Origin: Gelidibacter salicanalis
GTDB lineage: Bacteria > Bacteroidota > Bacteroidia > Flavobacteriales > Flavobacteriaceae
Direction: 5' to 3'
Assembly: GCF_016469035.1 (NCBI RefSeq)
Contig: NZ_JAEHJZ010000008.1
Location: 98,502 to 162,501, forward strand
Length of the DNA stretch: 64,000 nucleotides
Shown here: piece by piece, positions 1 to 64,000 of the stretch
Numbering within the stretch: position 1 is the first letter of the stretch
Layout: each line of letters opens with the position of its first letter
The notes under the pieces: generated by a model
What the model was told of the DNA's origin: nothing
What the model saw: the letters and a program-made list of their open reading frames with translations, nothing else
Database searches by the model: none
Translations under genes and position numbers: made by a program

Positions 1-567
1 AAACTTCAATTAATCATTTTATTAGGATCAATAGTTTTTATAACTATTATTGGTTTCGCCTATTTTAAGTACCTGCGTTCAAGGCATAAAATAGAAAAGG
101 AATTAATTGCAAGAAATAAGGAATTAGAAATTCAAAAACAACGGGAGTTGATTGAGATGAAGAACAAAGAGCTTGCTTCTTCTGCACTTCAGCTTATAGA
201 AAAGGATGAGTTTTTAAAAGACTTAAAGTCAAAAATTAGAGTAGGGAGTGATAAAATAAAAATTCACGAAATAAATAAGGTCCTAAGAACTGTTTCTAGT
301 GGTAACAATAATAATTGGGAGGAGTTCAAGTTGCGCTTTATTGATGTGAATAAGGAATTCTACGATAAAGTTTATGAAAAATATCCTAATCTTAGTCAAG
401 GCGATCAAAAAATATGCGCTTTGATAAAATTAAATTTGTCAAGTAAAGATATGGCCCGGCTTCTGGGTATTTCTGTGGAATCCGTGCATACTTCAAGGCA
501 TCGCATCAGAAAAAAAATGGATTTAGCGCGAAGTGTTAATCTAGAAGATTTCATTAATTCACTTTAA
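1..567 (+). CDS. LuxR-type HTH regulator, 3' part of gene
   Basis: The reading frame is open from the first base, so the start lies outside the window; 188 residues are visible. In order they are a hydrophobic membrane segment (about residues 4-22), a charged coiled-coil stretch (about 25-75) and a C-terminal GerE/LuxR-like helix-turn-helix (about 125-175, with LSQGDQKICALIKLNLSSKD and then MARLLGISVESVHTSRHRIR). This matches the large Flavobacteriaceae regulators with periplasmic or TPR sensor regions, one membrane helix, coiled coil and LuxR HTH. The sensor part is not visible. It lies directly upstream of the agar block in the same orientation, so control of that block is plausible but is an inference. 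Confidence 0.75.
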   Translation, partial: KLQLIILLGSIVFITIIGFAYFKYLRSRHKIEKELIARNKELEIQKQRELIEMKNKELASSALQLIEKDEFLKDLKSKIRVGSDKIKIHEINKVLRTVSSGNNNNWEEFKLRFIDVNKEFYDKVYEKYPNLSQGDQKICALIKLNLSSKDMARLLGISVESVHTSRHRIRKKMDLARSVNLEDFINSL

Positions 568-613
568 AACACAACTAACATTTTCTGCACACCCTTGTTT
601 TGTTTACATGTAA

Positions 614-627
614 AGTTTTTGTCAAGT
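614..627 (+). promoter_or_regulatory. Shared 14-mer AGTTTTTGTCAAGT upstream of the dehydrogenase gene
   Basis: The 14 bases AGTTTTTGTCAAGT are found here, in reverse orientation at 17916-17929, and again at 33138-33151. All three copies are intergenic and upstream of agar genes. A CATTTG follows 23 bases after the TTTTTG here and 24 bases after it in the 17.9 kb copy (read on the - strand). This resembles the spaced TTG / TAnnTTTG layout of Bacteroidota promoters. It could be a promoter element or the operator of a regulator shared by the three units. Confidence 0.45.
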
Positions 628-699
628 AGCTAAAGCTGCTCGTGCATTTGTTTTAATCTATTTTGGTTGTTGATTTAATACAAAAGGTATTTCATTTTA

Positions 700-1797
700 A
701 TGACGAAGAGGGGGTCTCTTTTTTCTAAAATCAGATCAAATAAATTTAAAACTTATAAATCAATGTATATGAAAACTAAGATGATGGCAACCCAATATGA
801 GGGCAATAAAACATTTACGATATTCGAAAAAGAAAAAGAGCAACCATCTAAAAATGAAGTACGCATCAAAGTCGCATTTGTAGGTGTTTGTGGAACTGAT
901 GTACATATCTATCATGGAATGATGGATAAACGTGTGAATATTCCAGTAACCATTGGGCACGAAATGTCAGGAGTAATTGACGCAGTTGGAGAGGGTGTCT
1001 CAGATTTTGTCATTGGGGACAAAGTTGTAGTTAGACCATTGGATGATAGAAAAGTTAAGCCTTCTGATAAGGGTTTCAATCACATTTGTGAAGAATTGAA
1101 ATTTATCGGTATTGATAGTCCCGGTGCAATGCAAGAGTATTGGAATGTTCCAGCATTCGTTCTTCATAAATTAAATAATGATACTGATCTTAAATTAGCA
1201 GCCCTAATTGAGCCATTATCCGTGGCTACTCACGATGTTAGAATGAGTGGTTTACAGGCGGGCGAAACGGTAGTTATATTAGGTGGGGGTCCAATAGGTT
1301 TACTAATTGCCTTGGTGGCAAAAGAATCAGGTGCTCAAGTGATTGTTTCAGAAATAAACGAAACAAGAATTGCAAAAGCGAAAGAATTAGGATTAACTAC
1401 TGTTAATCCGATGCAGGTTGATGTGGTTGCGTATGTGAAAGAGCAGACTGAAGGAAGGCTCGCCGATGTGGTTTTTGAGGTGGCTGGAGTTCAATCTGCT
1501 CTAGATGTTATGACAGAAGTGGCTGGAATAAGAGGCCGAATAGTTATGGTGGCAATTCATGGAGAAAAAAAACCTGTTGATTTATTTAAGTTTTTTTGGA
1601 AAGAATTGAAATTAATTGGCGCACGTGTTTATGAAAAAGAGGATTATGAAAAATCAATTGCATTAATAAATGCTAACAAATTACCATTTGAGGCTATGAT
1701 AACGGATGTGCAGCCGTTGAGTAACATTCAGCAGGTTTTCGAAAATATCGATAAGAATCCCGACGGCATGAAGGTGTTGATGGATTGTAGCTTATAG
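700..1797 (+). CDS. Zinc-type (MDR family) alcohol/sugar dehydrogenase
   Basis: Medium-chain dehydrogenase, probably NAD(P)-dependent oxidation of a sugar or polyol in the cytoplasm. Seen: GVCGTDVHIYHG with the catalytic-zinc Cys, the GHEMSG His-Glu motif, and the Rossmann glycine motif VILGGGPIGLL about 200 residues in. The structural-zinc lobe that normally carries four Cys has only one (NHICEELKFIG), so that zinc is probably absent. The first 21-23 residues are not typical of the family; ATG at 763 or 769 (MKTKMMATQYEG) may be the true start. It is followed 27 bp later by the SDR gene and opens the agar block; its substrate (galactose, galactonate or a deoxy-keto acid) cannot be told from sequence. 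Confidence 0.85.
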   Translation: MTKRGSLFSKIRSNKFKTYKSMYMKTKMMATQYEGNKTFTIFEKEKEQPSKNEVRIKVAFVGVCGTDVHIYHGMMDKRVNIPVTIGHEMSGVIDAVGEGVSDFVIGDKVVVRPLDDRKVKPSDKGFNHICEELKFIGIDSPGAMQEYWNVPAFVLHKLNNDTDLKLAALIEPLSVATHDVRMSGLQAGETVVILGGGPIGLLIALVAKESGAQVIVSEINETRIAKAKELGLTTVNPMQVDVVAYVKEQTEGRLADVVFEVAGVQSALDVMTEVAGIRGRIVMVAIHGEKKPVDLFKFFWKELKLIGARVYEKEDYEKSIALINANKLPFEAMITDVQPLSNIQQVFENIDKNPDGMKVLMDCSL

Positions 1798-1824
1798 AAT
1801 TGAATCATAATTAAAAAAATAGAA

Positions 1825-2595
1825 ATGAGTGTATTAAATAAATTTAGTTTAGAAGGTAAAACAGTATTGGTTACAGGTTGTAAAAGAGGAATTGGCAAAG
1901 CCATGGCTATTGGATTGGCAGAAGCCGGTGCAAATATTATTGGGGTTTCGGCATCATTAGAATTGTCTGGAAGTGCCGTAGAAAAAGAAGTGGTAGCCCG
2001 TGGAAAAAAATTCAGTGCATACCAATGTGATTTTTCAGATAGAAAAACATTGTACCAATTTATTGCTGAAGTAAAAAAAGACCATCCACAAATTGATGTC
2101 TTGGTAAACAATGCGGGAACCATTTTAAGAGCTCCCGCGGCTGAACATTCAGATGAATTGTGGGATAAGGTAATTGAAGTAAACCAAAATGCACAATTCA
2201 TATTAACTCGAGAAATTGGCAAGGAAATGGTAGCTCGTGGATTTGGAAAAATAATATTCACTGCTTCATTATTAACCTTTCAAGGTGGAGTTACAGTGCC
2301 CGGTTATGCTGCAAGTAAGGGTGCTATTGGACAGATGACGATGGCCTTTGCTAATGAATGGGCTGCAAAAGGTGTAAACGTAAATGCCATTGCGCCGGGG
2401 TATATATCTACAGACAATACCGAGGCATTACGTAAGGATCCTATAAGGTCAGAATCGATCTTATCTCGTATTCCGGCAGGACGCTGGGGGGAAGCTGAAG
2501 ATTTTGCTGGGCCCACCGTGTTTCTAGCGTCGGAAGCTGCCAGTTATATGAATGGAGCGATTGTTCTTGTGGACGGTGGTTGGATGGGTAGATAG
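1825..2595 (+). CDS. KduD-like short-chain dehydrogenase (SDR)
   Basis: 256 residues, the full length of a classical SDR. Seen: the cofactor motif TGCKRGIG, NNAG, a SLL catalytic-Ser segment, YAASK with the catalytic Tyr and Lys, and the C-terminal VDGGW. The overall pattern (SxQGGxxVPxYxASK, INVNAIAPGY, RIPAGRWG) follows KduD, 2-dehydro-3-deoxy-D-gluconate 5-dehydrogenase. KduD works on keto-deoxy sugar acids, so a role in keto-deoxy-galactonate or -gluconate interconversion within this locus fits. It is the second gene of a likely pair with the zinc dehydrogenase; the next 610 bp hold no intact gene. Confidence 0.85.
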   Translation: MSVLNKFSLEGKTVLVTGCKRGIGKAMAIGLAEAGANIIGVSASLELSGSAVEKEVVARGKKFSAYQCDFSDRKTLYQFIAEVKKDHPQIDVLVNNAGTILRAPAAEHSDELWDKVIEVNQNAQFILTREIGKEMVARGFGKIIFTASLLTFQGGVTVPGYAASKGAIGQMTMAFANEWAAKGVNVNAIAPGYISTDNTEALRKDPIRSESILSRIPAGRWGEAEDFAGPTVFLASEAASYMNGAIVLVDGGWMGR

Positions 2596-3205
2596 TCAGA
2601 TAAAAACTAATGGGGATAGTAGCAATTTCATCGGATGATACGGGATGCTCTGATTTTGGTTTTCGATAAAGTAGACATCACATATCCCTAATATAGATAA
2701 ATCAGTTTCAAGAGAAGTGAGATTGACATAGGTTTAAATTATAGTACTGTTTGTTCGCCATACCATGCGAGACTTAAAACAGGGAATTGCTATAAAGAAA
2801 TTACTTAGAATATAAAAGAGTGCCAAGAATTAGGTGTTAATGGTGATCGCAAGGTGCGGAAATCGAATTCTCTTTAGATTCTATCACTGTTGTTAATCAT
2901 ATATAACAATTCGGTTACTCAAATGTAACTTTATCTTGGAAAAAAAAGGGAAGCTCTTTACGAAGTGGGGGTTGAAGTCTATATTTCCAGATCGAACGGC
3001 AGAGCTTTAATTATGAGGTGAAAATATTTCAGACGTGAAAGATCTGTCTTCCAAATATCACTAAAGGGTAAAGGAAATAAATGTAGAAGAAATTATCTGA
3101 ACTTACTCTAGACGAATGATTGGAAATCATGCAGAAAAAATTATTATGAAGCTGCTGAAGGGTGGATATACATAGAAAACAGAATTAAAAAATAAAACGA
3201 AAATC
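2596..3205. other. Gene-free 610-bp stretch, probably decayed sequence
   Basis: No open frame of useful length on either strand. Stretches in the + frames read as protein-like segments broken by frequent stops, suggesting a decayed gene, but I could not assign it to a family. No strong terminator hairpin was seen. The last part must hold the promoter of the aldehyde dehydrogenase operon starting at 3206. Confidence 0.4.
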
Positions 3206-4660
3206 ATGACAGAAATAAAAGTTTATCAGCTTTTTATAAATGGAGAGTGGGTAGCGTCAACTTCAGGGGAAACAATAGATATTATTAATCCATCAACTGA
3301 AGTAATTGTTGCACGCGTACAAAACGGAACTGAAGAAGAAGCTGCTAGAGCATTAGAAGCGGCTGAAAGTGCACAGAAAGAATGGAAGAAGCTGCCAGCG
3401 CGTTCTCGGGCAAATTTATTATATAAACTTGCCGCTGAAATAAAAGCAAACTCAGAATATTTGGCTGAATTGCTTGTTAAAGAGCAAGGGAAATTATTGA
3501 AAGTTGCGAAAGGGGAGGTTGCTGCAGCTGCTTCTTTTATAGAATACGCTTGTGAAGGTGCGCGCCGAATAGAAGGAGATATCGTTCCTTCCGATAATCC
3601 AAATGAACAGATCTGGATTCAAAAAATTCCTAGAGGAGTCGTTGTTGCTATAACCGCATGGAACTTCCCATTAGCGTTAGCTGCAAGAAAATTGGGGCCA
3701 GCTTTAATTGCAGGAAATACTATTGTAATAAAGCCTGCTTCGGAAACACCTTTAGCGACTTTAGAATTAGGGTATCTCGCCAACAAAGTAGGTATTCCTG
3801 CGGGAGTAATCAATATTTTAACTGGACCTGGACGTCTTATGGGTAATGCCTTGGTAGAAAACCCTATAACCAAAATGGTAACAATGACAGGTTCTACTAC
3901 AGTAGGACAGCAAATTGCACGGAATGCGGCCGTTAACCTAACCCACGTTCAATTAGAGCTAGGTGGAAAGGCTCCTTTTATAGTGTTTGAGGACGCAGAT
4001 ATTGATGCTGCTGTAGCTTCTGCTTTGCATTCACGTTTTGACAACTGCGGACAGGTCTGTACCTGTAATGAGCGTATGTACCTTCATGAAGAGATTTATG
4101 ATGTGTTTATGATAAAGTTCATTGCAGCAGCAAAAGCTCTGAAAGTGGGAGATCCCATGTTGCATGATACTGATATGGGACCAAAGATTAATGATGCAGA
4201 ATTGAAAAACATGGAGCGCTTAGTAGAAATAAGTGTCAAGGAGGGAGCAACAATAGCAACAGGAGGAAAGCGTCCTGAAGGGGCGCAGTTTAATAATGGA
4301 TTCTGGTTTGAACCAACAGTACTCACTAATGTAACTCAGGACATGACTATTGTGCACGAAGAATCGTTTGGGCCAATACTACCAGTTTTGAAATTCAAAA
4401 CCTTTGAAGAGGTTATTTGCTATGCCAATGACAGTCACTATGGTTTAGCCGCCATGATATTTACCAATGATATGAATACAATCATGAAGTGTAATGAAGA
4501 ACTTGAATATGGAGAGATTTATGTAAATAGAGGTCATGGCGAACAACATCAAGGCTTTCACAATGGCTATAAGTTATCGGGTTCAGGAGGTGAAGACGGT
4601 AAATATGGTTTTGAACAATATCTAGAAAAGAAAACTTTTTATATCAAACATAAAATATAG
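3206..4660 (+). CDS. Aldehyde dehydrogenase, probable 3,6-anhydro-L-galactose dehydrogenase
   Basis: 484 residues, full-length ALDH of the AldA/lactaldehyde dehydrogenase type. The ELGGK motif carries the general base E251 and NCGQVC carries the catalytic C285. In agar-degrading bacteria an ALDH oxidises 3,6-anhydro-L-galactose to 3,6-anhydro-L-galactonate. That function is inferred here from the next genes: an enolase-superfamily cycloisomerase 7 bp downstream, then GH117 and the keto-deoxy sugar kinase. No signal peptide, so cytoplasmic. A paralogue of very similar architecture lies at 24654-26099 in the - strand operon. Confidence 0.85.
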   Translation: MTEIKVYQLFINGEWVASTSGETIDIINPSTEVIVARVQNGTEEEAARALEAAESAQKEWKKLPARSRANLLYKLAAEIKANSEYLAELLVKEQGKLLKVAKGEVAAAASFIEYACEGARRIEGDIVPSDNPNEQIWIQKIPRGVVVAITAWNFPLALAARKLGPALIAGNTIVIKPASETPLATLELGYLANKVGIPAGVINILTGPGRLMGNALVENPITKMVTMTGSTTVGQQIARNAAVNLTHVQLELGGKAPFIVFEDADIDAAVASALHSRFDNCGQVCTCNERMYLHEEIYDVFMIKFIAAAKALKVGDPMLHDTDMGPKINDAELKNMERLVEISVKEGATIATGGKRPEGAQFNNGFWFEPTVLTNVTQDMTIVHEESFGPILPVLKFKTFEEVICYANDSHYGLAAMIFTNDMNTIMKCNEELEYGEIYVNRGHGEQHQGFHNGYKLSGSGGEDGKYGFEQYLEKKTFYIKHKI

Positions 4661-4667
4661 TTAAAGT

Positions 4668-5762
4668 ATGAGTACTAGAATCTCTAAAATACAAACCCAG
4701 TTGTTTACGGTTCCTTTGCTAGAAGTCCTTTCTGATGCAAAACACGGAGATCATTATCATTTTGAGTTAGTTACCGTAAGTATAACTTTGGAGGATGGGA
4801 GCGAGGGTACTGGGTACACCTATACAGGAGGGAAAGGTGGTTTTGCCATTAAGGCTATGTTAGAGCACGATTTCACTAGTGCGCTTATAGGTAAAGATGG
4901 TGCGGATATTGAAGGAATCTACGAATTTTTAGAATGGCATATCCATTACGTCGGTAGGGGTGGAATTGCATCGTTTGCAATTTCTGCCGTAGACATCGCG
5001 CTTTGGGATATTCGTTGTAAAAAAGCGGATCAACCATTATGGAAAATGGCAGGTGGTGAGGGAAATACTTGTAAAGCATACTGTGGCGGAATCGACTTAA
5101 TGTTTCCTTTGGAAAAACTCTTAGCCAACATAAAAAATTATCTAGAACGTGGTTTTAATGCGATTAAGATTAAAATTGGTCGAGAAAATTTAAATGAAGA
5201 TTTGGAACGTATCAAAGCAGTAAGAGAATATGTTGGTCCAGATGTCACATTTATGGTCGATGCCAATTATTCTATGACCATACAGGAAGCTATCAATGCT
5301 ATTGAGGGTTTTAAGCAATATGATATCACCTGGTTTGAAGAACCCATCATTCCTGATAACTACAAAGGTTACGGTGAGATAGTTGATGAAACTGGATTTC
5401 CTTTGGCTATGGGGGAAAATCTACATACTATTCATGAATTTGGATATGCCATGGAACAATCAAAATTAGCGTTTATTCAACCAGATGCCTCTAACTGTGG
5501 AGGTATTACTGGATGGTTGGCTGCCGCTAAATTGGCTGCTAAATACGATATTCCAGCATGTTCTCACGGCATGCAAGAGTTACACGTGAGCCTAGTGTCT
5601 TCACAACCTAATTCTGGATGGTTAGAAGTGCATAGTTTCCCTATTGATGAGTATACGATGCGACCTCTGGTAGTTAAAGATTACAGAGCGGTTGCGCCAG
5701 AAAACCCAGGGATTGGAGTGATTTTTAACTGGGAGAAATTAGAGCCATTTGAACAAAAATAA
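4668..5762 (+). CDS. Enolase-superfamily 3,6-anhydro-L-galactonate cycloisomerase
   Basis: 364 residues, mandelate racemase/muconate lactonising fold. Seen: the KIKIG lysine motif, metal ligands in MVDANYS, FEEPI and MGENLHT, then PDASNCGG and a SHGMQE segment in the C-terminal barrel. In agar pathways this enzyme opens 3,6-anhydro-L-galactonate to 2-keto-3-deoxygalactonate. The assignment rests on position between the ALDH and GH117; the family also contains sugar-acid dehydratases (galactonate and others), which sequence alone does not exclude. The stop codon is followed 4 bp later by the GH117 start. Confidence 0.8.
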
Positions 5763-5766
5763 ATAT

Positions 5767-6885
5767 ATGAGAATAGAAATAACAGACGAACAGTTGGATT
5801 TTTTGGGAATTACAAATAAAGATTATTTAAGCGCAGCTAGTAAGAGAGCATTACAATGGCCAATGGATTTAGGAAACGAATGGTTTTTTGAGTATGAAGT
5901 TGAAGATGTAAAAGGCGATTTAGCATACGAAGAAGGCATTGTAAGGAGAGATCCTAGCGCGATGATTAAGTATAATAATAAATATTTTGTGTGGTATTCG
6001 AAATCTGTAGGTCCTACTGACGGTTTTGCTGGTAATCTTGAAAACAGTAAAGTGTTTCCTTGGGATAGGTGTGATATATGGTATGCAACATCTTATGATG
6101 GAATTACATGGAAAGAAGAAGGTTTAGCTGTAGCTAGAGGAAAAGCTGGGACTTATGATGATCGTTCTGTTTTTACTCCAGAAATTATGGAGCATGACGG
6201 AATATACTACCTTACTTATCAAACCGTAAAATGTCCTTATACAGTGAGAGTAAAAGAAGAGGTGGCTTTAGCTTGGGCAAATTCACCTTATGGTCCTTGG
6301 ACTAAAAGTGTTGGACCAATATTAAGTCCTGCAAATAATGGCATTTGGAAAGATGATATAGATAGCAGATTTGCCGTTGAGAAAAAGGGGGATTTTGATA
6401 GTCACAAAACCCATGACCCTTGTATAATACCATATAAAGGAAAGTTTTATTTGTACTATAAAGGAGAGCAAATGGGCGAAGCTATAACTTTTGGTGGCCG
6501 ACAAATTAGGCATGGCGTTGCTATTGCTGAGAATCCAAAGGGGCCTTATATAAAATCTCCCTACAATCCGATCTCCAATAGCGGTCATGAGATTTGTGTT
6601 TGGAAGTATAATGGCGGCATAGCCTCTCTGATAACCACAGATGGTCCAGAAAAAAACACAGTCCAATGGGCTCCTGATGGAATTAATTTTGAAATAAAAT
6701 CCATTGTTAAGGGAGCGCCCCATGCCATTGGATTAAACCGAACTGTAGATGCGGAGATACATCCAACGCATATTTTACGATGGGGTTTGACTCATCAATA
6801 TATGAATGATGACTATCAATATATTCGAAGATTTACCACTTGGGAAATAAAGCATCATACAGCTAAGGGGGAAAAAGAAAGTTAA
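5767..6885 (+). CDS. GH117 alpha-1,3-(3,6-anhydro)-L-galactosidase (neoagarobiose hydrolase)
   Basis: About 372 residues, five-bladed propeller glycoside hydrolase. The N-terminal SAASKR fits the SxAxxR motif of GH117, and segments such as [36 protein letters not shown] and [12 protein letters not shown] are propeller-blade sequences of this family. GH117 removes 3,6-anhydro-L-galactose from the non-reducing end of neoagaro-oligosaccharides and supplies the substrate of the two preceding gene products. ATG at 5767 was preferred over an upstream TTG that would overlap the previous gene. No signal peptide is evident, so it probably acts inside the cell. Confidence 0.9.
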
Positions 6886-6915
6886 AATTATAAGAAGTAA
6901 AATTTTAAAGTGAAT

Positions 6916-7938
6916 ATGCAAAAAGTGGTCACATTTGGAGAGATAATGCTGCGATTTTCAACCGAACATCATTTACGATTTTCGCAGGCTAAATTCTTTG
7001 AAGCAACTTATGGTGGTAGTGAATTTAATGTTGCGGTTTCTTTGGTTAATTACGGTGTCCCAACAGTCTTTGTGACACGTATTCCTAATAATGATATTGG
7101 GCATTGTGCCTTGAAGGAAATGCGGAAATTTAATGTGGAGTCTACGAAAATACAGTTTGGTGGGGATCGATTAGGTGTGTATTACCTTGAACAAGGTGTT
7201 AGCTCAAGGGGAAGTAATGTGGTTTATGACAGAGCGAACAGTTCTATGGCAACCATTCAAAAAGGCTCTATCAATTGGGAGGAAGTCTTTCAGGGCGCTA
7301 CTTGGTTTCATTGGAGTGGGGTTACACCTGCTATCTCGGACTCGGCTGCGCAAGTTTGTTTAGAGGCCGTAATTGCAGCCCATGAATTAGGAGTCACTGT
7401 TTCTTCAGATCTTAATTTCCGATCTAAACTTTGGCAATACGGAAAATTCCCTAAAGACGTTATGCCTGAATTGCTCCAATACACCAATGTGATGCTTGGT
7501 GATCTTGAGACTGCCTTTTTTATGTTGGGAAAAGAGAAAATCAAACCAAAATATCAGGATAAAAAAGCACTGGCTCCGCTATACCAGACGTTGTTTGAGT
7601 TGTGTCCAAATTTAACTATTGCTGCCACAACATTAAGAAACTCTATCAGTGCTTCATATCAGCAAATTGGAGGCATCTTGTATGATGGAAATCAAATTTT
7701 TACTTCAGACATTAAAGATGTTAGACCTGTTGTGGACAGAGTTGGAAGTGGTGATGCATTTATGGGCGGATTGATTTATGGACTTTTGGAATATAATAAA
7801 GATTTGCAAAGAACATTGGACTTTGCAGTAGCCGCCTGCTGTTTAAAGCATACAATTTCCGGAGATTATAATTTAGCAACGCTTCAAGAAATTGAAAAAA
7901 TGCTCCAAGGTGATATAAGCGGAAAAGTTTCAAGATAA
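6916..7938 (+). CDS. kdgK: 2-keto-3-deoxy-gluconate/galactonate kinase (PfkB family)
   Basis: About 340 residues, ribokinase/PfkB fold. Seen: the N-terminal TFGEIMLRFS strand, the YGGSEFNVAVSL substrate-lid region and the C-terminal DRVGSGDAFMGG motif with the catalytic Asp. This is the KdgK pattern; it phosphorylates 2-keto-3-deoxygalactonate (from anhydrogalactonate) or 2-keto-3-deoxygluconate at O6. ATG 6916 was chosen over GTG 6910. It lies 30 bp after GH117, and the aldolase that uses its product follows after a broken regulator gene. Confidence 0.87.
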   Translation: MQKVVTFGEIMLRFSTEHHLRFSQAKFFEATYGGSEFNVAVSLVNYGVPTVFVTRIPNNDIGHCALKEMRKFNVESTKIQFGGDRLGVYYLEQGVSSRGSNVVYDRANSSMATIQKGSINWEEVFQGATWFHWSGVTPAISDSAAQVCLEAVIAAHELGVTVSSDLNFRSKLWQYGKFPKDVMPELLQYTNVMLGDLETAFFMLGKEKIKPKYQDKKALAPLYQTLFELCPNLTIAATTLRNSISASYQQIGGILYDGNQIFTSDIKDVRPVVDRVGSGDAFMGGLIYGLLEYNKDLQRTLDFAVAACCLKHTISGDYNLATLQEIEKMLQGDISGKVSR

Positions 7939-7944
7939 ATCACT

Positions 7945-8428
7945 ATGATGACCTTAAAAAAAATATCATATCTCACCGACTTTTCACTATCAACAGTGTC
8001 CAAAGGGCTTAATAATAGTTTTGATATCAGCAACGCAACTAAAAAGATGATTCAAGATATTGCATTTGAGTACAATTATACACCACACCCTTTAAGAAGG
8101 AGCAAAACCAATATGATTGCCGTGATTATCTCACACGTAAACCATCTGTCTTATGGCAACTCCCTATTTGATATTGAGAAATCAGTTTCCAAATATGGAT
8201 ATCGAATTTTGTTGCACCAATCCTTTGAAAAAGAAATAAAAGTAAAAGGAGTTTTTGCTAGAAATTACAGATGGTAATGTCGATGCGGCCATTATGCTTT
8301 CAACCATTGTTTATGTACAACAAGGCACAATTTATTGAACATGTACAAATCCATAAGCACCAAACAGAGGAGGATTTATTGGAAAGTTGTAAAATCAACT
8401 TTCAAAATTTATTAAAACAGATCAACTA
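7945..8428 (+). pseudogene. LacI-family regulator, frameshifted and truncated
   Basis: The first 110 codons encode a LacI helix-turn-helix (KISYLTDFSLSTVSKGLNN) and the start of the sugar-binding domain (NMIAVIISHVNHLSYGNSLF). The frame then ends after VFARNYRW. A neighbouring frame continues with LEITDGNVDAAIMLST, which is what a LacI protein should read at that point, so there is a frameshift. Most of the sugar-binding domain is missing afterwards; the last stretch up to 8428 reads as an unrelated or shuffled tail. Intact homologues are about 340 residues. It sits between kinase and aldolase and was presumably the local repressor. Confidence 0.75.
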
Positions 8429-8431
8429 AGT

Positions 8432-9109
8432 ATGGCACAATTTACAAGGATAGAAGTAGCGCAAATAATGAAAGATTCTGGTCTGGTTCCATTATTTTAT
8501 CATGAAGACATTTCAGTATGCAAAGCTGTTTTGAAGGCCTGCTACGATGGTGGCGCCCGTTTATTGGAGTTTACCTCGAGAGGAGATTTTGCTCATGATG
8601 TGTTTGCTGATTTGATAAGGTATGCTATTAAGGAACTACCAGGAATGATTTTAGGTGTTGGTTCTGTAACCGATTCTGCTGGTGCATCATTATATATGCA
8701 CTTGGGAGCAAACTTTATAGTTACGCCTGTGTTAAGAGAGGACATAGCTAATGTTTGTAATAGACGTAAAGTGTTTTGGTCACCGGGTTGTGGAAGTCTA
8801 ACAGAAATTACAAAAGCTGAAGAATTAGGTTGTGAAATAGTAAAGTTGTTTCCGGGAGATATTTACGGGCCACAATTTGTAAGAGCAATCAAGGGACCGC
8901 AACCTTGGACAAGCATTATGCCTACAGGAGGTGTATCTCCAACAGAAGAAAATTTAACAAGTTGGTTTCTCTCTGGGGTAACTTGTGTAGGTATGGGGTC
9001 TCAACTTATTGCAATGGATTCGGATGGACAATTTGATTATAACAATATTGAGAGGGTAATTCGAAATACCTTAAAGATAATAAAAAAAATAAGAGAGATT
9101 AATCAATAA
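8432..9109 (+). CDS. KDPG/KDPGal aldolase
   Basis: 225 residues, class I aldolase of the Eda/KDPG family. Seen: the LLEFTSRG segment with the catalytic Glu, GVGSVTD, SPGCGS, and EIVKLFPGD with the Schiff-base Lys, followed by PTGGVSP phosphate-binding residues. It cleaves 2-keto-3-deoxy-6-phosphogalactonate or -gluconate to pyruvate and glyceraldehyde-3-phosphate, the last step after KdgK. Cytoplasmic. The MFS gene follows 16 bp downstream. Confidence 0.9.
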   Translation: MAQFTRIEVAQIMKDSGLVPLFYHEDISVCKAVLKACYDGGARLLEFTSRGDFAHDVFADLIRYAIKELPGMILGVGSVTDSAGASLYMHLGANFIVTPVLREDIANVCNRRKVFWSPGCGSLTEITKAEELGCEIVKLFPGDIYGPQFVRAIKGPQPWTSIMPTGGVSPTEENLTSWFLSGVTCVGMGSQLIAMDSDGQFDYNNIERVIRNTLKIIKKIREINQ

Positions 9110-9125
9110 AAAATAAACTTTTAGA

Positions 9126-10685
9126 ATGTCAAGTAAGCAGTTATATACAATACGCATTTCGGCAATAGTTGCATTAGGCGGCTTTTTGTTAGGATTTGAT
9201 GCCTCGGTTATTTCGGGAGTCGTGAAATTTATAGAACCAGAGTTTAGCCTTACAAAAATTGAGCTTGGTTGGGCGGTAAGTTCTATAACATTAACAGCAG
9301 CCTTAGGTATGATAATTGCTGGTCCCATGAGTGATAAACATGGGAGAAGAAAGCTACTAAAATATGCCGCACTGTTATTTACAATTTCTGCATTAGGTTC
9401 TGCCTTAGCAGGAAGTTTCTTTTGGCTTATCATTTTTAGAATGATTGGTGGATTAGGTGTTGGTGCCGCCTTAATTATTGCACCTATGTATATTGCTGAA
9501 GTTGCGCCACCTGAAAAACGAGGGCAATTGGTGTCATTTAATCAGCTAAATATTGTTATTGGTATTTCAGTAGCCTTTTTTACCAATTACCTTATTCTCA
9601 AATGGGGTAGTTCAGACGCACAATGGACTAAAACGTTAGGTTTTGAGAAATGGAATTGGAGGTGGATGTTAGGTATTGAAACCCTTCCTGCTATATTGTA
9701 TTATATAAGTTTAAAAGTTGTGCCTAGAAGTCCACGCTGGTTAATGACTCAAAATAAAAGAAAAGAGGCATTAGAAGTCATGAAAATGGTGGTTTCTGAA
9801 GAAGCTGCAGTTTTCCAAATTAATGCAGTAGAGCAAAGTATTAATGAAGATAAAAATAATCAGAAAGCAAAATTTGGAGATGTCTTTAAAAAGTCAATGC
9901 GAAAAGTAATTATAATAGGGTTAATTGTTGGAGTTTTTCAACAAATAGTAGGTATAAATGCAGTGCTTTTTTACGCTCCAATGATTTTTGAGCAAACGGG
10001 TATTGGAACAGATGCTTCATTTATCCAAGCTGCTTTGGTAGGGGTTACAAACCTAGGTTTTACCATAGTAGCAATGTTGGTCATAGATAAGTTTGGGAGA
10101 AAACCTTTGCTAATTTTTGGAATGATAGGTATTGCCGTTTGTTTGTTCTTGCTGAGCTATGGGTTTAACGAGGCGACCTACACACTTACTCAAGATGCTA
10201 TAGCAAATCTTCCAAAAGAAATTAACCAACAACAAATTTCACAACTTCAGGATAAGGTATTTGAAAACGATCTTGACTTCAAAGCAGCTATAATCTCAAC
10301 TTTAGGTGAAGAGAATGCAAGAGTTCATGAAGGAACCCTAGTTACTGCATCAGCTAAAATGAACACGCTTTTAATTCTTATGGGAATTATAGGGTTCGTT
10401 GGTGCTTTTGCTATGTCCATTGGCCCTGTAATGTGGGTGTTGTTTTCCGAATTATTTCCAAATAAAATTCGAGGTGTTGCTATTTCATTTGTTGGATTGG
10501 TTAACCTTGGAGTTGCTTTTTTAGTACAGCTTTTATTTCCATGGGAACTTTCGGTGTTGGGCAATTCTGTGACCTTTTTGATATTCGGTGTATTAGCAGT
10601 CATAGGCTTAGTTTTTATTTGGTTTAAAGTGCCAGAAACTAAAGGGAAATCATTGGAGGAGTTAGAGACTTTATTAGTTAAATAA
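9126..10685 (+). CDS. MFS sugar porter
   Basis: 519 residues with about twelve hydrophobic helices. Sugar-porter signatures are visible: GFDASVISG in helix 1, the SDKHGRRKLL loop, VAPPEKRGQLVSFNQ, the QQIVGINAVLFYAP motif of helix 7, DKFGRKPLL and VPETKGKSLEELE at the C-terminus. It has an extended loop before helix 10 (about residues 350-410), common in Bacteroidota members. It probably imports a mono- or disaccharide from agar breakdown across the inner membrane. No SusC/SusD pair accompanies this locus in the window. Confidence 0.9.
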   Translation: MSSKQLYTIRISAIVALGGFLLGFDASVISGVVKFIEPEFSLTKIELGWAVSSITLTAALGMIIAGPMSDKHGRRKLLKYAALLFTISALGSALAGSFFWLIIFRMIGGLGVGAALIIAPMYIAEVAPPEKRGQLVSFNQLNIVIGISVAFFTNYLILKWGSSDAQWTKTLGFEKWNWRWMLGIETLPAILYYISLKVVPRSPRWLMTQNKRKEALEVMKMVVSEEAAVFQINAVEQSINEDKNNQKAKFGDVFKKSMRKVIIIGLIVGVFQQIVGINAVLFYAPMIFEQTGIGTDASFIQAALVGVTNLGFTIVAMLVIDKFGRKPLLIFGMIGIAVCLFLLSYGFNEATYTLTQDAIANLPKEINQQQISQLQDKVFENDLDFKAAIISTLGEENARVHEGTLVTASAKMNTLLILMGIIGFVGAFAMSIGPVMWVLFSELFPNKIRGVAISFVGLVNLGVAFLVQLLFPWELSVLGNSVTFLIFGVLAVIGLVFIWFKVPETKGKSLEELETLLVK

Positions 10686-10716
10686 AACATATTAATTAAA
10701 AATTTACACATTCAAG

Positions 10717-12858
10717 ATGATTTTACTGAAGAAATGGGCAAGACTGGTAATGATGATGATAGTTATCTTTTTAATGTCTACCAATTGTAAAAGTGAACTA
10801 GATCGAAAGCAAAAACAAGAACACAAGCTGTTATTGTTTGATTTCGAAGATCTAGCGCAAACTCAATTCATAAAACCTCAAGATGCCACCTATGAATTGG
10901 TGGGAAATGAAGGGAATAGTCATGTCAATGTAGTTACGGGAACAACTTTAAGAGAGGCTGGTGTGCGACTGCTTAGTCCAGAGCATGAGCCATGGGATTT
11001 ATCAAGTTATTTTCAAGTAAAAGCTGATATCACTAATCTCGGAGAAGAAATTATACAGGTTGAATTATTTGTAGGGAATGATCCAGATGATATGAAAAGA
11101 TGGTATTGTTCTGATTATGTAGATCTAGCACCTGGTGAAAGTAAAACTATTTCTGTAGACCTGGCTTGGACACCTTGGATTTTTGAACCACAGATTGAGG
11201 TTAAGGGACTGAGAGGGATTCCAGGCCAATTAAAAGCCGACTTGACAAAAATAACGGAGTTGACATTTTGCTCGAGATATGCAACAGAACCTAATAATTT
11301 TACAATAGATAATGTTAGAGCAGTAGGCAAGTATGAAAAAAGAAATCCTAGAAATTTCTTTCCATTTGTTGACGAATATGGTCAATATATTCATGATGAC
11401 TGGAAGGGTAAAATTCATTCTGACGAAGAATTAGAGGATAAGGCAAAAGGAGAATTAGAATATTTATCAAAAGCTACGGGCCCAAAGGATCGAGGTAAGT
11501 TTGGAGGCTGGACTGCAGGTCCGAAGTTGAAAGGAACTGGTTTTTTTAGGACGGAAAAAAAGGATGGGAAATGGTGGATTGTGGATCCTGAAGGATATCT
11601 ATTCTGGACTGCAGGTTTAAATTGCGTTGCATCAGATGCAGTTCCTACTGGCGTTTCCAGTCGTGAAAATTATTTTTTAAATCTGCCTGAAAAAGATGGC
11701 GAATTTCATCAATTCTATGGTCAAGGAATAAATGCTTCACATGGTTTTTACAAAGATAAATATCCTTATGAAACCTATAACTTCTATCAAAGTAATTTGT
11801 ATAGAAAATATGGTGAAGACTGGTTAAGTACATTTCAAGATTTAGCTCATAAGCGCATAAAAAACTGGGGGATGAACACCATTGGTTTCGTTTCGGATTT
11901 TGGTGCAACACGCCAGGCTAGAACACCTTACGTTGGTTCGATTTGGATTTATGAAACCCCGAAAATTGAAGGATCTGAAGGTTTTTGGGGTAAATTCCAT
12001 GATGTATTCGATCCTACCTTTAGATATGCGGTGCGTAATTCTATAGAAATTCAAAAAGAAGGCGCTAATGATCCATATTGTATCGGTTATTTTGTAGACA
12101 ATGAGCTGTCATGGGGTTTGTTGGGATCTTTGTCGATTAGCACATTAAAAAGTCCAGCTAGCCAATCAGCTAAAATCGAGTTTGTAAATGACCTTAAGGC
12201 AAAATACTCGCAAATTGAAAATCTGAATGCAGTATGGGGAACCAGTCATAAAACTTGGGAAGCATTATTACAATCTACGACACCTCCAAATCAGAAAAAA
12301 GCGAACGAAGATCTAGTGGAGTTTTATGGGAAAATAGCTGATACTTACTTTAAAACTATAAACGAAGAACTTAAAAAGATAGCACCACATCAAAACTATT
12401 TAGGATGCCGATTCGCTTGGGCAAATAATGATGTTGTGTTATCTCAAGCAAGTAAATATTTAGACATTATGAGTTTTAATAAATACGAATATAGCATCGA
12501 GAATTTCTCATTACCTAAAGGTGTTGATATGCCGGTTATGATCGGAGAATTTCATTTCGGTGCATTGGATAGGGGAAGTTTTCATATAGGTATCAAAAAA
12601 GCAAAAGATCAAGCTGAACGTGGTCAGATGTATCAAGATTATATCCAAGGAGCTTTAAGACACCCTAATATTGTTGGCGCGCATTGGTTTCAATATATCG
12701 ATGAACCAAATACAGGGCGTTTTGATGGAGAAAATTACAATGTGGGTTTTTTAGATATATGCGATAATCCTTATGAAGAATTAATAGCTAAAGTTAAAGA
12801 AACTACATATTCCATGTATGATTACAGAATTAATACAACTACAGATGAAAAGCAATAA
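10717..12858 (+). CDS. GH50 beta-agarase lipoprotein
   Basis: 713 residues. An N-terminal hydrophobic stretch ends in STNC (Cys24), a lipobox, so the enzyme is probably membrane-anchored. An N-terminal jelly-roll carbohydrate-binding-like domain (about 30-210) is followed by a TIM barrel. Catalytic Glu candidates are E463 in FVDNELSWG and E611 in IGEFHFGA, both typical of GH50. GH50 enzymes release neoagarobiose or neoagarotetraose from agarose. It is followed 16 bp later by a GH16 lipoprotein; a second GH50 lies at 30718-33051. Confidence 0.88.
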   Translation: MILLKKWARLVMMMIVIFLMSTNCKSELDRKQKQEHKLLLFDFEDLAQTQFIKPQDATYELVGNEGNSHVNVVTGTTLREAGVRLLSPEHEPWDLSSYFQVKADITNLGEEIIQVELFVGNDPDDMKRWYCSDYVDLAPGESKTISVDLAWTPWIFEPQIEVKGLRGIPGQLKADLTKITELTFCSRYATEPNNFTIDNVRAVGKYEKRNPRNFFPFVDEYGQYIHDDWKGKIHSDEELEDKAKGELEYLSKATGPKDRGKFGGWTAGPKLKGTGFFRTEKKDGKWWIVDPEGYLFWTAGLNCVASDAVPTGVSSRENYFLNLPEKDGEFHQFYGQGINASHGFYKDKYPYETYNFYQSNLYRKYGEDWLSTFQDLAHKRIKNWGMNTIGFVSDFGATRQARTPYVGSIWIYETPKIEGSEGFWGKFHDVFDPTFRYAVRNSIEIQKEGANDPYCIGYFVDNELSWGLLGSLSISTLKSPASQSAKIEFVNDLKAKYSQIENLNAVWGTSHKTWEALLQSTTPPNQKKANEDLVEFYGKIADTYFKTINEELKKIAPHQNYLGCRFAWANNDVVLSQASKYLDIMSFNKYEYSIENFSLPKGVDMPVMIGEFHFGALDRGSFHIGIKKAKDQAERGQMYQDYIQGALRHPNIVGAHWFQYIDEPNTGRFDGENYNVGFLDICDNPYEELIAKVKETTYSMYDYRINTTTDEKQ

Positions 12859-12874
12859 ATTGATTAGAAGAATT

Positions 12875-13888
12875 ATGAAACGAAATAAATGGAAGCATAG
12901 TGTTTTGATGGTATCACTGGGCTCTTTGCTTTTTTTTATGGGCTGTAAAAACACATCTAGTTCGACAAATTCAAAGAAGATTAAAGAGATGTCTTCAACT
13001 ATTAAAGAGAGTGATTTCGGGTTTTCAATCGATGATTTTAAGAATTTAAATCCGGACTATCCTTCTTTTGTCTCCTTAGATGATACCACTCCTGAGGATA
13101 AGAAATGGGTCAAATTGGAGGACATGTCCGATGAGTTCGAATTTTGGGATAGTTCAAAATGGTTTAAATCTACTTGGAATTATGAGGTTCCTGTTTACAT
13201 GTCGACATCCGATATAAATTCAGGTGTTATAAATGGTGAATTGTGGATAAAAGCAACTTTAAATGAAAGCAATCCTGAGGGAAGGTGGTTTCAAACGGCG
13301 AGAATACATTCTAAAGCTAAAATTAAATATCCAATGTACACAGAGGCAAGGATAAAGTCATCTTATATCTCTGCCTATAATACATATTGGCTGAATAACG
13401 GAGATATCAATAACAGAGATGAGATTGATATTATTGAGAATAATGCAAAACCCTCTTGTGATGGATGCCAACCCGATTTTCCAAATAAAATGAATTCACA
13501 GTATTTTCATGCGGATTCCAGTATGTCGCCAGAAACCATTAGAAATGCGAGTAATTTTTCAAACACATATTTATCAAATGCAAACCCGCAAAAGGGGGTC
13601 AAATGGAATGAGGACTATCATGTTTTTGGAGTTTGGTGGAAAGACTCTAAACACATACAATTTTACCTAAATGGAGAGCCAGCAGGAGCTGTTGTTGTTG
13701 GTGAGGATAGATCTGGAGAAATATATCATGGTCGTGAATTTACTCGTGATCTAGAAATAATCTTCGATTTGTGGACTAACGAAGCTGATTATCTCGGTGG
13801 TCTTCCTCCAAAAAAAGATTTAAATGATGACACTATTAATACGATGCGAATTGATTGGGTTAGAACATGGACATTAGAAGACTTGTAG
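12875..13888 (+). CDS. GH16 agarase/porphyranase-type lipoprotein
   Basis: About 337 residues from ATG 12875; upstream in-frame starts overlap the GH50 gene. The signal peptide ends in FFMGC, a lipobox (Cys24). The GH16 catalytic signature reads DEIDIIEN, with nucleophile E183 and acid/base E188. HVFGVWWKD and the C-terminal MRIDWVRTW are typical of the red-algal galactan branch. The signature differs from the EIDIVEAYG of the second GH16 in this window, so the two may differ in specificity (agarose versus porphyran or a modified agar). Substrate is inferred from family and context only. Confidence 0.82.
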   Translation: MKRNKWKHSVLMVSLGSLLFFMGCKNTSSSTNSKKIKEMSSTIKESDFGFSIDDFKNLNPDYPSFVSLDDTTPEDKKWVKLEDMSDEFEFWDSSKWFKSTWNYEVPVYMSTSDINSGVINGELWIKATLNESNPEGRWFQTARIHSKAKIKYPMYTEARIKSSYISAYNTYWLNNGDINNRDEIDIIENNAKPSCDGCQPDFPNKMNSQYFHADSSMSPETIRNASNFSNTYLSNANPQKGVKWNEDYHVFGVWWKDSKHIQFYLNGEPAGAVVVGEDRSGEIYHGREFTRDLEIIFDLWTNEADYLGGLPPKKDLNDDTINTMRIDWVRTWTLEDL

Positions 13889-13918
13889 TACTTTTTTACT
13901 AAAACAAAAAACAATAAA

Positions 13919-16435
13919 ATGAAAAATATCAGTCAAGAAGAGAGAGAGTATTTAGCTCAACAAGGCAAAGAATCTAACGAAAAAGTTGTTTTCGATTTAA
14001 GCGGAAATAAATGGCAATTTGAAGGAATAAGACCAGATGAAGGTGTAAAAGTTGGTTTTCATGAATTGAACTTCGACATTACTGGAGATTCATTTAATTG
14101 GTCTTTTGCCAAAGTGCCAGGAGATGTATATACAGATCTTTGGAGAGCAGGTAGAATTGAAGACCCTCACTTTGGAAGAAATAGTGTAAAAGCAAAATGG
14201 GTTCCAGAAAACGAATGGTGGTATAAACGCCAGTTTGATGTACCAAAAACCATGTTTGATAAACATATTCAATTGGTTTTTGATGGTGTAGATTTTGGAT
14301 GCGATGTTTGGTTAAATGGGAAGTTTTTAGGATCTCATGAAGGAATGTTTTCTAAATTTAAGTTTGACGTTTCTGAAGATATTCGTTTTGAAAATTTACG
14401 TTTTGGAACCAACGTTTTAATGGTTCGTTTGCATCCAGCACCAAGAAGATACAGTCAAGTTGCTGGTCGTAAACCTGCATGGCATGGAGATTATTGGGTA
14501 AGTTTACCTCCAACAGGAATTTGGAAACCAGTTTATTTAGAAGCAACAGGTAAAGTTACTATTGAAGATACATACGTAAAACCTGTTATTTTAACGGAAG
14601 ATTCTGCAAGATTAGATATTGAAGTTGAGTTAAAAAATCATGAAGATGCAGAAAGAGAAGTAGCAATTAACATTGAAGTTGAAGGCGAAAATTTTGAATC
14701 TAAAACATATCAAGTTCATAAAAAAGTTAAGGTTTCAGAAGGAACAAATAACTATGAAATCAGTTTAGATATTGATGATGCAAAACTTTGGTGGCCTTGG
14801 GATTTAGGAGATCAAAATTTATATATAGCTAAAGTTACTGTTATTGAAGGTGAAGATAGTTTATTAGATACAACAGATACTTCTTTTGGAATTCGTGAAG
14901 TAAAAATGGTACACAATCCTGGGTTTACTTTAGAACAAGTAGAAAACCCTTGGACAGTTATGATTAATGACAAACGTCATTTTATGCGTTCAGGAACTTG
15001 GGGAGGACCACCAGATATTTTTATGGGTCGAGCACATCCAAGTAAATATGTAGAGTTAATTCGTTTAGCAAAAGAATGTAACTTTAATAACTTAAGAATA
15101 TTTGGTTGGCATCCAGAAGAAATTCCGTTGTTTTACAAATTATGTAACGAAGCCGGAATTACAGTTTGGCAAGATGTTTTACCATTAGCAAGTTTGTCTT
15201 TACCAAAAGATGAAGAGTTTAAACAAGCTGTTTTTGCAGAAGCAATTGCATCAGTTAAAGAACAAAGAAATCATCCTTGTTTAGTATTGTTAGAAGGTTC
15301 TGAAGAGTTATTCATGACTGCTTCTGATCCAGAACACAATTTAGAATTTGTAAATGCATTGGGTGAGGCTATTAAACCTTATACTCCTTTACATTTTATT
15401 CCTTCTTCTCCTTTAAGTGATGAGGTTGGTTTAAATTTAGGTTTTAAACCAAACGAAAGTTTCCACGCTAATGATTTATTCTATGGTGAAGGAGAGTTTG
15501 TAATGGAAGAGTATTTCCCTAGTTTAGATTTTGCAGTAATTCCTGAATTAGCAATTTCATCATGTCCAAATGTTGAAAGTATTAAGAAGTTTATTCCTGC
15601 TGATGAAGTATGGCCTCCAGGACCAAGTTGGGGACATCACTGGACGGATTTTGATGCTTTAAGAACTTTAAATTTTGAAGTTCTAGGAGATCAAAGTAGA
15701 GATGGATTAGAAAAATTTGTTGAAGCTACCCAAATTGCACAAGGGGTTATCTTTCAATATGCATTAGAACACTTTAGAACAAGAAAACCAAAAACAAGTG
15801 CAGTTTGTATTTGTCACTATATCACTTTTGCTCCAGATATGAAATGGGGTATTGTAGATTATTATCAAAAGAAGAAAATATCTTTTGACTACGTGAGAAA
15901 AGCATATCAACCTATTTTAATTACTATGAAACATTATGACAGACGTTGGTTGCCTGGAGAAGATTTTAAAGGAGAGCTATGGGTTGTAAATGATTACTAT
16001 AAATCATATAACAATTGTAAAGCTATTATCAAATTCTTAAATAATAACAAGACTATAATTAAAGAAGAAACGTTTGATATTTCTGAAATAAAAGGGGATA
16101 GTTCAGGTAAATTTGTTGATGTTTCTTGTAAAGTTCCAGGAGAAATAGGAGATAGATTCTATACTGAAATTTCTTTGGTTGATGCAGATGGAAATTCTAT
16201 TTCTGAAAACGACTATATGTTATTAGTTGCAGATAAAGAAAAAGACAGAAAAGAATTAAGAGCCATTGGTTTAGAAGCTTTTGAAACTAAGGAAAAATTT
16301 GGTTGGGCAAATTACTTTAGATATTATCCGAGTTTGGGTGGCGAAGAAGGTTATTTGGAAGCAGATCAAGAAATGCCAGTTGCAAGAGGTTTTGGAGATA
16401 ATGTTACTACTGAAAATAAAGGATTGGTAATTTAA
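13919..16435 (+). CDS. GH2-family exo-beta-glycosidase, no signal peptide
   Basis: 838 residues with the GH2 order: sugar-binding jelly roll (about 20-215, with WLNGKFLGSHEG), immunoglobulin-like domain, TIM barrel (about 340-640) and C-terminal beta domains. The architecture resembles beta-mannosidase/endo-mannosidase members. The probable acid/base is the final Glu of LLEGSEE and the probable nucleophile the Glu of VIPELAISS. No signal peptide, so cytoplasmic. In this locus a role in trimming beta-linked galactose from agar or porphyran oligosaccharides is likely but not shown. Codons look more AT-rich and uniform than the preceding GH50/GH16 genes. A terminator follows. Confidence 0.8.
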   Translation: MKNISQEEREYLAQQGKESNEKVVFDLSGNKWQFEGIRPDEGVKVGFHELNFDITGDSFNWSFAKVPGDVYTDLWRAGRIEDPHFGRNSVKAKWVPENEWWYKRQFDVPKTMFDKHIQLVFDGVDFGCDVWLNGKFLGSHEGMFSKFKFDVSEDIRFENLRFGTNVLMVRLHPAPRRYSQVAGRKPAWHGDYWVSLPPTGIWKPVYLEATGKVTIEDTYVKPVILTEDSARLDIEVELKNHEDAEREVAINIEVEGENFESKTYQVHKKVKVSEGTNNYEISLDIDDAKLWWPWDLGDQNLYIAKVTVIEGEDSLLDTTDTSFGIREVKMVHNPGFTLEQVENPWTVMINDKRHFMRSGTWGGPPDIFMGRAHPSKYVELIRLAKECNFNNLRIFGWHPEEIPLFYKLCNEAGITVWQDVLPLASLSLPKDEEFKQAVFAEAIASVKEQRNHPCLVLLEGSEELFMTASDPEHNLEFVNALGEAIKPYTPLHFIPSSPLSDEVGLNLGFKPNESFHANDLFYGEGEFVMEEYFPSLDFAVIPELAISSCPNVESIKKFIPADEVWPPGPSWGHHWTDFDALRTLNFEVLGDQSRDGLEKFVEATQIAQGVIFQYALEHFRTRKPKTSAVCICHYITFAPDMKWGIVDYYQKKKISFDYVRKAYQPILITMKHYDRRWLPGEDFKGELWVVNDYYKSYNNCKAIIKFLNNNKTIIKEETFDISEIKGDSSGKFVDVSCKVPGEIGDRFYTEISLVDADGNSISENDYMLLVADKEKDRKELRAIGLEAFETKEKFGWANYFRYYPSLGGEEGYLEADQEMPVARGFGDNVTTENKGLVI

Positions 16436-16491
16436 TTTAGACTTTTCATATAAATTGTAAATTTACAACTAGATAATTCTTTTGTATACAT

Positions 16492-16525
16492 TAAAAGCTG
16501 TTTCATAAACTGAAACGGCTTTTTG
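16492..16525 (+). terminator. Rho-independent terminator after the GH2 gene
   Basis: An AAAAGCTGTTTCA / TGAAACGGCTTTT stem with a short AT loop is followed by TTTTTGTTTT. It lies about 55 bp after the GH2 stop and closes the + strand agar operon. Confidence 0.75.
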
Positions 16526-16818
16526 TTTTCATTAGAAACTTCTTATTTATAAAATCAATACTGACGGATAAATATGATTCTTTTAAAATGTATCAATAGA
16601 GCGATTGAAATAAAAATTTATAAAATAGTTTGATATCCTAAAACTTTAGCTCCTCTTAAGTTGGGAGTGATTTTTCAAATTTCAAATTTGTTCAATTGAG
16701 ATATGAAATAGCCGTCGTAGCGCAGAAGTTGGAAATAATGAAAGAGTTCATGGACTCTTGCACCGGATTACACCAATGGTAAAATGGAATTCAGATAAGT
16801 AGCTGATTTTAATGAAAA
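16526..16818. other. Short gene-free stretch
   Basis: Between the two terminators no open frame is supported. The stretch around 16730-16800 reads as broken coding sequence without a recognisable family. Confidence 0.4.
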
Positions 16819-16850
16819 AAAGCTGAATAATATTTTAATTATTCAGCTTT
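16819..16850 (-). terminator. Terminator of the GH16 agarase gene
   Basis: Perfect 13-bp inverted repeat (AAAGCTGAATAAT / ATTATTCAGCTTT) with a 6-nt loop. On the - strand it is followed by a run of T, as expected for the gene that ends at 16916. Confidence 0.8.
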
Positions 16851-16915
16851 AAACAAAATAGTCCCATGATAATTTAGATTAGTCTTCCAGTTCCAATTAT
16901 AACTAAATAGTTATC

Positions 16916-17854
16916 TTAATTTTTAACTGGTTTAAATACTCTGATCCAATCAATTTTAAACGTATTGTTGTCTGGAATATGAAGTTCTTCATCAGTAGGT
17001 GTGAGACCCATTTCTGCGCGCCAGGTTTGATCTTCAGCATTTATAATAACATCCATTTCTTTATTTAGTCCTGTCCCATTTGTATAATTTAATGGATCTA
17101 TTTCAGAGACCCCTGATCGCGTTCTTACCAGTTGACCATTTATGTAATACTCTAGATTCCATGGATCTTTCCAATACACTCCAAATCTGTGGTAGTCGTT
17201 CCTCCAAACGGTGCTGTTATCGGTGTAAAAGCTGCCTTCATCACTTGGTTGCCAATCTTGGAACGGATCACGAATAAACACATGATGGCTTAAGTGAACT
17301 CTTTTTGGGCTAAACCAAGTATTGGTCCAACGGTCTCCTCCATAAGCTTCAACAATATCAATTTCTTGGGTATCGTCAGGACTTAATAGCCAAAAAGCGT
17401 TTGCCAAAACGGAGTTCATTATTTTTACACGAGCTTCAATATAAACGGGGTATTGAACTCTAGTTTTAGAGGTGATAATTCCAGTATTGGTTATTGCAGT
17501 ACCTTCAGGACGTGTGGCTAATATCTTTAATTTGCCATTTGTAACCAGAGAATTACTTCGTTTCCATTCCGTTGGTGGAGGGCCAGTCCAAGCATTATGA
17601 TACCAATCATTCCATTTACTTAAAAATGTAGCACTTTTCCCATCTGCTGGAGCTTCATATTCAAAGTCATCAGACACATTGGCTTGAAACTCCCATTTCA
17701 TTCCAGTGCCTGGATTTGCGGGCACTGGAATCGTAATCCATGTTTCTTCAATTTCTTCAGGGACTTCCTCTATTTTAGTTTGATCATCAGAATTAGATTC
17801 TGAGCAGTTTAAAACAAGAAAAAAAGTTAGTCCTAATAATAAATATTTTTTCAT
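16916..17854 (-). CDS. GH16 beta-agarase lipoprotein
   Basis: 312 residues. Signal peptide MKKYLLLGLTFFLVLNC with lipobox Cys17, then a Glu/Pro-rich linker and a GH16 domain. The catalytic signature QEIDIVEAYGGDR has nucleophile E164 and acid/base E169; DPFQDWQP, HRFGVYWKD and FKIDWIRVF are typical of GH16 endo-beta-agarases. It cuts beta-1,4 bonds of agarose at the cell surface to give neoagaro-oligosaccharides. It is transcribed alone, divergent from the FG-GAP protein gene, with its own terminator. The shared 14-mer lies about 60 bp upstream. Confidence 0.9.
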   Translation of the reverse strand: MKKYLLLGLTFFLVLNCSESNSDDQTKIEEVPEEIEETWITIPVPANPGTGMKWEFQANVSDDFEYEAPADGKSATFLSKWNDWYHNAWTGPPPTEWKRSNSLVTNGKLKILATRPEGTAITNTGIITSKTRVQYPVYIEARVKIMNSVLANAFWLLSPDDTQEIDIVEAYGGDRWTNTWFSPKRVHLSHHVFIRDPFQDWQPSDEGSFYTDNSTVWRNDYHRFGVYWKDPWNLEYYINGQLVRTRSGVSEIDPLNYTNGTGLNKEMDVIINAEDQTWRAEMGLTPTDEELHIPDNNTFKIDWIRVFKPVKN

Positions 17855-17915
17855 TTATTCACAGTTATTAGTTGGGTTAAAGATAAAGGATCAAATGTTT
17901 TTATACATCAAATCA

Positions 17916-17929
17916 ACTTGACAAAAACT
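17916..17929 (-). promoter_or_regulatory. Shared 14-mer AGTTTTTGTCAAGT upstream of GH16
   Basis: Identical, on the - strand, to the elements at 614-627 and 33138-33151. It reads in the direction of the GH16 gene and is followed 24 bases after TTTTTG by CATTTG, mirroring the first copy. Confidence 0.45.
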
Positions 17930-18026
17930 GAACAATTAGGGATCAGGTAAAATATATAATGATAGTTCAGATTTTTATAAAGGGTGTTTTTCAAGCATAA
18001 AGGATGGTTTTTAAAGCGGACAATAT

Positions 18027-18040
18027 ATTGACATGTCAAT
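18027..18040. promoter_or_regulatory. 14-bp perfect palindrome upstream of the FG-GAP gene
   Basis: ATTGACATGTCAAT is a perfect palindrome about 70 bp upstream of the gene at 18110, in the divergent intergenic region. It has the form of an operator for a dimeric repressor. Confidence 0.35.
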
Positions 18041-18109
18041 TTTTTGTACGGCGTAAAATCTGGGCTTCGATTAGAAAATTGCTAATTTGCATAGTATAAA
18101 TGCAGTGTA

Positions 18110-20980
18110 ATGAAAAAAGTTTTACTTACGATTCTGTTGTCATCAATTTTTAGGGTAAATGCCCAAACTTCAAACCCTTTACATAAAGAAAAAGAAGAGG
18201 TGTTTAATGCCATTTTAGTGGATCCATCACAGCCTATAATAATAAATCACAAAATAAACGGGAGTTTGACAAAAAAGCTTGTTTTAAACGTTAATAATCC
18301 TGGATTGTACGCCGGTTTAAGTGTGTTTGCTGACAATGAGCTTATAATGGACGACTTCAATATTCCGAAAAAGGGAGATCAAACGATATCCGGTATTGTC
18401 AGCTTTCGTAAAAAAGGATCTGTTGAAATCCGTTTACAATCATTCGATGAGACATTAACCATAAATAGCTTCCATTTTGAAGACATCATAGGATTTAAGT
18501 TGCCAAGTTTTCAAGATATATCTGTTAAGGCGGGGTTAGATAAAGTCAGTTCCCTAAAATATGGAGGACCTTCAGTTGCCGACTTAAACAATGATGGATA
18601 TTATGATTTTATAGTCAACAACCACAATCAAGAAACAAGTAAGCTTTATTGGAATAATGGTGATGGAACTGTAACCAAGCACGATAAAAACCTTTCAAGA
18701 TGGTTTAAGCATGATTTGCACGGTACAGCTCTTGGCGATTATGACAATGATGGAGATCTTGATCTTGTATTAACACAGGGAGGTAGTTATGGTGAAAATC
18801 CTTCAAAGGTTAATTTATATCATAATAATAAAAATAAATTAATACTGTTTACGGGTGATGTGGAAATTGATAGAGGAGGCAGAGGTCGTGGTGCTAGATG
18901 GATAGATATGGATTTGGATGGGGATCTTGATTTGTTGCTCGTTAACGAATCTAGTCTTAAGTATGACAAGCCTCAACATTTTTTTTATGAAAATAATGGT
19001 GACGGGACTTTTGTATATAAATCTGTAAAAGAAATACAAGATGTGGAAGAGTCTCGAGTTCTGGTTACAGACTTTAATAATGATAACATTGATGACCTGA
19101 TTTTTTATAGTCCACTAACATTATGGAAAGGAAATGGGGATTTCACTTATACAGATGTAACTGAACTTATTCCCGATCACATCCGTTCATTAAACCGAGT
19201 TATGGCAATAACAGATATTGACATTGATAATGATGGCGATTTGGACCTCTATTTAGCTCGAGGACTAGTTTTTGAGCGCGGGGTAGGAGAGACGCCCTCA
19301 CTTGATTTTAATCCGATTACATCTGAATTATCAATAAAAACGAGAGGTTATAAAGGATCAGATGCATTTGATTTTACATTGGATGGCAACATAAGGTTGC
19401 ATAAATATTACTACCTCGCACAGGGTTCTTTAGTTGGAAAAACCTATCCAATATTTTTTGGGAAAAATAAAATAGAAAAGAATGTAGATTCAGGCGAAGA
19501 ATTGGAAGTTACACTTGAAATGGCTCAAGGTTGGCCAGATGATATTTCGGAAAAAGGATTCTATTTAGGTCATATAGGAAACTCACAATGGAAAGCTATT
19601 TTAGTAAGAGACGATAATATCTTTTGGCAATATAGATTCAGTCTTTCTGGTGTAACAAGTGTTACTCCAGATTTTATTCCGCAGAACAGAAATAATGCTG
19701 ATGTTTTATTAAGAAACGATGGAGATAAATTTACTGATGTTTCTAAAGCATGGAATATTCCTAAAGGCGGAAACGCTTTAGGTGTTACAACTGGAGATTT
19801 TAATAATGATAGTCACCAAGATCTTTTTGTGTATAGATGGGGTAGAGTAGGAGCAAGAATTTCTGATTATATGTTATTAAATACAGGTAATAATTCTTTT
19901 GAAACAACAACAATGCATGGAGCAAATGATGTTGGTGGACCAGGGAATGGAGATATGGGGCAAGCTTTTGATTTTGATTTAGATGGGCAATTAGATTTAT
20001 TAAATGGTAGTGAAAACGGAGAATGGTATTTATATAAAAATGAAACAAACTCAGAAAATAATTACGTAGCTCTTAGAGTTGGTTATTCTCCAAAATCTAA
20101 TGTAGATCCTATTTCTGCGGAAGTTATTGTAAAAACAGCAAATAATGAATATAGAAAACGTGTTGGATCTGCAGGAGAAATATTTTCTCAAAGTTTAATG
20201 AATATTGTGCATTTTGGATTGGGACATGAGTCTGAAATAAAAAGTATTAAAGTTAGATGGAGAAATGGAGAAACTGTAGAGTTTAAAAACAAAGAAGCTA
20301 ACAAAATTTACAATACAGATAATGTTAATAATGGTTCTAATAAAGATTTACCTGTCGCTTCAATTTCTTTTAAAACAAAAGATATAACACTGTATACTAG
20401 TGAAAACTTAACTTTGGATGTTGCTATTTTACCAAAACATAAGATGAATGCTGATCTCATTTGGACATCGAATAATTCAAATGTTCTTACTGTGGATAAA
20501 AATGGGAATGTAACACCAATTGCACCAGGAAGAGTGGTTGTAAAAGCAGCATCAAAAGATAATTCTGTTTCATCAGAAATTAAAGTTACTGTTGCACCTT
20601 ATACTGCACCTTATGTTAAAATTTTAAACAAAGAACAGTATGAGAATAATCAGGTAAAAGTGGGTGATAATTTAAAAGTGACGGTTAAATATCATGCAGG
20701 TTCTGGTAATCGTGTTATTTCTGCAGATGAAGGAGGAATTCGTTTTTGGTTACGTCATTTTAAAAGTAAATGGATACCTGTAAAAGATGTGGTTCTTGTT
20801 AATAAAGACGCATTAAAAACAACAAGTGGAACAGCAAATATGACTTTCTCTTTGAAAGATTATATGCCGTCTAACCAATTACAAGAAAATCATTTTTATC
20901 AACTTAGAGTTACTTTTACTTCTAGTGATGGAAATATGTATGAAGATGAAATCCTTCCATTAATCATAATTTCTAGGTAA
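18110..20980 (+). CDS. Secreted FG-GAP/VCBS repeat protein with ASPIC/UnbV and BIG2 domains
   Basis: 956 residues. Signal peptide MKKVLLTILLSSIFRVNAQ. From about 140 on there are repeated calcium-loop FG-GAP/VCBS motifs (VADLNNDGYYDF, GDYDNDGDLDLVL, DMDLDGDLDLLLV, DIDNDGDLDLYLA). An ASPIC/UnbV domain follows (about 650-740, IVHFGLGHE), then a bacterial Ig-like BIG2 domain (about 750-825, ISFKTKDITLYTSENLTLDV) and a C-terminal beta domain. Such proteins are common in marine polysaccharide loci and are thought to act in surface binding or assembly; the function is not established. A shorter paralogue lies at 26915-28819. The second half of the gene appears more AT-rich than the first. Confidence 0.8.
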   Translation: MKKVLLTILLSSIFRVNAQTSNPLHKEKEEVFNAILVDPSQPIIINHKINGSLTKKLVLNVNNPGLYAGLSVFADNELIMDDFNIPKKGDQTISGIVSFRKKGSVEIRLQSFDETLTINSFHFEDIIGFKLPSFQDISVKAGLDKVSSLKYGGPSVADLNNDGYYDFIVNNHNQETSKLYWNNGDGTVTKHDKNLSRWFKHDLHGTALGDYDNDGDLDLVLTQGGSYGENPSKVNLYHNNKNKLILFTGDVEIDRGGRGRGARWIDMDLDGDLDLLLVNESSLKYDKPQHFFYENNGDGTFVYKSVKEIQDVEESRVLVTDFNNDNIDDLIFYSPLTLWKGNGDFTYTDVTELIPDHIRSLNRVMAITDIDIDNDGDLDLYLARGLVFERGVGETPSLDFNPITSELSIKTRGYKGSDAFDFTLDGNIRLHKYYYLAQGSLVGKTYPIFFGKNKIEKNVDSGEELEVTLEMAQGWPDDISEKGFYLGHIGNSQWKAILVRDDNIFWQYRFSLSGVTSVTPDFIPQNRNNADVLLRNDGDKFTDVSKAWNIPKGGNALGVTTGDFNNDSHQDLFVYRWGRVGARISDYMLLNTGNNSFETTTMHGANDVGGPGNGDMGQAFDFDLDGQLDLLNGSENGEWYLYKNETNSENNYVALRVGYSPKSNVDPISAEVIVKTANNEYRKRVGSAGEIFSQSLMNIVHFGLGHESEIKSIKVRWRNGETVEFKNKEANKIYNTDNVNNGSNKDLPVASISFKTKDITLYTSENLTLDVAILPKHKMNADLIWTSNNSNVLTVDKNGNVTPIAPGRVVVKAASKDNSVSSEIKVTVAPYTAPYVKILNKEQYENNQVKVGDNLKVTVKYHAGSGNRVISADEGGIRFWLRHFKSKWIPVKDVVLVNKDALKTTSGTANMTFSLKDYMPSNQLQENHFYQLRVTFTSSDGNMYEDEILPLIIISR

Positions 20981-21035
20981 AAAAAAAAGGCACTATCTCT
21001 TAAAGCATTTAAGTTTTATAATAGTTACAAAAAAC

Positions 21036-21072
21036 AAGTAAACCTCTCTTAATAAAGAAAGGTTTACTTTTT
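21036..21072 (+). terminator. Bidirectional terminator between convergent genes
   Basis: AAGTAAACCT and AGGTTTACTT form a stem with a short AT-rich interior, followed by TTTTT on the + strand and AT-rich sequence on the - strand. It lies between the + strand FG-GAP gene and the end of the - strand operon. Confidence 0.65.
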
Positions 21073-21125
21073 AATTTCTTTTATTAGAATCAAATGTTAA
21101 AACTACTATTTTTATAATAGTTTCT

Positions 21126-22277
21126 TTAAACGTTAAATTCATTTGCAATTTTTGCATTGTGTTCACCTAAAATAGGAGATCCTAAGGATGATGTTAAATA
21201 TTCCCCATCAATTTTTATAGGGCACCTAGTAGTTTTGTATTCAAAACCATCACCCATTTTTACATTCTGAATCATATTTAATGCTTTAAAACCATCTCGG
21301 TTAAAAAGTGTTTCCCAGTCCATTACATTAGCGCACCAAATATCTGCTGGTTCTAAAATGGATAGCCAATGTTCAGTAGTATTTGTATTTAACTTATTGG
21401 CTAAAATCACTTTTATTTCATCTCGTTTTGTAAACCAACTTGCAGGTTCTGGATAATTTGTTAATTCTTCACAACCAATCAATTCACCAATAACAGGAAT
21501 TGAAACCATTGCCAAAGCTAAATAACCATTTTGTGTTTTATAAACTCCATAAGGAGCTCCTAAGTAGGCATGCGCACTATTGCTTTTTGGACGAGTGGTT
21601 GGTTGTCCGCCGTCATGGTAGAATGTAGTAATAGATTCAAATTGAAAATCGATTATAGACTCTAACATACTCACTGATACTTTGGAACCCTTTCCAGTTT
21701 TGCCTTTTTTTATTAAAGCAGCCAAAATACCTTGAACCAAATGTGAGCCAGATAAAATATCGGCAATCGCCAATCCAACCGGAGTTGGTCCACTTCCATC
21801 ATTTCCATTTAACCAAGTTAAACCTGATAATGATTGCGCTAATAAGTCTTGTCCTGGCTTAGTTTTCCAAGGACCTTCTTTTCCATAGCCTGAAATTTCA
21901 CCATAAACAATTTCTGGATTTATTTTTATAATGGTGTCATAATCAAAGCCTAGTCGCTCTATAACTCCAGGTCTAAAATTATGGACTAAAACATCCGCTT
22001 TTTCTATCAATTTTAAAACTTGCTGTTTTTCAACCTCATTTTTTAAATCGGCTTGAAAACTTTCTTTATTTCTATTGATGGCTCTAAATAAAGATGAATC
22101 TCCATTCATATTGACATTGGAAACATATAGTTTCCGGCAAATGTCTCCTTCTAAAGGTCGTTCTACTTTTATCACTCTTGCTCCTAAATCGGCCAACCGT
22201 AAGGTGGCAGAAGGTGCAGACAAAAACTGACTCAAGTCTATAACTAATATATCTTCTAATGGTTTCATATCGTTCAT
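21126..22277 (-). CDS. Class III CoA-transferase (CaiB/BaiF family), copy 1
   Basis: 383 residues. N-terminal [35 protein letters not shown] is the CaiB/BaiF start, and the conserved Asp region follows as [17 protein letters not shown]. Such enzymes move CoA from an acyl-CoA to a carboxylic acid. The start codon overlaps the end of the preceding paralogue by 4 bp, so the two are translationally coupled and may form a heteromer, as some two-subunit class III transferases do. It is the last gene of the - strand operon. The acid substrate is unknown. Confidence 0.85.
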
Positions 22278-23419
22278 AGATTAAATTCTTTAATTAGTGC
22301 TTCTGTATGTTGCCCAACTCTTGGAGCTGATTTAGAATTAAATAACCTTTCATCGTTGAGCCTGATTGGACAACGTGTGGTATGTATTTCTTCGCCTGAA
22401 ATTAATGGCAATTTCTGGTTCATTTTTAAAACTTTATAGGCTTCATGATTTAAGAGTTTTTTATAATCATAAACATCAGAACACCAAATACTTTCAGCTT
22501 CCAAAATATCTAACCAATCTTGTGTATTCTTTTCAATTAAAATTGAACGAAGAATATCCATAATTTCATCTCTCTTTTCAAACCATGAATTAGAATCTTT
22601 ATACGATTCCAATTCAGTGCTTTGTAAAACCCGACCTATATTAGTTACCGACCCCATTGCTAAAGAGAGATACCCATCTTTGGTTTTATAAACACCATAA
22701 GGTGCGCCTAAATACGCGTGCGCATTACCTTGTTTTGCTCTTACAGGTTTTTTATTTCCATCGTTTAAATAAGTGGTTATAACTTCAAACTGAAAATCTA
22801 AAGTTGATTCCAACAAACTAACTTCCACTAAAGCACCTTTATTCGTTTTTAATCGTTTTAAAAGGCTTGCTAAAATACCATGTGAAAGATGTGTTCCTGT
22901 AATTAAATCGGAAACCGCTGCGCCAACAGGTACCGGATTATCATCTTTATTTCCAGTTAGCTTAGCAAATCCAGACATGGATTGTATAAGTAAATCTTGC
23001 CCAGGTTTTTTAACCCATTCACCTTCTGTACCATAACCCGTTACGGTAGCATAAATGAGTTTAGGGTTGATGTTTTGAACTGTTTTATAATCCAATCCGA
23101 TTTTCTCCATTACGCCAGGTCGGAAATTATGAGTCATAACATCTGCCTGTTCAATTAATTTTTTGACACGTCGTAAATCTTCAGGGTTTTTTAAATCTGC
23201 GGTGTAAGACTCTTTATTTCTATTAACGGTATGAAAAACCAAACTACTGCCGTCTAAAAATAAGTTCTTTAAAGCAATACCTCTTCCTGCTTCACCATGA
23301 ACTGGTCTTTCAATTTTAATGACTCTTGCACCTAAATCTGCTAAACGTAATCCTGCTGAAGGACCCGCCATAAATTGAGCAAACTCTAATACTAAAATGC
23401 CTTCTAAGGGAAGTTTCAT
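22274..23419 (-). CDS. Class III CoA-transferase (CaiB/BaiF family), copy 2
   Basis: 381 residues, a close paralogue of the next gene: the two share GARVIKxERP, HNFRPGVxExxGxDY, KPGQDLLxQSxSG and [12 protein letters not shown] at the same places. It starts next to the end of the solute-binding protein gene and overlaps the following CoA-transferase gene. Tandem unequal CaiB/BaiF genes often encode two subunits of one enzyme. It has no counterpart in the known agar pathway. Confidence 0.85.
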
Positions 23420-23420
23420 A

Positions 23421-24560
23421 TTATTGTTCTAAAGATTGGATATATAATTCATTTAGCTTTTTGAGAATATCGCTAGGGTTACCACCTTTCATCATATAGT
23501 CTCTAATGGGTGCTCCTGCCCTATCTTGAAAATACATATGGCCATGATAGCGTGGTCTTAAAAATGCTCTATCTAATGCAGGTAATGTGTGCTGAAAGAA
23601 ATTATCAGTAAGCTCATTCGACCGTTTATCTAACCAAGCTTGTCTATGTCCTGGTTGGCCTCCATTATCAAAAAACACACCTTTTTGAGTAGCTTCTGAA
23701 CCAACATATTCAACAAATTTTCCTGCTATTTCTTTATGTTTACTTTCTGCAGAAATAGCCAATCCTGTTCCTCCTAATGTTGTAATTAGTTTTTGACCAC
23801 CAATCGCCACCATGTCATGAAACTTCAGATGTTTTCGGGCATACCCATTTCGTGAGTAATTGGTGTAGCCATAAGCGAAAGGACTGTATAAATAGTCATC
23901 TGTTAAAGTCATAGCTTCGTAGACTTTAATAGGGTTGAAATCGTAATTTTCAGGCTTTATGTTTTTACCTAATTCACGAAGTAATTCCAACGCTTTTATT
24001 CCCGTTTTCTCTGATATAACTCGTTCTTTACGCTGGCAAACATCTTCGCCTATAGTTGAACATATCATATAAAAACTCATTAAGGAATCTTGCGGAATCC
24101 CAGGAATTGAAACCATCCCTGTTTTTGACAATTCTATTAAATCATTAAAAGTTTCTGGAAATTTTAAATTAAGTTTTTTAAACAAATCTGGTCTGCTCGC
24201 GGCTACAGGCGTTGCAGCATCAATAGCCAATGCCCATTGCTTTCCATTAATGGAGTAGCTTTCATGAGATTTACCAACTGTGTTTTTTTCTTGGTCTTTT
24301 AAATAGGCTTCAGACAAATAATCATTTAAAGCTAAAATGACTTTTGTTCTAGCTGCAAAACCAGCCCATGGATGGTCAATAATTAAAAAATCATAGCGTT
24401 TTGCCAATTCATTTATAGGTTCATCTGCAAATGCTTGCAATGATCGTTTTTCCCAAACGATATCGACATCTGGATTTAATTCTGAAAACCGTTGCGCACA
24501 AGCAACGATTGAAGTGTAACCACGACTATGATTCCATGTAATTCCTTTTAGTTGTTTCAT
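23421..24560 (-). CDS. Solute-binding-protein-like protein without signal peptide
   Basis: 379 residues. The fold pattern is that of family 1 ABC sugar-binding proteins (LKGITWNHSRGYTSIVACAQRF, YDFLIIDHPWAGF, a central FxPIKVYEAMTLTDDYLYSPFAYG hinge region, SAESKHKEIAGKFVEYVGS). The sequence enters the first beta strand directly after the start Met, with no signal peptide or lipobox, so the protein is probably cytoplasmic. No ABC permease or ATPase gene is nearby. It adjoins two CoA-transferase genes, which suggests a ligand-binding or sensing role in the CoA module rather than transport; this is inference. Confidence 0.7.
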   Translation of the reverse strand: MKQLKGITWNHSRGYTSIVACAQRFSELNPDVDIVWEKRSLQAFADEPINELAKRYDFLIIDHPWAGFAARTKVILALNDYLSEAYLKDQEKNTVGKSHESYSINGKQWALAIDAATPVAASRPDLFKKLNLKFPETFNDLIELSKTGMVSIPGIPQDSLMSFYMICSTIGEDVCQRKERVISEKTGIKALELLRELGKNIKPENYDFNPIKVYEAMTLTDDYLYSPFAYGYTNYSRNGYARKHLKFHDMVAIGGQKLITTLGGTGLAISAESKHKEIAGKFVEYVGSEATQKGVFFDNGGQPGHRQAWLDKRSNELTDNFFQHTLPALDRAFLRPRYHGHMYFQDRAGAPIRDYMMKGGNPSDILKKLNELYIQSLEQ

Positions 24561-24653
24561 GTATTTTTCTTATTTGCTTTTTATAGGTTACAGGTAGCTT
24601 CCATTTTAGTCATTCATTTTAGTATAAAATCATAGTTATGGAAGTTTCATAAT

Positions 24654-26099
24654 TTATTCGTAACTCATGTAAATGGTTCGTTTTTGTAAATATTGTTCGA
24701 TACCATAAATGCCATCTTCACCGCCAAATCCGGCTTTTTTATGTCCTGAATGGTAGCCTTGTATATAACCAACTATTTGTTTGTTGATAAAAATGGTCCC
24801 TATTTGAAATTCTTGAATGGAGCGCATTATCAATTTGTGATTTTGGGTAAATAAATAAGCCGATAAACTATCATCTCGCTTATTTAATAATGCTTTTGCC
24901 TGCTCATAGCCTTTAATTTTTACAATTGGCAAAACAGGACCAAACATTTCTTCTTGTACAGTTGCGTGATCAGGTTTAACATTCGTAAGTATGGTTGGTT
25001 CATACCAATTTCCTTTTTCAAACTGTTTCCCATGAGGACGCTTTCCTCCAAGGGCTAAATCTGCACCTTGCGCTATGTTTTCTTTTACAATACTATCAAT
25101 ACGCTTTAATCCATCAAGACTTAAACTGGGTCCCATATCTACATTGGTCATAGGGTTGCCTACCTTAATTTTTTGTACTCGTTTAATCAATTTTTCGGTG
25201 AACTCATCGGCAATTTTTTCATCTACAAACACCATTTCATTACAGATGCATACCTGACCACAATTTGCATAACGCGATATGGCAGCTGCTTCTACGGCTT
25301 TATCAATTTCGGCATCCTCTAATACAATAAATGGTGCTTTCCCTCCAAGTTCTAAAACCAAACCTGCAATGTTTTGTGAAGCGCCTTTGTAAATAGCTTG
25401 TCCTGCCCGCGTACTGCCCGTCATAGAAATTAACTTGGTAATTGGGTTTTCTACTAAATAAGAACCTATATCATGACCATATCCTACAACCATACTAATA
25501 ACGCCTTTTGGTAATCCCGCTTCATGAACAATTCTACAGAATTCTGAAGCTGTTACAGGTGTTAATTCTGAAGGTTTAATGACCATTGTATTTCCTGTAA
25601 TTAATGCTGGGCCAATTTTACGACCAATCAATGCTAAAGGATAATTAAAGGCCATAAGCCCAACGGTAACGCCATAAGGAACTTTGTGGATAGATAGTTG
25701 CTCGTTGGGAACATCCGAAGGGAAAATAGCGCTTTGAATTCTTCTACCTGCTTCTGCAGAATACGTCATGTACCGAATGGTGTCATCCACTTCATATCGG
25801 GCTTCGACCAATGTTTTTCCTTGCTCCATCACCAATAGTTTGGCAAAGTGTTCCTTCTCTTCTCTTAATTTATCTGCAATGGCATATAAATAATTTGCAC
25901 GTTCCTGAGGCGGTAACATTTGCCACGAAAACTGCGCTTTTTCTGCAGATTCCAAAGCATGTTGCGTTTCGGCAATGGAACTAATATACATAGAGGCAAA
26001 AACTTCCCCATTAGCTGGGTTTTCAACATCTATTTTTTCTCCGGAGCTTTTTTTAATCCACTCACCATTGATGTAAGTGTTATAAATTTTTGGTTCCAT
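24654..26099 (-). CDS. Aldehyde dehydrogenase, paralogue of the anhydrogalactose dehydrogenase
   Basis: 481 residues, full-length ALDH. Seen: [18 protein letters not shown] with the general-base Glu, and [10 protein letters not shown] with the catalytic Cys. Its C-terminus ([21 protein letters not shown]) matches that of the ALDH at 3206-4660 (SGSGGEDGKYGFEQYLEKKTFY), so both belong to the same AldA-like subfamily. It lies between enoyl-CoA hydratase and the solute-binding protein. It may oxidise anhydrogalactose or another agar-derived aldehyde to the acid activated by the CoA-transferases; that link is inference. Confidence 0.85.
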
Positions 26100-26117
26100 A
26101 TATCTGTAGTATTAATT

Positions 26118-26888
26118 TTATTTAAATATTGGTTTTCTTTTCTCCACAAAAGATTTCAATCCTTCTTTGGCGTCTTCAGTTTCGTATAATCCATCGGCAA
26201 GTTTAGTTTCTAACTCGAGCCCTTTTTCCAGAGATAATTCAATTCCTTTGTAAACGCTTTCTTTTATAGCTTTCATTGCCTGCAAAGGTCCTAAAGCTAG
26301 TTTTTCTAAATAGATTTTTGAAGAATTTTCAAATTCGGCTTTTGGATATAACTGATTTACTAAACCCATATCAAAAGCATCATCAGGCATAATTGATTCT
26401 CCTGAAATCAATAATTCCAATGCTTTACTTTGATTAACCAGTCGGATTAATCGTTGTGTACCACCATTTCCAGGCATTAATCCTAAATTGGCTTCTGGCA
26501 ATCCAATGAAATATTGACCATCAGAAGCTAATCTTATATCACAAGCCAAAGCAAGTTCCAATCCACCTCCTAAGGTATGACCACTTAAAAGCGCAACGGT
26601 TATTTTAGGACTTTCTGCAAGTTTTTTAGCCACTAAATTGGCGTTTTTTACCATCTCTTTATTTTGAGCCGTTGTGTTTTGTTGAAATGCCTTAACATCT
26701 GCACCCGCACAAAAGAATTTTTCTAGTTCACTTTTTACAGCAATCACTTTTACGTTTTCATTCTTAACAGCTTGATCGATTGTTTCTGCCATTAATTTCA
26801 TGAAGTCAATATCATAACTATTAGCTTTTGGCTTATTAATTAGGATATAGCCAACACGATTTTCTATTTTTAGACTTATTGTTTTCAT
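26118..26888 (-). CDS. Enoyl-CoA hydratase/isomerase family protein
   Basis: 256 residues, crotonase fold. Seen: FFCAGADVKAF and LLSGHTLGGGLELALACDIRLAS, the two oxyanion-hole segments, then GLPEANLGLMPGNGGTQRL with the usual catalytic Glu position. It acts on a CoA thioester (hydration, isomerisation or retro-aldol). It is in one operon with two CoA-transferases and an ALDH, so these probably form one pathway acting on a CoA-activated acid. Substrate unknown. Confidence 0.87.
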   Translation of the reverse strand: MKTISLKIENRVGYILINKPKANSYDIDFMKLMAETIDQAVKNENVKVIAVKSELEKFFCAGADVKAFQQNTTAQNKEMVKNANLVAKKLAESPKITVALLSGHTLGGGLELALACDIRLASDGQYFIGLPEANLGLMPGNGGTQRLIRLVNQSKALELLISGESIMPDDAFDMGLVNQLYPKAEFENSSKIYLEKLALGPLQAMKAIKESVYKGIELSLEKGLELETKLADGLYETEDAKEGLKSFVEKRKPIFK

Positions 26889-26914
26889 AAATTCTTTTCT
26901 ATATCCATTTATTG

Positions 26915-28819
26915 TTAATTAGGAATAGACTTCAATTGATTTACAGCGACATCTTTTAATGAAACGGTTTCTCCAGTCCTCCATGTGACTTCAATGTTTT
27001 TGATAATATCATCTTTACCAAGTCCGAAATGCACTATGTTTAAAAGACTTTGTGAGTGTGAGGCGCTTCCTGAACCAATCAACTTATGTTGACTTCCTGA
27101 CTGAGTAGTGATTTTAACTTTGGCTCCATACGTATCAACTCCAGTTTTAGAACTTCCTACTCTAAGCAGTAAGTAATTATTATCAGGTGAAGTGTCGTTT
27201 TGATATAAATGCCATTGACCATTATCGTCATCTCCACTTAAGATGTCTAGTTTTCCATCCAAATTATAATCGAAAGCCGCGCCCATATCTCCGTGTGAAT
27301 CTCCTAGTACTTTCGGAGTAGCACCATGGTTGAACATTGTTGAAAAGCCACCAATTTTATCGTTGATAAAAAGAACATCAGGAATTCTCTGTTTTAATTC
27401 TCCAAAACGATAAATAAATAAATCATTATGTCCATCATTATTGAAATCTCCAGAAATCACACCCTGATTGTTTTCTGAACTTTCTTTTGGAAGTATATCT
27501 GTAAAATCAGTAAATTTTGTACCATCGTTTTTAAGAAGAATATCTTGTACTCCAAGGTTTTGTGGTTCCCAATCTGGTTCCACCTTGGTAACCCCTGTTA
27601 TTGACGCCCTGAGATCCCAAGCTAAATCACTTTTTAATAGCCATTCTAAACGCCATTTTCCCCTACCTAAATATCCAAGATACCATCCACTTTCTTCAAG
27701 CTCTTCAGGAAAGCCCTCTGCTACTTCTTTTGCAACAGATATCGCCTCTGAAGGCATTACTTGCATGGTCTTGCTGTTCCCTATGAATAAAGGTATTGTT
27801 GGTTTATCTGCTCCTCTTGGAAAGCGATAAAAATCGAATAATTTTATATCGCCTTCAGAATAAAATGTAATACCATCGTGACTTTTATTTCCTTCATCTC
27901 GTAAATCTAGTCGCTGTTTTTCTTCATTGAAGTTTACGGAATTATTTGCAATTTGATAGATTGATTTTCCACGAGCTAAATAATAATCTAAATATCCATC
28001 GTTATCTATATCCAGCTCTGCTACGGCCAATACTTGATTGGTACTGATCAATTCTTCAGGCAGCCATTGTTTACTTACATCAGTGAATGTGAAATCATTA
28101 TTACCTTGCCAGAATTCAATTGGATTATAGGGGCTAAAAGTTATAATGTCTAATACGCCATCATTATTAAAATCAGAAATTAATAGTCGTTCTGCATCAA
28201 TATTCTCGAATGCTATACTTTTTCGATATGTAAAAGTTCCATCACCATTATTTTCAAACAAAATATTTCTTGGAATGTTTTCATTCGCCATCTGCTCTGC
28301 ATTAATTTGAAGAAAGTCTAAATCACCATCATTATCCAAATCAATCCATCTTACCGAACGACCACGAGCTCCCATTTCAGATAAACCAGAATCTTCAGTA
28401 ACATCAACAAATCGACCATTGTCGTTTCGCAACAATCGTTGAGGTTGCGGTGTTAAACCATTTCCACCTCCTAATGCAATTAGGAGATCTAAATCACCAT
28501 CTTTATCATAATCCCCAGCAGCTATTCCATGTAAATCTGCCCTAGGGAAAAGTCCTTTTTGTTCGGTAAACGTACCGTCAGGTTTGGCTAAGAATAATTG
28601 AATTGGACTGGTGTCATGATTACCTAGCAAAAGATCGTACCTACCATTATTACTAATGTCTGCTACTGTAGGGCCACCATATTTCCAGTTTTTATCTGTA
28701 TTTAATCCCACTTTTTCTGTAACTTCATAAAACTTTACCACAGGTTCCTTTTCATCAACCTTTGCACAAGCAATAATGAAAATAGATACTAAAAGAGAGA
28801 TGGAATATTTTGTATTCAT
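26915..28819 (-). CDS. FG-GAP/VCBS and ASPIC/UnbV lipoprotein
   Basis: 634 residues. Signal peptide ending in FIIAC gives a lipoprotein. Calcium-loop FG-GAP repeats follow (VADISNNGRYDLLLG, GDYDKDGDLDLLIA, DLDNDGDLDFLQI, DIDNDGYLDYYLA, GDFNNDGHNDLFIY), then an ASPIC/UnbV domain ending near the C-terminus (IVHFGLGKDDIIKNIEVTW). It is collinear with the 956-residue protein at 18110 but lacks the BIG2 and C-terminal domains. Its place between the PhoD-like and enoyl-CoA hydratase genes links the surface part of the operon to the CoA module. Confidence 0.8.
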   Translation of the reverse strand: MNTKYSISLLVSIFIIACAKVDEKEPVVKFYEVTEKVGLNTDKNWKYGGPTVADISNNGRYDLLLGNHDTSPIQLFLAKPDGTFTEQKGLFPRADLHGIAAGDYDKDGDLDLLIALGGGNGLTPQPQRLLRNDNGRFVDVTEDSGLSEMGARGRSVRWIDLDNDGDLDFLQINAEQMANENIPRNILFENNGDGTFTYRKSIAFENIDAERLLISDFNNDGVLDIITFSPYNPIEFWQGNNDFTFTDVSKQWLPEELISTNQVLAVAELDIDNDGYLDYYLARGKSIYQIANNSVNFNEEKQRLDLRDEGNKSHDGITFYSEGDIKLFDFYRFPRGADKPTIPLFIGNSKTMQVMPSEAISVAKEVAEGFPEELEESGWYLGYLGRGKWRLEWLLKSDLAWDLRASITGVTKVEPDWEPQNLGVQDILLKNDGTKFTDFTDILPKESSENNQGVISGDFNNDGHNDLFIYRFGELKQRIPDVLFINDKIGGFSTMFNHGATPKVLGDSHGDMGAAFDYNLDGKLDILSGDDDNGQWHLYQNDTSPDNNYLLLRVGSSKTGVDTYGAKVKITTQSGSQHKLIGSGSASHSQSLLNIVHFGLGKDDIIKNIEVTWRTGETVSLKDVAVNQLKSIPN

Positions 28820-28835
28820 TTCAGATGGATCTAGG

Positions 28836-30677
28836 TTATTTAAGCGAAACTTTTATTGATGTTTTGTTTTTATTCAACGCTTCTACATTTTCAAAATATT
28901 TTTTGTTAGATCCTTCACCTACTTCAATTATATATTCGCCATTATGTAATACTTTCGGCTGATAATCATTACCTTTTATACGTATTGAAGACACAACTTC
29001 TCTAGAATATTGCTCTTTTATAGTTACTACTTGATCTGCCTCTGAAATAAATAATTTCGGCAACTCATAACCCTTTCTAATAACAAAATTATCTTCTTGA
29101 GATATGGTAATAGGCCAACCTGGGTATGGTTTTGAGTTTGAGTCATGAATATCAATATTTCTTGGCCATGCTTCGAAGGTAATTGTCCTATTCGGTTTAT
29201 TATATCTTATCACTCCAAAGCCCGCAGCTCTTGTAGATAATTTACCCCCTTCTTTAATTTCTGGCAATGTTGGGTTTGCTACCGCTATTACAGTAATTTT
29301 GTTTTTAAATCCGTCTAAAAATTCACCAGTATAAGTCGGTGCATTTTTATCTCTGTTTTTTCCGGGATTTTGAGGATGCCACCATCTTAACCAAAAATTA
29401 GCAATTGCTGGCGTTGTAAAATTATAACCAGCATCTCCCCAATCATCAACTCCCATTTTGGTAACTGCACCTAAATGTGTATCTCCGGTAATCGTAGGAG
29501 AAAAACTTTTTCTAATAATTTTCAATGCTTTATTTCTTTCAGCTTGTGGCCAAGCATTTGAATCAAAATCGGCATAAAACTCTCTGTCGAATTTACCAGT
29601 ATAATTGTCTACCATTGCCAAAGCAGTTTGTGACAAGACAGTTTTCATTTCAGCATTTTCCCAATCCGTTGTCCATGCCTCTAAAAACTTCAATTGACGC
29701 TCTCCTAACAAGGTTAATCCATCTAAATCAAATTTTCTAGTGTCAATATCTTTATCAAAAATGGCTTCGTAAGGTCCATTTGGAAATATTTCTGGATACT
29801 CATCTGCTAAAGCAGTTAAACCTGATTTAAATTTTCTGTCTTCTAAAATGGCAAAACTAATACCTCCCCATTTTAAATCTGTATAATAAACTCCAATTCC
29901 ACGTTCTATAGGGGTTGGATCATAAGGATCTGGAAGATGACCGGTTTGTGCACGTTCAACTTCTTTTATATATTCAACAGGCATATAGTAACCACCATAA
30001 ACTCCTCTTCTTTCATCTGTATTTTTTCCACCTTCACCCCAAAAATTTCCTTGACCTATATCATGGTCATCAGGTGTTATGATAACAGGTGTATTTCTGA
30101 AAGTTTCACCAAATTCTCTTCCAAATTTTAACCATGCTAAATAATGTTCGTTGTGTTCGTAAACTTGGTCTCCTGAAAAGAATATCAAATCTGGATCTAG
30201 TTTTAAGATGTTTTTTACAATATCATCTTTGGGCAAATCACCACCATGTTCTGGATACATAGAGTTGCAGGTTAAAGCTGCCAATACAAAATCCTCTTTA
30301 TCTATTGGGTTTTTTTTAATAAGTCCTTCATAATAGGCTTCATTGTTATATGCTACACGATATTTTTTATTCTTTGTATCGTCCCAATCTTCAATTCTAA
30401 ATGGTGCGGTATAACCTGGATAGATAATTTCAGTTTGAGCTTTTTCGATCCACTTGCCGTTTTCTTCAATTTCTAAACTAGCAGAAAAGGGAGTATAATT
30501 TTTAAGCGGGTGAAATTGAGCTGTTAACTTTAATGTGTTCTCATGAACTGTATACATTGCAAAAGCAATACGATCTTCTGGTTTAATATTATCGGGTAAT
30601 CTTATTATACTTTCATCTTGGGCATTACTTATATTAATAAATAAAAGTAAAATAGCTAAATATTTATTGGTCATCAT
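28836..30677 (-). CDS. Secreted PhoD-like metallophosphoesterase
   Basis: 613 residues. Signal peptide MMTNKYLAILLLFINISNA. An N-terminal beta domain precedes a metallophosphatase core with metal-ligand motifs FFSGDQVYEHN, TPDDHDIGQGNFWG and ITGDTHLGAV. The family is alkaline phosphatase D/phospholipase D-like, usually acting on phosphodiesters or phosphomonoesters in the periplasm or outside. In an agar operon its substrate is unclear; acting on another ester substituent is a possibility, but nothing in the sequence shows it. It is the second gene of the operon, 40 bp after GH50. Confidence 0.8.
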   Translation of the reverse strand: MMTNKYLAILLLFINISNAQDESIIRLPDNIKPEDRIAFAMYTVHENTLKLTAQFHPLKNYTPFSASLEIEENGKWIEKAQTEIIYPGYTAPFRIEDWDDTKNKKYRVAYNNEAYYEGLIKKNPIDKEDFVLAALTCNSMYPEHGGDLPKDDIVKNILKLDPDLIFFSGDQVYEHNEHYLAWLKFGREFGETFRNTPVIITPDDHDIGQGNFWGEGGKNTDERRGVYGGYYMPVEYIKEVERAQTGHLPDPYDPTPIERGIGVYYTDLKWGGISFAILEDRKFKSGLTALADEYPEIFPNGPYEAIFDKDIDTRKFDLDGLTLLGERQLKFLEAWTTDWENAEMKTVLSQTALAMVDNYTGKFDREFYADFDSNAWPQAERNKALKIIRKSFSPTITGDTHLGAVTKMGVDDWGDAGYNFTTPAIANFWLRWWHPQNPGKNRDKNAPTYTGEFLDGFKNKITVIAVANPTLPEIKEGGKLSTRAAGFGVIRYNKPNRTITFEAWPRNIDIHDSNSKPYPGWPITISQEDNFVIRKGYELPKLFISEADQVVTIKEQYSREVVSSIRIKGNDYQPKVLHNGEYIIEVGEGSNKKYFENVEALNKNKTSIKVSLK

Positions 30678-30717
30678 AGAGTAGTTAATTATTGGTTATC
30701 ATAGAGTAGTAACTGTA

Positions 30718-33051
30718 TTACTTATTCTTGCCTAATTTTCCGAATCTTCTTAAATATAGGCTTGAATTAACTTCTTTTGCTTTTTTAATCATTGGGGGAT
30801 AAGGAATGTCTGTGTTAGATACAAAGCCGACATTGTAATTTTCACCATCATGAGCTCTTCCTGTAATTGGAGAATCTAGGTATTGAAACCAATGGGCACC
30901 AACCAAATATGGATTATCTATAGTAGAGTATGCATAATCAGCCCACATTTTAGCTCTGTCTTCTTGATCAGTAGCATGCACCAGACCAGAATGAAATAAG
31001 CCGGAATCTGGAGCGCCTATATGATACTCACCAATAATAGTTGGCATATCTACTTCTTCTAAAAACTTCCAATATTTCTCACCTATTCCCTCTTTGTAGT
31101 AATTGTAACTGAATACATCTACAAATTTAGCTGCTGATTTACGTACTTCTTCTGTGATTCCCCATACTGCAAAACGACATCCCATGTACATATAATCTGG
31201 CATTTTTTCTTCTAAAACATCATGAACAGTTTTGAAATATTTTGTAGCAAAAGTTTCAAGCATGATTGAAAAATCGGCAACCATTCCTTCGTTAAATTCA
31301 TTTTGGTTTTTAAAGTTAACTCCGTTTTCTAGCTCATCCCAGTTAGCAATATTAGTTTGCCAATTTTTGTTTAAGCTTTTTATTGATTGATATTTAGTCT
31401 TTAAGATGGTCATAAACTGTTGTTTTAAATAGCTGTCTTTCCCTTTAGATAATCCGTCTAAAACCAATCCGTAATGTGCTTTAGTCGAGCTTTCATTGCC
31501 CCAACTGAGTTCGTTGTCTACAAATACTCCAATGCACCAAGGATTGTTTTTAACTTCTTCTGATACTACCTCAATAGACTTTTTTACTCTTCTTTCAAAT
31601 TCCGGGTCGAAAGGATCTGGCATTGGACCCCAGTAATCTGAACCAGAGTATACCTTTTGAAAATCTCCAATAATCCATCCGTTTGCAAAATATGGCACGT
31701 TATTTCGGTGATAAAAAGCAGGGTCAATCCAGTTTCCAAAAGAAGTGAAACCCCAATTACGCATTCTGTTTTCGGTGACCTCTAACCATTTGTCAAAAAA
31801 TGAATTTGGATATTCTTCCCCATATCTTCTTTCTAAATTAGATCTGTAGAAACTAAATGTTTGTCCATGCTTTATGGGACCAAAATGCGATACTTTTCTA
31901 TAACTGTAATGTTTAGCCAGAGGATCGTCTAGTTTCGGAAGTTCTAGAAACATATCATGTCGTAATTTGTTGACTACATGACCTGTTTTCATAGTTTCCA
32001 TTGGGATATCTATGATTCCTTTGGAATCCTCTGGAGTAACGTCTTCAGGATCTCTATGATAAAGGCTTTCATCAGTATAATCAATTCCGGTATAGGTCGT
32101 AGAGTTTGCCATGCGAACATTCGCTAAGCCAATAGAGAAAAATAAATGACCATCTGGATCTACTAATCCCCATTTTCCATTCATTTTTTCTGTTCTAAAA
32201 AAGCCAGTAGCTTCTAGTTGTGGTCCATCTTTCCATCCCCCATATTCGCATCTGTCAGGCATTAGCGTGTATTCCGATAAAGATTTCAATTCTTTATCAG
32301 CAATGTTCTGTAGCTCCTGATCAGAATGTACCTTTATAGGGAAATCTTTTTTCGCATTTTGTCCAAACTTATCTACAATCCCTGTTAGGTAATTAGGATC
32401 TCTTTCTGGACTTTCTACAATTCTGATATTATCAATTAAAAAGGTTTTGTCTTTTAATCCTTCTAATCTTAAGAATGCGATGGAAGATACTTCTGAGAAA
32501 TCGATATCATATAGCAGGCCATTTATTTTCATGTGAATAGCATCTGTTTCCCATGCAGGGGGAGTATCTCTTAATCCACTTTCTATATCATTAATGTCGG
32601 TAGTAATTTCAAAGAAATACGATTTAAAGTCTCCTTTATCAATATTTGTGATTCTTTTTACACTTTCACCTTTTCCATTTTTAATATTGATTGATAAGAA
32701 TGTGGTTTCATTGCCTAAACTTTTTGCGTCAAAAACTAAACTAAATTTTTTGTTTTTATCTAGCACCCAAGGTTTTTTCGGTGTGATGTCGAACCCTGAA
32801 AGCTTTTCATCGCCTTTAAACAACACCTTTAAAGACTGTTCTCCGCTGGTGTATTCTTTTGTGCTTAGCTCTATAGTAGATTTGATAGAATTTAAATTCT
32901 CACTTATTCTAGAGCTTTCAAAGTTGTCTATAATAACTTCAGATTTATAATCCCATACTTTTCTATAATCTTTAGTTTTAAATGGATAAACCACAAACCC
33001 AATTATACCTATCACTAATACGTATAATACCCATGTATGCTTTAGTCTCAT
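30718..33051 (-). CDS. GH50 beta-agarase, second copy
   Basis: 777 residues. The N-terminus (TWVLYVLVIGIIGFVVYPF) is a membrane anchor or uncleaved signal without lipobox Cys. A jelly-roll binding-like domain (about 35-220) precedes the GH50 barrel. Catalytic Glu candidates are E514 in FVDNELSWG and E675 in IIGEYHIGA. Compared with the first GH50 it has an insertion of about 60 residues after GLANVRMANSTTYTG, which could change substrate range. It is the first gene of the eight-gene - strand operon. Confidence 0.88.
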   Translation of the reverse strand: MRLKHTWVLYVLVIGIIGFVVYPFKTKDYRKVWDYKSEVIIDNFESSRISENLNSIKSTIELSTKEYTSGEQSLKVLFKGDEKLSGFDITPKKPWVLDKNKKFSLVFDAKSLGNETTFLSINIKNGKGESVKRITNIDKGDFKSYFFEITTDINDIESGLRDTPPAWETDAIHMKINGLLYDIDFSEVSSIAFLRLEGLKDKTFLIDNIRIVESPERDPNYLTGIVDKFGQNAKKDFPIKVHSDQELQNIADKELKSLSEYTLMPDRCEYGGWKDGPQLEATGFFRTEKMNGKWGLVDPDGHLFFSIGLANVRMANSTTYTGIDYTDESLYHRDPEDVTPEDSKGIIDIPMETMKTGHVVNKLRHDMFLELPKLDDPLAKHYSYRKVSHFGPIKHGQTFSFYRSNLERRYGEEYPNSFFDKWLEVTENRMRNWGFTSFGNWIDPAFYHRNNVPYFANGWIIGDFQKVYSGSDYWGPMPDPFDPEFERRVKKSIEVVSEEVKNNPWCIGVFVDNELSWGNESSTKAHYGLVLDGLSKGKDSYLKQQFMTILKTKYQSIKSLNKNWQTNIANWDELENGVNFKNQNEFNEGMVADFSIMLETFATKYFKTVHDVLEEKMPDYMYMGCRFAVWGITEEVRKSAAKFVDVFSYNYYKEGIGEKYWKFLEEVDMPTIIGEYHIGAPDSGLFHSGLVHATDQEDRAKMWADYAYSTIDNPYLVGAHWFQYLDSPITGRAHDGENYNVGFVSNTDIPYPPMIKKAKEVNSSLYLRRFGKLGKNK

Positions 33052-33134
33052 ATATTTGTTGTAATAAATTGATTTATCAAATCTAATAATTGTTAAATAT
33101 TTATTACTCGGTAGAGCAGACTAATACGCGTGTG

Positions 33135-33160
33135 TTAAGTTTTTGTCAAGTAAAACTTAA
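33135..33160. promoter_or_regulatory. Dyad containing the shared 14-mer, upstream of the GH50 operon
   Basis: TTAAGTTTT (33135-33143) and AAAACTTAA (33152-33160) form a perfect 9-bp inverted repeat around TGTCAAGT. It contains AGTTTTTGTCAAGT (33138-33151), identical to the elements at 614 and 17916. It lies about 85 bp upstream of the GH50 start. This looks like the operator or promoter control site of the operon. Confidence 0.5.
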
Positions 33161-34384
33161 TTATTTTTTTCGATTAAAAAGAAAAAACTGACTTAAAAGT
33201 AGTTTTTCTTGGATTAATATTTTAGTCTCAACCATAAGCGAAGTTTCATTTGATGTTTTTTAAATGGTCAAAATTTTTAAAATTGACTAATAATTAAAGA
33301 GTAAGAAATGTACGAATGCTTCAGTTGTGGTATAAATATAATATGTTTTCAACAGGTGGTAAAAGATTTATTCTCAGTTTTTTACGAATTGATGTTTGGT
33401 AACTCTGTTTATAATTGATTAGTAGCGTATATTTTTAATGGGGATATTGGATCTTATTATTGTTTTATAATCCAGGGTACATTTATATTTTTAGAATTTT
33501 TAAGAAAGCTTAAACTTTTCCGACAATAGAAGAACTGAGCTCACACATTTTAGCCCATTGCCGCTTCATTCCGCGAAATGCTCCATTACGGGCAAAGCGC
33601 TTCATTAAAAAGTCTTGGACCTAACTCCAAAGTTTACGATTTCCATTTCACCTGCTCGCTCATTCCCGAAAAAAGTCGGGAAGCTTACAAACTCCATTGC
33701 AACCTCCAACTTTGAAGTCAAGTCCGCTTAAACACGGCTAAACGAGATAAATCCGTTATCATAACACAGGAAGCACATTCCCCTACATTGCACGAAAAGC
33801 TCCATTCCGGGAAAAGAGCTTCCCTAAGAGGTCTTGGACACAATCCCCGATTTTAGCTTTCCATTCCGTTAACCCTTCCCGCTATGCCGGGAAGGAACAC
33901 TTCACTTCGACTTGGCTCAGCACAGGCATTCCTTATCTAAAATTGGAAATAGCGTCCGCCAAATAGGAATTCCATTTAAGGATTTGATGCCACTTCCTAT
34001 GTTTTTATACTTCACATGAGCCTTTAGATCTACATCCGCACCCGCACTGTCCAACCTTTTTTTGCCAGCAAAATACCAACATTTGGAACTTGACCGGACT
34101 GCATAAACCAGGCTTGTACCTCGCTCTTTTTTATAAGTCCTAAACAATTCCAAATATTGAAAATGTATCAGCAACAAAAAAAGGTACAGCGAGGGCGCTA
34201 TGGGAAGTAAATCTAAAATGAAACTTATGAAATCTTACAAAAACATGCCAAAGGAAGCGATACCAACAAAAACAAAAAAGGAAAACGCTCAAGATATAAT
34301 AAGTAAATCATTTCAAAAAAAATATAAAAACTTACTGTCTGAATGGTTCAGATAGCATTTTAATTAATCTTTAATTCTTTTATT
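33161..34384. other. 1.2-kb gene-poor stretch with two related structured blocks
   Basis: No gene is well supported. Two blocks, about 33545-33690 and 33775-33895, resemble one another: each has TGCTCCATT or AGCTCCATT, a CGGG(C/A)AAA(G) step, and GTCTTGGAC about 30 bases later, then a self-complementary CCCG..CGGG hairpin. An 86-codon frame at 33917-34177 (-) is open, but its codon pattern is poor and I do not call it a gene. Because ssb and mobilisation genes follow, this may be an end or transfer region of an integrative element, or a non-coding RNA. Confidence 0.35.
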
Positions 34385-34738
34385 ATGAGCACTTTAAAAA
34401 ACAAAGTACAATTGATTGGAAACGTGTGAAATGTCCCCGAAACCAAGACCCTAGAGAGCGGCAAGAAAGTCGCCAATTTTTCACTTGCAACCAATGAGTT
34501 TTATAAAAATTCAGATGGCGAAAAAGTGCAGAACACCCAATGGCACAATATTGTTGCTTGGGGTAAGATTGCCGAAATCGTTGAGAAATACGTGGGCAAG
34601 GGCAAGGAAGTTGCCATAGAAGGCAAATTGACTTCCCGTTCTTATGAAACCGAAACTGGGGAGAAACGATACGTTACCGAAGTGGTAGCCGATGAAATCC
34701 TGTTACTTGGAGCCAAGGACAACGGAAACGCTGAATAA
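34385..34738 (+). pseudogene. ssb: Single-stranded DNA-binding protein with nonsense codon
   Basis: The frame reads MSTLKNKVQLIGNV, then TGA (34427-34429), then continues in frame as NVPETKTLESGKKVANFSLA and on to EILLLGAKDNGNAE. The OB-fold core (NTQWHNIVAWGKIAEIVEKY, KEVAIEGKLTSRSYE) is otherwise intact. SSB proteins have Gly at the stop position (LIGNVGN), so a GGA to TGA change best explains it. The short acidic C-terminal tail of chromosomal SSB is not evident, as in element-borne SSBs. An internal restart at 34526 would lack the first strand. Confidence 0.85.
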
Positions 34739-34752
34739 CAGCGATAAAATTT

Positions 34753-34786
34753 AAGAGGGCGTTCCCGTGGAAAGTAGCGCCCTCTT
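34753..34786 (+). terminator. Hairpin after ssb
   Basis: AAGAGGGCG and CGCCCTCTT form a perfect 9-bp stem followed by ATTC. The T-tract is weak. Confidence 0.55.
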
Positions 34787-34817
34787 ATTCATTATTCACA
34801 CTTTAAATATATGCACA

Positions 34818-35009
34818 ATGAAAGCACAAGTTAACGAAATCAAAGAAGGATTGCAACATTTTCACGGAACAGAAATGTTCTATCAAATCCCGTTATTAAG
34901 AACACGCTTTACGGACGGACTAAAATATCTTGCTAATGTAGCAGATTGTTTTTGGCTCATTACAGACACTTCGGTAATTGCAAAAAATTTGATGAACCGA
35001 AGCGAATTT
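34818..35009 (+). pseudogene. DUF6876-type gene, 5' half, split by the RIT element
   Basis: From ATG 34818 the product reads MKAQVNEIKEGLQHFHGTEM and on to TDTSVIAKNLMNRSEF, after which the frame enters the inserted element and stops 3 codons later. The missing half (NEFITIDFKRLSKKK...PSEY) is found at 38535-38731. Rejoining at the shared CGAATTT gives NRSEFITIDFKR without a gap. This small Bacteroidota protein of unknown function usually travels with ssb and mobilisation genes. Confidence 0.75.
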
Positions 35010-35035
35010 TATCCCAAGTAAATCGTTATCCAAAG
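35003..35035. repeat. Left 33-bp terminal inverted repeat of the RIT element
   Basis: It begins CGAATTTTATCCCAAG and ends CGTTATCCAAAG. It is the exact reverse complement of 38484-38516. A shortened further copy of the inner end, CTTTGGATAACGAT, is seen at about 35091-35104. Confidence 0.9.
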
Positions 35036-35110
35036 TGTTTTTACTAACCTTTTGTTAATCAATGCTTTAGTCTGTTTACTTTTTAGAACAGCTTTGGATA
35101 ACGATATTGA

Positions 35111-36142
35111 TTATTTGTTAAAATTCCTTAGCCACTCCCTAAGTTTCGAGTCCTTTTCCCAGCTCGCTTCGTTTGCTTTGACTGGTATGACATTAACGTA
35201 AGCGGCTTCCAATGCCTCACGTTTTTGTTTTGAGTCAGCCCTAGCATAAACTTCAGTAGTCAGGATGGATACATGTCCGAGGATATCGCGTATGTACACC
35301 AAGTTTATCCCGGATTGCAAAAGGTGCATTGCCTTACTGTGGCGCAACGTATGTGGGCTCATTTTTTTAGGTATTATCTCCGGCCTGAGCATCCTTGCAT
35401 TCTTTGCATAAAGATTTAGGATATATGTCACTCCTGAGTTTGTCAGCTTTTCACCCCTATTGTTAGCAAACAAGGGCCGTTGGTTGTATGCCAGGTTATC
35501 AAGGCGATTTTCCTTTATATAAGCCATCAGCAGATTTACCTGTTCATTCTGCAAGGGAACAATTCTTTTTTTGCACCCTTTTCCCAAAAGAGTAACATAA
35601 TATGGTTTGATCAAATGCAGGGATACCGGGGTCAGATCTATGAGTTCCTGCACCCTTGCCCCGCTATCATAAAGCAATGACAGCAGCGCTAAGTTCCGCC
35701 GCCCTGCTTTGGTGTTAACCGGTATTTGTTCCAGCAAGAATTTGATGCCTTCAACGGTCAGGCAATTGACAGCAGTTCTTTTTCCCTGTTTCTTGACTTT
35801 AATGGACAGGATGTCCTGCCATTGTCCAAGACGTTTGACATCTTCATATTGCATATATCTGAAAAATGAATGCAAAGCGGCCAACCTTTGGTTTCGGGTC
35901 GAGTTGGAGCATTTCCGGTTTTCCTCTAGCCAATCAAGGAAGCCAAGAACAGTCTCCTTGTTAAAATGGTTGAGGGTCAGCCTGTCCGCAGATTTAGCTC
36001 TAACCTTATCCATAAAGGTAAGTACAAGGGTAAAGGTCTCACTATACGATCTTATCGTATGGGAGCTGGCTCCCCTTTCGCCAACAAGATACTCTGTAAA
36101 GAACCTTGTAAGGTATTTCGCAAAATCAGTGATTGTTTCCAT
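35111..36142 (-). CDS. Tyrosine recombinase, third gene of the RIT trio (RitC-like)
   Basis: 343 residues. An N-terminal SAM-like core-binding domain (about 10-110) precedes a catalytic domain with the expected residues: Arg in DSGARVQEL, the HTLRHSKAMHLL box, the LGHVSILTTEVYARA box with the nucleophile Tyr, and a Lys in the LLGKGCKKR hairpin. Complete and probably active. Its start overlaps the end of the second recombinase frame by 17 bp. Confidence 0.88.
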   Translation of the reverse strand: METITDFAKYLTRFFTEYLVGERGASSHTIRSYSETFTLVLTFMDKVRAKSADRLTLNHFNKETVLGFLDWLEENRKCSNSTRNQRLAALHSFFRYMQYEDVKRLGQWQDILSIKVKKQGKRTAVNCLTVEGIKFLLEQIPVNTKAGRRNLALLSLLYDSGARVQELIDLTPVSLHLIKPYYVTLLGKGCKKRIVPLQNEQVNLLMAYIKENRLDNLAYNQRPLFANNRGEKLTNSGVTYILNLYAKNARMLRPEIIPKKMSPHTLRHSKAMHLLQSGINLVYIRDILGHVSILTTEVYARADSKQKREALEAAYVNVIPVKANEASWEKDSKLREWLRNFNK

Positions 36143-37163
36143 AATTGATGTCTATTTTGATTTGGTTGGGGAACACAAAGGAAGTAAGTGGGTTTTCCAT
36201 TTTGATGATTTCTGGATAAATTTCCTCTGTCATCCTAACATATTTTTCGGTTCCCTTTATGGACGTATGTCCCAGAAAAGTGGATAGGATTGGGAGCGCA
36301 CAATAAATATCCACTCCATTTTTCACCATTTTTTAAAGGGAGTGAACCGCACAGGTATGCCGGATATCATGTATACGAGGTCCCTGCATCTTCCCTATAT
36401 GTGGTATCCCACACTGTTTTAGCACCTTTTTGAACCACCTGTATGCAGTACTATTTGTAAATGTCTTCCCATTCGCTTTCATAAAGAAAAAATGTTCCTT
36501 GTCCGCCGGGCCTTCAACAGGCATACGGTCCCTATATCCTTCGTATTGCTTCATTACTTCCTCCAGGGATGGGTTTATCGGAACTATTCGTTGCATCTTG
36601 TTTTTTGTTTTTCTTATAATGACCTGATGGTTCTGGTAATCGATATCCATGTTCCTAATGGATAAGGCCTCATTGATCCTTGCCCCGGTACTGTAGAGGA
36701 AGCGTATTAAAGCAGGTATAGCAACAAGAGCTGTGTTCATATTGCCGCGGAACAGATTTAATCTATTGCATTCCTGGAAAATACATCTCATTTGCTCATG
36801 AGTGAAAACATAGGGGATAAAGTCCAGATCCTTTCTCCTGGGGAGCCGTGGGATGTAGCATTCATGGCCAAGATGGCACATATACTTGCAGAACTGCGAC
36901 AATACGGAGTATTTGTCATACAGCGTCCGGGCCTTATCGTTTACACGGGTTGCCCTCCAAGCTGCAATCTGTTCACTGCTTATGTAGGTCGCTGTGGCTC
37001 TGGATTTTAAAAAGAACCTGTCAAGATCTAAAAAGATACGTTCGTACTTGTAAAGCCCATAACCCATGGTATCCTTCATCTTCAGGAAGCTATCAAAATA
37101 GGGGGCAAACACACTTTCATATTTAACTTGCTTATCCATAAAAAACACCTCCTTTCTGCTCAT
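36126..37163 (-). pseudogene. Tyrosine recombinase, second gene of the RIT trio (RitB-like), internal stop
   Basis: The frame is open from 37163 to a TAA at 36333-36335 (276 residues), then continues in the same frame for 67 codons to 36126. The first part holds the catalytic Arg (YSTGARINEAL) and HDIRHTCAVHSL. The part after the stop holds LGHTSIKGTEKYVRM with the His/Tyr catalytic pair. A CAA to TAA change (HSLQKMV expected) fits. The truncated product would lack the nucleophile Tyr and be inactive as a recombinase. Confidence 0.82.
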
Positions 37164-38364
37164 AAAAATTTATCGGTACTAAGGGTACATCAAGTGCACA
37201 CTGCATAAGACTGTTTATATCTATGCGCAAATAGTTCATGGTGGCCTGCGTGTCGGAGTGTCCGAGTGTTTCGGATATGACCGGAAGCGAAGTTCCATTG
37301 CGTAACAACTGACTGGCCAGGGTGTGCCGCATGGCATGGGGGCCGAACTTACGGCCTTTGATATCAACGCCAGATGCTATTATTTTTCTGCTTACCACTC
37401 CATTGATGAGCCTACTGTTCACGGGACGGTAGGGGGCACTGGCAGTCAGGAACACTTGCTGAAAATCGGATATTGGTCTTCCAAATTTCAGGTAGTTGAT
37501 AATGGCTTCGCCGACATCGGTCAAAAGCGGGAGTTCTATTATTTTCTTTGTCTTGCACTGCATCAGGGATATGAGATTATGTTGCCAATCCAAATTCCCA
37601 AAGGTCAGCCCCGCTATGTCCGAAGAGCGGAGACCAAGCCGTGTGGCCAGAAGGAGCATTGCATAATCACGTTTGCCCACCGTACTGGATTGCTCTACCC
37701 TATTTTCGATATGCCCTATCTCATCGGCATTGTAGACTGAGGGCAGTTTTTCACGCAATGGATAGTTGTTTCTTCCGATGAAGTATTCCACATTTCTGTC
37801 AATGTATTTTTTTTGATACAAGAACCGGCAAAATAGTCGGATAGTATTTAGATACCTGTCCTTGCAATTCTGAACTGATGATATGAAGGTAAGAACATCA
37901 TCTTCACCAATGGCCGAAACTTGGTCTATCGACCTTAATGTAAGATGGGCAATAAAGTAACTCAAAATACGACGGTGCGTATTAAGGATAGGTTTGCAGC
38001 GACGGAGCCTTTCTTGGGATACTATAAACTCGAGAGCGACTTCCCCTAGTTTACCGGGCAACTCATGATACACATATTTTACGCTTCTTTTCCTGACTTT
38101 CCCATAAAATAGAAAGTCATCCAGTACGTGTACACTGCGACGGATTGCGCGCATGTGTGAGTCGCTCATTGGCGGGATACCGCTTAAAAATTTCTCACCA
38201 ATTCCAGCATGGTAGTTTACCAAAAGGTTTTTATCCATGTACTGCTCAATTCCATTACGCCAGAACTGATGGTAATCTTTAATTCGGGGTTCGCTGTAGC
38301 CTTCCTCCCTGAGGTAGGCTACACAATCCCTGATCAGGGATTTGATTTCTTTTTCTGTGTCCAT
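37132..38364 (-). CDS. Tyrosine recombinase, first gene of the RIT trio (RitA-like)
   Basis: 410 residues. A long N-terminal region with core-binding fold is followed by the catalytic domain: Arg in ATRLGLRSSDIAGL, Lys in the MQCKTKKIIELPL turn, the HAMRHTLASQLL box, and LGHSDTQATMNYLRI with the nucleophile Tyr. All catalytic positions are present. The last 32 bp overlap the second recombinase gene, indicating coupled translation. Confidence 0.88.
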   Translation of the reverse strand: MDTEKEIKSLIRDCVAYLREEGYSEPRIKDYHQFWRNGIEQYMDKNLLVNYHAGIGEKFLSGIPPMSDSHMRAIRRSVHVLDDFLFYGKVRKRSVKYVYHELPGKLGEVALEFIVSQERLRRCKPILNTHRRILSYFIAHLTLRSIDQVSAIGEDDVLTFISSVQNCKDRYLNTIRLFCRFLYQKKYIDRNVEYFIGRNNYPLREKLPSVYNADEIGHIENRVEQSSTVGKRDYAMLLLATRLGLRSSDIAGLTFGNLDWQHNLISLMQCKTKKIIELPLLTDVGEAIINYLKFGRPISDFQQVFLTASAPYRPVNSRLINGVVSRKIIASGVDIKGRKFGPHAMRHTLASQLLRNGTSLPVISETLGHSDTQATMNYLRIDINSLMQCALDVPLVPINFYEQKGGVFYG

Positions 38365-38483
38365 TTGTTATTTTTTTATTGGAATGCAACATTGCACTCA
38401 CTTGAGAATAACAAATATTATCACGATATTATTATCAAAAGTAATGTTGGTTTACAGGTGTTTATGAAATTATTGGGTAATAA

Positions 38484-38516
38484 CTTTGGATAACGATTTA
38501 CTTGGGATAAAATTCG
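38484..38516. repeat. Right 33-bp terminal inverted repeat of the RIT element
   Basis: It begins CTTTGGATAACGATTTAC and ends GGGATAAAATTCG. It is the exact reverse complement of 35003-35035. Confidence 0.9.
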
Positions 38517-38542
38517 TTATCACGAGTCGTGATAACGAATTT
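38510..38542. repeat. 33-bp perfect palindrome at the right RIT junction
   Basis: AAATTCGTTATCACGA, a single G (38526), and its exact reverse complement TCGTGATAACGAATTT. It overlaps the end of the right terminal repeat and runs into the DUF6876 sequence. The left end has no such extension, so the palindrome is probably the recombination site left by integration. Confidence 0.85.
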
Positions 38543-38731
38543 ATAACCATAGACTTTAAAAGATTGTCCAAAAAAAAACAAGATTTTACAGGCTATGAAG
38601 CCGAGATAATTTACACGGACGGAAATGATAATATTCTTGAAAAACACGGCTATCGGGCAACCGATTTTCCGCTCGATAAATTGCGGTTATTTTTTGTAAA
38701 TGATACGCTGATGTTACCAAGCGAATACTAA
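38535..38731 (+). pseudogene. DUF6876-type gene, 3' half
   Basis: It resumes the split gene: NEFITIDFKRLSKKKQDFTG, then YEAEIIYTDGNDNILEKHGY and ATDFPLDKLRLFFVNDTLML ending PSEY. An open frame reaches back into the terminal repeat (TTG at 38486), but that start lies inside the element and is artificial. No promoter was seen for this piece. Confidence 0.72.
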
Positions 38732-38742
38732 AATTTAAAGCT

Positions 38743-38940
38743 ATGGTATATCTCAATTTTACAGACTTGAGCGAAGAGGCTCAAAACCGTCTTTTGGAAA
38801 ATTACAACAACGATGTGGAACGAAAATTTGGCGATGATATTCGCAAATACGTAAGGGAAAATTATACCTGTTTTGAAACGATGATAGAGGAAGAAGCTTT
38901 ACGAAATTTATATTCCTATAAGTTCATATTCAAGATCTAA
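38743..38940 (+). CDS. Small hypothetical protein of Bacteroidota mobile elements
   Basis: 65 residues, acidic and probably helical (YLNFTDLSEEAQNRLLENYN). It follows the DUF6876 half-gene by 11 bp and precedes a terminator, so it was the last gene of an ssb-DUF6876-type operon. I do not recognise a domain. The RIT insertion upstream probably cuts it off from its promoter. Confidence 0.55.
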   Translation: MVYLNFTDLSEEAQNRLLENYNNDVERKFGDDIRKYVRENYTCFETMIEEEALRNLYSYKFIFKI

Positions 38941-38962
38941 TTTTCTAAACTTAATAATCAGG

Positions 38963-38989
38963 CACCTCTAAATTTTGGAGGTGTTTTTT
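38963..38989 (+). terminator. Rho-independent terminator
   Basis: CACCTC and GAGGTG flank a 9-nt AT loop and are followed directly by TTTTTT. It ends the small accessory operon. Confidence 0.8.
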
Positions 38990-39177
38990 CTGTTCAAGTA
39001 ATTCCAGTTCAAGAAAAAACCGTATCTTTATTTCGCTGAAATTCAGCACACATAATTAATATAGCTACCCTATTTTCAACTTTCGCTGGTAGCTGTATCC
39101 ATCTATATTTTACATATAGGAATTTCCGAATTCCTAAAGGGGCAATTGGCTTTTTAGCCAGATTGTATGAAATTTTT

Positions 39178-39249
39178 GTCACGCTTTGGCGTGACGAAAA
39201 GGAATAGCAAGAGGGTAACGGGCAGAGCCACGTTACACATTCCTTTTCG
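39178..39249. other. Candidate oriT with nested inverted repeats
   Basis: Three inverted repeats lie within 72 bp just upstream of the mobilisation genes: GTCACGC/GCGTGAC (39178-39195, 4-nt loop), CGAAAAGGAAT/ATTCCTTTTCG (39195-39205 and 39239-39249), and inside the latter GTAACG/CGTTAC (39215-39220 and 39231-39236). The 441 bp between the terminator-linked gene and bfmA otherwise hold no gene. Confidence 0.5.
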
Positions 39250-39307
39250 TTTATAAATAATTGATTTTCAATTACTTGAAAATTAATTGATTTTTTAGAT
39301 TTCATCA

Positions 39308-39364
39308 ATTTGCGTCAAATGCCCCGAAACCACCTGTAAACTGGGATGGATTTGCGTCAAATGC
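39308..39364. repeat. Two direct repeats ATTTGCGTCAAATGC upstream of bfmA
   Basis: Exact 15-bp copies at 39308-39322 and 39350-39364, 42 bp apart (about four helical turns). They lie just before the BfmA-like start and could be binding sites for it or for the relaxase. Confidence 0.55.
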
Positions 39365-39382
39365 ACAAAAAAGCGAAAAAAA

Positions 39383-39781
39383 ATGGATGCATTCATCACC
39401 ATCAGGTTCAAAAGGAAAACTGCCAAACGTTTTCAGGAATTTTCAAAAAAGCACTTCAAGACACATACGGAAACGATGGAAACCATTCTTGATTTTTTCT
39501 TCTATAACGAGATATCACCAAAAGAAAAATTAGATCCGACAGGGAGAACCATCGAAGCCAAACTATTAAAAAGAATCAATGCAGTAATCGCTATAATGAG
39601 GGATGTTGAAAAGACCCAAACCAAGCCTACGGTTGCAATGATTCAATCCCTTTTTGAGACAGAACAGCCAAACAAAAAACCTTTGATAGTGGAAAAGAAA
39701 TATGCCGAGGAAAGAAAGGAAGTTCACTTTCGCGAAATCGAGTCTACGAGATTCACGACCAAAGGGAGAGCGAAGCGGTAA
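39383..39781 (+). CDS. BfmA/BtgA-type mobilisation protein
   Basis: 132 residues. The N-terminus (ITIRFKRKTAKRFQEFSKKH, then TMETILDFFFYNEISP) resembles a ribbon-helix-helix DNA-binding domain, with a basic C-terminal tail. This is the pattern of BfmA/BtgA accessory relaxosome proteins of Bacteroidota mobilisable elements. It is followed 37 bp later by a DUF5712 relaxase fragment, its usual partner. The gene is intact, but the partner is broken. Confidence 0.75.
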   Translation: MDAFITIRFKRKTAKRFQEFSKKHFKTHTETMETILDFFFYNEISPKEKLDPTGRTIEAKLLKRINAVIAIMRDVEKTQTKPTVAMIQSLFETEQPNKKPLIVEKKYAEERKEVHFREIESTRFTTKGRAKR

Positions 39782-39818
39782 AAGCAAAATCTCAAAAATG
39801 AACTTTAAATTATAGGTA

Positions 39819-40152
39819 ATGTACGTCACGATCACAGCTCAAAAAATGGGAGGCAATTATTCTAAAAGTTCGGCTGATTTTGTTGGCTATCTGGAGAAGG
39901 AAAACCAAGGCTTGGAGCAACAGGAAAAGGAACATTTCTTTAACCAATATGGCGAGGGCATTTTAGCGGAGGAAGTGGTCAGGGAAATAGATGGCAATAC
40001 CGCAAAACTTGAAAAGCCCGAACCACGGTTTTATTCTATTACCGTAAATCCTTCAAAATACGAACTGAAACGGTTGCAGGACCATAGCGAGGATCTGTAA
40101 AAATACACCCGTGAGATTATGAAGGATTGTGTGGCTTCGTTTAATCGTGAGA
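39819..40152 (+). pseudogene. DUF5712/MobB-type relaxase gene, truncated with internal stop
   Basis: MYVTITAQKMGGNYSKSSAD and on to PRFYSITVNPSKYELK is the N-terminus of the DUF5712 family. A TAA at 40098-40100 interrupts the frame after HSEDL. The same frame continues as KYTREIMKDCVASFNRER and homology stops near 40150. Intact family members are several hundred residues. The element is therefore no longer self-mobilisable through this protein. Confidence 0.75.
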
Positions 40153-40344
40153 GATGCCATGCTTGGCCATATGTAAGATGTCATCCGTTCTGGATTCCAA
40201 CACTTCCAAATTCATCTCAAACTCTGATCTCAACTTTTGATATTTCATCGGCCTAGGATTTGTCTTTTGATAAGATTTGCCCAGATTTCGATTGAAATGG
40301 GGACCAATTATTTTTGTGGGATAGAAATTAATATGTTCTGACAT
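40141..40344 (-). CDS. Small hypothetical protein
   Basis: 67 residues, basic (MSEHINFYPTKIIGPHFNRN). It is divergent from the DUF7793-like gene, shares its intergenic region with the 21-bp repeats, and ends at the breakpoint of the relaxase fragment. No domain was recognised. It may be a chance frame; low confidence. Confidence 0.35.
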   Translation of the reverse strand: MSEHINFYPTKIIGPHFNRNLGKSYQKTNPRPMKYQKLRSEFEMNLEVLESRTDDILHMAKHGISHD

Positions 40345-40376
40345 AATTTAATTGCCTTTGTGCATAATAATCCCGA

Positions 40377-40447
40377 TTAGTCAAATCTTTTTACGTTTTA
40401 GTCAATTATTAATCCTTATTAGTCAAATAGTTATCCGTTTTAGTCAA
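40377..40447. promoter_or_regulatory. Four TTAGTCAA boxes at exact 21-bp spacing
   Basis: TTAGTCAA occurs at 40377, 40398, 40419 and 40440, each start exactly 21 bp after the last (two helical turns). Flanks are also similar (AATCC or ATCCG before, ATT or AAT after). The array lies 55-125 bp upstream of the gene at 40503. Two further copies with the same spacing lie at 41908-41936. The form fits an AraC-type activator; the AraC gene itself is in the controlled unit. Confidence 0.7.
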
Positions 40448-40502
40448 TTTTTACTGATGTTAATTTTGTAATTTCGTCAGTACCAGTTTTTAAATAATTT
40501 TC

Positions 40503-40874
40503 ATGGTCTTTCAGAATGACTTTGCGACTTATGATTGTATTGATGGGATTTTGCATGTCAATTTTAAGCAAATTATTCTGGAACATGATGCTGCTTTGTG
40601 TATTGTAAGGGATAGGCTAGAGGTCCAAAAGGGACTTAGCATGCCGGTGCTTTGCGATATCAGGGCGGTCAGGAAAATAAATAAATCTGCCCGATCCTAT
40701 TTTGCGCTTGAAGGCTCGACCTTTTTGACGGCCGTGGCATTTGTTGTAGGGCCTCCAGTCTCCAAAAGCTTGTCATCTTACTACCTCCATGCCAACTCTC
40801 ATTCCGTGCCTTCAAAAATCTTTGTGGATATTGATGACGCATTGGAGTTTCTAAAAACCTTTATTGAAGACTAA
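40503..40874 (+). CDS. DUF7793/STAS-like small protein
   Basis: 123 residues, alternating strands and helices: the N-terminus YDCIDGILHVNFK, the central LSMPVLCDIRAVRKINKSAR and ARSYFALEGSTFLTAVAFVV, and the C-terminal KIFVDIDDALEFLKTF. This pattern fits the DUF7793 family of Bacteroidota, structurally like STAS/SpoIIAA phosphate-sensing proteins. It is followed 25 bp later by the AraC gene and may relay a signal to it; that is inferred from adjacency. Confidence 0.65.
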   Translation: MVFQNDFATYDCIDGILHVNFKQIILEHDAALCIVRDRLEVQKGLSMPVLCDIRAVRKINKSARSYFALEGSTFLTAVAFVVGPPVSKSLSSYYLHANSHSVPSKIFVDIDDALEFLKTFIED

Positions 40875-40899
40875 ATAATTATGACTAATCCTATATGAT

Positions 40900-41862
40900 A
40901 TGAACCATGAAAACAAACTTAGAATAAGTGCTATCCATCAGATGTTGTTGCAATTGGCCAGTAGCAATTTCCAATATCGAATTGAACGCTCAGAGCACAA
41001 TGATGAAATCGAGGGGTTGGTCGTGACCCTGAACATGTTGGCGGAAGAGCTTGGAGATTCGATTGTTCATGAGGGTCTTCGCAACAAAGATTCGGAAATA
41101 TTGGACATCGTACAAATGAGTTTCATCCTTGACAAAAATGATCTTATATGGCATGCCAGCCAAAAGGGTCTGGAAATCTTGGACATAGATTGGAAAGATG
41201 GCGATAAAAGAGCATTTATTGAATTTTTGAACAACGGGTCTAAGAAAACTTGGAAAGAATTTCGGAGTTTGGGGGAAGGGGCTCCATTTGACATGGATAT
41301 GGTGTTGTCGCTCAAGACCAAATCACATCTGATCCTGCCAAAAAAAATGTATGTTTCCCGTATGGTCGGAAACTCGGACAATGAGGAACTAACCGTGGTC
41401 ACGCTTATCCACCATACAACCCATCAGCAGAAATTACAGGATGAGTTGAGGGATAAGGTCATGAAGTCAAAGAAAATAGTGGAAATACAAATTGAGAAGA
41501 CCAAATTTGAAAACCCAAAAAGAAGTGTCGCATTGACCCAAGAGGACATTCGCCAAATAAGGAAGGCGCGCGAACTGATTTCCAAATATCCAGAAAAAAG
41601 TTATTCTCCGATAAGGGGCCTGGCAGCCAAGTTTGGCATGAACGAGTTTAAACTGAAATATGGTTTCAGGGTACTTTATGGTGTTACGGTCTATAAATTT
41701 CATACGGATGCCCGTTTGCGGAAGGCACAATTGATGGTTCAGTACAGTGATATTGCTATCAAGAATATAGCCTACAGGACAGGTTATAAGAGTCCCGCCC
41801 ATTTTTCAAGAACATTCAAAAACAAATATGGGTTTTCTCCAAGTGAGCTCCGTAAAAATTGA
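40900..41862 (+). CDS. AraC-family regulator with HAMP-like and PAS-like N-terminus
   Basis: 320 residues. The first 60 resemble a cytoplasmic HAMP segment (AIHQMLLQLASSNFQYRIER, then DEIEGLVVTLNMLAEELGDS). A PAS-like region follows (about 65-180), then a linker and a C-terminal AraC HTH (about 220-320: IRGLAAKFGMNEFKLKYGFR and IAYRTGYKSPAHFSRTFKNK, ending SPSELRK). No membrane helix. It probably binds the 21-bp-spaced boxes on both sides of its operon and controls the MauE-like and DUF6520 genes; the binding is inferred. Confidence 0.82.
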   Translation: MNHENKLRISAIHQMLLQLASSNFQYRIERSEHNDEIEGLVVTLNMLAEELGDSIVHEGLRNKDSEILDIVQMSFILDKNDLIWHASQKGLEILDIDWKDGDKRAFIEFLNNGSKKTWKEFRSLGEGAPFDMDMVLSLKTKSHLILPKKMYVSRMVGNSDNEELTVVTLIHHTTHQQKLQDELRDKVMKSKKIVEIQIEKTKFENPKRSVALTQEDIRQIRKARELISKYPEKSYSPIRGLAAKFGMNEFKLKYGFRVLYGVTVYKFHTDARLRKAQLMVQYSDIAIKNIAYRTGYKSPAHFSRTFKNKYGFSPSELRKN

Positions 41863-41907
41863 TTTTTCAAAGACATATAGTATTGACTACAAGTAAATTA
41901 ATCCCGA

Positions 41908-41936
41908 TTAGGCAAGTAATACTCCTTTTTAATCAA
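41908..41936. promoter_or_regulatory. Two further TTAGTCAA-type boxes, 21 bp apart
   Basis: TTAGGCAA at 41908 and TTAATCAA at 41929, starts exactly 21 bp apart, each preceded by an ATCCCGA- or ACTCCT-type flank like the array at 40377. They lie just upstream of the MauE-like gene, so both units are likely under one regulator. Confidence 0.55.
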
Positions 41937-41974
41937 ATTTAAGTTTGGAACTTTACCATATCAAATCAAATGAT

Positions 41975-43453
41975 ATGTTAGTTCCAAAATCCTTTCTACA
42001 AAAAATACCATGGGTGGTCAGTTTGCTGTTCGTCCTGTTGTTCGTGTATGCGGCAGTCAGTAAATTTTTGGATTTTCAGACCTTTGAGACCCAGTTGGGC
42101 CAATCTCCAATACTGGCGGCATTTGCAGGGTTTTTATCTTGGGGAGTTATTTTAATGGAAATTATCATAGCTGTTTTATTGAGCCTTCATAAAACGCGAC
42201 TCTTGGGACTTTATATAGCTTTCCTCTTAATGGTTCTGTTCACTTCTTATATCGTCATTATCTTAAATTTTACGCCTTTTGTGCCCTGTTCCTGTGGTGG
42301 AGTGCTGGAAGCTTTGGGATGGACGGAACATTTAGTATTGAATATCGTTTTCATTGCATTGGCAATATGGGCAATCTATATTATGGATAAGGCCTCATTA
42401 AAAAAAGTTGTTTTGAGGCTGTCAGTGATGGTGATTATGGGAATAGGGATGATGATTGTGCTGTTCTTGACTTCAGAAAAAGAAATTAAACGAAACAATG
42501 CATTTCAAAGAAAATACATTCCCCATGCGCTTAAAAAGATTGGAGAGTACCAACTGGAGTCCAATGCATTTTATTTTGCGGGAGTGGATGGCAGCGCTAT
42601 TTACCTGGGCAATTATAATGCGCCCCTGTATTTGAAGGAACTGGGCAGGGATTTAAAAAAGGTCCGTGATCTTAAAATAGAGATCGACACTTACGAACTG
42701 CCCTACAAACGCGTAAGGATTGAAGTTGCACCACCTCACTTTTTTATTGGAGATGGCACGGTACCGATCCTTTTTAAGGGAGAGACAAAAAACTGGGAAG
42801 CAAAAACATTTTCTAAGGACGATGCATTTTTCTACCAGTTCGCTTTTATGGATAGCACATCATTGGCCATCTTGACGACGAGCACCAAAACAAAGTCCAA
42901 TACATTAGGTGTCCTACATAAAGATCAAGATGATGTGCACCTAGAGTTGCACCCACAAGTACTCAAAAACCAATTGGATGGCACTTTTGACACTGACGGA
43001 ATGCTCCTATGGAACGACCAGACAAAACAGGTGCTCTATATCTATTATTACCGCAATCAATATGAAGTAGCGGACAAGGACTTGACCTTTGAGTTTACTG
43101 GCAAGACCATTGATACGGTCAGTAAGGCCAAATTGGATATTGCACGTTATACCGCCAATGACGAATCAAAATTAGGTAATGCAGTTTTGGTAAACCGTTA
43201 TGCGGATACTTATGGCGAAAATCTATATATCAACAGTGACCGCTTAGGAAAATATGAAGACGATGAGGTCCTTAAATCTGCTGGCATCATTGACCAATAT
43301 GATATAAAGGACAATGCCTATGTGCACAGCTTTTATTTCTATCACCAACCTGGAGAAAAGTTAAGGGAATTCAAAGTGTTTGGTGATATTATCATAGGAT
43401 TGGTAAACGATAAATTATGGGTGTACCGTTTAAAACCGGAGCCCGTTCAATAA
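41975..43453 (+). CDS. MauE/DoxX-type membrane protein with large C-terminal exported domain
   Basis: About 492 residues from ATG 41975; TTG 41945 is possible but lies 8 bp after the last regulatory box. Four hydrophobic helices form a MauE-like module (about 10-145) with the PCSCGG cysteine pair before LGWTEHLVLNIVF. A fifth helix (about 145-165) leads to a domain of about 325 residues rich in beta strands, perhaps a propeller. MauE-type proteins take part in thiol/disulphide handling. The next gene encodes a small four-Cys secreted protein, a plausible client. Confidence 0.72.
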   Translation: MLVPKSFLQKIPWVVSLLFVLLFVYAAVSKFLDFQTFETQLGQSPILAAFAGFLSWGVILMEIIIAVLLSLHKTRLLGLYIAFLLMVLFTSYIVIILNFTPFVPCSCGGVLEALGWTEHLVLNIVFIALAIWAIYIMDKASLKKVVLRLSVMVIMGIGMMIVLFLTSEKEIKRNNAFQRKYIPHALKKIGEYQLESNAFYFAGVDGSAIYLGNYNAPLYLKELGRDLKKVRDLKIEIDTYELPYKRVRIEVAPPHFFIGDGTVPILFKGETKNWEAKTFSKDDAFFYQFAFMDSTSLAILTTSTKTKSNTLGVLHKDQDDVHLELHPQVLKNQLDGTFDTDGMLLWNDQTKQVLYIYYYRNQYEVADKDLTFEFTGKTIDTVSKAKLDIARYTANDESKLGNAVLVNRYADTYGENLYINSDRLGKYEDDEVLKSAGIIDQYDIKDNAYVHSFYFYHQPGEKLREFKVFGDIIIGLVNDKLWVYRLKPEPVQ

Positions 43454-43527
43454 TATACTGCGCAGTATCAGGAGTAAGGCCGAATACCTGTAAAACATTG
43501 TAGGCCATTAATTTAAATTTTAATAGT

Positions 43528-43794
43528 ATGAAAACGAGAATCTTAAAATCAGGAATGCCAGTTATGGCGTTTCTAATGGCAATAGCATTTGCTTTTGCTT
43601 CAGAGAGCACAGTATTTGAAGATGGTAACAGTTTAAGAACTGGTTACATTTTTCAAGATAACGTTTGTGTGCCCGCACCTAAAGATTGTAATCAGGTATC
43701 TTTAATACCATGTGTTTACAACGGAAATCAAGTTTATGCAGAGCAGGAGAACAGTACCTCGTGTATTGTTCCTCTGACACATAATGGATTGTAA
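43528..43794 (+). CDS. DUF6520 small secreted cysteine protein
   Basis: 88 residues. Signal peptide (KSGMPVMAFLMAIAFAFASE), then a short mature part of about 60 residues with four Cys (NVCVPAPKDCN, IPCVYNGNQ, STSCIV). This is the DUF6520 pattern, found in multiple copies beside MauE-like and SusC/D genes in Flavobacteriia. Function unknown. It lies 74 bp after the MauE-like gene and could be an exported peptide whose cysteines are processed by it. Confidence 0.75.
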   Translation: MKTRILKSGMPVMAFLMAIAFAFASESTVFEDGNSLRTGYIFQDNVCVPAPKDCNQVSLIPCVYNGNQVYAEQENSTSCIVPLTHNGL

Positions 43795-43803
43795 TAATTG
43801 ATG

Positions 43804-43837
43804 GAATGGAGTGATTAGTCACTCCATTCTTTTTTTA
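43804..43837. terminator. Bidirectional terminator between DUF6520 and S9 peptidase genes
   Basis: GAATGGAGTGA / TCACTCCATTC, a perfect 11-bp stem with TTAG loop, followed by TTTTTTT on the + strand. The last codons and stop of the S9 peptidase gene lie inside the hairpin. Confidence 0.85.
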
Positions 43838-46412
43838 AATAAAATTTAAACCAATTGAAGATTTTAATAGATAAGTTTTCTTGATTTTCAGGGTTTAACA
43901 AATAATGGGATTCATTTTCAAACAAAACCAGTTCACCTATTTTGTTTAATCGTTTCATGGCCATAAACATATTTATGGATTGGGTCCAATTGACATTATT
44001 ATCTTTCTTTCCCGTCCATAACATAAGAGGTGTGTTCAGCTTTTCAATATAATTCAAAGGGGAATTCATTTTATAATTTTCTTTTAAATTATAGTAAGAA
44101 TCACCCATGCGAAATTGTTGGTTTTCTATACGCCATATTTGTTCTTTCCTCCAGTCCCATCCTATGTCATGATAATATTGCGTTAAATTGGTAACTGGCG
44201 AACCAGCTACCGCAGCAGCAAAAAGATTTGTTTGCGTAACTAAAAAAGCGGCTTCATAACCACCAAAGGAATGCCCAAATAATCCTATTCGAGTTTTGTC
44301 TATGGGAAATTCTTCCAATATTTTATTTATCGCCGGCATTACCGATTTTATAACAGATTTTCCAGGGTTTTTAATCTCATAAGCTATAGTTGGAATAAAA
44401 ACAAAATAGTCATTGGTGAGATATCTAAGTAAATTAAAACCAGTATACTCGTAATCTGAAGGCGGAAAATACAATAGATCGTGCTTGATTACCTTCTCAT
44501 ACAGTTTCACAATCATTGGATAGGTTTTGGTTGAATTAAAATTGGCTGGATAAAAAAGCAGCCCCCTTAAAGTTGTTCCATCAGCTATTCTATAGTTGAT
44601 AAATCGTTTGCCTCCGAGATCATAATTTAATAGTTCTGAATCGCTTTGATAAAGCATTTCTAATTGCATATTTTTAACATTCATTTTAAAAATTGCAGAT
44701 GGTATATTAAATTCATTCCTTTTAAAGACTATGATGTCATTTTTTATTAAGACATCTTCTACGATTGCATTCTCATAGAAAATTTTTTTAAGGCCTGATC
44801 CTTCATTCCAAAAGGAATAACCTGTGTCAAAATTATCACTTGTCAATTCTAAAATAAATCCTTCATTCAAATTATAACCTATTCCTGAATGGTTATTTAA
44901 AAGATTCAAGTATTGAATATCATTTCTTCCTTGATCTCTGCTAATTCTATAAACTATATTCTCCTCCCTACCATTTGTTATTCTTTTTTTGCAGCTCCCA
45001 TTGATTTCAATCAACCAAATGTCATATTCGTCATATATTATAGCATACCTTTCATCTTCTGACCAACCGGGAATACCATAAGGGCTATTGTCCTTGACGC
45101 CAGAATTGTTATCGCGTTCAAAGGATATATCCAAATTTTGAGTTAACGCGATTGTTTTAAATGATTTTGAATCATAGGCCCACCATACCTGATCTTTAAA
45201 GTAGGCTACATATCTTCCATTGGGAGATAATGATATGAAACCCTGCTCGTTATATTGTCGTTCTGTAATGAGTTTCTTGTTTCCTGTCTTAAAATCCCTA
45301 AGATATAGGTCAACATCTTCATATTGTTTGTACTGAGGCTCATAGAGCATCTTGTCGTAAACTACGGCGTGGTCATGATTTGGGTTATATTGCACCGTGG
45401 GGTGTTCCATGTCGGAAATTGGAGTTATACTGCCTGTATTTATATCCCATACAGTCAATAAATATGTCTGTTCATTTTTGCTGTAATGTTGCATTCGTGG
45501 GAGAATCCAAGGATCAGAGGACTTCCATACTTCCATCGCAGTCTGTGGTACGCTAGTTGTATCTGCAGATCTTCTATAGAAAAATATAGCTAGTCCATTA
45601 TCGGAAATATATAAATCCTTATTAGAAATATTAGTCATTGGTAATTGTACCTGTAGTTCCTTATTGTTCAAAACCTCACTTTTTCCAGTTGGGCAGGAGT
45701 AACTAATTAAAGAATATGAATTGTTCTCTTTTTCCAAAAAAACAATTGATTGTCCCTCCTTACTTATTGTGATATGAGAATAAGAATTTTTAGAGTACTC
45801 TTTAATGGTATTTGCGATATTATCCCTAAAATCATACAAGGAAATCTTTGAATTATTTTGGACTTTTTTAGTGATCACAATTTTAGGAAGATGGGGAAGC
45901 CATTGATAATCGACCACTCCATTTTCCTCCCAGATACTCAGGTTATTTAAATTGATCACCTGGAGAACATTTAAATGTTCTGAATTTTGAATCAGTAAAG
46001 CCAGATAGCCACCTGTACTGTCAAAGTTGAATTTATTGACGTTCCTGTAATTCGTCTTTACCCCATTTGTTAGATTCAATAATGTAAATGTTCGATCTTT
46101 GTCCATATATCCAGTCCACGCGCTATTGTTGGAATAGGAGATGGAGGAAACATGGCCCAATGAGATGGTATCTGCATTCTCAGTGTTCAGGAGGAGATAG
46201 CTTTCCTTATTTTTATAGTTGAATTTCTTTAATGTCACCCAACGTCCATCAGAACTCAAATTTTGAATATAGATATTTTTGCTCCACACTGTATCCAATT
46301 CCTTTTTATATAATTTTTTACTTGCAGGTGCCTGTGCCAATGCTAAAGCGCTGAAGAAGTAAATAAAAAAAACAATAGGATTGAGACTAAGGATCTGTTG
46401 TGACTTGTCCAT
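43815..46412 (-). CDS. S9-family (prolyl oligopeptidase-type) secreted peptidase
   Basis: About 865 residues. Signal peptide (IVFFIYFFSALALAQA), a beta-propeller-like N-terminal two thirds (WD40/DPP-type strands such as YISLSPNGRYVAYFKDQVWW), and a C-terminal alpha/beta hydrolase domain. Catalytic triad: Ser in GLFGHSFGGYEAA, Asp in WTGKKDNNVNW, His in NESHYLL. ATG 46412 directly follows the SusD stop; ATG 46427 is an alternative with a short overlap. It probably trims peptides in the periplasm or at the surface for the adjacent SusC/SusD importer. Confidence 0.87.
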   Translation of the reverse strand: MDKSQQILSLNPIVFFIYFFSALALAQAPASKKLYKKELDTVWSKNIYIQNLSSDGRWVTLKKFNYKNKESYLLLNTENADTISLGHVSSISYSNNSAWTGYMDKDRTFTLLNLTNGVKTNYRNVNKFNFDSTGGYLALLIQNSEHLNVLQVINLNNLSIWEENGVVDYQWLPHLPKIVITKKVQNNSKISLYDFRDNIANTIKEYSKNSYSHITISKEGQSIVFLEKENNSYSLISYSCPTGKSEVLNNKELQVQLPMTNISNKDLYISDNGLAIFFYRRSADTTSVPQTAMEVWKSSDPWILPRMQHYSKNEQTYLLTVWDINTGSITPISDMEHPTVQYNPNHDHAVVYDKMLYEPQYKQYEDVDLYLRDFKTGNKKLITERQYNEQGFISLSPNGRYVAYFKDQVWWAYDSKSFKTIALTQNLDISFERDNNSGVKDNSPYGIPGWSEDERYAIIYDEYDIWLIEINGSCKKRITNGREENIVYRISRDQGRNDIQYLNLLNNHSGIGYNLNEGFILELTSDNFDTGYSFWNEGSGLKKIFYENAIVEDVLIKNDIIVFKRNEFNIPSAIFKMNVKNMQLEMLYQSDSELLNYDLGGKRFINYRIADGTTLRGLLFYPANFNSTKTYPMIVKLYEKVIKHDLLYFPPSDYEYTGFNLLRYLTNDYFVFIPTIAYEIKNPGKSVIKSVMPAINKILEEFPIDKTRIGLFGHSFGGYEAAFLVTQTNLFAAAVAGSPVTNLTQYYHDIGWDWRKEQIWRIENQQFRMGDSYYNLKENYKMNSPLNYIEKLNTPLMLWTGKKDNNVNWTQSINMFMAMKRLNKIGELVLFENESHYLLNPENQENLSIKIFNWFKFYLKKEWSD

Positions 46413-46413
46413 A

Positions 46414-47820
46414 TTAATATCCAGCATTTTGTGGAGCTAAATTAGGGTTCAATAGAAGTTCAGTTTCTGGAATGGGCATAAGGATATGCGTTATTTTCCA
46501 ATTGTTCTTTACTGGTCCCAAAACTTCCTCGGCCTTGTTTAGTCTCTTTAGATCAAACCAGCGATGGCCATGTTCTGCAAAAAATTCAAACTTGCGCTCA
46601 GTTAAAATGGCCTCAATTAAATCTGAGCTATTTGAAGCGGTCGTATCCTCTAGCCCGGCCCGATTTCTAATCATATTTAAATCTTGTTTGGCCCCAATTA
46701 AATTCCCTAAATGAGTTCTGGCTTCTGCACGTATCAGGTATTGTTCTGACAAACGCATAACCACGGAATACTCCTGACTTGCTTTGGTGTTTTGGTTTTG
46801 TTTGTATTTAAAAGGCGCATACCATATTTGGTCCCCATCGGTCACTTCTTTGATCCAGTCCCTTTTTCTTGAATCATTGTCTAGAAACGAAGAAACAAGG
46901 TCAGGGTTTAAAGCTATAAATGGAGGTGGAGCGGAGCTAAAAAGAAATGAGACCGCCTCATCTGTGTTATCTCCTGCTTTTTTTGGTTTTAGTTGTAAAA
47001 TTGTCGTTTTGCTACTTTTTAAAAAAACTTCGTTCAGTGATGGTCCAAGGTTATATATAGCGGTATTGTCAATGATATAAGAACTCTCCAATTCTGCCTC
47101 TTGCCATTTTTCATTGTATAAATAGACCCTTGCCAGTAAAGCGGAGACTACGGACCGATTTGCTCTTATCCTTTCTGTTGAAGGGTAGGTGTCATTTAAA
47201 AAGGCTTTTGCTTCAATCAAATCTTGAATGGCCATTTGATTTATCTTTTCCAGTTCCGTTTTGGATACCTTTTGATTTTGTACATAATCGGTTGATGTGA
47301 TATAAGGGATCTCACCAAATAAATTATTTAAATAAAAATGTACTAGGGTCCTTACAAACAAAGCTTCACCTTTCAATTGATTTTTTACAGATGGCGACAG
47401 GTTCTGGGAACTGTCTAATCCCTCTAGAGCAGAATTGCACATAAAAATCAAATTATAAGAAGCATCCCAAATACTTTTGACATTAGTATTTGATGCCATT
47501 ATTTGGTGATTGTAAAAAGCTTCAAATGCGGAGCCTGAACTGGAATAATAGTCTAATTCATCTGCATATAGCCCAAACAGAACACTCAGCCCATTAGTTT
47601 TTCCCGTTAATAAAACGCCGTCTCGAAGTGCACTATATAAGTTTGTAACAGCGGCTGTTGCATAGGCTTCATCTTGAAAAACGTCGCTTTGGTCTATTTG
47701 GTCGTTTGGTGAATCGGCTTCTAGAAAAGCTTCACACCCAAGAAATAATAGTAGTATGGAGCATAAGGTGATACATTTCATAAAAAATCTAATTTCCTTT
47801 ATAAATCTAAATGGTGTCAT
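46414..47820 (-). CDS. SusD/RagB-type nutrient-binding lipoprotein
   Basis: 468 residues. A lipoprotein signal ending LLFLGCEAF; ATG 47781 (MKCITLCSI) may be the true start. TPR-like helical pairs and the SusD C-terminal domain follow (QYLIRAEARTHLG, LNMIRNRAGLED, ERKFEFFAEHGHRWFDLKRL, PIPETELLLNPNL). It forms the lid of the SusC channel 12 bp upstream. Together with the S9 peptidase the cargo is more likely peptide than glycan. Confidence 0.9.
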   Translation of the reverse strand: MTPFRFIKEIRFFMKCITLCSILLLFLGCEAFLEADSPNDQIDQSDVFQDEAYATAAVTNLYSALRDGVLLTGKTNGLSVLFGLYADELDYYSSSGSAFEAFYNHQIMASNTNVKSIWDASYNLIFMCNSALEGLDSSQNLSPSVKNQLKGEALFVRTLVHFYLNNLFGEIPYITSTDYVQNQKVSKTELEKINQMAIQDLIEAKAFLNDTYPSTERIRANRSVVSALLARVYLYNEKWQEAELESSYIIDNTAIYNLGPSLNEVFLKSSKTTILQLKPKKAGDNTDEAVSFLFSSAPPPFIALNPDLVSSFLDNDSRKRDWIKEVTDGDQIWYAPFKYKQNQNTKASQEYSVVMRLSEQYLIRAEARTHLGNLIGAKQDLNMIRNRAGLEDTTASNSSDLIEAILTERKFEFFAEHGHRWFDLKRLNKAEEVLGPVKNNWKITHILMPIPETELLLNPNLAPQNAGY

Positions 47821-47831
47821 ATGTATGGTTT

Positions 47832-50825
47832 TTATAGTTCTATTTTAACTCTTAAGGAATATCTTTTCAGGGAAGGCAGAAAGCCTGATATTTGCTCGGG
47901 GTCTCCTCCCTTAAAACTGGTAAGCGTCCAAAGGTTCTGACCTTGAAGAAAAAGTGTACATGAAGTGGCACTTTCTTTTTTCAATGGCAATTTATATGAT
48001 AAGGAAAGTGTTTTAAGCCTTATAAATGAAGCGTCAGAAATAATGGCATCACTTTGGGTGAATTTGATATGGGCATAGTACGCATTAAAATTGCGCCCTG
48101 AAGTATAGGCCTGTAAATATCCGGGATTGCTGGTATTTTGCCAATGATCCAAAACGCCAACGGGTTGATTTTGCATAAAACCCGGTGGCTCAGTGTTATA
48201 AAATTCATTGAGTCCGTTTTTTCTAACAAATTGGAATAGGATATCTAAATTCCAATTCTTATAACGGATTGAATTGGAAAGGTTTCCATAAAGTTTAGGG
48301 GATACATCTGCAATTAATTGACGGTCTTCCTTTGCCGTGATTTCCCCGTCTCCATTGTAATCGACAAACTCATATAGACCTGTCCCAGGGTTAATTCCTG
48401 AATATTGATATAACTTATAAATGGAAAGGGGCCGTCCCAATACCAGTTGACTGGAATAAGTTGAATTTTCAAGCCCTTCAAATGACACCAATTGAGTCTT
48501 TGGTATGGTCAACTGAAAGGAACTATTCCAATGGAAAAAATCAGTTTCATAATTACGGGATTGTATTCCCATTTCCCATCCCTTATTATCTACAATGGCA
48601 TTGAGATTTGATTTTATACCACTAAAACCCGTGGTTCCTGGCATAGGGATGTCTATGAGCTGATTGTCAGAACGATTGTGATAATAGGCCACTTCAAAAC
48701 TAATGCGGCCATCCAATAATTGTGCTTCAATGGCCGCCTCAATTTTTTTGTTTTTTTCCCATTTAAAATGCGGGTTATATAAGCGGGATGGATAAAGACC
48801 TATGAGTCCGTCATAATTGCTGTTGGAAACATTATAGTTGCTGAGATATTGGTAATCGCCTATTTGGTCGTTTCCTGTGGTACCATAACTGGCCCTGAAT
48901 TTTCCAAAACTTAACCATTTTAAATGTTTTGAAAAATTTTCTTCAGAAAATATCCAGGCACTACCAACAGCTCCAAAATTTGCGAATCGATTCCCTTCAC
49001 CAAACCTGCTCGACCCATCTCTTCTTCCGGTAAGATTAATGATATATTTTTGCTGCCAATTATAATTTAATCTAGAGTAAAGCGCCAAATAACGATACTG
49101 GGAATTGGCCTCATTCAAAATTTTTAAATTCTGTGCGGAACTAAAATTATTGATCTGTTGATTGTTTATAAACCCAGAAGCATATAATCCTAACTGCTCC
49201 ATATTCTGCTCCTGAAAAGTAGTTCCCATTGTAAAAGTCAACTTTCCCTTGCCAAGATTGTGTGAGGTGTCCAGCTGTGGTTCAATTATCCAGGAACTTC
49301 TTTTGCCTTCATTTTTCAAAGCATTGGATGAAGTACTTGTCAGGCCATATGCAGGATTATACATGGTATGTGGGTTGGCTTGCTTTTCAACCAGGTTAGA
49401 ATGGCTATAACCCAGATTGGTTTTAAATTCCAAACCTTCAAAAAACCTGTAGCTAATGACAGAGTTGGCCAATAGGTTGCCTGTTTTATTTTTATAGGTG
49501 CTTTCCAACGCGGCATAAGGATTGTTCCACGTTGAATTTTCCCAGTTCAAATTGCCCTCATCATTATAGATTTGTGGTGCGTTTGGGGGTAAAAATTTAG
49601 CAACCCTTATCAGGTCGCTTGTTGGTAAATAGTTTTTGTCCTGTCCATAGCTCGTCGTTAATTGTAGTTTGAATTTTTTATTTGGAGATTGATGCCCTAG
49701 ATTGGAAAAAAAAGTTGTTTTCCTATAATTAAAATCCTTTGGAAATACTGTGGTTTCTTTCATGAAACTCCCTCCAACGACAAAACGAGTCATTTCATTT
49801 CCGCCAGAGATTAAAGACTTGAATGTATTGTTCAATCCTGTGTTGCCAATGAATTTATCCTGCCAGTTGGTGTACCTATTCTGATCCCATGTGCCATTAA
49901 TGTCATATGCATAAGCAGGATATACAGTAATGCCCTCATTGGCAAAGGCTTCTTTTCTCATGGCCAAATATTGTTCGGTATTTAACAAAGTGGTCATTGT
50001 ATCTACAGAGTTAATACCAGTAGAAACATCAAAGGACATAGTAGTTTTACCTATTTCCCCCTTTTTTGTTGTAATTAGAACAACCCCGTTTGCTCCCCTT
50101 GAGCCATAAATTGCGGTGGCATCAGCATCTTTCAAAACCTCAATGGATTGAATGGCAGATGGATCTATTGTGTTTAGAGGGTTGATAATTCCTCCCGGCA
50201 ATACTAGCCCGGCTAACGAAGGGTTACTCAAAGAGTTGATATCATAAGGCACCCCATCAATAACATAAAGTGGTTCATTTCCTGCTGCTATACTATTCTG
50301 TCCGCGTATCCTTACCGTATAGCCACCACCTGCTAGGCCAGTGGTTTGTGTGACTTCCAATCCGGGCACTCGCCCTTGCAAAGCTTCCAATGCATTGTTG
50401 ACAGGCTGCCCCTCAATCTCCTTAGCAGTAATCCGCGCAATACTCCCCGTTTTCTCACGGTCAGTAGTGGTGTAGTAGCCCGCATTGATCCGGACCTCGC
50501 CCAGGGCGGTGGCATCTTCTTGCAAGATGATGTTGATGGTACTGCGGTTGTGGATGGGGATAATAAGCGTGGTATAGCCCAAATAGGAAATTTGAAGGCT
50601 GTCCGTTGGTCTGGCAGTAATGGTGTAGCGCCCGTCAAAATCAGATACCACGCCCGTATTGGTGTTTTTTATAATAACATTGGCGCCAGAGATGGGCAAT
50701 TGCCCATTGGTAATCTGGCCGGAGACCAGTAGGTCCTGGGCAGAAAGGGTCAGTGAAATGCTTAGGAAGAAGAGACAGCCGGCATATATACGCCGCCGCC
50801 TACACAAGTTATGATTTTTTGTCAT
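47832..50825 (-). CDS. SusC/RagA-type TonB-dependent transporter
   Basis: 997 residues. Signal peptide, then a carboxypeptidase-like beta domain (VSGQITNGQLPISGANVIIK), a plug (VPGLEVTQTTGLAGGGYTVR, EPLYVIDGVPYD, IEVLKDADATAIYGSRGANG) and a 22-strand outer-membrane barrel ending in LRVKIEL. The SusC signature IYGSRGANGVVLITTKKG is present. It is the first gene of the SusC-SusD-S9 operon. No anti-sigma/ECF pair is adjacent. Confidence 0.92.
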   Translation of the reverse strand: MTKNHNLCRRRRIYAGCLFFLSISLTLSAQDLLVSGQITNGQLPISGANVIIKNTNTGVVSDFDGRYTITARPTDSLQISYLGYTTLIIPIHNRSTINIILQEDATALGEVRINAGYYTTTDREKTGSIARITAKEIEGQPVNNALEALQGRVPGLEVTQTTGLAGGGYTVRIRGQNSIAAGNEPLYVIDGVPYDINSLSNPSLAGLVLPGGIINPLNTIDPSAIQSIEVLKDADATAIYGSRGANGVVLITTKKGEIGKTTMSFDVSTGINSVDTMTTLLNTEQYLAMRKEAFANEGITVYPAYAYDINGTWDQNRYTNWQDKFIGNTGLNNTFKSLISGGNEMTRFVVGGSFMKETTVFPKDFNYRKTTFFSNLGHQSPNKKFKLQLTTSYGQDKNYLPTSDLIRVAKFLPPNAPQIYNDEGNLNWENSTWNNPYAALESTYKNKTGNLLANSVISYRFFEGLEFKTNLGYSHSNLVEKQANPHTMYNPAYGLTSTSSNALKNEGKRSSWIIEPQLDTSHNLGKGKLTFTMGTTFQEQNMEQLGLYASGFINNQQINNFSSAQNLKILNEANSQYRYLALYSRLNYNWQQKYIINLTGRRDGSSRFGEGNRFANFGAVGSAWIFSEENFSKHLKWLSFGKFRASYGTTGNDQIGDYQYLSNYNVSNSNYDGLIGLYPSRLYNPHFKWEKNKKIEAAIEAQLLDGRISFEVAYYHNRSDNQLIDIPMPGTTGFSGIKSNLNAIVDNKGWEMGIQSRNYETDFFHWNSSFQLTIPKTQLVSFEGLENSTYSSQLVLGRPLSIYKLYQYSGINPGTGLYEFVDYNGDGEITAKEDRQLIADVSPKLYGNLSNSIRYKNWNLDILFQFVRKNGLNEFYNTEPPGFMQNQPVGVLDHWQNTSNPGYLQAYTSGRNFNAYYAHIKFTQSDAIISDASFIRLKTLSLSYKLPLKKESATSCTLFLQGQNLWTLTSFKGGDPEQISGFLPSLKRYSLRVKIEL

Positions 50826-51855
50826 AGTTTTGTAATTGGTTAAAGTGATACATTTATTTTAACTTTTGGCCTGCTCCAACGTCGTCGAAAACTGGGAGCG
50901 GGTCTTTTTTTTGGTCAATTTTTTTTGACCACTATATTTTTTGTGTTTTTTACGTCATAGGCACGTGGATGTTAGGTGTTTAGGGAAGCGGGGCCGCCGG
51001 CATTAACCAGATCTCCATCAACCGGCAGCCCTTTCCCAAAAGACTAAATCTAATTGCTCGCTATGTTGCACTATTTTTTTATAGTGCTGCCATTTCTTAG
51101 GGATGGAGGATTGCAATTGGCACAGCGAGGTATTAATAGCAAGCTCCATTTGTATAGTATCAGTTATGAGGTGTAAGCATAGGCAAATGAGTTGGTTTTA
51201 AAATGTTAGTATTGTTTTTGTAAACCCCCTTTCTGTCCTATATTTTAGGTAAAACCTCAAAACATTTGGAAAACGTTAAGATTGATACTACTTTTAAGCT
51301 GTCGCGTTTTAAAATAAGCACCAAACTGGGTTTCTTCCAAAAAATAGGGAACCTAGGGCGGTTTTGGATGTTGTAATATTAAAGTGTCACACCCTCATGT
51401 TACAGCATCCCTTGTGAGTATGATTTTTTGAAGCCATTTTCTTTCTAAGAAAGTAGTGAAGACTACTGGCTAGAAACAAAAAATCGTTCTCACAATTGAA
51501 ATTATGGAACGATGTTTCTTATAAAATATGAAAAGTGTACAGTTGCACAAAAGCAATAGGACGGACTCACACTTTAGACCAAAGGTCAGCAAAAACCCTC
51601 TTCACTTCCTAGTAATAAAACTAAGTTGTGAAGTTTACATCTAAAGTTACGTGAGAACCGCCCACATGCCGTTGGCAAAAGTACGAAACTTTTAAGCATG
51701 GAGCGATATCACGATTCTCTCAATGTAAAATTTGCTGTTTATGGTTGAGAAAACATCGTTAATTATGTCTTTACAGACTTAATTATCAATAATGATATTT
51801 CAAATATATAAAACATTATTCAATATGTGGCAATAAAACCACAAATATTTATAAT
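50826..51855. other. 1.03-kb gene-free stretch
   Basis: No open frame is supported. The proximal part holds the SusC promoter and a hairpin GGTCAA/TTGACC with a T-rich loop near 50933. An interrupted inverted repeat (about 51416-51432 with 51480-51496, TGAG...GATTTTTTG and its complement) and several short repeats occur between 51400 and 51700. The distal 100 bp lead to the XRE gene. It may hold a structured RNA or the scar of an element. Confidence 0.4.
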
Positions 51856-52092
51856 ATGGACGAAAATAAATTTAAAAATATATATAAGAAGGTTGGAGAG
51901 AATATTAAAGCCCTAAGAAAGATGCGTAATCTTTCACAAAAATCACTAGCGTTACTTGTCGAGCCTAAAATGGATAGGTCAAAAATAAGTGATATGGAAA
52001 ACGGTAAAGAAGATTTTACGTTCTCGACGTTACTAAGACTTTGTGCTGCACTTGATGTTAAGTTAGAACATATTACAAAGGATATAGGGTAA
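51856..52092 (+). CDS. XRE-family (Cro/CI-type) helix-turn-helix regulator
   Basis: 78 residues made of a single HTH_3 domain: IKALRKMRNLSQKSLALLVE, then DRSKISDMENGKEDFTFSTL and LRLCAALDVKLEHI. It is a small DNA-binding protein of the type that accompanies mobile or defence genes. It precedes dinD by 160 bp. Confidence 0.82.
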   Translation: MDENKFKNIYKKVGENIKALRKMRNLSQKSLALLVEPKMDRSKISDMENGKEDFTFSTLLRLCAALDVKLEHITKDIG

Positions 52093-52252
52093 GCTTAATA
52101 AGAAATAAGAAGGTTGAAATATTTTAGATATAACTTATGAATCTTGAAAACAGTAGAGTTAGATGAATAATAAGAGAATACTATAATTTTGAGCAAAAAC
52201 ATGTTATTGAATTGATCGATATTTTAAAAAGTTTAATCTAAAACCATAACCT

Positions 52253-53101
52253 ATGACAAAGAATGCACCATCGGACACAGTATTTGAGCAATCAAAAAGA
52301 ATTGATAACCTGGGTAATGAATATTGGAGCGCAAGAGATTTAGCAAAAACACTAGAGTATTCAGAATATCGTCATTTTTTACCAGTAATTGAAAGAGCTA
52401 AAGATGCTTGTGTAAATAGTGGGTATGAAGTTTCAGACCATTTCGAGGATGTCCTCGAAATGGTTACAATCGGATCGGGTGCAAAGCGAGAATTAGAAAC
52501 GGTAAAGCTATCTCGTTACGCATCTTATTTAATAGTTCAGAACGCCGATCCATCAAAGGAAATTGTTGCCCAAGGACAAACCTATTTTGCTGTGCAGACA
52601 CGTATTCAAGAAATCAGTCAGATGGATGAATACACCAATCTGTCAACGGAAGATGAGCGCAGACTGTTTTTAAGAAATGAATTAGCGAAGCACAATACCC
52701 AATTGGCAGCAGCAGCGAAGGACTCAGGTGTGGTCAAACCAATAGATTATGCTATTTTCCAGAATCATGGATATAAAGGACTTTATGGTGGTTTGGATGC
52801 AAAAGGAATCCATCATAAAAAAGGCTTGAGAAAAAGTCAACAAATTTTAGATCATATGGGCAGTACCGAATTGGCAGCCAATTTATTTCGGGCAACCCAA
52901 GCGGAAGAAAAATTGCGCAGAGAAAATATTCAAGGAAAACAAAATGCAAATAAAGCCCATTTTGAGGTAGGTAAGAAAGTACGAAAAACAATTGAAGAAC
53001 TAGGCGGCGCTATGCCCGAAGACTTACCAGCTGTTGATAGCGTTAAAATAATTGAAAAACAACAAAATAAGAAATTAGATGATCCGAAGAAAAAGGATTA
53101 G
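52253..53101 (+). CDS. dinD: DNA-damage-inducible protein D
   Basis: 282 residues. Reads as DinD throughout: an N-terminal BRO-like segment (WSARDLAKTLEYSEYRHFLP), then the TVKLSRYASYLIVQNADPSK box, AVQTRIQEISQ, RLFLRNELAKHNTQLAAAAK, and the C-terminal GLYGGLDAKGIHHKKGL, DHMGSTELAANLFRATQAEE. In E. coli DinD is LexA-regulated and affects RecA filaments; in Bacteroidota it is often near defence or mobile genes. No LexA box was identified. Confidence 0.88.
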   Translation: MTKNAPSDTVFEQSKRIDNLGNEYWSARDLAKTLEYSEYRHFLPVIERAKDACVNSGYEVSDHFEDVLEMVTIGSGAKRELETVKLSRYASYLIVQNADPSKEIVAQGQTYFAVQTRIQEISQMDEYTNLSTEDERRLFLRNELAKHNTQLAAAAKDSGVVKPIDYAIFQNHGYKGLYGGLDAKGIHHKKGLRKSQQILDHMGSTELAANLFRATQAEEKLRRENIQGKQNANKAHFEVGKKVRKTIEELGGAMPEDLPAVDSVKIIEKQQNKKLDDPKKKD

Positions 53102-53159
53102 GGTCAAGAAGGAAAAGAAGAGTTAAGCAGGATAGTTGATATTGTGTTAAAATATTATG

Positions 53160-53340
53160 GAGCAACATTTTGGAAATAATAAACCTAATACAAGAGTCTC
53201 GTAACAATGAAATATAAGCAGTAAAATAGGGAACTCATTAATCTTTATTGGAAGGTTAGGATATATATCATGCACAAGCTGTGCTTTTTCTGAATGGAAA
53301 GAAGACAGTAGTTGAATTGGGTCATTAAATTCGTACTATA
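53160..53340 (+). pseudogene. YhcG/DUF1016-type nuclease remnant
   Basis: Broken frames read NLIQESRNNE, AVK, then RELINLYWKV-like pieces, which is the conserved start of YhcG-type PDDEXK proteins (IQESRxxAxxAVNxELIxLYWxIG). Several stops and a frameshift occur within 100 bp and the nuclease domain is missing. The rest of the 410-bp gap between dinD and the zinc-ribbon gene holds nothing recognisable. Confidence 0.5.
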
Positions 53341-53512
53341 TCACTTTTGCTTAGTATCCCGCTCATACACTATCCATGGAGTATCTATGGAGTTGATACG
53401 CTATACCTATTTTAGGACAAGACAGACAACCTAAGGAGAGTTTTCTTTTCCGGAAGAAGCAATTGCTTCAAGGATATTACGACCGACTATTATCTGGAAA
53501 TTAGTGTTTTAA

Positions 53513-53866
53513 TTACATCCTTCGTACAACCAGGATCTCATCATCAGAAAACTCCATCCAGGCTATGTCATATAAATAAAAGAATGTTTTGCCCTTTGAA
53601 TTTATATGGAAATGGGTATGGTACTTAAAGCGGAACCCTTTCTTCTCCAATAGATTCCTATATACTTTAAGCTGTATTTTGTTTTTACCCAATACCTCCA
53701 AAAGAATCGAGTAATTACGTTTTAAGTAGCCATTGATTTCTATCGCGGCGACCTTAGAGGCATAGCGAAGCTTTTTGTGATATATATTTTTACAGTGGGT
53801 TGAGCAATAAATCTTATCTGATCGACCTTTGATCGGTTTCTCACATATTTTACATTTATGATCCAT
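53513..53866 (-). CDS. Small zinc-ribbon protein divergent from the integrase
   Basis: 117 residues from MDHKCKICEK (53866). The N-terminus has a four-Cys zinc ribbon (CKIC...YCSTHCKNIYHKK). The remainder is basic and partly helical (IEINGYLKRNYSILLEVLGK), with a C-terminal strand-rich part (TFFYLYDIAWMEFSDDEILV). Function unknown. It shares a 130-bp divergent region with the tyrosine recombinase, so an accessory role (regulator or directionality factor) is possible but is inference. Confidence 0.65.
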   Translation of the reverse strand: MDHKCKICEKPIKGRSDKIYCSTHCKNIYHKKLRYASKVAAIEINGYLKRNYSILLEVLGKNKIQLKVYRNLLEKKGFRFKYHTHFHINSKGKTFFYLYDIAWMEFSDDEILVVRRM

Positions 53867-53994
53867 ATAATCCGTTGTTATATAGGTAAATATACACATT
53901 CGTTCCTAACGGATAAACACGTTTAATATCGTTTACAATGATATTTGTGTTACCCAATTTCTCTAAATTTGAATACATCTCTAAAAAGTCTATA

Positions 53995-55131
53995 ATGGAA
54001 AGGAAGGATAGAACTCAGATTGTCATTTACCTCCCCCAAGCCAAAGCTGGTCGGATCAAGCTAAGAATTCCATATGAAATGACTAAGGAACGGGAGACCT
54101 TTAAGAAACTCAACGGCACTTTTTACCATTTCCATCAAAAGCTGTGGAGCATAGTCAATACCGAAGAAAATGTAAAAAGGCTAGAAACGTTTTTTGGCGA
54201 GAAACTAATCAAACAAAGTACAGAAGCTCCTACTTCCATTCCACAAACTGAGATTTCGGAAGCAACTCAGGCAGAATTGGACCGCAATCACCAAAAAATG
54301 ATTCTTAAAGGTTTTAGCCAGGCTACCATACGTAATTATCAGAGTAATTTGATCCAGTTCTTTCAGTATTTCGAATCAGTTGCATACCGAGAAATAACCA
54401 AGGAACAGATAGAAGGCTTTGTATATTACCTTATCAACAAGTACAAGATAAGTGAGCAAAAGCAAAACCAGCTCATAAATGCCATAAAATGCTATTATGA
54501 ACACACTTTGGGCATGCCTCGTGAGTATTACAATATTACAAGACCCACCAAGAGCAAAGATCTGCCAGATGTATTAAGTAAGCAAGAGGTGGCCGCTATT
54601 ATAAACTGCCCGAGCAATATAAAGCATAAAGCCATACTTCATGTTCTTTATGGCGCCGGTCTTCGGGTGGGCGAAGTGGTACGTTTACGGGTGGCGGACG
54701 TTCGTAGCCAAGACGGTTATCTTTTCATTAAAGACTCTAAAGGCAAGAAGGACAGGCATACTACTCTAAGCCCTTTTCTATTGGATATTTTACGGAAATA
54801 TTATCGGGAGCACAAGCCTAGCTATTGGTTGTTTGAAGGACAGAACGGGGGTCAATATACCACACAGAGCATCCAACGTATATATCGGAAGGCTGTAAAA
54901 GACACTAAAAGCAATCCATGGAGTACGCCCCATACCTTACGTCATAGCTATGCTACACATCTTATGGAGCAAGGTGTAAATATCCGTTATATTCAGAGTT
55001 CATTGGGGCATTCCAGCACTAAAACTACTGAGATTTATACTCGGGTTGTAGGAATAAACAACAAAACTTTAACAAGCCCCTTGGATTCTTTGTATGAATC
55101 AGGTACATTTGAGAAAGATAAACCAAAATAG
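53995..55131 (+). CDS. Tyrosine recombinase, candidate integrase of the cassette array
   Basis: About 378 residues from MERKDRTQ (53995); an upstream ATG at 53938 is less likely. A strand-rich N-terminal domain of about 70 residues (QIVIYLPQAKAGRIKLRIPY, FYHFHQKLWSIVNTEENVKR) is followed by a core-binding domain (about 100-190) and a catalytic domain with Arg in YGAGLRVGEVVRL, Lys in DSKGKKDRH, HTLRHSYATHLM and LGHSSTKTTEIYTRV. The C-terminal TSPLDSLY recalls the SPLD ending of IntI integrases. The extra IntI-specific helix between the catalytic boxes is not seen. The cassette boundary lies 60 bp after its stop. Confidence 0.82.
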   Translation: MERKDRTQIVIYLPQAKAGRIKLRIPYEMTKERETFKKLNGTFYHFHQKLWSIVNTEENVKRLETFFGEKLIKQSTEAPTSIPQTEISEATQAELDRNHQKMILKGFSQATIRNYQSNLIQFFQYFESVAYREITKEQIEGFVYYLINKYKISEQKQNQLINAIKCYYEHTLGMPREYYNITRPTKSKDLPDVLSKQEVAAIINCPSNIKHKAILHVLYGAGLRVGEVVRLRVADVRSQDGYLFIKDSKGKKDRHTTLSPFLLDILRKYYREHKPSYWLFEGQNGGQYTTQSIQRIYRKAVKDTKSNPWSTPHTLRHSYATHLMEQGVNIRYIQSSLGHSSTKTTEIYTRVVGINNKTLTSPLDSLYESGTFEKDKPK

Positions 55132-55203
55132 CATGGTGTACATAGGTGATATATACGTAACTCCTCGTGTCATATGTTATATATACACATGTTGTACCCA
55201 ATG
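55132..55203 (+). other. attI-like site downstream of the integrase
   Basis: The gap between integrase and first cassette holds AT-rich partial inverted repeats (about 55149-55190) and then GTTGTACCCAATG (55191-55203). The reverse complement of this 13-mer recurs with one change at 57976-57988, after the TrlF gene. By integron logic, crossover between G and TT at 55191 would mark the start of cassette 1. Confidence 0.6.
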
Positions 55204-55228
55204 TAAACAAACATACTACAAATAGAAT

Positions 55229-57973
55229 ATGACTAATAAAAATTTGACATCTGATAAAGGTTCTATTTGGAGAAAATGGGATTTACACCTTCATACACCT
55301 AATACAAAGTTAAGCGATAACTTTAATAAAGTTGGAGAAGATGACATTTGGAAAACCTATTGTGATAAAATTGAAAATTCGGATGTGGCAGCATTTGGAA
55401 TAACTGACTATTTTTCTTGTGAGAACTATTTTATCTTTTTGGAAGAATTCAAAAAATATTATCCTGATTCTACAAAGGTATTTTTTCCAAACATTGAGTT
55501 TAGACTTGATATATCCGTAAATCAACAAGCGGAAGAAATAAACATTCATATTATCTTTTCCAACGAGTTGTCAAAAACTGTGATAGATGATTTTCTTTCA
55601 AGTTTGAAAACAAATCATTCCAATGCTGGAGGAACAAAAATATCTTGTAGAAATTTACAACCCGAACAATTTGTAAGTGCTACCGTCAACCACAATAATT
55701 TAATAAGTTGCCTTAAAGAAAATTTTGGCAAAGAAAAACCATATTTAATAATTGCAGCGGCAAATAACGCAGGATTAAGACCTGTGAGCAATTCACCTAG
55801 GAAACTAGCAATAACTGATGAGATAGATAAAATCTGTGACGGATTTTTTGGTGGCAGACAAAATGTAAAATATTATCTCAAAACAGATAGATATGAGACT
55901 GATGAAATAGCTAAATCTTGTCCTGTTGTTTGTGGTTGTGACGCTCATTCATTTGAAGACATTGATAATCATTTAGGTAAATTTGTAACTCGACAAAATC
56001 CAGACGGAAAAAATGAAATTTACAAAGATGTAACTTGGATAAAAGCTGATTTAACTTTTGAAGGTTTAAAGCAGATTAAATATGAACCAATACACAGAGT
56101 ATTAATTGCAGAACACGAGCCGAGAAAACCTGTTAGAAGAATCGAAAGTATAAAGTTCAACTTCCCTGCGAGTACTTTTATTCAAAGAAAAAATTCAAAT
56201 GAACAACAAGATTTTTGTTTAAAAAACTTAAAGCAACCAATCTTTTTTAGTGATTATTTCACGTGTATTATTGGTGGTCGAGGAACAGGAAAAAGTACGA
56301 TAATCAACATTTTAGCCGAAAAATTAAATGAAAACACAGACTTTTTCAATCGTTCAGATCTGAAAATAAATGGCTTAAGTTATGACATTGAGAACGATTT
56401 GGATAACTACATTGAAATCGTTGGAACTAACGAAGTAGAATTCGTTAGTCAAGGTAAAATAGAGAAATTAGCAGAAGCCAACGAACTAACAAAACTGATT
56501 TTCGAAGAAAGGATAAAGGAGATTGAAAGTGAGTTCATTCAAATTGAATCTGATTATGAAAACATCAATTCTAAAATTGATGAAAATATTGCCATACTAT
56601 TCAAGTTAATTTCAAACTCAAGAACAAAAAAAGAGAAAACGAAAGAAAAATTAACAATTCAAAAAATTATTGATTCCATAAATGATGCAAGATATATTGC
56701 AATCACTAGTAGAATTAAAACTCTGAAACAGGAATTAACAACAATTGAAAACAGCAAAAGGAATTATAAACTTCTTCTTGACGAATTACGTGTATTAGCT
56801 CAAAATTATCAGCAGTCAGAAACCGCAAATGAAATTGATGTTAGAACACAAGAAATAATATCTACAATAATTGGAATTGATGAAATAAATAAAACAGAAG
56901 AGCAAATTAATGTTGTCTTAAAAGAATTTGCAACAGTTAATTCTAGAATAGACGAGATTAATGCAAACTTAATTTTAGAATCTCAAAATCTTAGAGCGTT
57001 CTTTCTAGAAAAAGGAACAAATGAAGAAACAATCAAAGATTCTCAAAAAGCTTCAGAAACACTTTCTAAAATAACTTCGGATATAGAGAACTTGGAAATT
57101 CAAGACAATCGCTATCGTGCTAGCTATCAAGAAAACACGGAAATCATAAATAATGTTTCCAATCTCTACGATAGAAACAACACTCTAATTAGCTCAAATC
57201 TTTCCGAGATAAATAACAAACTTAAAATTAATGATGAAAATGTTTTAGATATTAATTTCACTTATGAGTTTGACAATGAGTCTTACAAAAATGAACTTTT
57301 CAGAGAGTTTTACAACACCTTCAGTGCTTATCATATTTCAGGAACTTCGGATTCTAGGGTCAAGGAAGCACTATTTCTAATTGAACCAGATTTGGAACTT
57401 TTAAATGTTAACTATGCTAATTTTATTGAACGCCTAAACAACATACTGATAGAGAATAATTACCGAAAAGAAAATAACTATGTAAAAATTGTAACTGACA
57501 TTTTCTCAAGTAAAGGTAATTATCTTATTTACTTAAATCTCTTAAAAAAACACAGATATAACTTATCTAAATATATCAAAATTAACGGGTTTTACGGAAG
57601 TAGAGAACTTGAATCTTGTTCATTTGGCCAACGTTGTACTGCTGTAATCGTAACCCTTTTAATGACAGGTGTTAAACCATTAATAATAGATGAACCCGAA
57701 GCACACCTGGACAACAAACTTGTAGCTGATTATCTGGTAGGTTTAGTAAAAGAAAAGCAATTCGACAGACAAATAATTTTTGCGAGTCATAATTCAAATT
57801 TCGTTATAAATGGAGATTCAGCCCTAATACATATTCTTGAAATACCAAACAATAATGTTTACACTCATAAAACTTCAACTACAATCGAAAATACTGAAAA
57901 TCGAGAAAAATTATTAAAACTTGAAGGTGGTAGAGAAGCTTTTTTAAATAGAGAAAATAAATATGGAATATAA
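55229..57973 (+). CDS. trlF: TrlF-type PHP-domain/AAA ATPase, cassette 1
   Basis: 914 residues. An N-terminal PHP metallo-hydrolase-like domain (WDLHLHTPN with H20/H22, FGITDYFS, VVCGCDAHSFEDI) is followed by an ABC/SMC-type ATPase: Walker A GGRGTGKST (K355), a coiled-coil middle (about 420-690), signature-like SFGQRCTAVIV, Walker B PLIIDEPEAHLD (D821), and H-loop FASHNSNF. TrlF-like proteins are found in defence islands; activity is not established. It lies alone between two boundary sites and is the cargo of cassette 1. Confidence 0.85.
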   Translation: MTNKNLTSDKGSIWRKWDLHLHTPNTKLSDNFNKVGEDDIWKTYCDKIENSDVAAFGITDYFSCENYFIFLEEFKKYYPDSTKVFFPNIEFRLDISVNQQAEEINIHIIFSNELSKTVIDDFLSSLKTNHSNAGGTKISCRNLQPEQFVSATVNHNNLISCLKENFGKEKPYLIIAAANNAGLRPVSNSPRKLAITDEIDKICDGFFGGRQNVKYYLKTDRYETDEIAKSCPVVCGCDAHSFEDIDNHLGKFVTRQNPDGKNEIYKDVTWIKADLTFEGLKQIKYEPIHRVLIAEHEPRKPVRRIESIKFNFPASTFIQRKNSNEQQDFCLKNLKQPIFFSDYFTCIIGGRGTGKSTIINILAEKLNENTDFFNRSDLKINGLSYDIENDLDNYIEIVGTNEVEFVSQGKIEKLAEANELTKLIFEERIKEIESEFIQIESDYENINSKIDENIAILFKLISNSRTKKEKTKEKLTIQKIIDSINDARYIAITSRIKTLKQELTTIENSKRNYKLLLDELRVLAQNYQQSETANEIDVRTQEIISTIIGIDEINKTEEQINVVLKEFATVNSRIDEINANLILESQNLRAFFLEKGTNEETIKDSQKASETLSKITSDIENLEIQDNRYRASYQENTEIINNVSNLYDRNNTLISSNLSEINNKLKINDENVLDINFTYEFDNESYKNELFREFYNTFSAYHISGTSDSRVKEALFLIEPDLELLNVNYANFIERLNNILIENNYRKENNYVKIVTDIFSSKGNYLIYLNLLKKHRYNLSKYIKINGFYGSRELESCSFGQRCTAVIVTLLMTGVKPLIIDEPEAHLDNKLVADYLVGLVKEKQFDRQIIFASHNSNFVINGDSALIHILEIPNNNVYTHKTSTTIENTENREKLLKLEGGREAFLNRENKYGI

Positions 57974-57975
57974 AA

Positions 57976-58112
57976 CACTGGGTACAACACGAGTATAAAC
58001 GCAATAGCGGATTAGTGCTTAAACCAAAAGTAATTTTATAGATTTAAGCCCAGTTATAAACCGAATGATAAGTGCGCAAATCCCGCTACTGCGCTTATAC
58101 CAAACGTTAGGC
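57976..58112 (+). other. attC-like site 1 (long stem-loop)
   Basis: R''-type box GGTACAAC (57981-57988) and R'-type box GTTAGGC (58106-58112, fits GTTRRRY) flank a long imperfect inverted repeat: about 57993-58018 pairs with 58075-58100 (GTATAAACGCAATAGCGG against GTATAAGCGCAGTAGCGG on the other strand) with one unpaired base. Unpaired spacers of 4-5 nt separate stem and boxes, as the unpaired central spacer does in integron attC sites. Total about 135 bp, near the size of Vibrio cholerae repeats. Confidence 0.7.
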
Positions 58113-58154
58113 ATAATTAAAAAAACGCGAAATACAATTAAATCAAGATTAATT

Positions 58155-58541
58155 ATGATAAAAAAAATAGTCTTTACAATAATATTTATTATCACTTTGA
58201 GCAGTTGCGAAAATAAAGTTTATTATCCATCTGAATTTTTCCTTATTAATCAATGTGATTATACTATCAAAGTTAACAGTTCAGCACTTGTTAGATATTC
58301 GGATGGAAATCGCGAGGAAAGCATTAGCGATTTAGTCTTATCTGGAGACACTCTTTCTTTGCGTAGAATAAAGGTAACTGATAGCGTAAATATAACTGAT
58401 GTATTTACAAAAATCGAAATATATAAAGAATCAAAATTGTCAAATGTTAATATAATGAATATAGAAAAATGGAATCGGAATAAAACTTCTGAAAAAAAAT
58501 TAGAATTTATTTTTGAAGTTAAACCGAATTCATTTGAATAA
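58155..58541 (+). CDS. Small lipoprotein of unknown function, cassette 2
   Basis: 128 residues from MIKKIVFTIIFIITLSSC, a lipoprotein signal with Cys18. The mature part is beta-rich with no recognised domain (YYPSEFFLINQCDYTIKVNS, LIFEVKP-like end). ATG 58155 was chosen because the signal peptide starts there. It starts 49 bp after the cassette boundary and is the only gene of cassette 2. Confidence 0.7.
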   Translation: MIKKIVFTIIFIITLSSCENKVYYPSEFFLINQCDYTIKVNSSALVRYSDGNREESISDLVLSGDTLSLRRIKVTDSVNITDVFTKIEIYKESKLSNVNIMNIEKWNRNKTSEKKLEFIFEVKPNSFE

Positions 58542-58546
58542 AAACT

Positions 58547-58605
58547 ATGCCTAATAACTAAGGATTCGGCTCGCCGATAGGCCAGAGCTGAATCCTGTGT
58601 TGACG
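58547..58605 (+). other. attC-like site 2 (compact)
   Basis: R'' box ATGCCTAATAAC (58547-58558; the reverse complement of the cassette start GTTAGGCAT is ATGCCTAAC). Stem AGGATTCGGCTC (58561-58572) / GAGCTGAATCCT (58585-58596), 11 of 12 paired plus one G.T. R' box GTTGACG (58599-58605). Only two bases separate boxes and stem. The total of 59 bp equals the short attC sites of mobile integrons. Confidence 0.7.
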
Positions 58606-58824
58606 AATCCGGTTGATTTGCCGTCTTATGGGTAAAACGTTAAGTTAAGGGAAGGATATTTGGAGGTTACGCTGGTATTTGTGTAGTCAAGAAGTATAGA
58701 AGTCGATTATTTTATAACATTCACCTTGGCTTTTTAGTGGTTTCAATTTACGATCTCTGGTTATTATCGTTTAATTTTTAAAGTCAAGGCATAGCGCAGC
58801 CCGTCCGCATATGCAGAATAATTT

Positions 58825-59964
58825 TTAGCTGCTCTTATTCAATTTTCTATCTTTTAGTAAAACGCGCCAATTCTCGGGAGGCCCACGGTCATTGAACAAT
58901 AGTATTGTATGCAGTCTTCCCTTTTTACAGAGAGGACACCGGCGGTGCAAAAGCGGCTCTTTTGTTCTGACAGGTTCCACCTTTACCGTAGCCAGTTCTA
59001 CCTGTAGTTTTGGCAACTTCTCCTTTTTCCAGCTGCTGCTCAAAATACCATAATGCCGTATCCTGGTAAATCCCTTGGGTAAAACATGCAGGGCAAAGCG
59101 CCTGATAAACTCCTGGCTTGACAAGATCAAAGGGACTTTCTTTCCTGCACGACGGTAATCTTTGGCGGTAAAGCTCACACTTCTGCTTTTACGATCTACA
59201 TCTGTGATCCGATGGTTGCTGATCGCTATTTTATGGGTATATCTGCCCAGGTATTCAATTACATATTTTGGGCTTCTAAAAGGTTGTTTGGCATAGACCA
59301 CCCATTTTTTACCGAACACTTCATTGTAAATTTTCTGAGGGATCTTTAAGTCACTTTTTCTAAGCTCTGCGATATATTTTGCCCTAAACACTTGACTCAT
59401 GGATTTTACATTGAACAAGTAGTTGCCATTGTTTTTTGCCTTTTTCCATTGTCCTGATTTGCTCAAACCACCGCCCGGGACAATGCAGTGCAAGTGCGGG
59501 TGTAAACTCATATTTTGACCCCAAGTATGGAGCACTGCAATCATCCCCATTCTCCCACCAAGGTGCTTGGGATTGTCACCAAACTGCTGTAAGGTCTGCC
59601 AGGCAGCTCTGAACAGACTGCCGTACACTATTTTGCCGTGGCTCAATGCATAACTGTTAAACTCGCTTGGAAGGGTAAACACCACATGAAAATAGGGAAC
59701 GTTCAAGAGTTCGCCTTCCCTTGCCCTGATCCACTCTTCGCGTTTGTGTCCCTGACAGGTCGGGCAATGCCTATTTCTGCAACTATTGTAACTGATGTGA
59801 AGTCCGTGGCAACAATCGCATTTATCAATATGTCCGCCCATAGCTTTGGTGCGGCACCTTCTTATGGCATGCAAGGCTCGGTAGTGCCATGAGGTCAGGC
59901 CCAAGTTTTTGAGCTGTAGCTGTTCCATTTCTAAAATGTCAGCCACCGTATGTTTGGGGCGCAT
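58825..59964 (-). CDS. IS91-family transposase
   Basis: 379 residues. N-terminal zinc finger (CDCCHGLHISYNSCRNRHCP, then TCQGHKREEWI), the HUH motif SLHPHLHCIVPGGG with two metal-binding His, and the catalytic Tyr segment YVIEYLGRYTHKIAISNHRI. A second C-terminal Cys pair CPLC is present near residue 350. It acts as a single-strand, rolling-circle-type transposase. Its start touches the stop of the upstream recombinase gene. Confidence 0.92.
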   Translation of the reverse strand: MRPKHTVADILEMEQLQLKNLGLTSWHYRALHAIRRCRTKAMGGHIDKCDCCHGLHISYNSCRNRHCPTCQGHKREEWIRAREGELLNVPYFHVVFTLPSEFNSYALSHGKIVYGSLFRAAWQTLQQFGDNPKHLGGRMGMIAVLHTWGQNMSLHPHLHCIVPGGGLSKSGQWKKAKNNGNYLFNVKSMSQVFRAKYIAELRKSDLKIPQKIYNEVFGKKWVVYAKQPFRSPKYVIEYLGRYTHKIAISNHRITDVDRKSRSVSFTAKDYRRAGKKVPLILSSQEFIRRFALHVLPKGFTRIRHYGILSSSWKKEKLPKLQVELATVKVEPVRTKEPLLHRRCPLCKKGRLHTILLFNDRGPPENWRVLLKDRKLNKSS

Positions 59965-60791
59965 CAGTCGTAGAGCTTGTCCAGTGGAGAGAACTTCGAA
60001 CCACTGGGCAGATTGGCCACATGCAGATAGGTCAGGGTCATCTCGATATGCGCATGGCCCAAAAGTTCTTTTAGGCTGACAATGTCAACACCATATTCCA
60101 ACAGATGCGTGGCAAAGGTGTGCCGCAAGGTGTGGGCGGTTATCTTTTTGGAACTGCCTATTTTGCTTCGGTTCTCCTTGATGACCCATCGGATCCCATT
60201 GGTGGTCAACCCCCGAGCTACTCCATCTTTGGTGACCTGACTGTTGAAAAGATAGGTCTGGGGATTTTCCGTTCTGATATATTTCTTCAGTCCCCTGACC
60301 AGATATGTACTTAAAGGAACGTAGCGGTCGATCTTCCCTTTTTTCTTGGGGATAAAGACCGTTCTGCGATCAAAGTCGATGTCCGCCAGTTTGAGGTTGC
60401 AAAGTTCGTAGCTCCTAAGTCCGCAGCCATAGAGCATCCCGATGATCAGACGGTGCTTTAGGTATTTGGGCGCTTTTAAAAGGCGCTTTACCTCGTCTTT
60501 GTTCAATACGACGGGCAGTTTCAAATCCCGTTTGATCTGGGGCAAAGCTACCCGCTTGGCCTCCATGCCCATGACTTTGTAGGCGGCCCTGAGTCCGAAA
60601 ATGGTGTGTTTAAAGAAACTTTCAGATGGGGTTTTGTGGAGTTTTTGGCAGTAATAAAGGTAAGACTGAATGTTTTCCACCGAAAGCGTTTCTGGGCTCT
60701 GTTTATAATGCAGGGCAAGATGTGCTAGGCATCGAAGGTAATTGTTTAAGGTGCTTTTGGCTTTGCCATTGATAGAAAAGCTCTGCTCCAA
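59964..60791 (-). CDS. Tyrosine recombinase partner of the IS91-type transposase
   Basis: 275 residues. Core-binding domain (KSTLNNYLRCLAHLALHYKQ) and catalytic domain: Arg in YGCGLRSYELCNL, Lys in KKKGKIDRY, HTLRHTFATHLL, LGHAHIEMTLTYLHV. The C-terminal SGSKFSPLDKLYD is like the SPLDSLY end of the recombinase at 53995, so the two belong to one branch. It overlaps the transposase start by one base. Confidence 0.87.
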   Translation of the reverse strand: MEQSFSINGKAKSTLNNYLRCLAHLALHYKQSPETLSVENIQSYLYYCQKLHKTPSESFFKHTIFGLRAAYKVMGMEAKRVALPQIKRDLKLPVVLNKDEVKRLLKAPKYLKHRLIIGMLYGCGLRSYELCNLKLADIDFDRRTVFIPKKKGKIDRYVPLSTYLVRGLKKYIRTENPQTYLFNSQVTKDGVARGLTTNGIRWVIKENRSKIGSSKKITAHTLRHTFATHLLEYGVDIVSLKELLGHAHIEMTLTYLHVANLPSGSKFSPLDKLYD

Positions 60792-60968
60792 TTTGTTCTG
60801 GAGTGTGCTGAAACCTGCTACTTCCTCAAAAGCGCGTTCAGCAATGGTTTTACTTTTTTTTAAACATGATATTAGATTTAATATTTAGCTACAAATTAAT
60901 AAATCTATTACATTTACAAAAACAACATCCGATCTGAAAGGTGCAGGAGGGCTTCCGACCGGTAGGGA

Positions 60969-60981
60969 GGATTCGTTCAAC
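60969..60981 (+). other. 3' boundary box of cassette 3 (R'' of attC-like site 3)
   Basis: GGATTCGTTCAAC. Its reverse complement, GTTGAACGAATCC, matches the start of the same cassette (GTTGACGAATCC at 58599-58610) with a single inserted base. The rest of the expected attC stem is absent; a group II intron begins 4 bases later. Confidence 0.6.
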
Positions 60982-60984
60982 ACC

Positions 60985-61752
60985 GTGTAAAAATAATTGC
61001 TTGGTTCTCGCCTACTTGGAAATTCCTGCGGAATTTCCACAGGCTTGGTCAATGTTTAGTATTTTAGGTGCTTGCCACCGCAACTATTCTTAGTGTGCCA
61101 AGAAGCAGCCACGGCAATAAACTGGCTGCATGCTGTAATTGAGATGATGGTAGGCCCATCAGGGTCGTTGTATAGGCGATGGCTCTAAACCACCTAAAGG
61201 TGCTGTTGTAAAGAGCAATGGTGCTGAGCGTTTAGGAGAATCCAATCCATGAGGTTGGCAGGTAGGGATAAAGGAGTTGAACGAAAGTGAACCACTGAAG
61301 AGGTGTCGAGAAGTTGCTACCCCCAGTCAAAAGCTACGAAGTATGATACGGAGTGAAAAGTAATGTTAGCAATAGCATTAATTACAGAGAGTGCCTATTT
61401 ATTTTCTGTAAGGCTGGCGTCATTCAGGTGGCAAGAACTTTATTCGGGCTTAGTTACGGAACTTGGGAACCTGGTTATAAATGCAAAGGGAAATACACAA
61501 TAGGCACAACCTAGAGGTAGAATACCAATGTTGTAATTAGGGGCGGACTCATTCGTAGTAGTATTGATCCCGATAGCTATCGGGACTGTAATGGAAATGG
61601 AGCAAAGGGATGAGCTAATTTGATGTACAGCCTGCCAACTTGAAAAAGGATGAGCTATTTTTGTACACCACTTTAGAAGAGCCGTATGATGGGAGACTAT
61701 CACGTACGGTTCTGTGAGAGGCTCGGGGTGAAACTCCCCTTGTCTACTCGAC
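60985..61752 (+). mobile_element. ORF-less group II intron
   Basis: It starts GTGTAAAAATAATTGC and shares the 5' domain with the second intron at 63576 (CTCGCCTACTTGGAAA, a CCTGCGGA hairpin, GTAAAGAGC, TGAGCGTT). The 3' end holds domain V (about 61678-61712: GAGCCGTATGATGGGAG to CACGTACGGTTC, with the AGC triad) and domain VI ending ACTCGAC. Length is about 768 nt; the reverse transcriptase/maturase ORF is missing from domain IV, so it needs a maturase in trans. A perfect palindrome TCCCGATAGCTATCGGGA lies at about 61568. The 3' exon is ACCAAACGTTAGCC. Confidence 0.8.
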
Positions 61753-61769
61753 ACCAAACGTTAGCCTTC
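61753..61769 (+). other. 5' boundary of cassette 4 (R' of attC-like site 3)
   Basis: ACCAAACGTTAGCCTTC. It shares ACCAAACGTTAG with the R' end of attC-like site 1 (58099-58110). The box GTTAGCC fits GTTRRRY, and GTTAGCCTTC is the approximate reverse complement of GAAAGGCTACAA at the end of the same cassette (63563). Confidence 0.65.
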
Positions 61770-61809
61770 ATTAAAGAAAACGAGCAAACAGTAACACAAA
61801 AGAGAAATA

Positions 61810-63561
61810 ATGTCATATTTAGGAATATCAATAAAAGAAGCGATAAATAATGCAAATAATGGAACAAATGGTTGGTTTCTTCCTGCCATACAAAGACCTT
61901 ATGTTTGGGGTAGCAGATATGAAAATGAAATATACATCTGCAAATTATTTGACTCAATTTTAAAAGGTTATCCAATAGGTGGACTTATTGTTTGGAACAC
62001 AGATGAAGAAATACCTTACAGGGAATTTATCTCGGACTATATGCCTGATGAAATCCCGAAATTAGTTGATAAAGGTTTGCACAAACGACCTGATAAATGG
62101 CTCATCTATGATGGACAACAGCGAATTCAAACTCTCTATAGTTGTTTAAAATATACATTTCACGGTAAAATTCTTGTTTACGATTTGCTATTTGATTTAA
62201 ATAATGGAAACGACCCCGAAGAAATTGGTTTTTCATTTGTAGCAAAGAATTCAGACCTTGAATGGAATTTCATCAGAATGAACGAATTATTTTCAAAACA
62301 ACCTGATGAAGAAAAACGCACATATCGAAAATCAATACTTAAATTGAATGAAAACATAAATGATAAAGAGGAAGAGTTAATTGAAAATAACATTGATATT
62401 CTTTGGGATATTTTTGTTAAAACAGATACCAAATCACTTGCTTATTTTCCAATTAAAACTGCTGATGAAAAAGTCGTAAACGAAATTTTTGAAAGGCTAA
62501 ATACTGGTGGAATGGCTCTCTCATTAGCAGACATATTGTTTTCTAAAATTAAGTCTGAACATTATGACTTTGAAGAAAAACTTCAAGGTTGTTCAAAAGA
62601 AATATATAATTCAACTGGAAAGGGTTATTTGTTTAATGCGTACAATATTCTTCAACTAATTTACTTGTTGGTAAAAAAAGGTGTGAGAATTGACCCCAAG
62701 AAAGTTAAACCAAATGAAATTAATATTTTTAAATCGACTTGGGATAAATTAGAAGCCCCATTGCAATCTTTTTTTACAGATTATTTGTGGGGACAGTTCA
62801 AAATAAACAATAACTCAATTATTCCAAGGAATTTGGCATTACTACCAATAATGGTTTATTTCTATGAAATATATAGTAAAGGTTATAAGTTTAAGAATAT
62901 TTCAGGACAGAATCTGAAAAGTATTAATACATATTTTATAAAATCTCAAATCAACGACTGGAATCTGCAAAGTTATATTGATAACTTTAGTAAGCTAATT
63001 GCTGATAAATCAAAACAAACAGATAAACTATTCGATTTTCCCATACAAGAGATTGAATCTTTTATATCTGAAAAGAAAAAACGGAATACCGAAATTTATG
63101 AAGACACTTTTACTGGATACAATTGGTTTGTTTTAAAAATACTGACACCTGAACGAATTTATCAATTTGAACCAGATATTAAAGGGCGTTTTAATCCTGA
63201 AATTGACCACTTATTCCCAAGAAAATTAAAAAACAGAAATCTTGATTATGATAATACTGTTGATATAGTTTGGAATATGCAACCGACCAAAGGAGAAATA
63301 AATGGTTTTAAAACCAACATACATCCAAAATTATTCTTTACGGATAAGGCTAAAAATGGGAAAGGGGAAATTATAGTTGGTAGTAAATATGTTAATGAAT
63401 ATGATTTTTTGTTTCCAACTAACAGTAACAATCAAATTGACTTTGATGACAGCATTTGGGAAAGACCAATTGAGTTTATTGAAAAACGAAAAGAAAAAAT
63501 GATTGATTATTTACAAGCTAAATATGACATAACATTTAAAGTTGACCAAAAAAATGAATAA
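61810..63561 (+). CDS. DUF262 plus HNH/DUF1524 GmrSD-like protein, cassette 4
   Basis: 583 residues. N-terminal DUF262 domain with IQRPYVWG (about 28-35) and the IYDGQQRIQTLYS motif (D101-R105), as in GmrS-type ParB-like nucleotidases. The C-terminal part carries a DUF1524-like HNH nuclease motif, PEIDHLFPRKL (H467) with WNMQPTKGEIN. GmrSD-type proteins are type IV restriction enzymes that cut modified phage DNA. It starts 50 bp after the cassette boundary and stops 2 bp before the 3' boundary box. Substrate modification unknown. Confidence 0.85.
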   Translation: MSYLGISIKEAINNANNGTNGWFLPAIQRPYVWGSRYENEIYICKLFDSILKGYPIGGLIVWNTDEEIPYREFISDYMPDEIPKLVDKGLHKRPDKWLIYDGQQRIQTLYSCLKYTFHGKILVYDLLFDLNNGNDPEEIGFSFVAKNSDLEWNFIRMNELFSKQPDEEKRTYRKSILKLNENINDKEEELIENNIDILWDIFVKTDTKSLAYFPIKTADEKVVNEIFERLNTGGMALSLADILFSKIKSEHYDFEEKLQGCSKEIYNSTGKGYLFNAYNILQLIYLLVKKGVRIDPKKVKPNEINIFKSTWDKLEAPLQSFFTDYLWGQFKINNNSIIPRNLALLPIMVYFYEIYSKGYKFKNISGQNLKSINTYFIKSQINDWNLQSYIDNFSKLIADKSKQTDKLFDFPIQEIESFISEKKKRNTEIYEDTFTGYNWFVLKILTPERIYQFEPDIKGRFNPEIDHLFPRKLKNRNLDYDNTVDIVWNMQPTKGEINGFKTNIHPKLFFTDKAKNGKGEIIVGSKYVNEYDFLFPTNSNNQIDFDDSIWERPIEFIEKRKEKMIDYLQAKYDITFKVDQKNE

Positions 63562-63562
63562 C

Positions 63563-63575
63563 GAAAGGCTACAAT
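63563..63575 (+). other. 3' boundary box of cassette 4 (R'' of attC-like site 4)
   Basis: GAAAGGCTACAAT; GAAGGCTAAC would be the exact complement of the cassette start, so it matches with two small indels. A group II intron begins immediately after it, as at site 3. Confidence 0.5.
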
Positions 63576-64000
63576 GTGTATAAGCAATGGCTTGTCCTCG
63601 CCTACTTGGAAAATCCTGCGGATTTTCCTATGGAAAGTACCTGTTTGCAATTGTCCGTGACGAACCACGCCACAGCTCATACGTGTGCCGAGAGTAACGA
63701 CTGGCTGAAAGTCGTTACACAACTGTTTACAAGATGGTGGAACCGACCCACCGGTGTTGTCCTACAGGGGAGAGCATCAAACCCCCATAAGGTGCTTTGG
63801 TAAAGAGCCAAGGTATTGAGCGTTATGGAAAAGGCTGCGCCACGAGCGTGGTCAGGTATAGATAATGGAGATGAATGCAAATGAACCTCTGAAGAAGTGT
63901 CCCCGCTGAAGGGCGGGGCAGGCTGAGAAAGTGCAACCTTCTGTCAAAAGTGTTTGAAGTATGACAAACATTATAAGTCCAGCGGTTACCTGTTTATTGG
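63576..64000 (+). mobile_element. Group II intron, 5' part, runs off the window
   Basis: It starts GTGTATAAGCAATGGC and contains domain I features shared with the intron at 60985: CTCGCCTACTTGGAAAA, the CCTGCGGATTTTCC hairpin, AAGGTGCTTTGGTAAAGAGC, TATTGAGCGTTATGG, and TCAAAAGTGTTTGAAGTATG near the end. The maturase ORF and domains V-VI would lie beyond 64000. This copy could supply the maturase for the ORF-less intron. Confidence 0.75.

Follow-up and report, generated by a model that had tools for sequence, protein, structure and literature searches.

Organization of the locus

The window, that is, the whole stretch of DNA analysed, comprises 64,000 nucleotides of a Gelidibacter salicanalis contig, and its end is also the contig end. 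Positions 53938-64000 probably hold a damaged integron-like platform, consisting of an integrase gene, an attI-like site and single-gene cassettes with genes for TrlF, a lipoprotein and a DUF262-GmrSD protein. The features are:

53513..53899, minus strand: zinc-finger companion protein of 128 amino acids (C-x2-C ... C-x3-C), divergent from the integrase gene, recognized by alignment
53938..55131, plus strand: integrase, a tyrosine recombinase of 397 amino acids with the C-terminus SPLD (Phage_integrase, 129.7 bits)
55132..55191, plus strand: attI-like site, 60 bases from the integrase stop to G^TT
55191..58105, plus strand: cassette 1, TrlF gene at 55229-57973, with paired boxes
57975..58119, plus strand: attC1, inner part of 117 nt, long hairpin
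58106..58555, plus strand: cassette 2 up to its end box, small lipoprotein-like gene at 58158-58541, attC interrupted
58556..60979 (ends approximate), minus strand: IS91-family element, transposase at 58825-59964 and tyrosine recombinase at 59964-60791
60980..61092, plus strand: left arm and middle of attC2 up to the intron, ACCGTGTAAAAATAATTGC.. with hairpin TTGGAAATTCCTGCGGAATTTCC
61093..61752 (ends approximate), plus strand: ORF-less group II intron within the L' arm of attC2 (Rfam RF01999, 109 bits; RF00029, 65.4 bits)
61760..63576, plus strand: cassette 3, DUF262/GmrSD_N gene at 61810-63561, end box damaged
63577..63682, plus strand: left arm and middle of attC3, TGTGTATAAGCAATGG.. with hairpin TTGGAAAATCCTGCGGATTTTCC
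63683..64000, plus strand: second group II intron (RF01999, 101 bits at 63736-63857), running off the end of the window

The TrlF gene scores 461.8 bits with NF045780 (cut-off 350). The gene in cassette 3 matches GmrSD_N (108.8 bits) and the PADLOC model HEC-05 (E 3.2e-46), and profile searches gave no family match for the lipoprotein-like protein of cassette 2. The L stem of attC1 contains two A.C mismatches 5 bp apart, and its bottom strand folds at -30.7 kcal/mol, the top strand at -27.6 kcal/mol. The two group II introns are absent from the original prediction; both start with GTGTGCC, each in the L' arm of an attC. In another part of the window (35231-37725, minus strand) there are three tandem tyrosine recombinase genes, the middle one with a stop codon, an arrangement that presumably resembles a recombinase-in-trio element.

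The original prediction described four consecutive cassettes, each with a start box whose reverse complement recurs at its end. Three of these stand, two of them in damaged form. The boxes of cassette 1, GTTGTACCCAATGT (55191) and ACACTGGGTACAAC (ends 57988), pair over 10 bp, one A.C mismatch and 3 bp, and those of cassette 2, GTTAGGCATAATTA (58106) and CTATGCCTAAT (58545-58555), pair as well; the terminal AAC of the cassette 2 end box is altered to AAT at the start of the IS91-family insertion. For the DUF262 cassette both boxes were found, GTTAGCCTTC (61760) and GAAAGGCTACAA, but their pairing requires an indel and the AAC is disturbed. The remaining segment (58599-60983) was rejected as a cassette: the pair GTTGACGAATCC and GGATTCGTTCAAC is real but sits in the ends of an IS91-family element, as seen from the transposase (Y2_Tnp match; NF033538, 425.8 bits) and from copies elsewhere in the genome that are about 90% identical and have the same ends.

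The insertion of this element separates the end box of attC2 from its L arm, and the first group II intron splits attC2 a second time. The recombinase of the element is 32% identical to the window integrase. At five of the eight IS91-family copies in this genome the right end directly adjoins a left arm like that of attC sites, and these elements are possibly an attC-targeting IS91 group. On a Chryseobacterium oryzae plasmid (L257, 10927-12869) an IS91-family element is likewise located between an end box and the L arm of an attC. Eleven places in the Gelidibacter genome carry a fragment resembling the 3' end of the integrase gene together with an attI-like site, without the remaining integrase; such fragments are found on contigs C337, C34, C187, C659, C381 and C370 (L068, L059, L060, L058, L072, L063, L066), in most cases close to a gene and to the left end of an IS.

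Cassettes behind related integrases

The box pairs of the window were rejected as sufficient evidence by themselves. In a chain test the window scored 6.5, and 20 shuffles reached a mean of 6.5 and a maximum of 10.5. Since the window gives no significance alone, its relatives decide. The chain test exceeded all 20 shuffles in 11 of 17 stretches; those not above the shuffles were the window, contig C34 of the same genome, L107, L114, L118 and L120. This first test used exact matches only and had a weak score, and a stricter signature was used in its place, in which at least nine of ten box positions are paired, position 11 is A.C and at least two of the three positions beyond are paired. Plain 7-bp box pairing was uninformative, the linked pairs of L117 and L112 being inside or near the shuffle range.

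Two sets of loci were analysed. The first contained 20 loci from the top of the integrase list, two of which were excluded because fewer than 600 bases follow their integrase. The second contained 20 loci, mostly from single-contig genomes, that were picked regardless of the sequence behind the integrase; three of them come from genomes that had already contributed a locus, and one genome is represented twice. In 28 of the 38 family loci (14/18 and 14/20 in the two sets) a paired cassette start lies no more than 150 nt from the integrase stop; on the reverse strand there is none (0/38), and shuffles gave 0.20 loci for the first set and 0.10 for the second. Altogether, 351 signature pairs were counted, compared to 16 on the reverse strand and approximately 27 in shuffles (first set: 128, 7 and 11.9; second set: 223, 9 and 15.5). 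Linked cassettes are present at 29/38 loci (14/18 and 15/20). Ten of the 38 loci have no adjacent paired start and nine no linked cassettes, and some integrase relatives are not followed by an array, namely L114 (0 pairs) and L243, L244, L252 and L255 (0-1 pairs). Box pairing, which in the window is no better than in shuffled sequence, is far above shuffles in the related loci.

We also scored 80 named loci, with counts taken only from those that have at least 600 bases behind the integrase. The count was 11/29 in Bacteroidota (reverse strand 1), 2/32 in other phyla without IntI and 0/8 beside canonical IntI, the latter on the sense side only. The eight canonical IntI loci gave two strict-signature pairs with both strands summed; their cassettes are unmapped, so that this is not a clean comparison of attC kinds. 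Among the named genomes, linked cassettes were seen for instance in Rufibacter sp. SYSU D00344, Winogradskyella ursingii, Seonamhaeicola aphaedonensis and Algibacter onchidii. On the plasmid of Chryseobacterium sp. SNU WT5 (L256) three linked pairs lie behind the integrase (reverse strand 2), and the plasmid loci L257, L258 and L259 showed none. Outside the arrays, Polaribacter phage P12002L has four signature pairs on one strand (shuffles 0-2), three of them with the flanking C and A; the full C-GTT..A segments (L235, 30952-31120, 39242-39518 and 40552-40764) are not tied here to the sites of PMC9892861.

Counts of linked cassettes presuppose box matching and were for this reason checked by other routes. 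In 12 arrays attC sites were located solely by inner-part homology, and nine of these arrays gave neighbouring sites. In 25 of 34 cases the two boxes of a cassette match at six or seven of seven variable positions, compared to 35 of 323 for other combinations. In some of the nine cases that do not match, intervening sites may have been missed.

Arrays change at GTT

Comparison of closely related loci showed where the arrays differ. The window and L105, a locus of the same genus with a 95% identical integrase, are alike through the attI-like site to GTTG and then contain different cassettes. A same-genus genome has a nearly identical attI-like site up to ..ACACATGTTG, with different cassettes after it. 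In the sister pairs L113/L114 and L115/L116 the shared sequence likewise reaches GTTG, with different content beyond, and agreement between two Chryseobacterium plasmids (L256/L257) stops at AAGTT. Cassette-precise differences at G^TT, expected from the original prediction, were thus found in sister loci.

Cassettes also recur within arrays. L113 contains a cassette of about 512 bp three times with 100% identity, L116 has an 849-bp cassette twice, and in L112 the first cassette is repeated near the far end; in all three the left edges are at GTT. Some other duplicates in L112 and L113 have different edges and extend into a similar attC. Duplicates with other edges in L107, L114 and L121 were taken for insertion sequences. 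A cation-efflux cassette is common to L116 and L153 (88.9% identity, both edges), loci with integrases that are far apart; the Gelidibacter genome contains the cation-efflux gene with its end box and without the start box. The cassette edges lie at (C)GTT, the putative crossover point, and TTRRRY is followed only loosely, owing to the variable box.

Anatomy and folding of the attC sites

As in canonical integrons, the cassettes end in a palindromic attC with R and L arms. For the outer box, 238 cassettes were compared that are linked or adjoin attI and have an exact 10-bp box, with nothing required beyond it. Position 11 is A.C in 191 of them and paired in 15; pairing resumes at positions 12-14 (197, 189 and 169 cassettes) and falls to 58 at position 15. 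A C before GTT together with an A after AAC occurs in 174/238. The inner part is 116-119 nt long in 93 of 200 sites, with a lesser group near 182 nt and another near 54 nt. These groups near 54, 118 and 182 nt (L105-L158, L236-L255) are approximately 64 nt apart.

In 51 non-redundant attC sites the L stem varies through compensating changes, and A.C mismatches are retained at fixed places. An anchor A.C, chosen as such, is found in 48 of the 51, and a second A.C five positions away in 25 of these 48. An A.C on the top strand is a G.T on the bottom strand, which thus folds into a more continuous hairpin: the bottom strand is the more stable one at 49/51 sites, with a mean bottom-top difference of -3.82 kcal/mol compared to -1.02 (sd 0.21) in 40 dinucleotide-shuffle sets. 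Shuffles also favour the bottom strand (36/51), because base composition accounts for part of the bias.

The integrase and its zinc-finger partner

The integrase is a XerA/Xer-like tyrosine recombinase with an extra N-terminal domain. It scores 187.8 bits with the IntI model TIGR02249, below the cut-off of 265 and with the alignment in two pieces, and 193 bits with the XerA-type model NF040815, under the curated cut-off of 220. The eight IntI proteins used for comparison score 389-496 bits with TIGR02249. Between the KGxKDR and HxLRH motifs there are 100-101 residues in these eight IntI, 58-59 in 23 array-bearing integrases and 58 in the window integrase; 18 residues of the window protein stand where IntI4 has 61 (43 fewer). 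The alignment to IntI thereby confirmed the original prediction that the IntI-specific helix is missing, and judged from its sequence the window integrase lacks the IntI-specific insert (I2 helix). An AlphaFold2 model of moderate quality (pLDDT 78, pTM 0.56) has XerA, an archaeal Xer and IntI4 as its best PDB matches.

A tree of 94 proteins separates the 23 array-bearing integrases from the eight IntI at a supported branch (100/99). Its deep order is unresolved and 63 rows belong to neither group, so that the tree fits a single or a double origin of integrons. Integrases of the window kind (E <= 1e-60) are present in 109 of 397 Flavobacteriaceae genomes, and across loci the attI-like site and the integrase vary together. 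Relatives of the integrase with 676-720 residues occur in Marinilabiliaceae and a GWF2 Bacteroidetes MAG (L160, L163, L177), with three linked cassettes in L177. A Firmicutes MAG (L148) and a Spirochaetota MAG (L157) contain relatives outside Bacteroidota, possibly by wrong binning; in each, a single paired cassette start follows the integrase at a distance of 104 or 100 nt.

A divergent zinc-finger gene of 115-150 codons is located upstream of the integrase in 17/20 of the first and 11/20 of the further loci (28/40), and in 9/80 named loci. Its best Pfam similarity is a weak one to the DUF2116 treble clef. A search of the phylum for this family fetched 30 loci, 21 of which have no integrase nearby, and a second copy is found in the Gelidibacter genome (C303:34055-34399). 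Since many genomes have copies away from integrases, the gene is not a clean marker.

Cargo

The median length of 139 cassettes is 691 bp. A main ORF of at least 50 amino acids is present in 129, and in 123 of these 129 it lies on the cassette strand, which corresponds to the single-ORF, same-orientation cassettes of integrons. A Pfam scan of 118 cargo proteins found no family in more than three; matches include nucleotidyltransferase, beta-lactamase-fold and cation-efflux families, and PADLOC reported restriction-modification and Septu (PtuA) models. The TrlF and HEC-05-like genes of the window are consistent with defence-rich cargo.

Discussion

The data are best explained by an integron-like platform of Flavobacteriaceae that was damaged here by an IS91-family element and two group II introns, a reading drawn from comparative sequence data to which we assign a probability of roughly 0.85. 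Related genomes strongly support the original prediction, a cassette array that follows a non-canonical integrase: they show G^TT-precise differences, a within-cassette pairing far above the controls and attI-like sites, and the 13 searched for it contain no canonical IntI. The integrase would cut at G^TT and integrate circular cassettes of one gene each into the attI-like site that directly follows its gene; through the attC sites it could remove cassettes, copy them and change their order. Each attC would act as a hairpin, with an outer box (10 bp, A.C mismatch, 3 bp) built from both ends of one cassette. The sequences themselves show the architecture, the paired boxes, the precise edges, the strand asymmetry and the missing IntI insert; we infer that the window-kind integrase performs this reaction, that the folded bottom strand is its substrate and that the zinc-finger protein takes part.

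We further lean, by a narrow preference, towards a Bacteroidota integron lineage that recombines bottom-strand attC hairpins without I2. The mismatches, A.C on the top and G.T on the bottom strand, would set strand and polarity instead of the extrahelical bases that I2 reads, perhaps with the zinc-finger partner, and the lineage would be either ancestral, predating I2, or an independent invention. PMC7790495 describes the IntI-specific domain, absent here, as necessary for cassette capture, which speaks against the proposed role of the integrase.

A Xer-type two-strand route, in which the integrase would act on double-stranded boxes and the hairpin would simply follow from their symmetry, is rather unlikely. 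It would suit an enzyme without I2 whose closest matches are XerA-like, and the 10-bp boxes could be ordinary binding sites, but adjacent cassettes of an array have different boxes, the long L stems covary by compensating changes with A.C kept at fixed places, and the bottom strand folds better at nearly all sites (49/51).

There is only a small chance that the segments are real integron cassettes that owe their movement to a canonical IntI, acting in trans or in earlier hosts, with the neighbouring recombinase as a bystander. None of 13 genomes searched contains a TIGR02249 match over the cut-off, the best matches being integrases of the window kind, and the attI-like site lies directly behind the integrase in 28/38 loci and varies together with it. 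These observations speak against it. In its favour, attC sites are recognized by structure, and PMC9892861 reports that IntI1, in E. coli, recombined one of two attC sites tested from Polaribacter phage P12002L, so that such sites would not have to depend on a particular integrase.

Spread of the segments by one-ended rolling-circle transposition of the IS91-family element instead of by the integrase is very improbable. It would fit contig C34, where most array genes are followed by an IS left end, and the 11 fragments with integrase end and attI-like site, but the arrays of L117, L112, L115 and others have attC repeats and cassette edges at GTT, and the window element sits inside an attC with both attC parts flanking it. 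Although the window test alone is not significant, the reading as ordinary terminators or repeats in an inherited gene order can practically be dismissed, as it is contradicted by sister loci that change content exactly after GTT and by identical cassettes that recur in one array.

If the platforms of this integron-like kind are working integrons, integrons are common in Bacteroidetes, with the integrase in 109/397 genomes of the family and linked cassettes at 29/38 loci. PMC9024848 regards integrons as nearly absent from Bacteroidetes. PMC8618304 lists Bacteroidota among integron carriers and PMC2426708 lists intI genes for the Bacteroidetes/Chlorobi group, so that the phylum itself is not new to integrons. 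For Flavobacteriaceae no report of integrons with this integrase and attC kind was found in the literature covered, which excluded subscription papers and preprints. IntegronFinder is described in PMC9668308 as demanding the IntI-specific domain, and on that description searches of this type are expected to miss these platforms.

The I2 helix is regarded as the feature by which integron integrases arose from ordinary tyrosine recombinases. Integron-like arrays behind integrases without the I2 region make this view testable.

Regarding known systems, the closest sequence and structure matches of the integrase are XerA-like archaeal recombinases (NF040815; PDB 4a8e, 5hxy), and we know of no cassette movement by XerA enzymes. 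IS91-family elements with a second tyrosine recombinase are represented in the window by the inserted parasite of attC2, which is not the platform. Mobile elements that target attC include the IIC-attC introns and IS1111-attC; the introns and the IS91-family element of the window are likewise located in attC sites, both introns in the L' arm. With chromosomal integrons the system shares a tyrosine recombinase gene beside an attI-like site, single-ORF cassettes in one direction, palindromic attC sites with R and L arms, the inferred G^TT crossover and a diverse cargo including candidate defence genes. Unlike chromosomal integrons, it has an integrase that lacks the IntI-specific insert and reads toward the array, with attI behind its 3' end, an outer box of 10+3 bp with fixed A.C mismatches, and a divergent zinc-finger partner.
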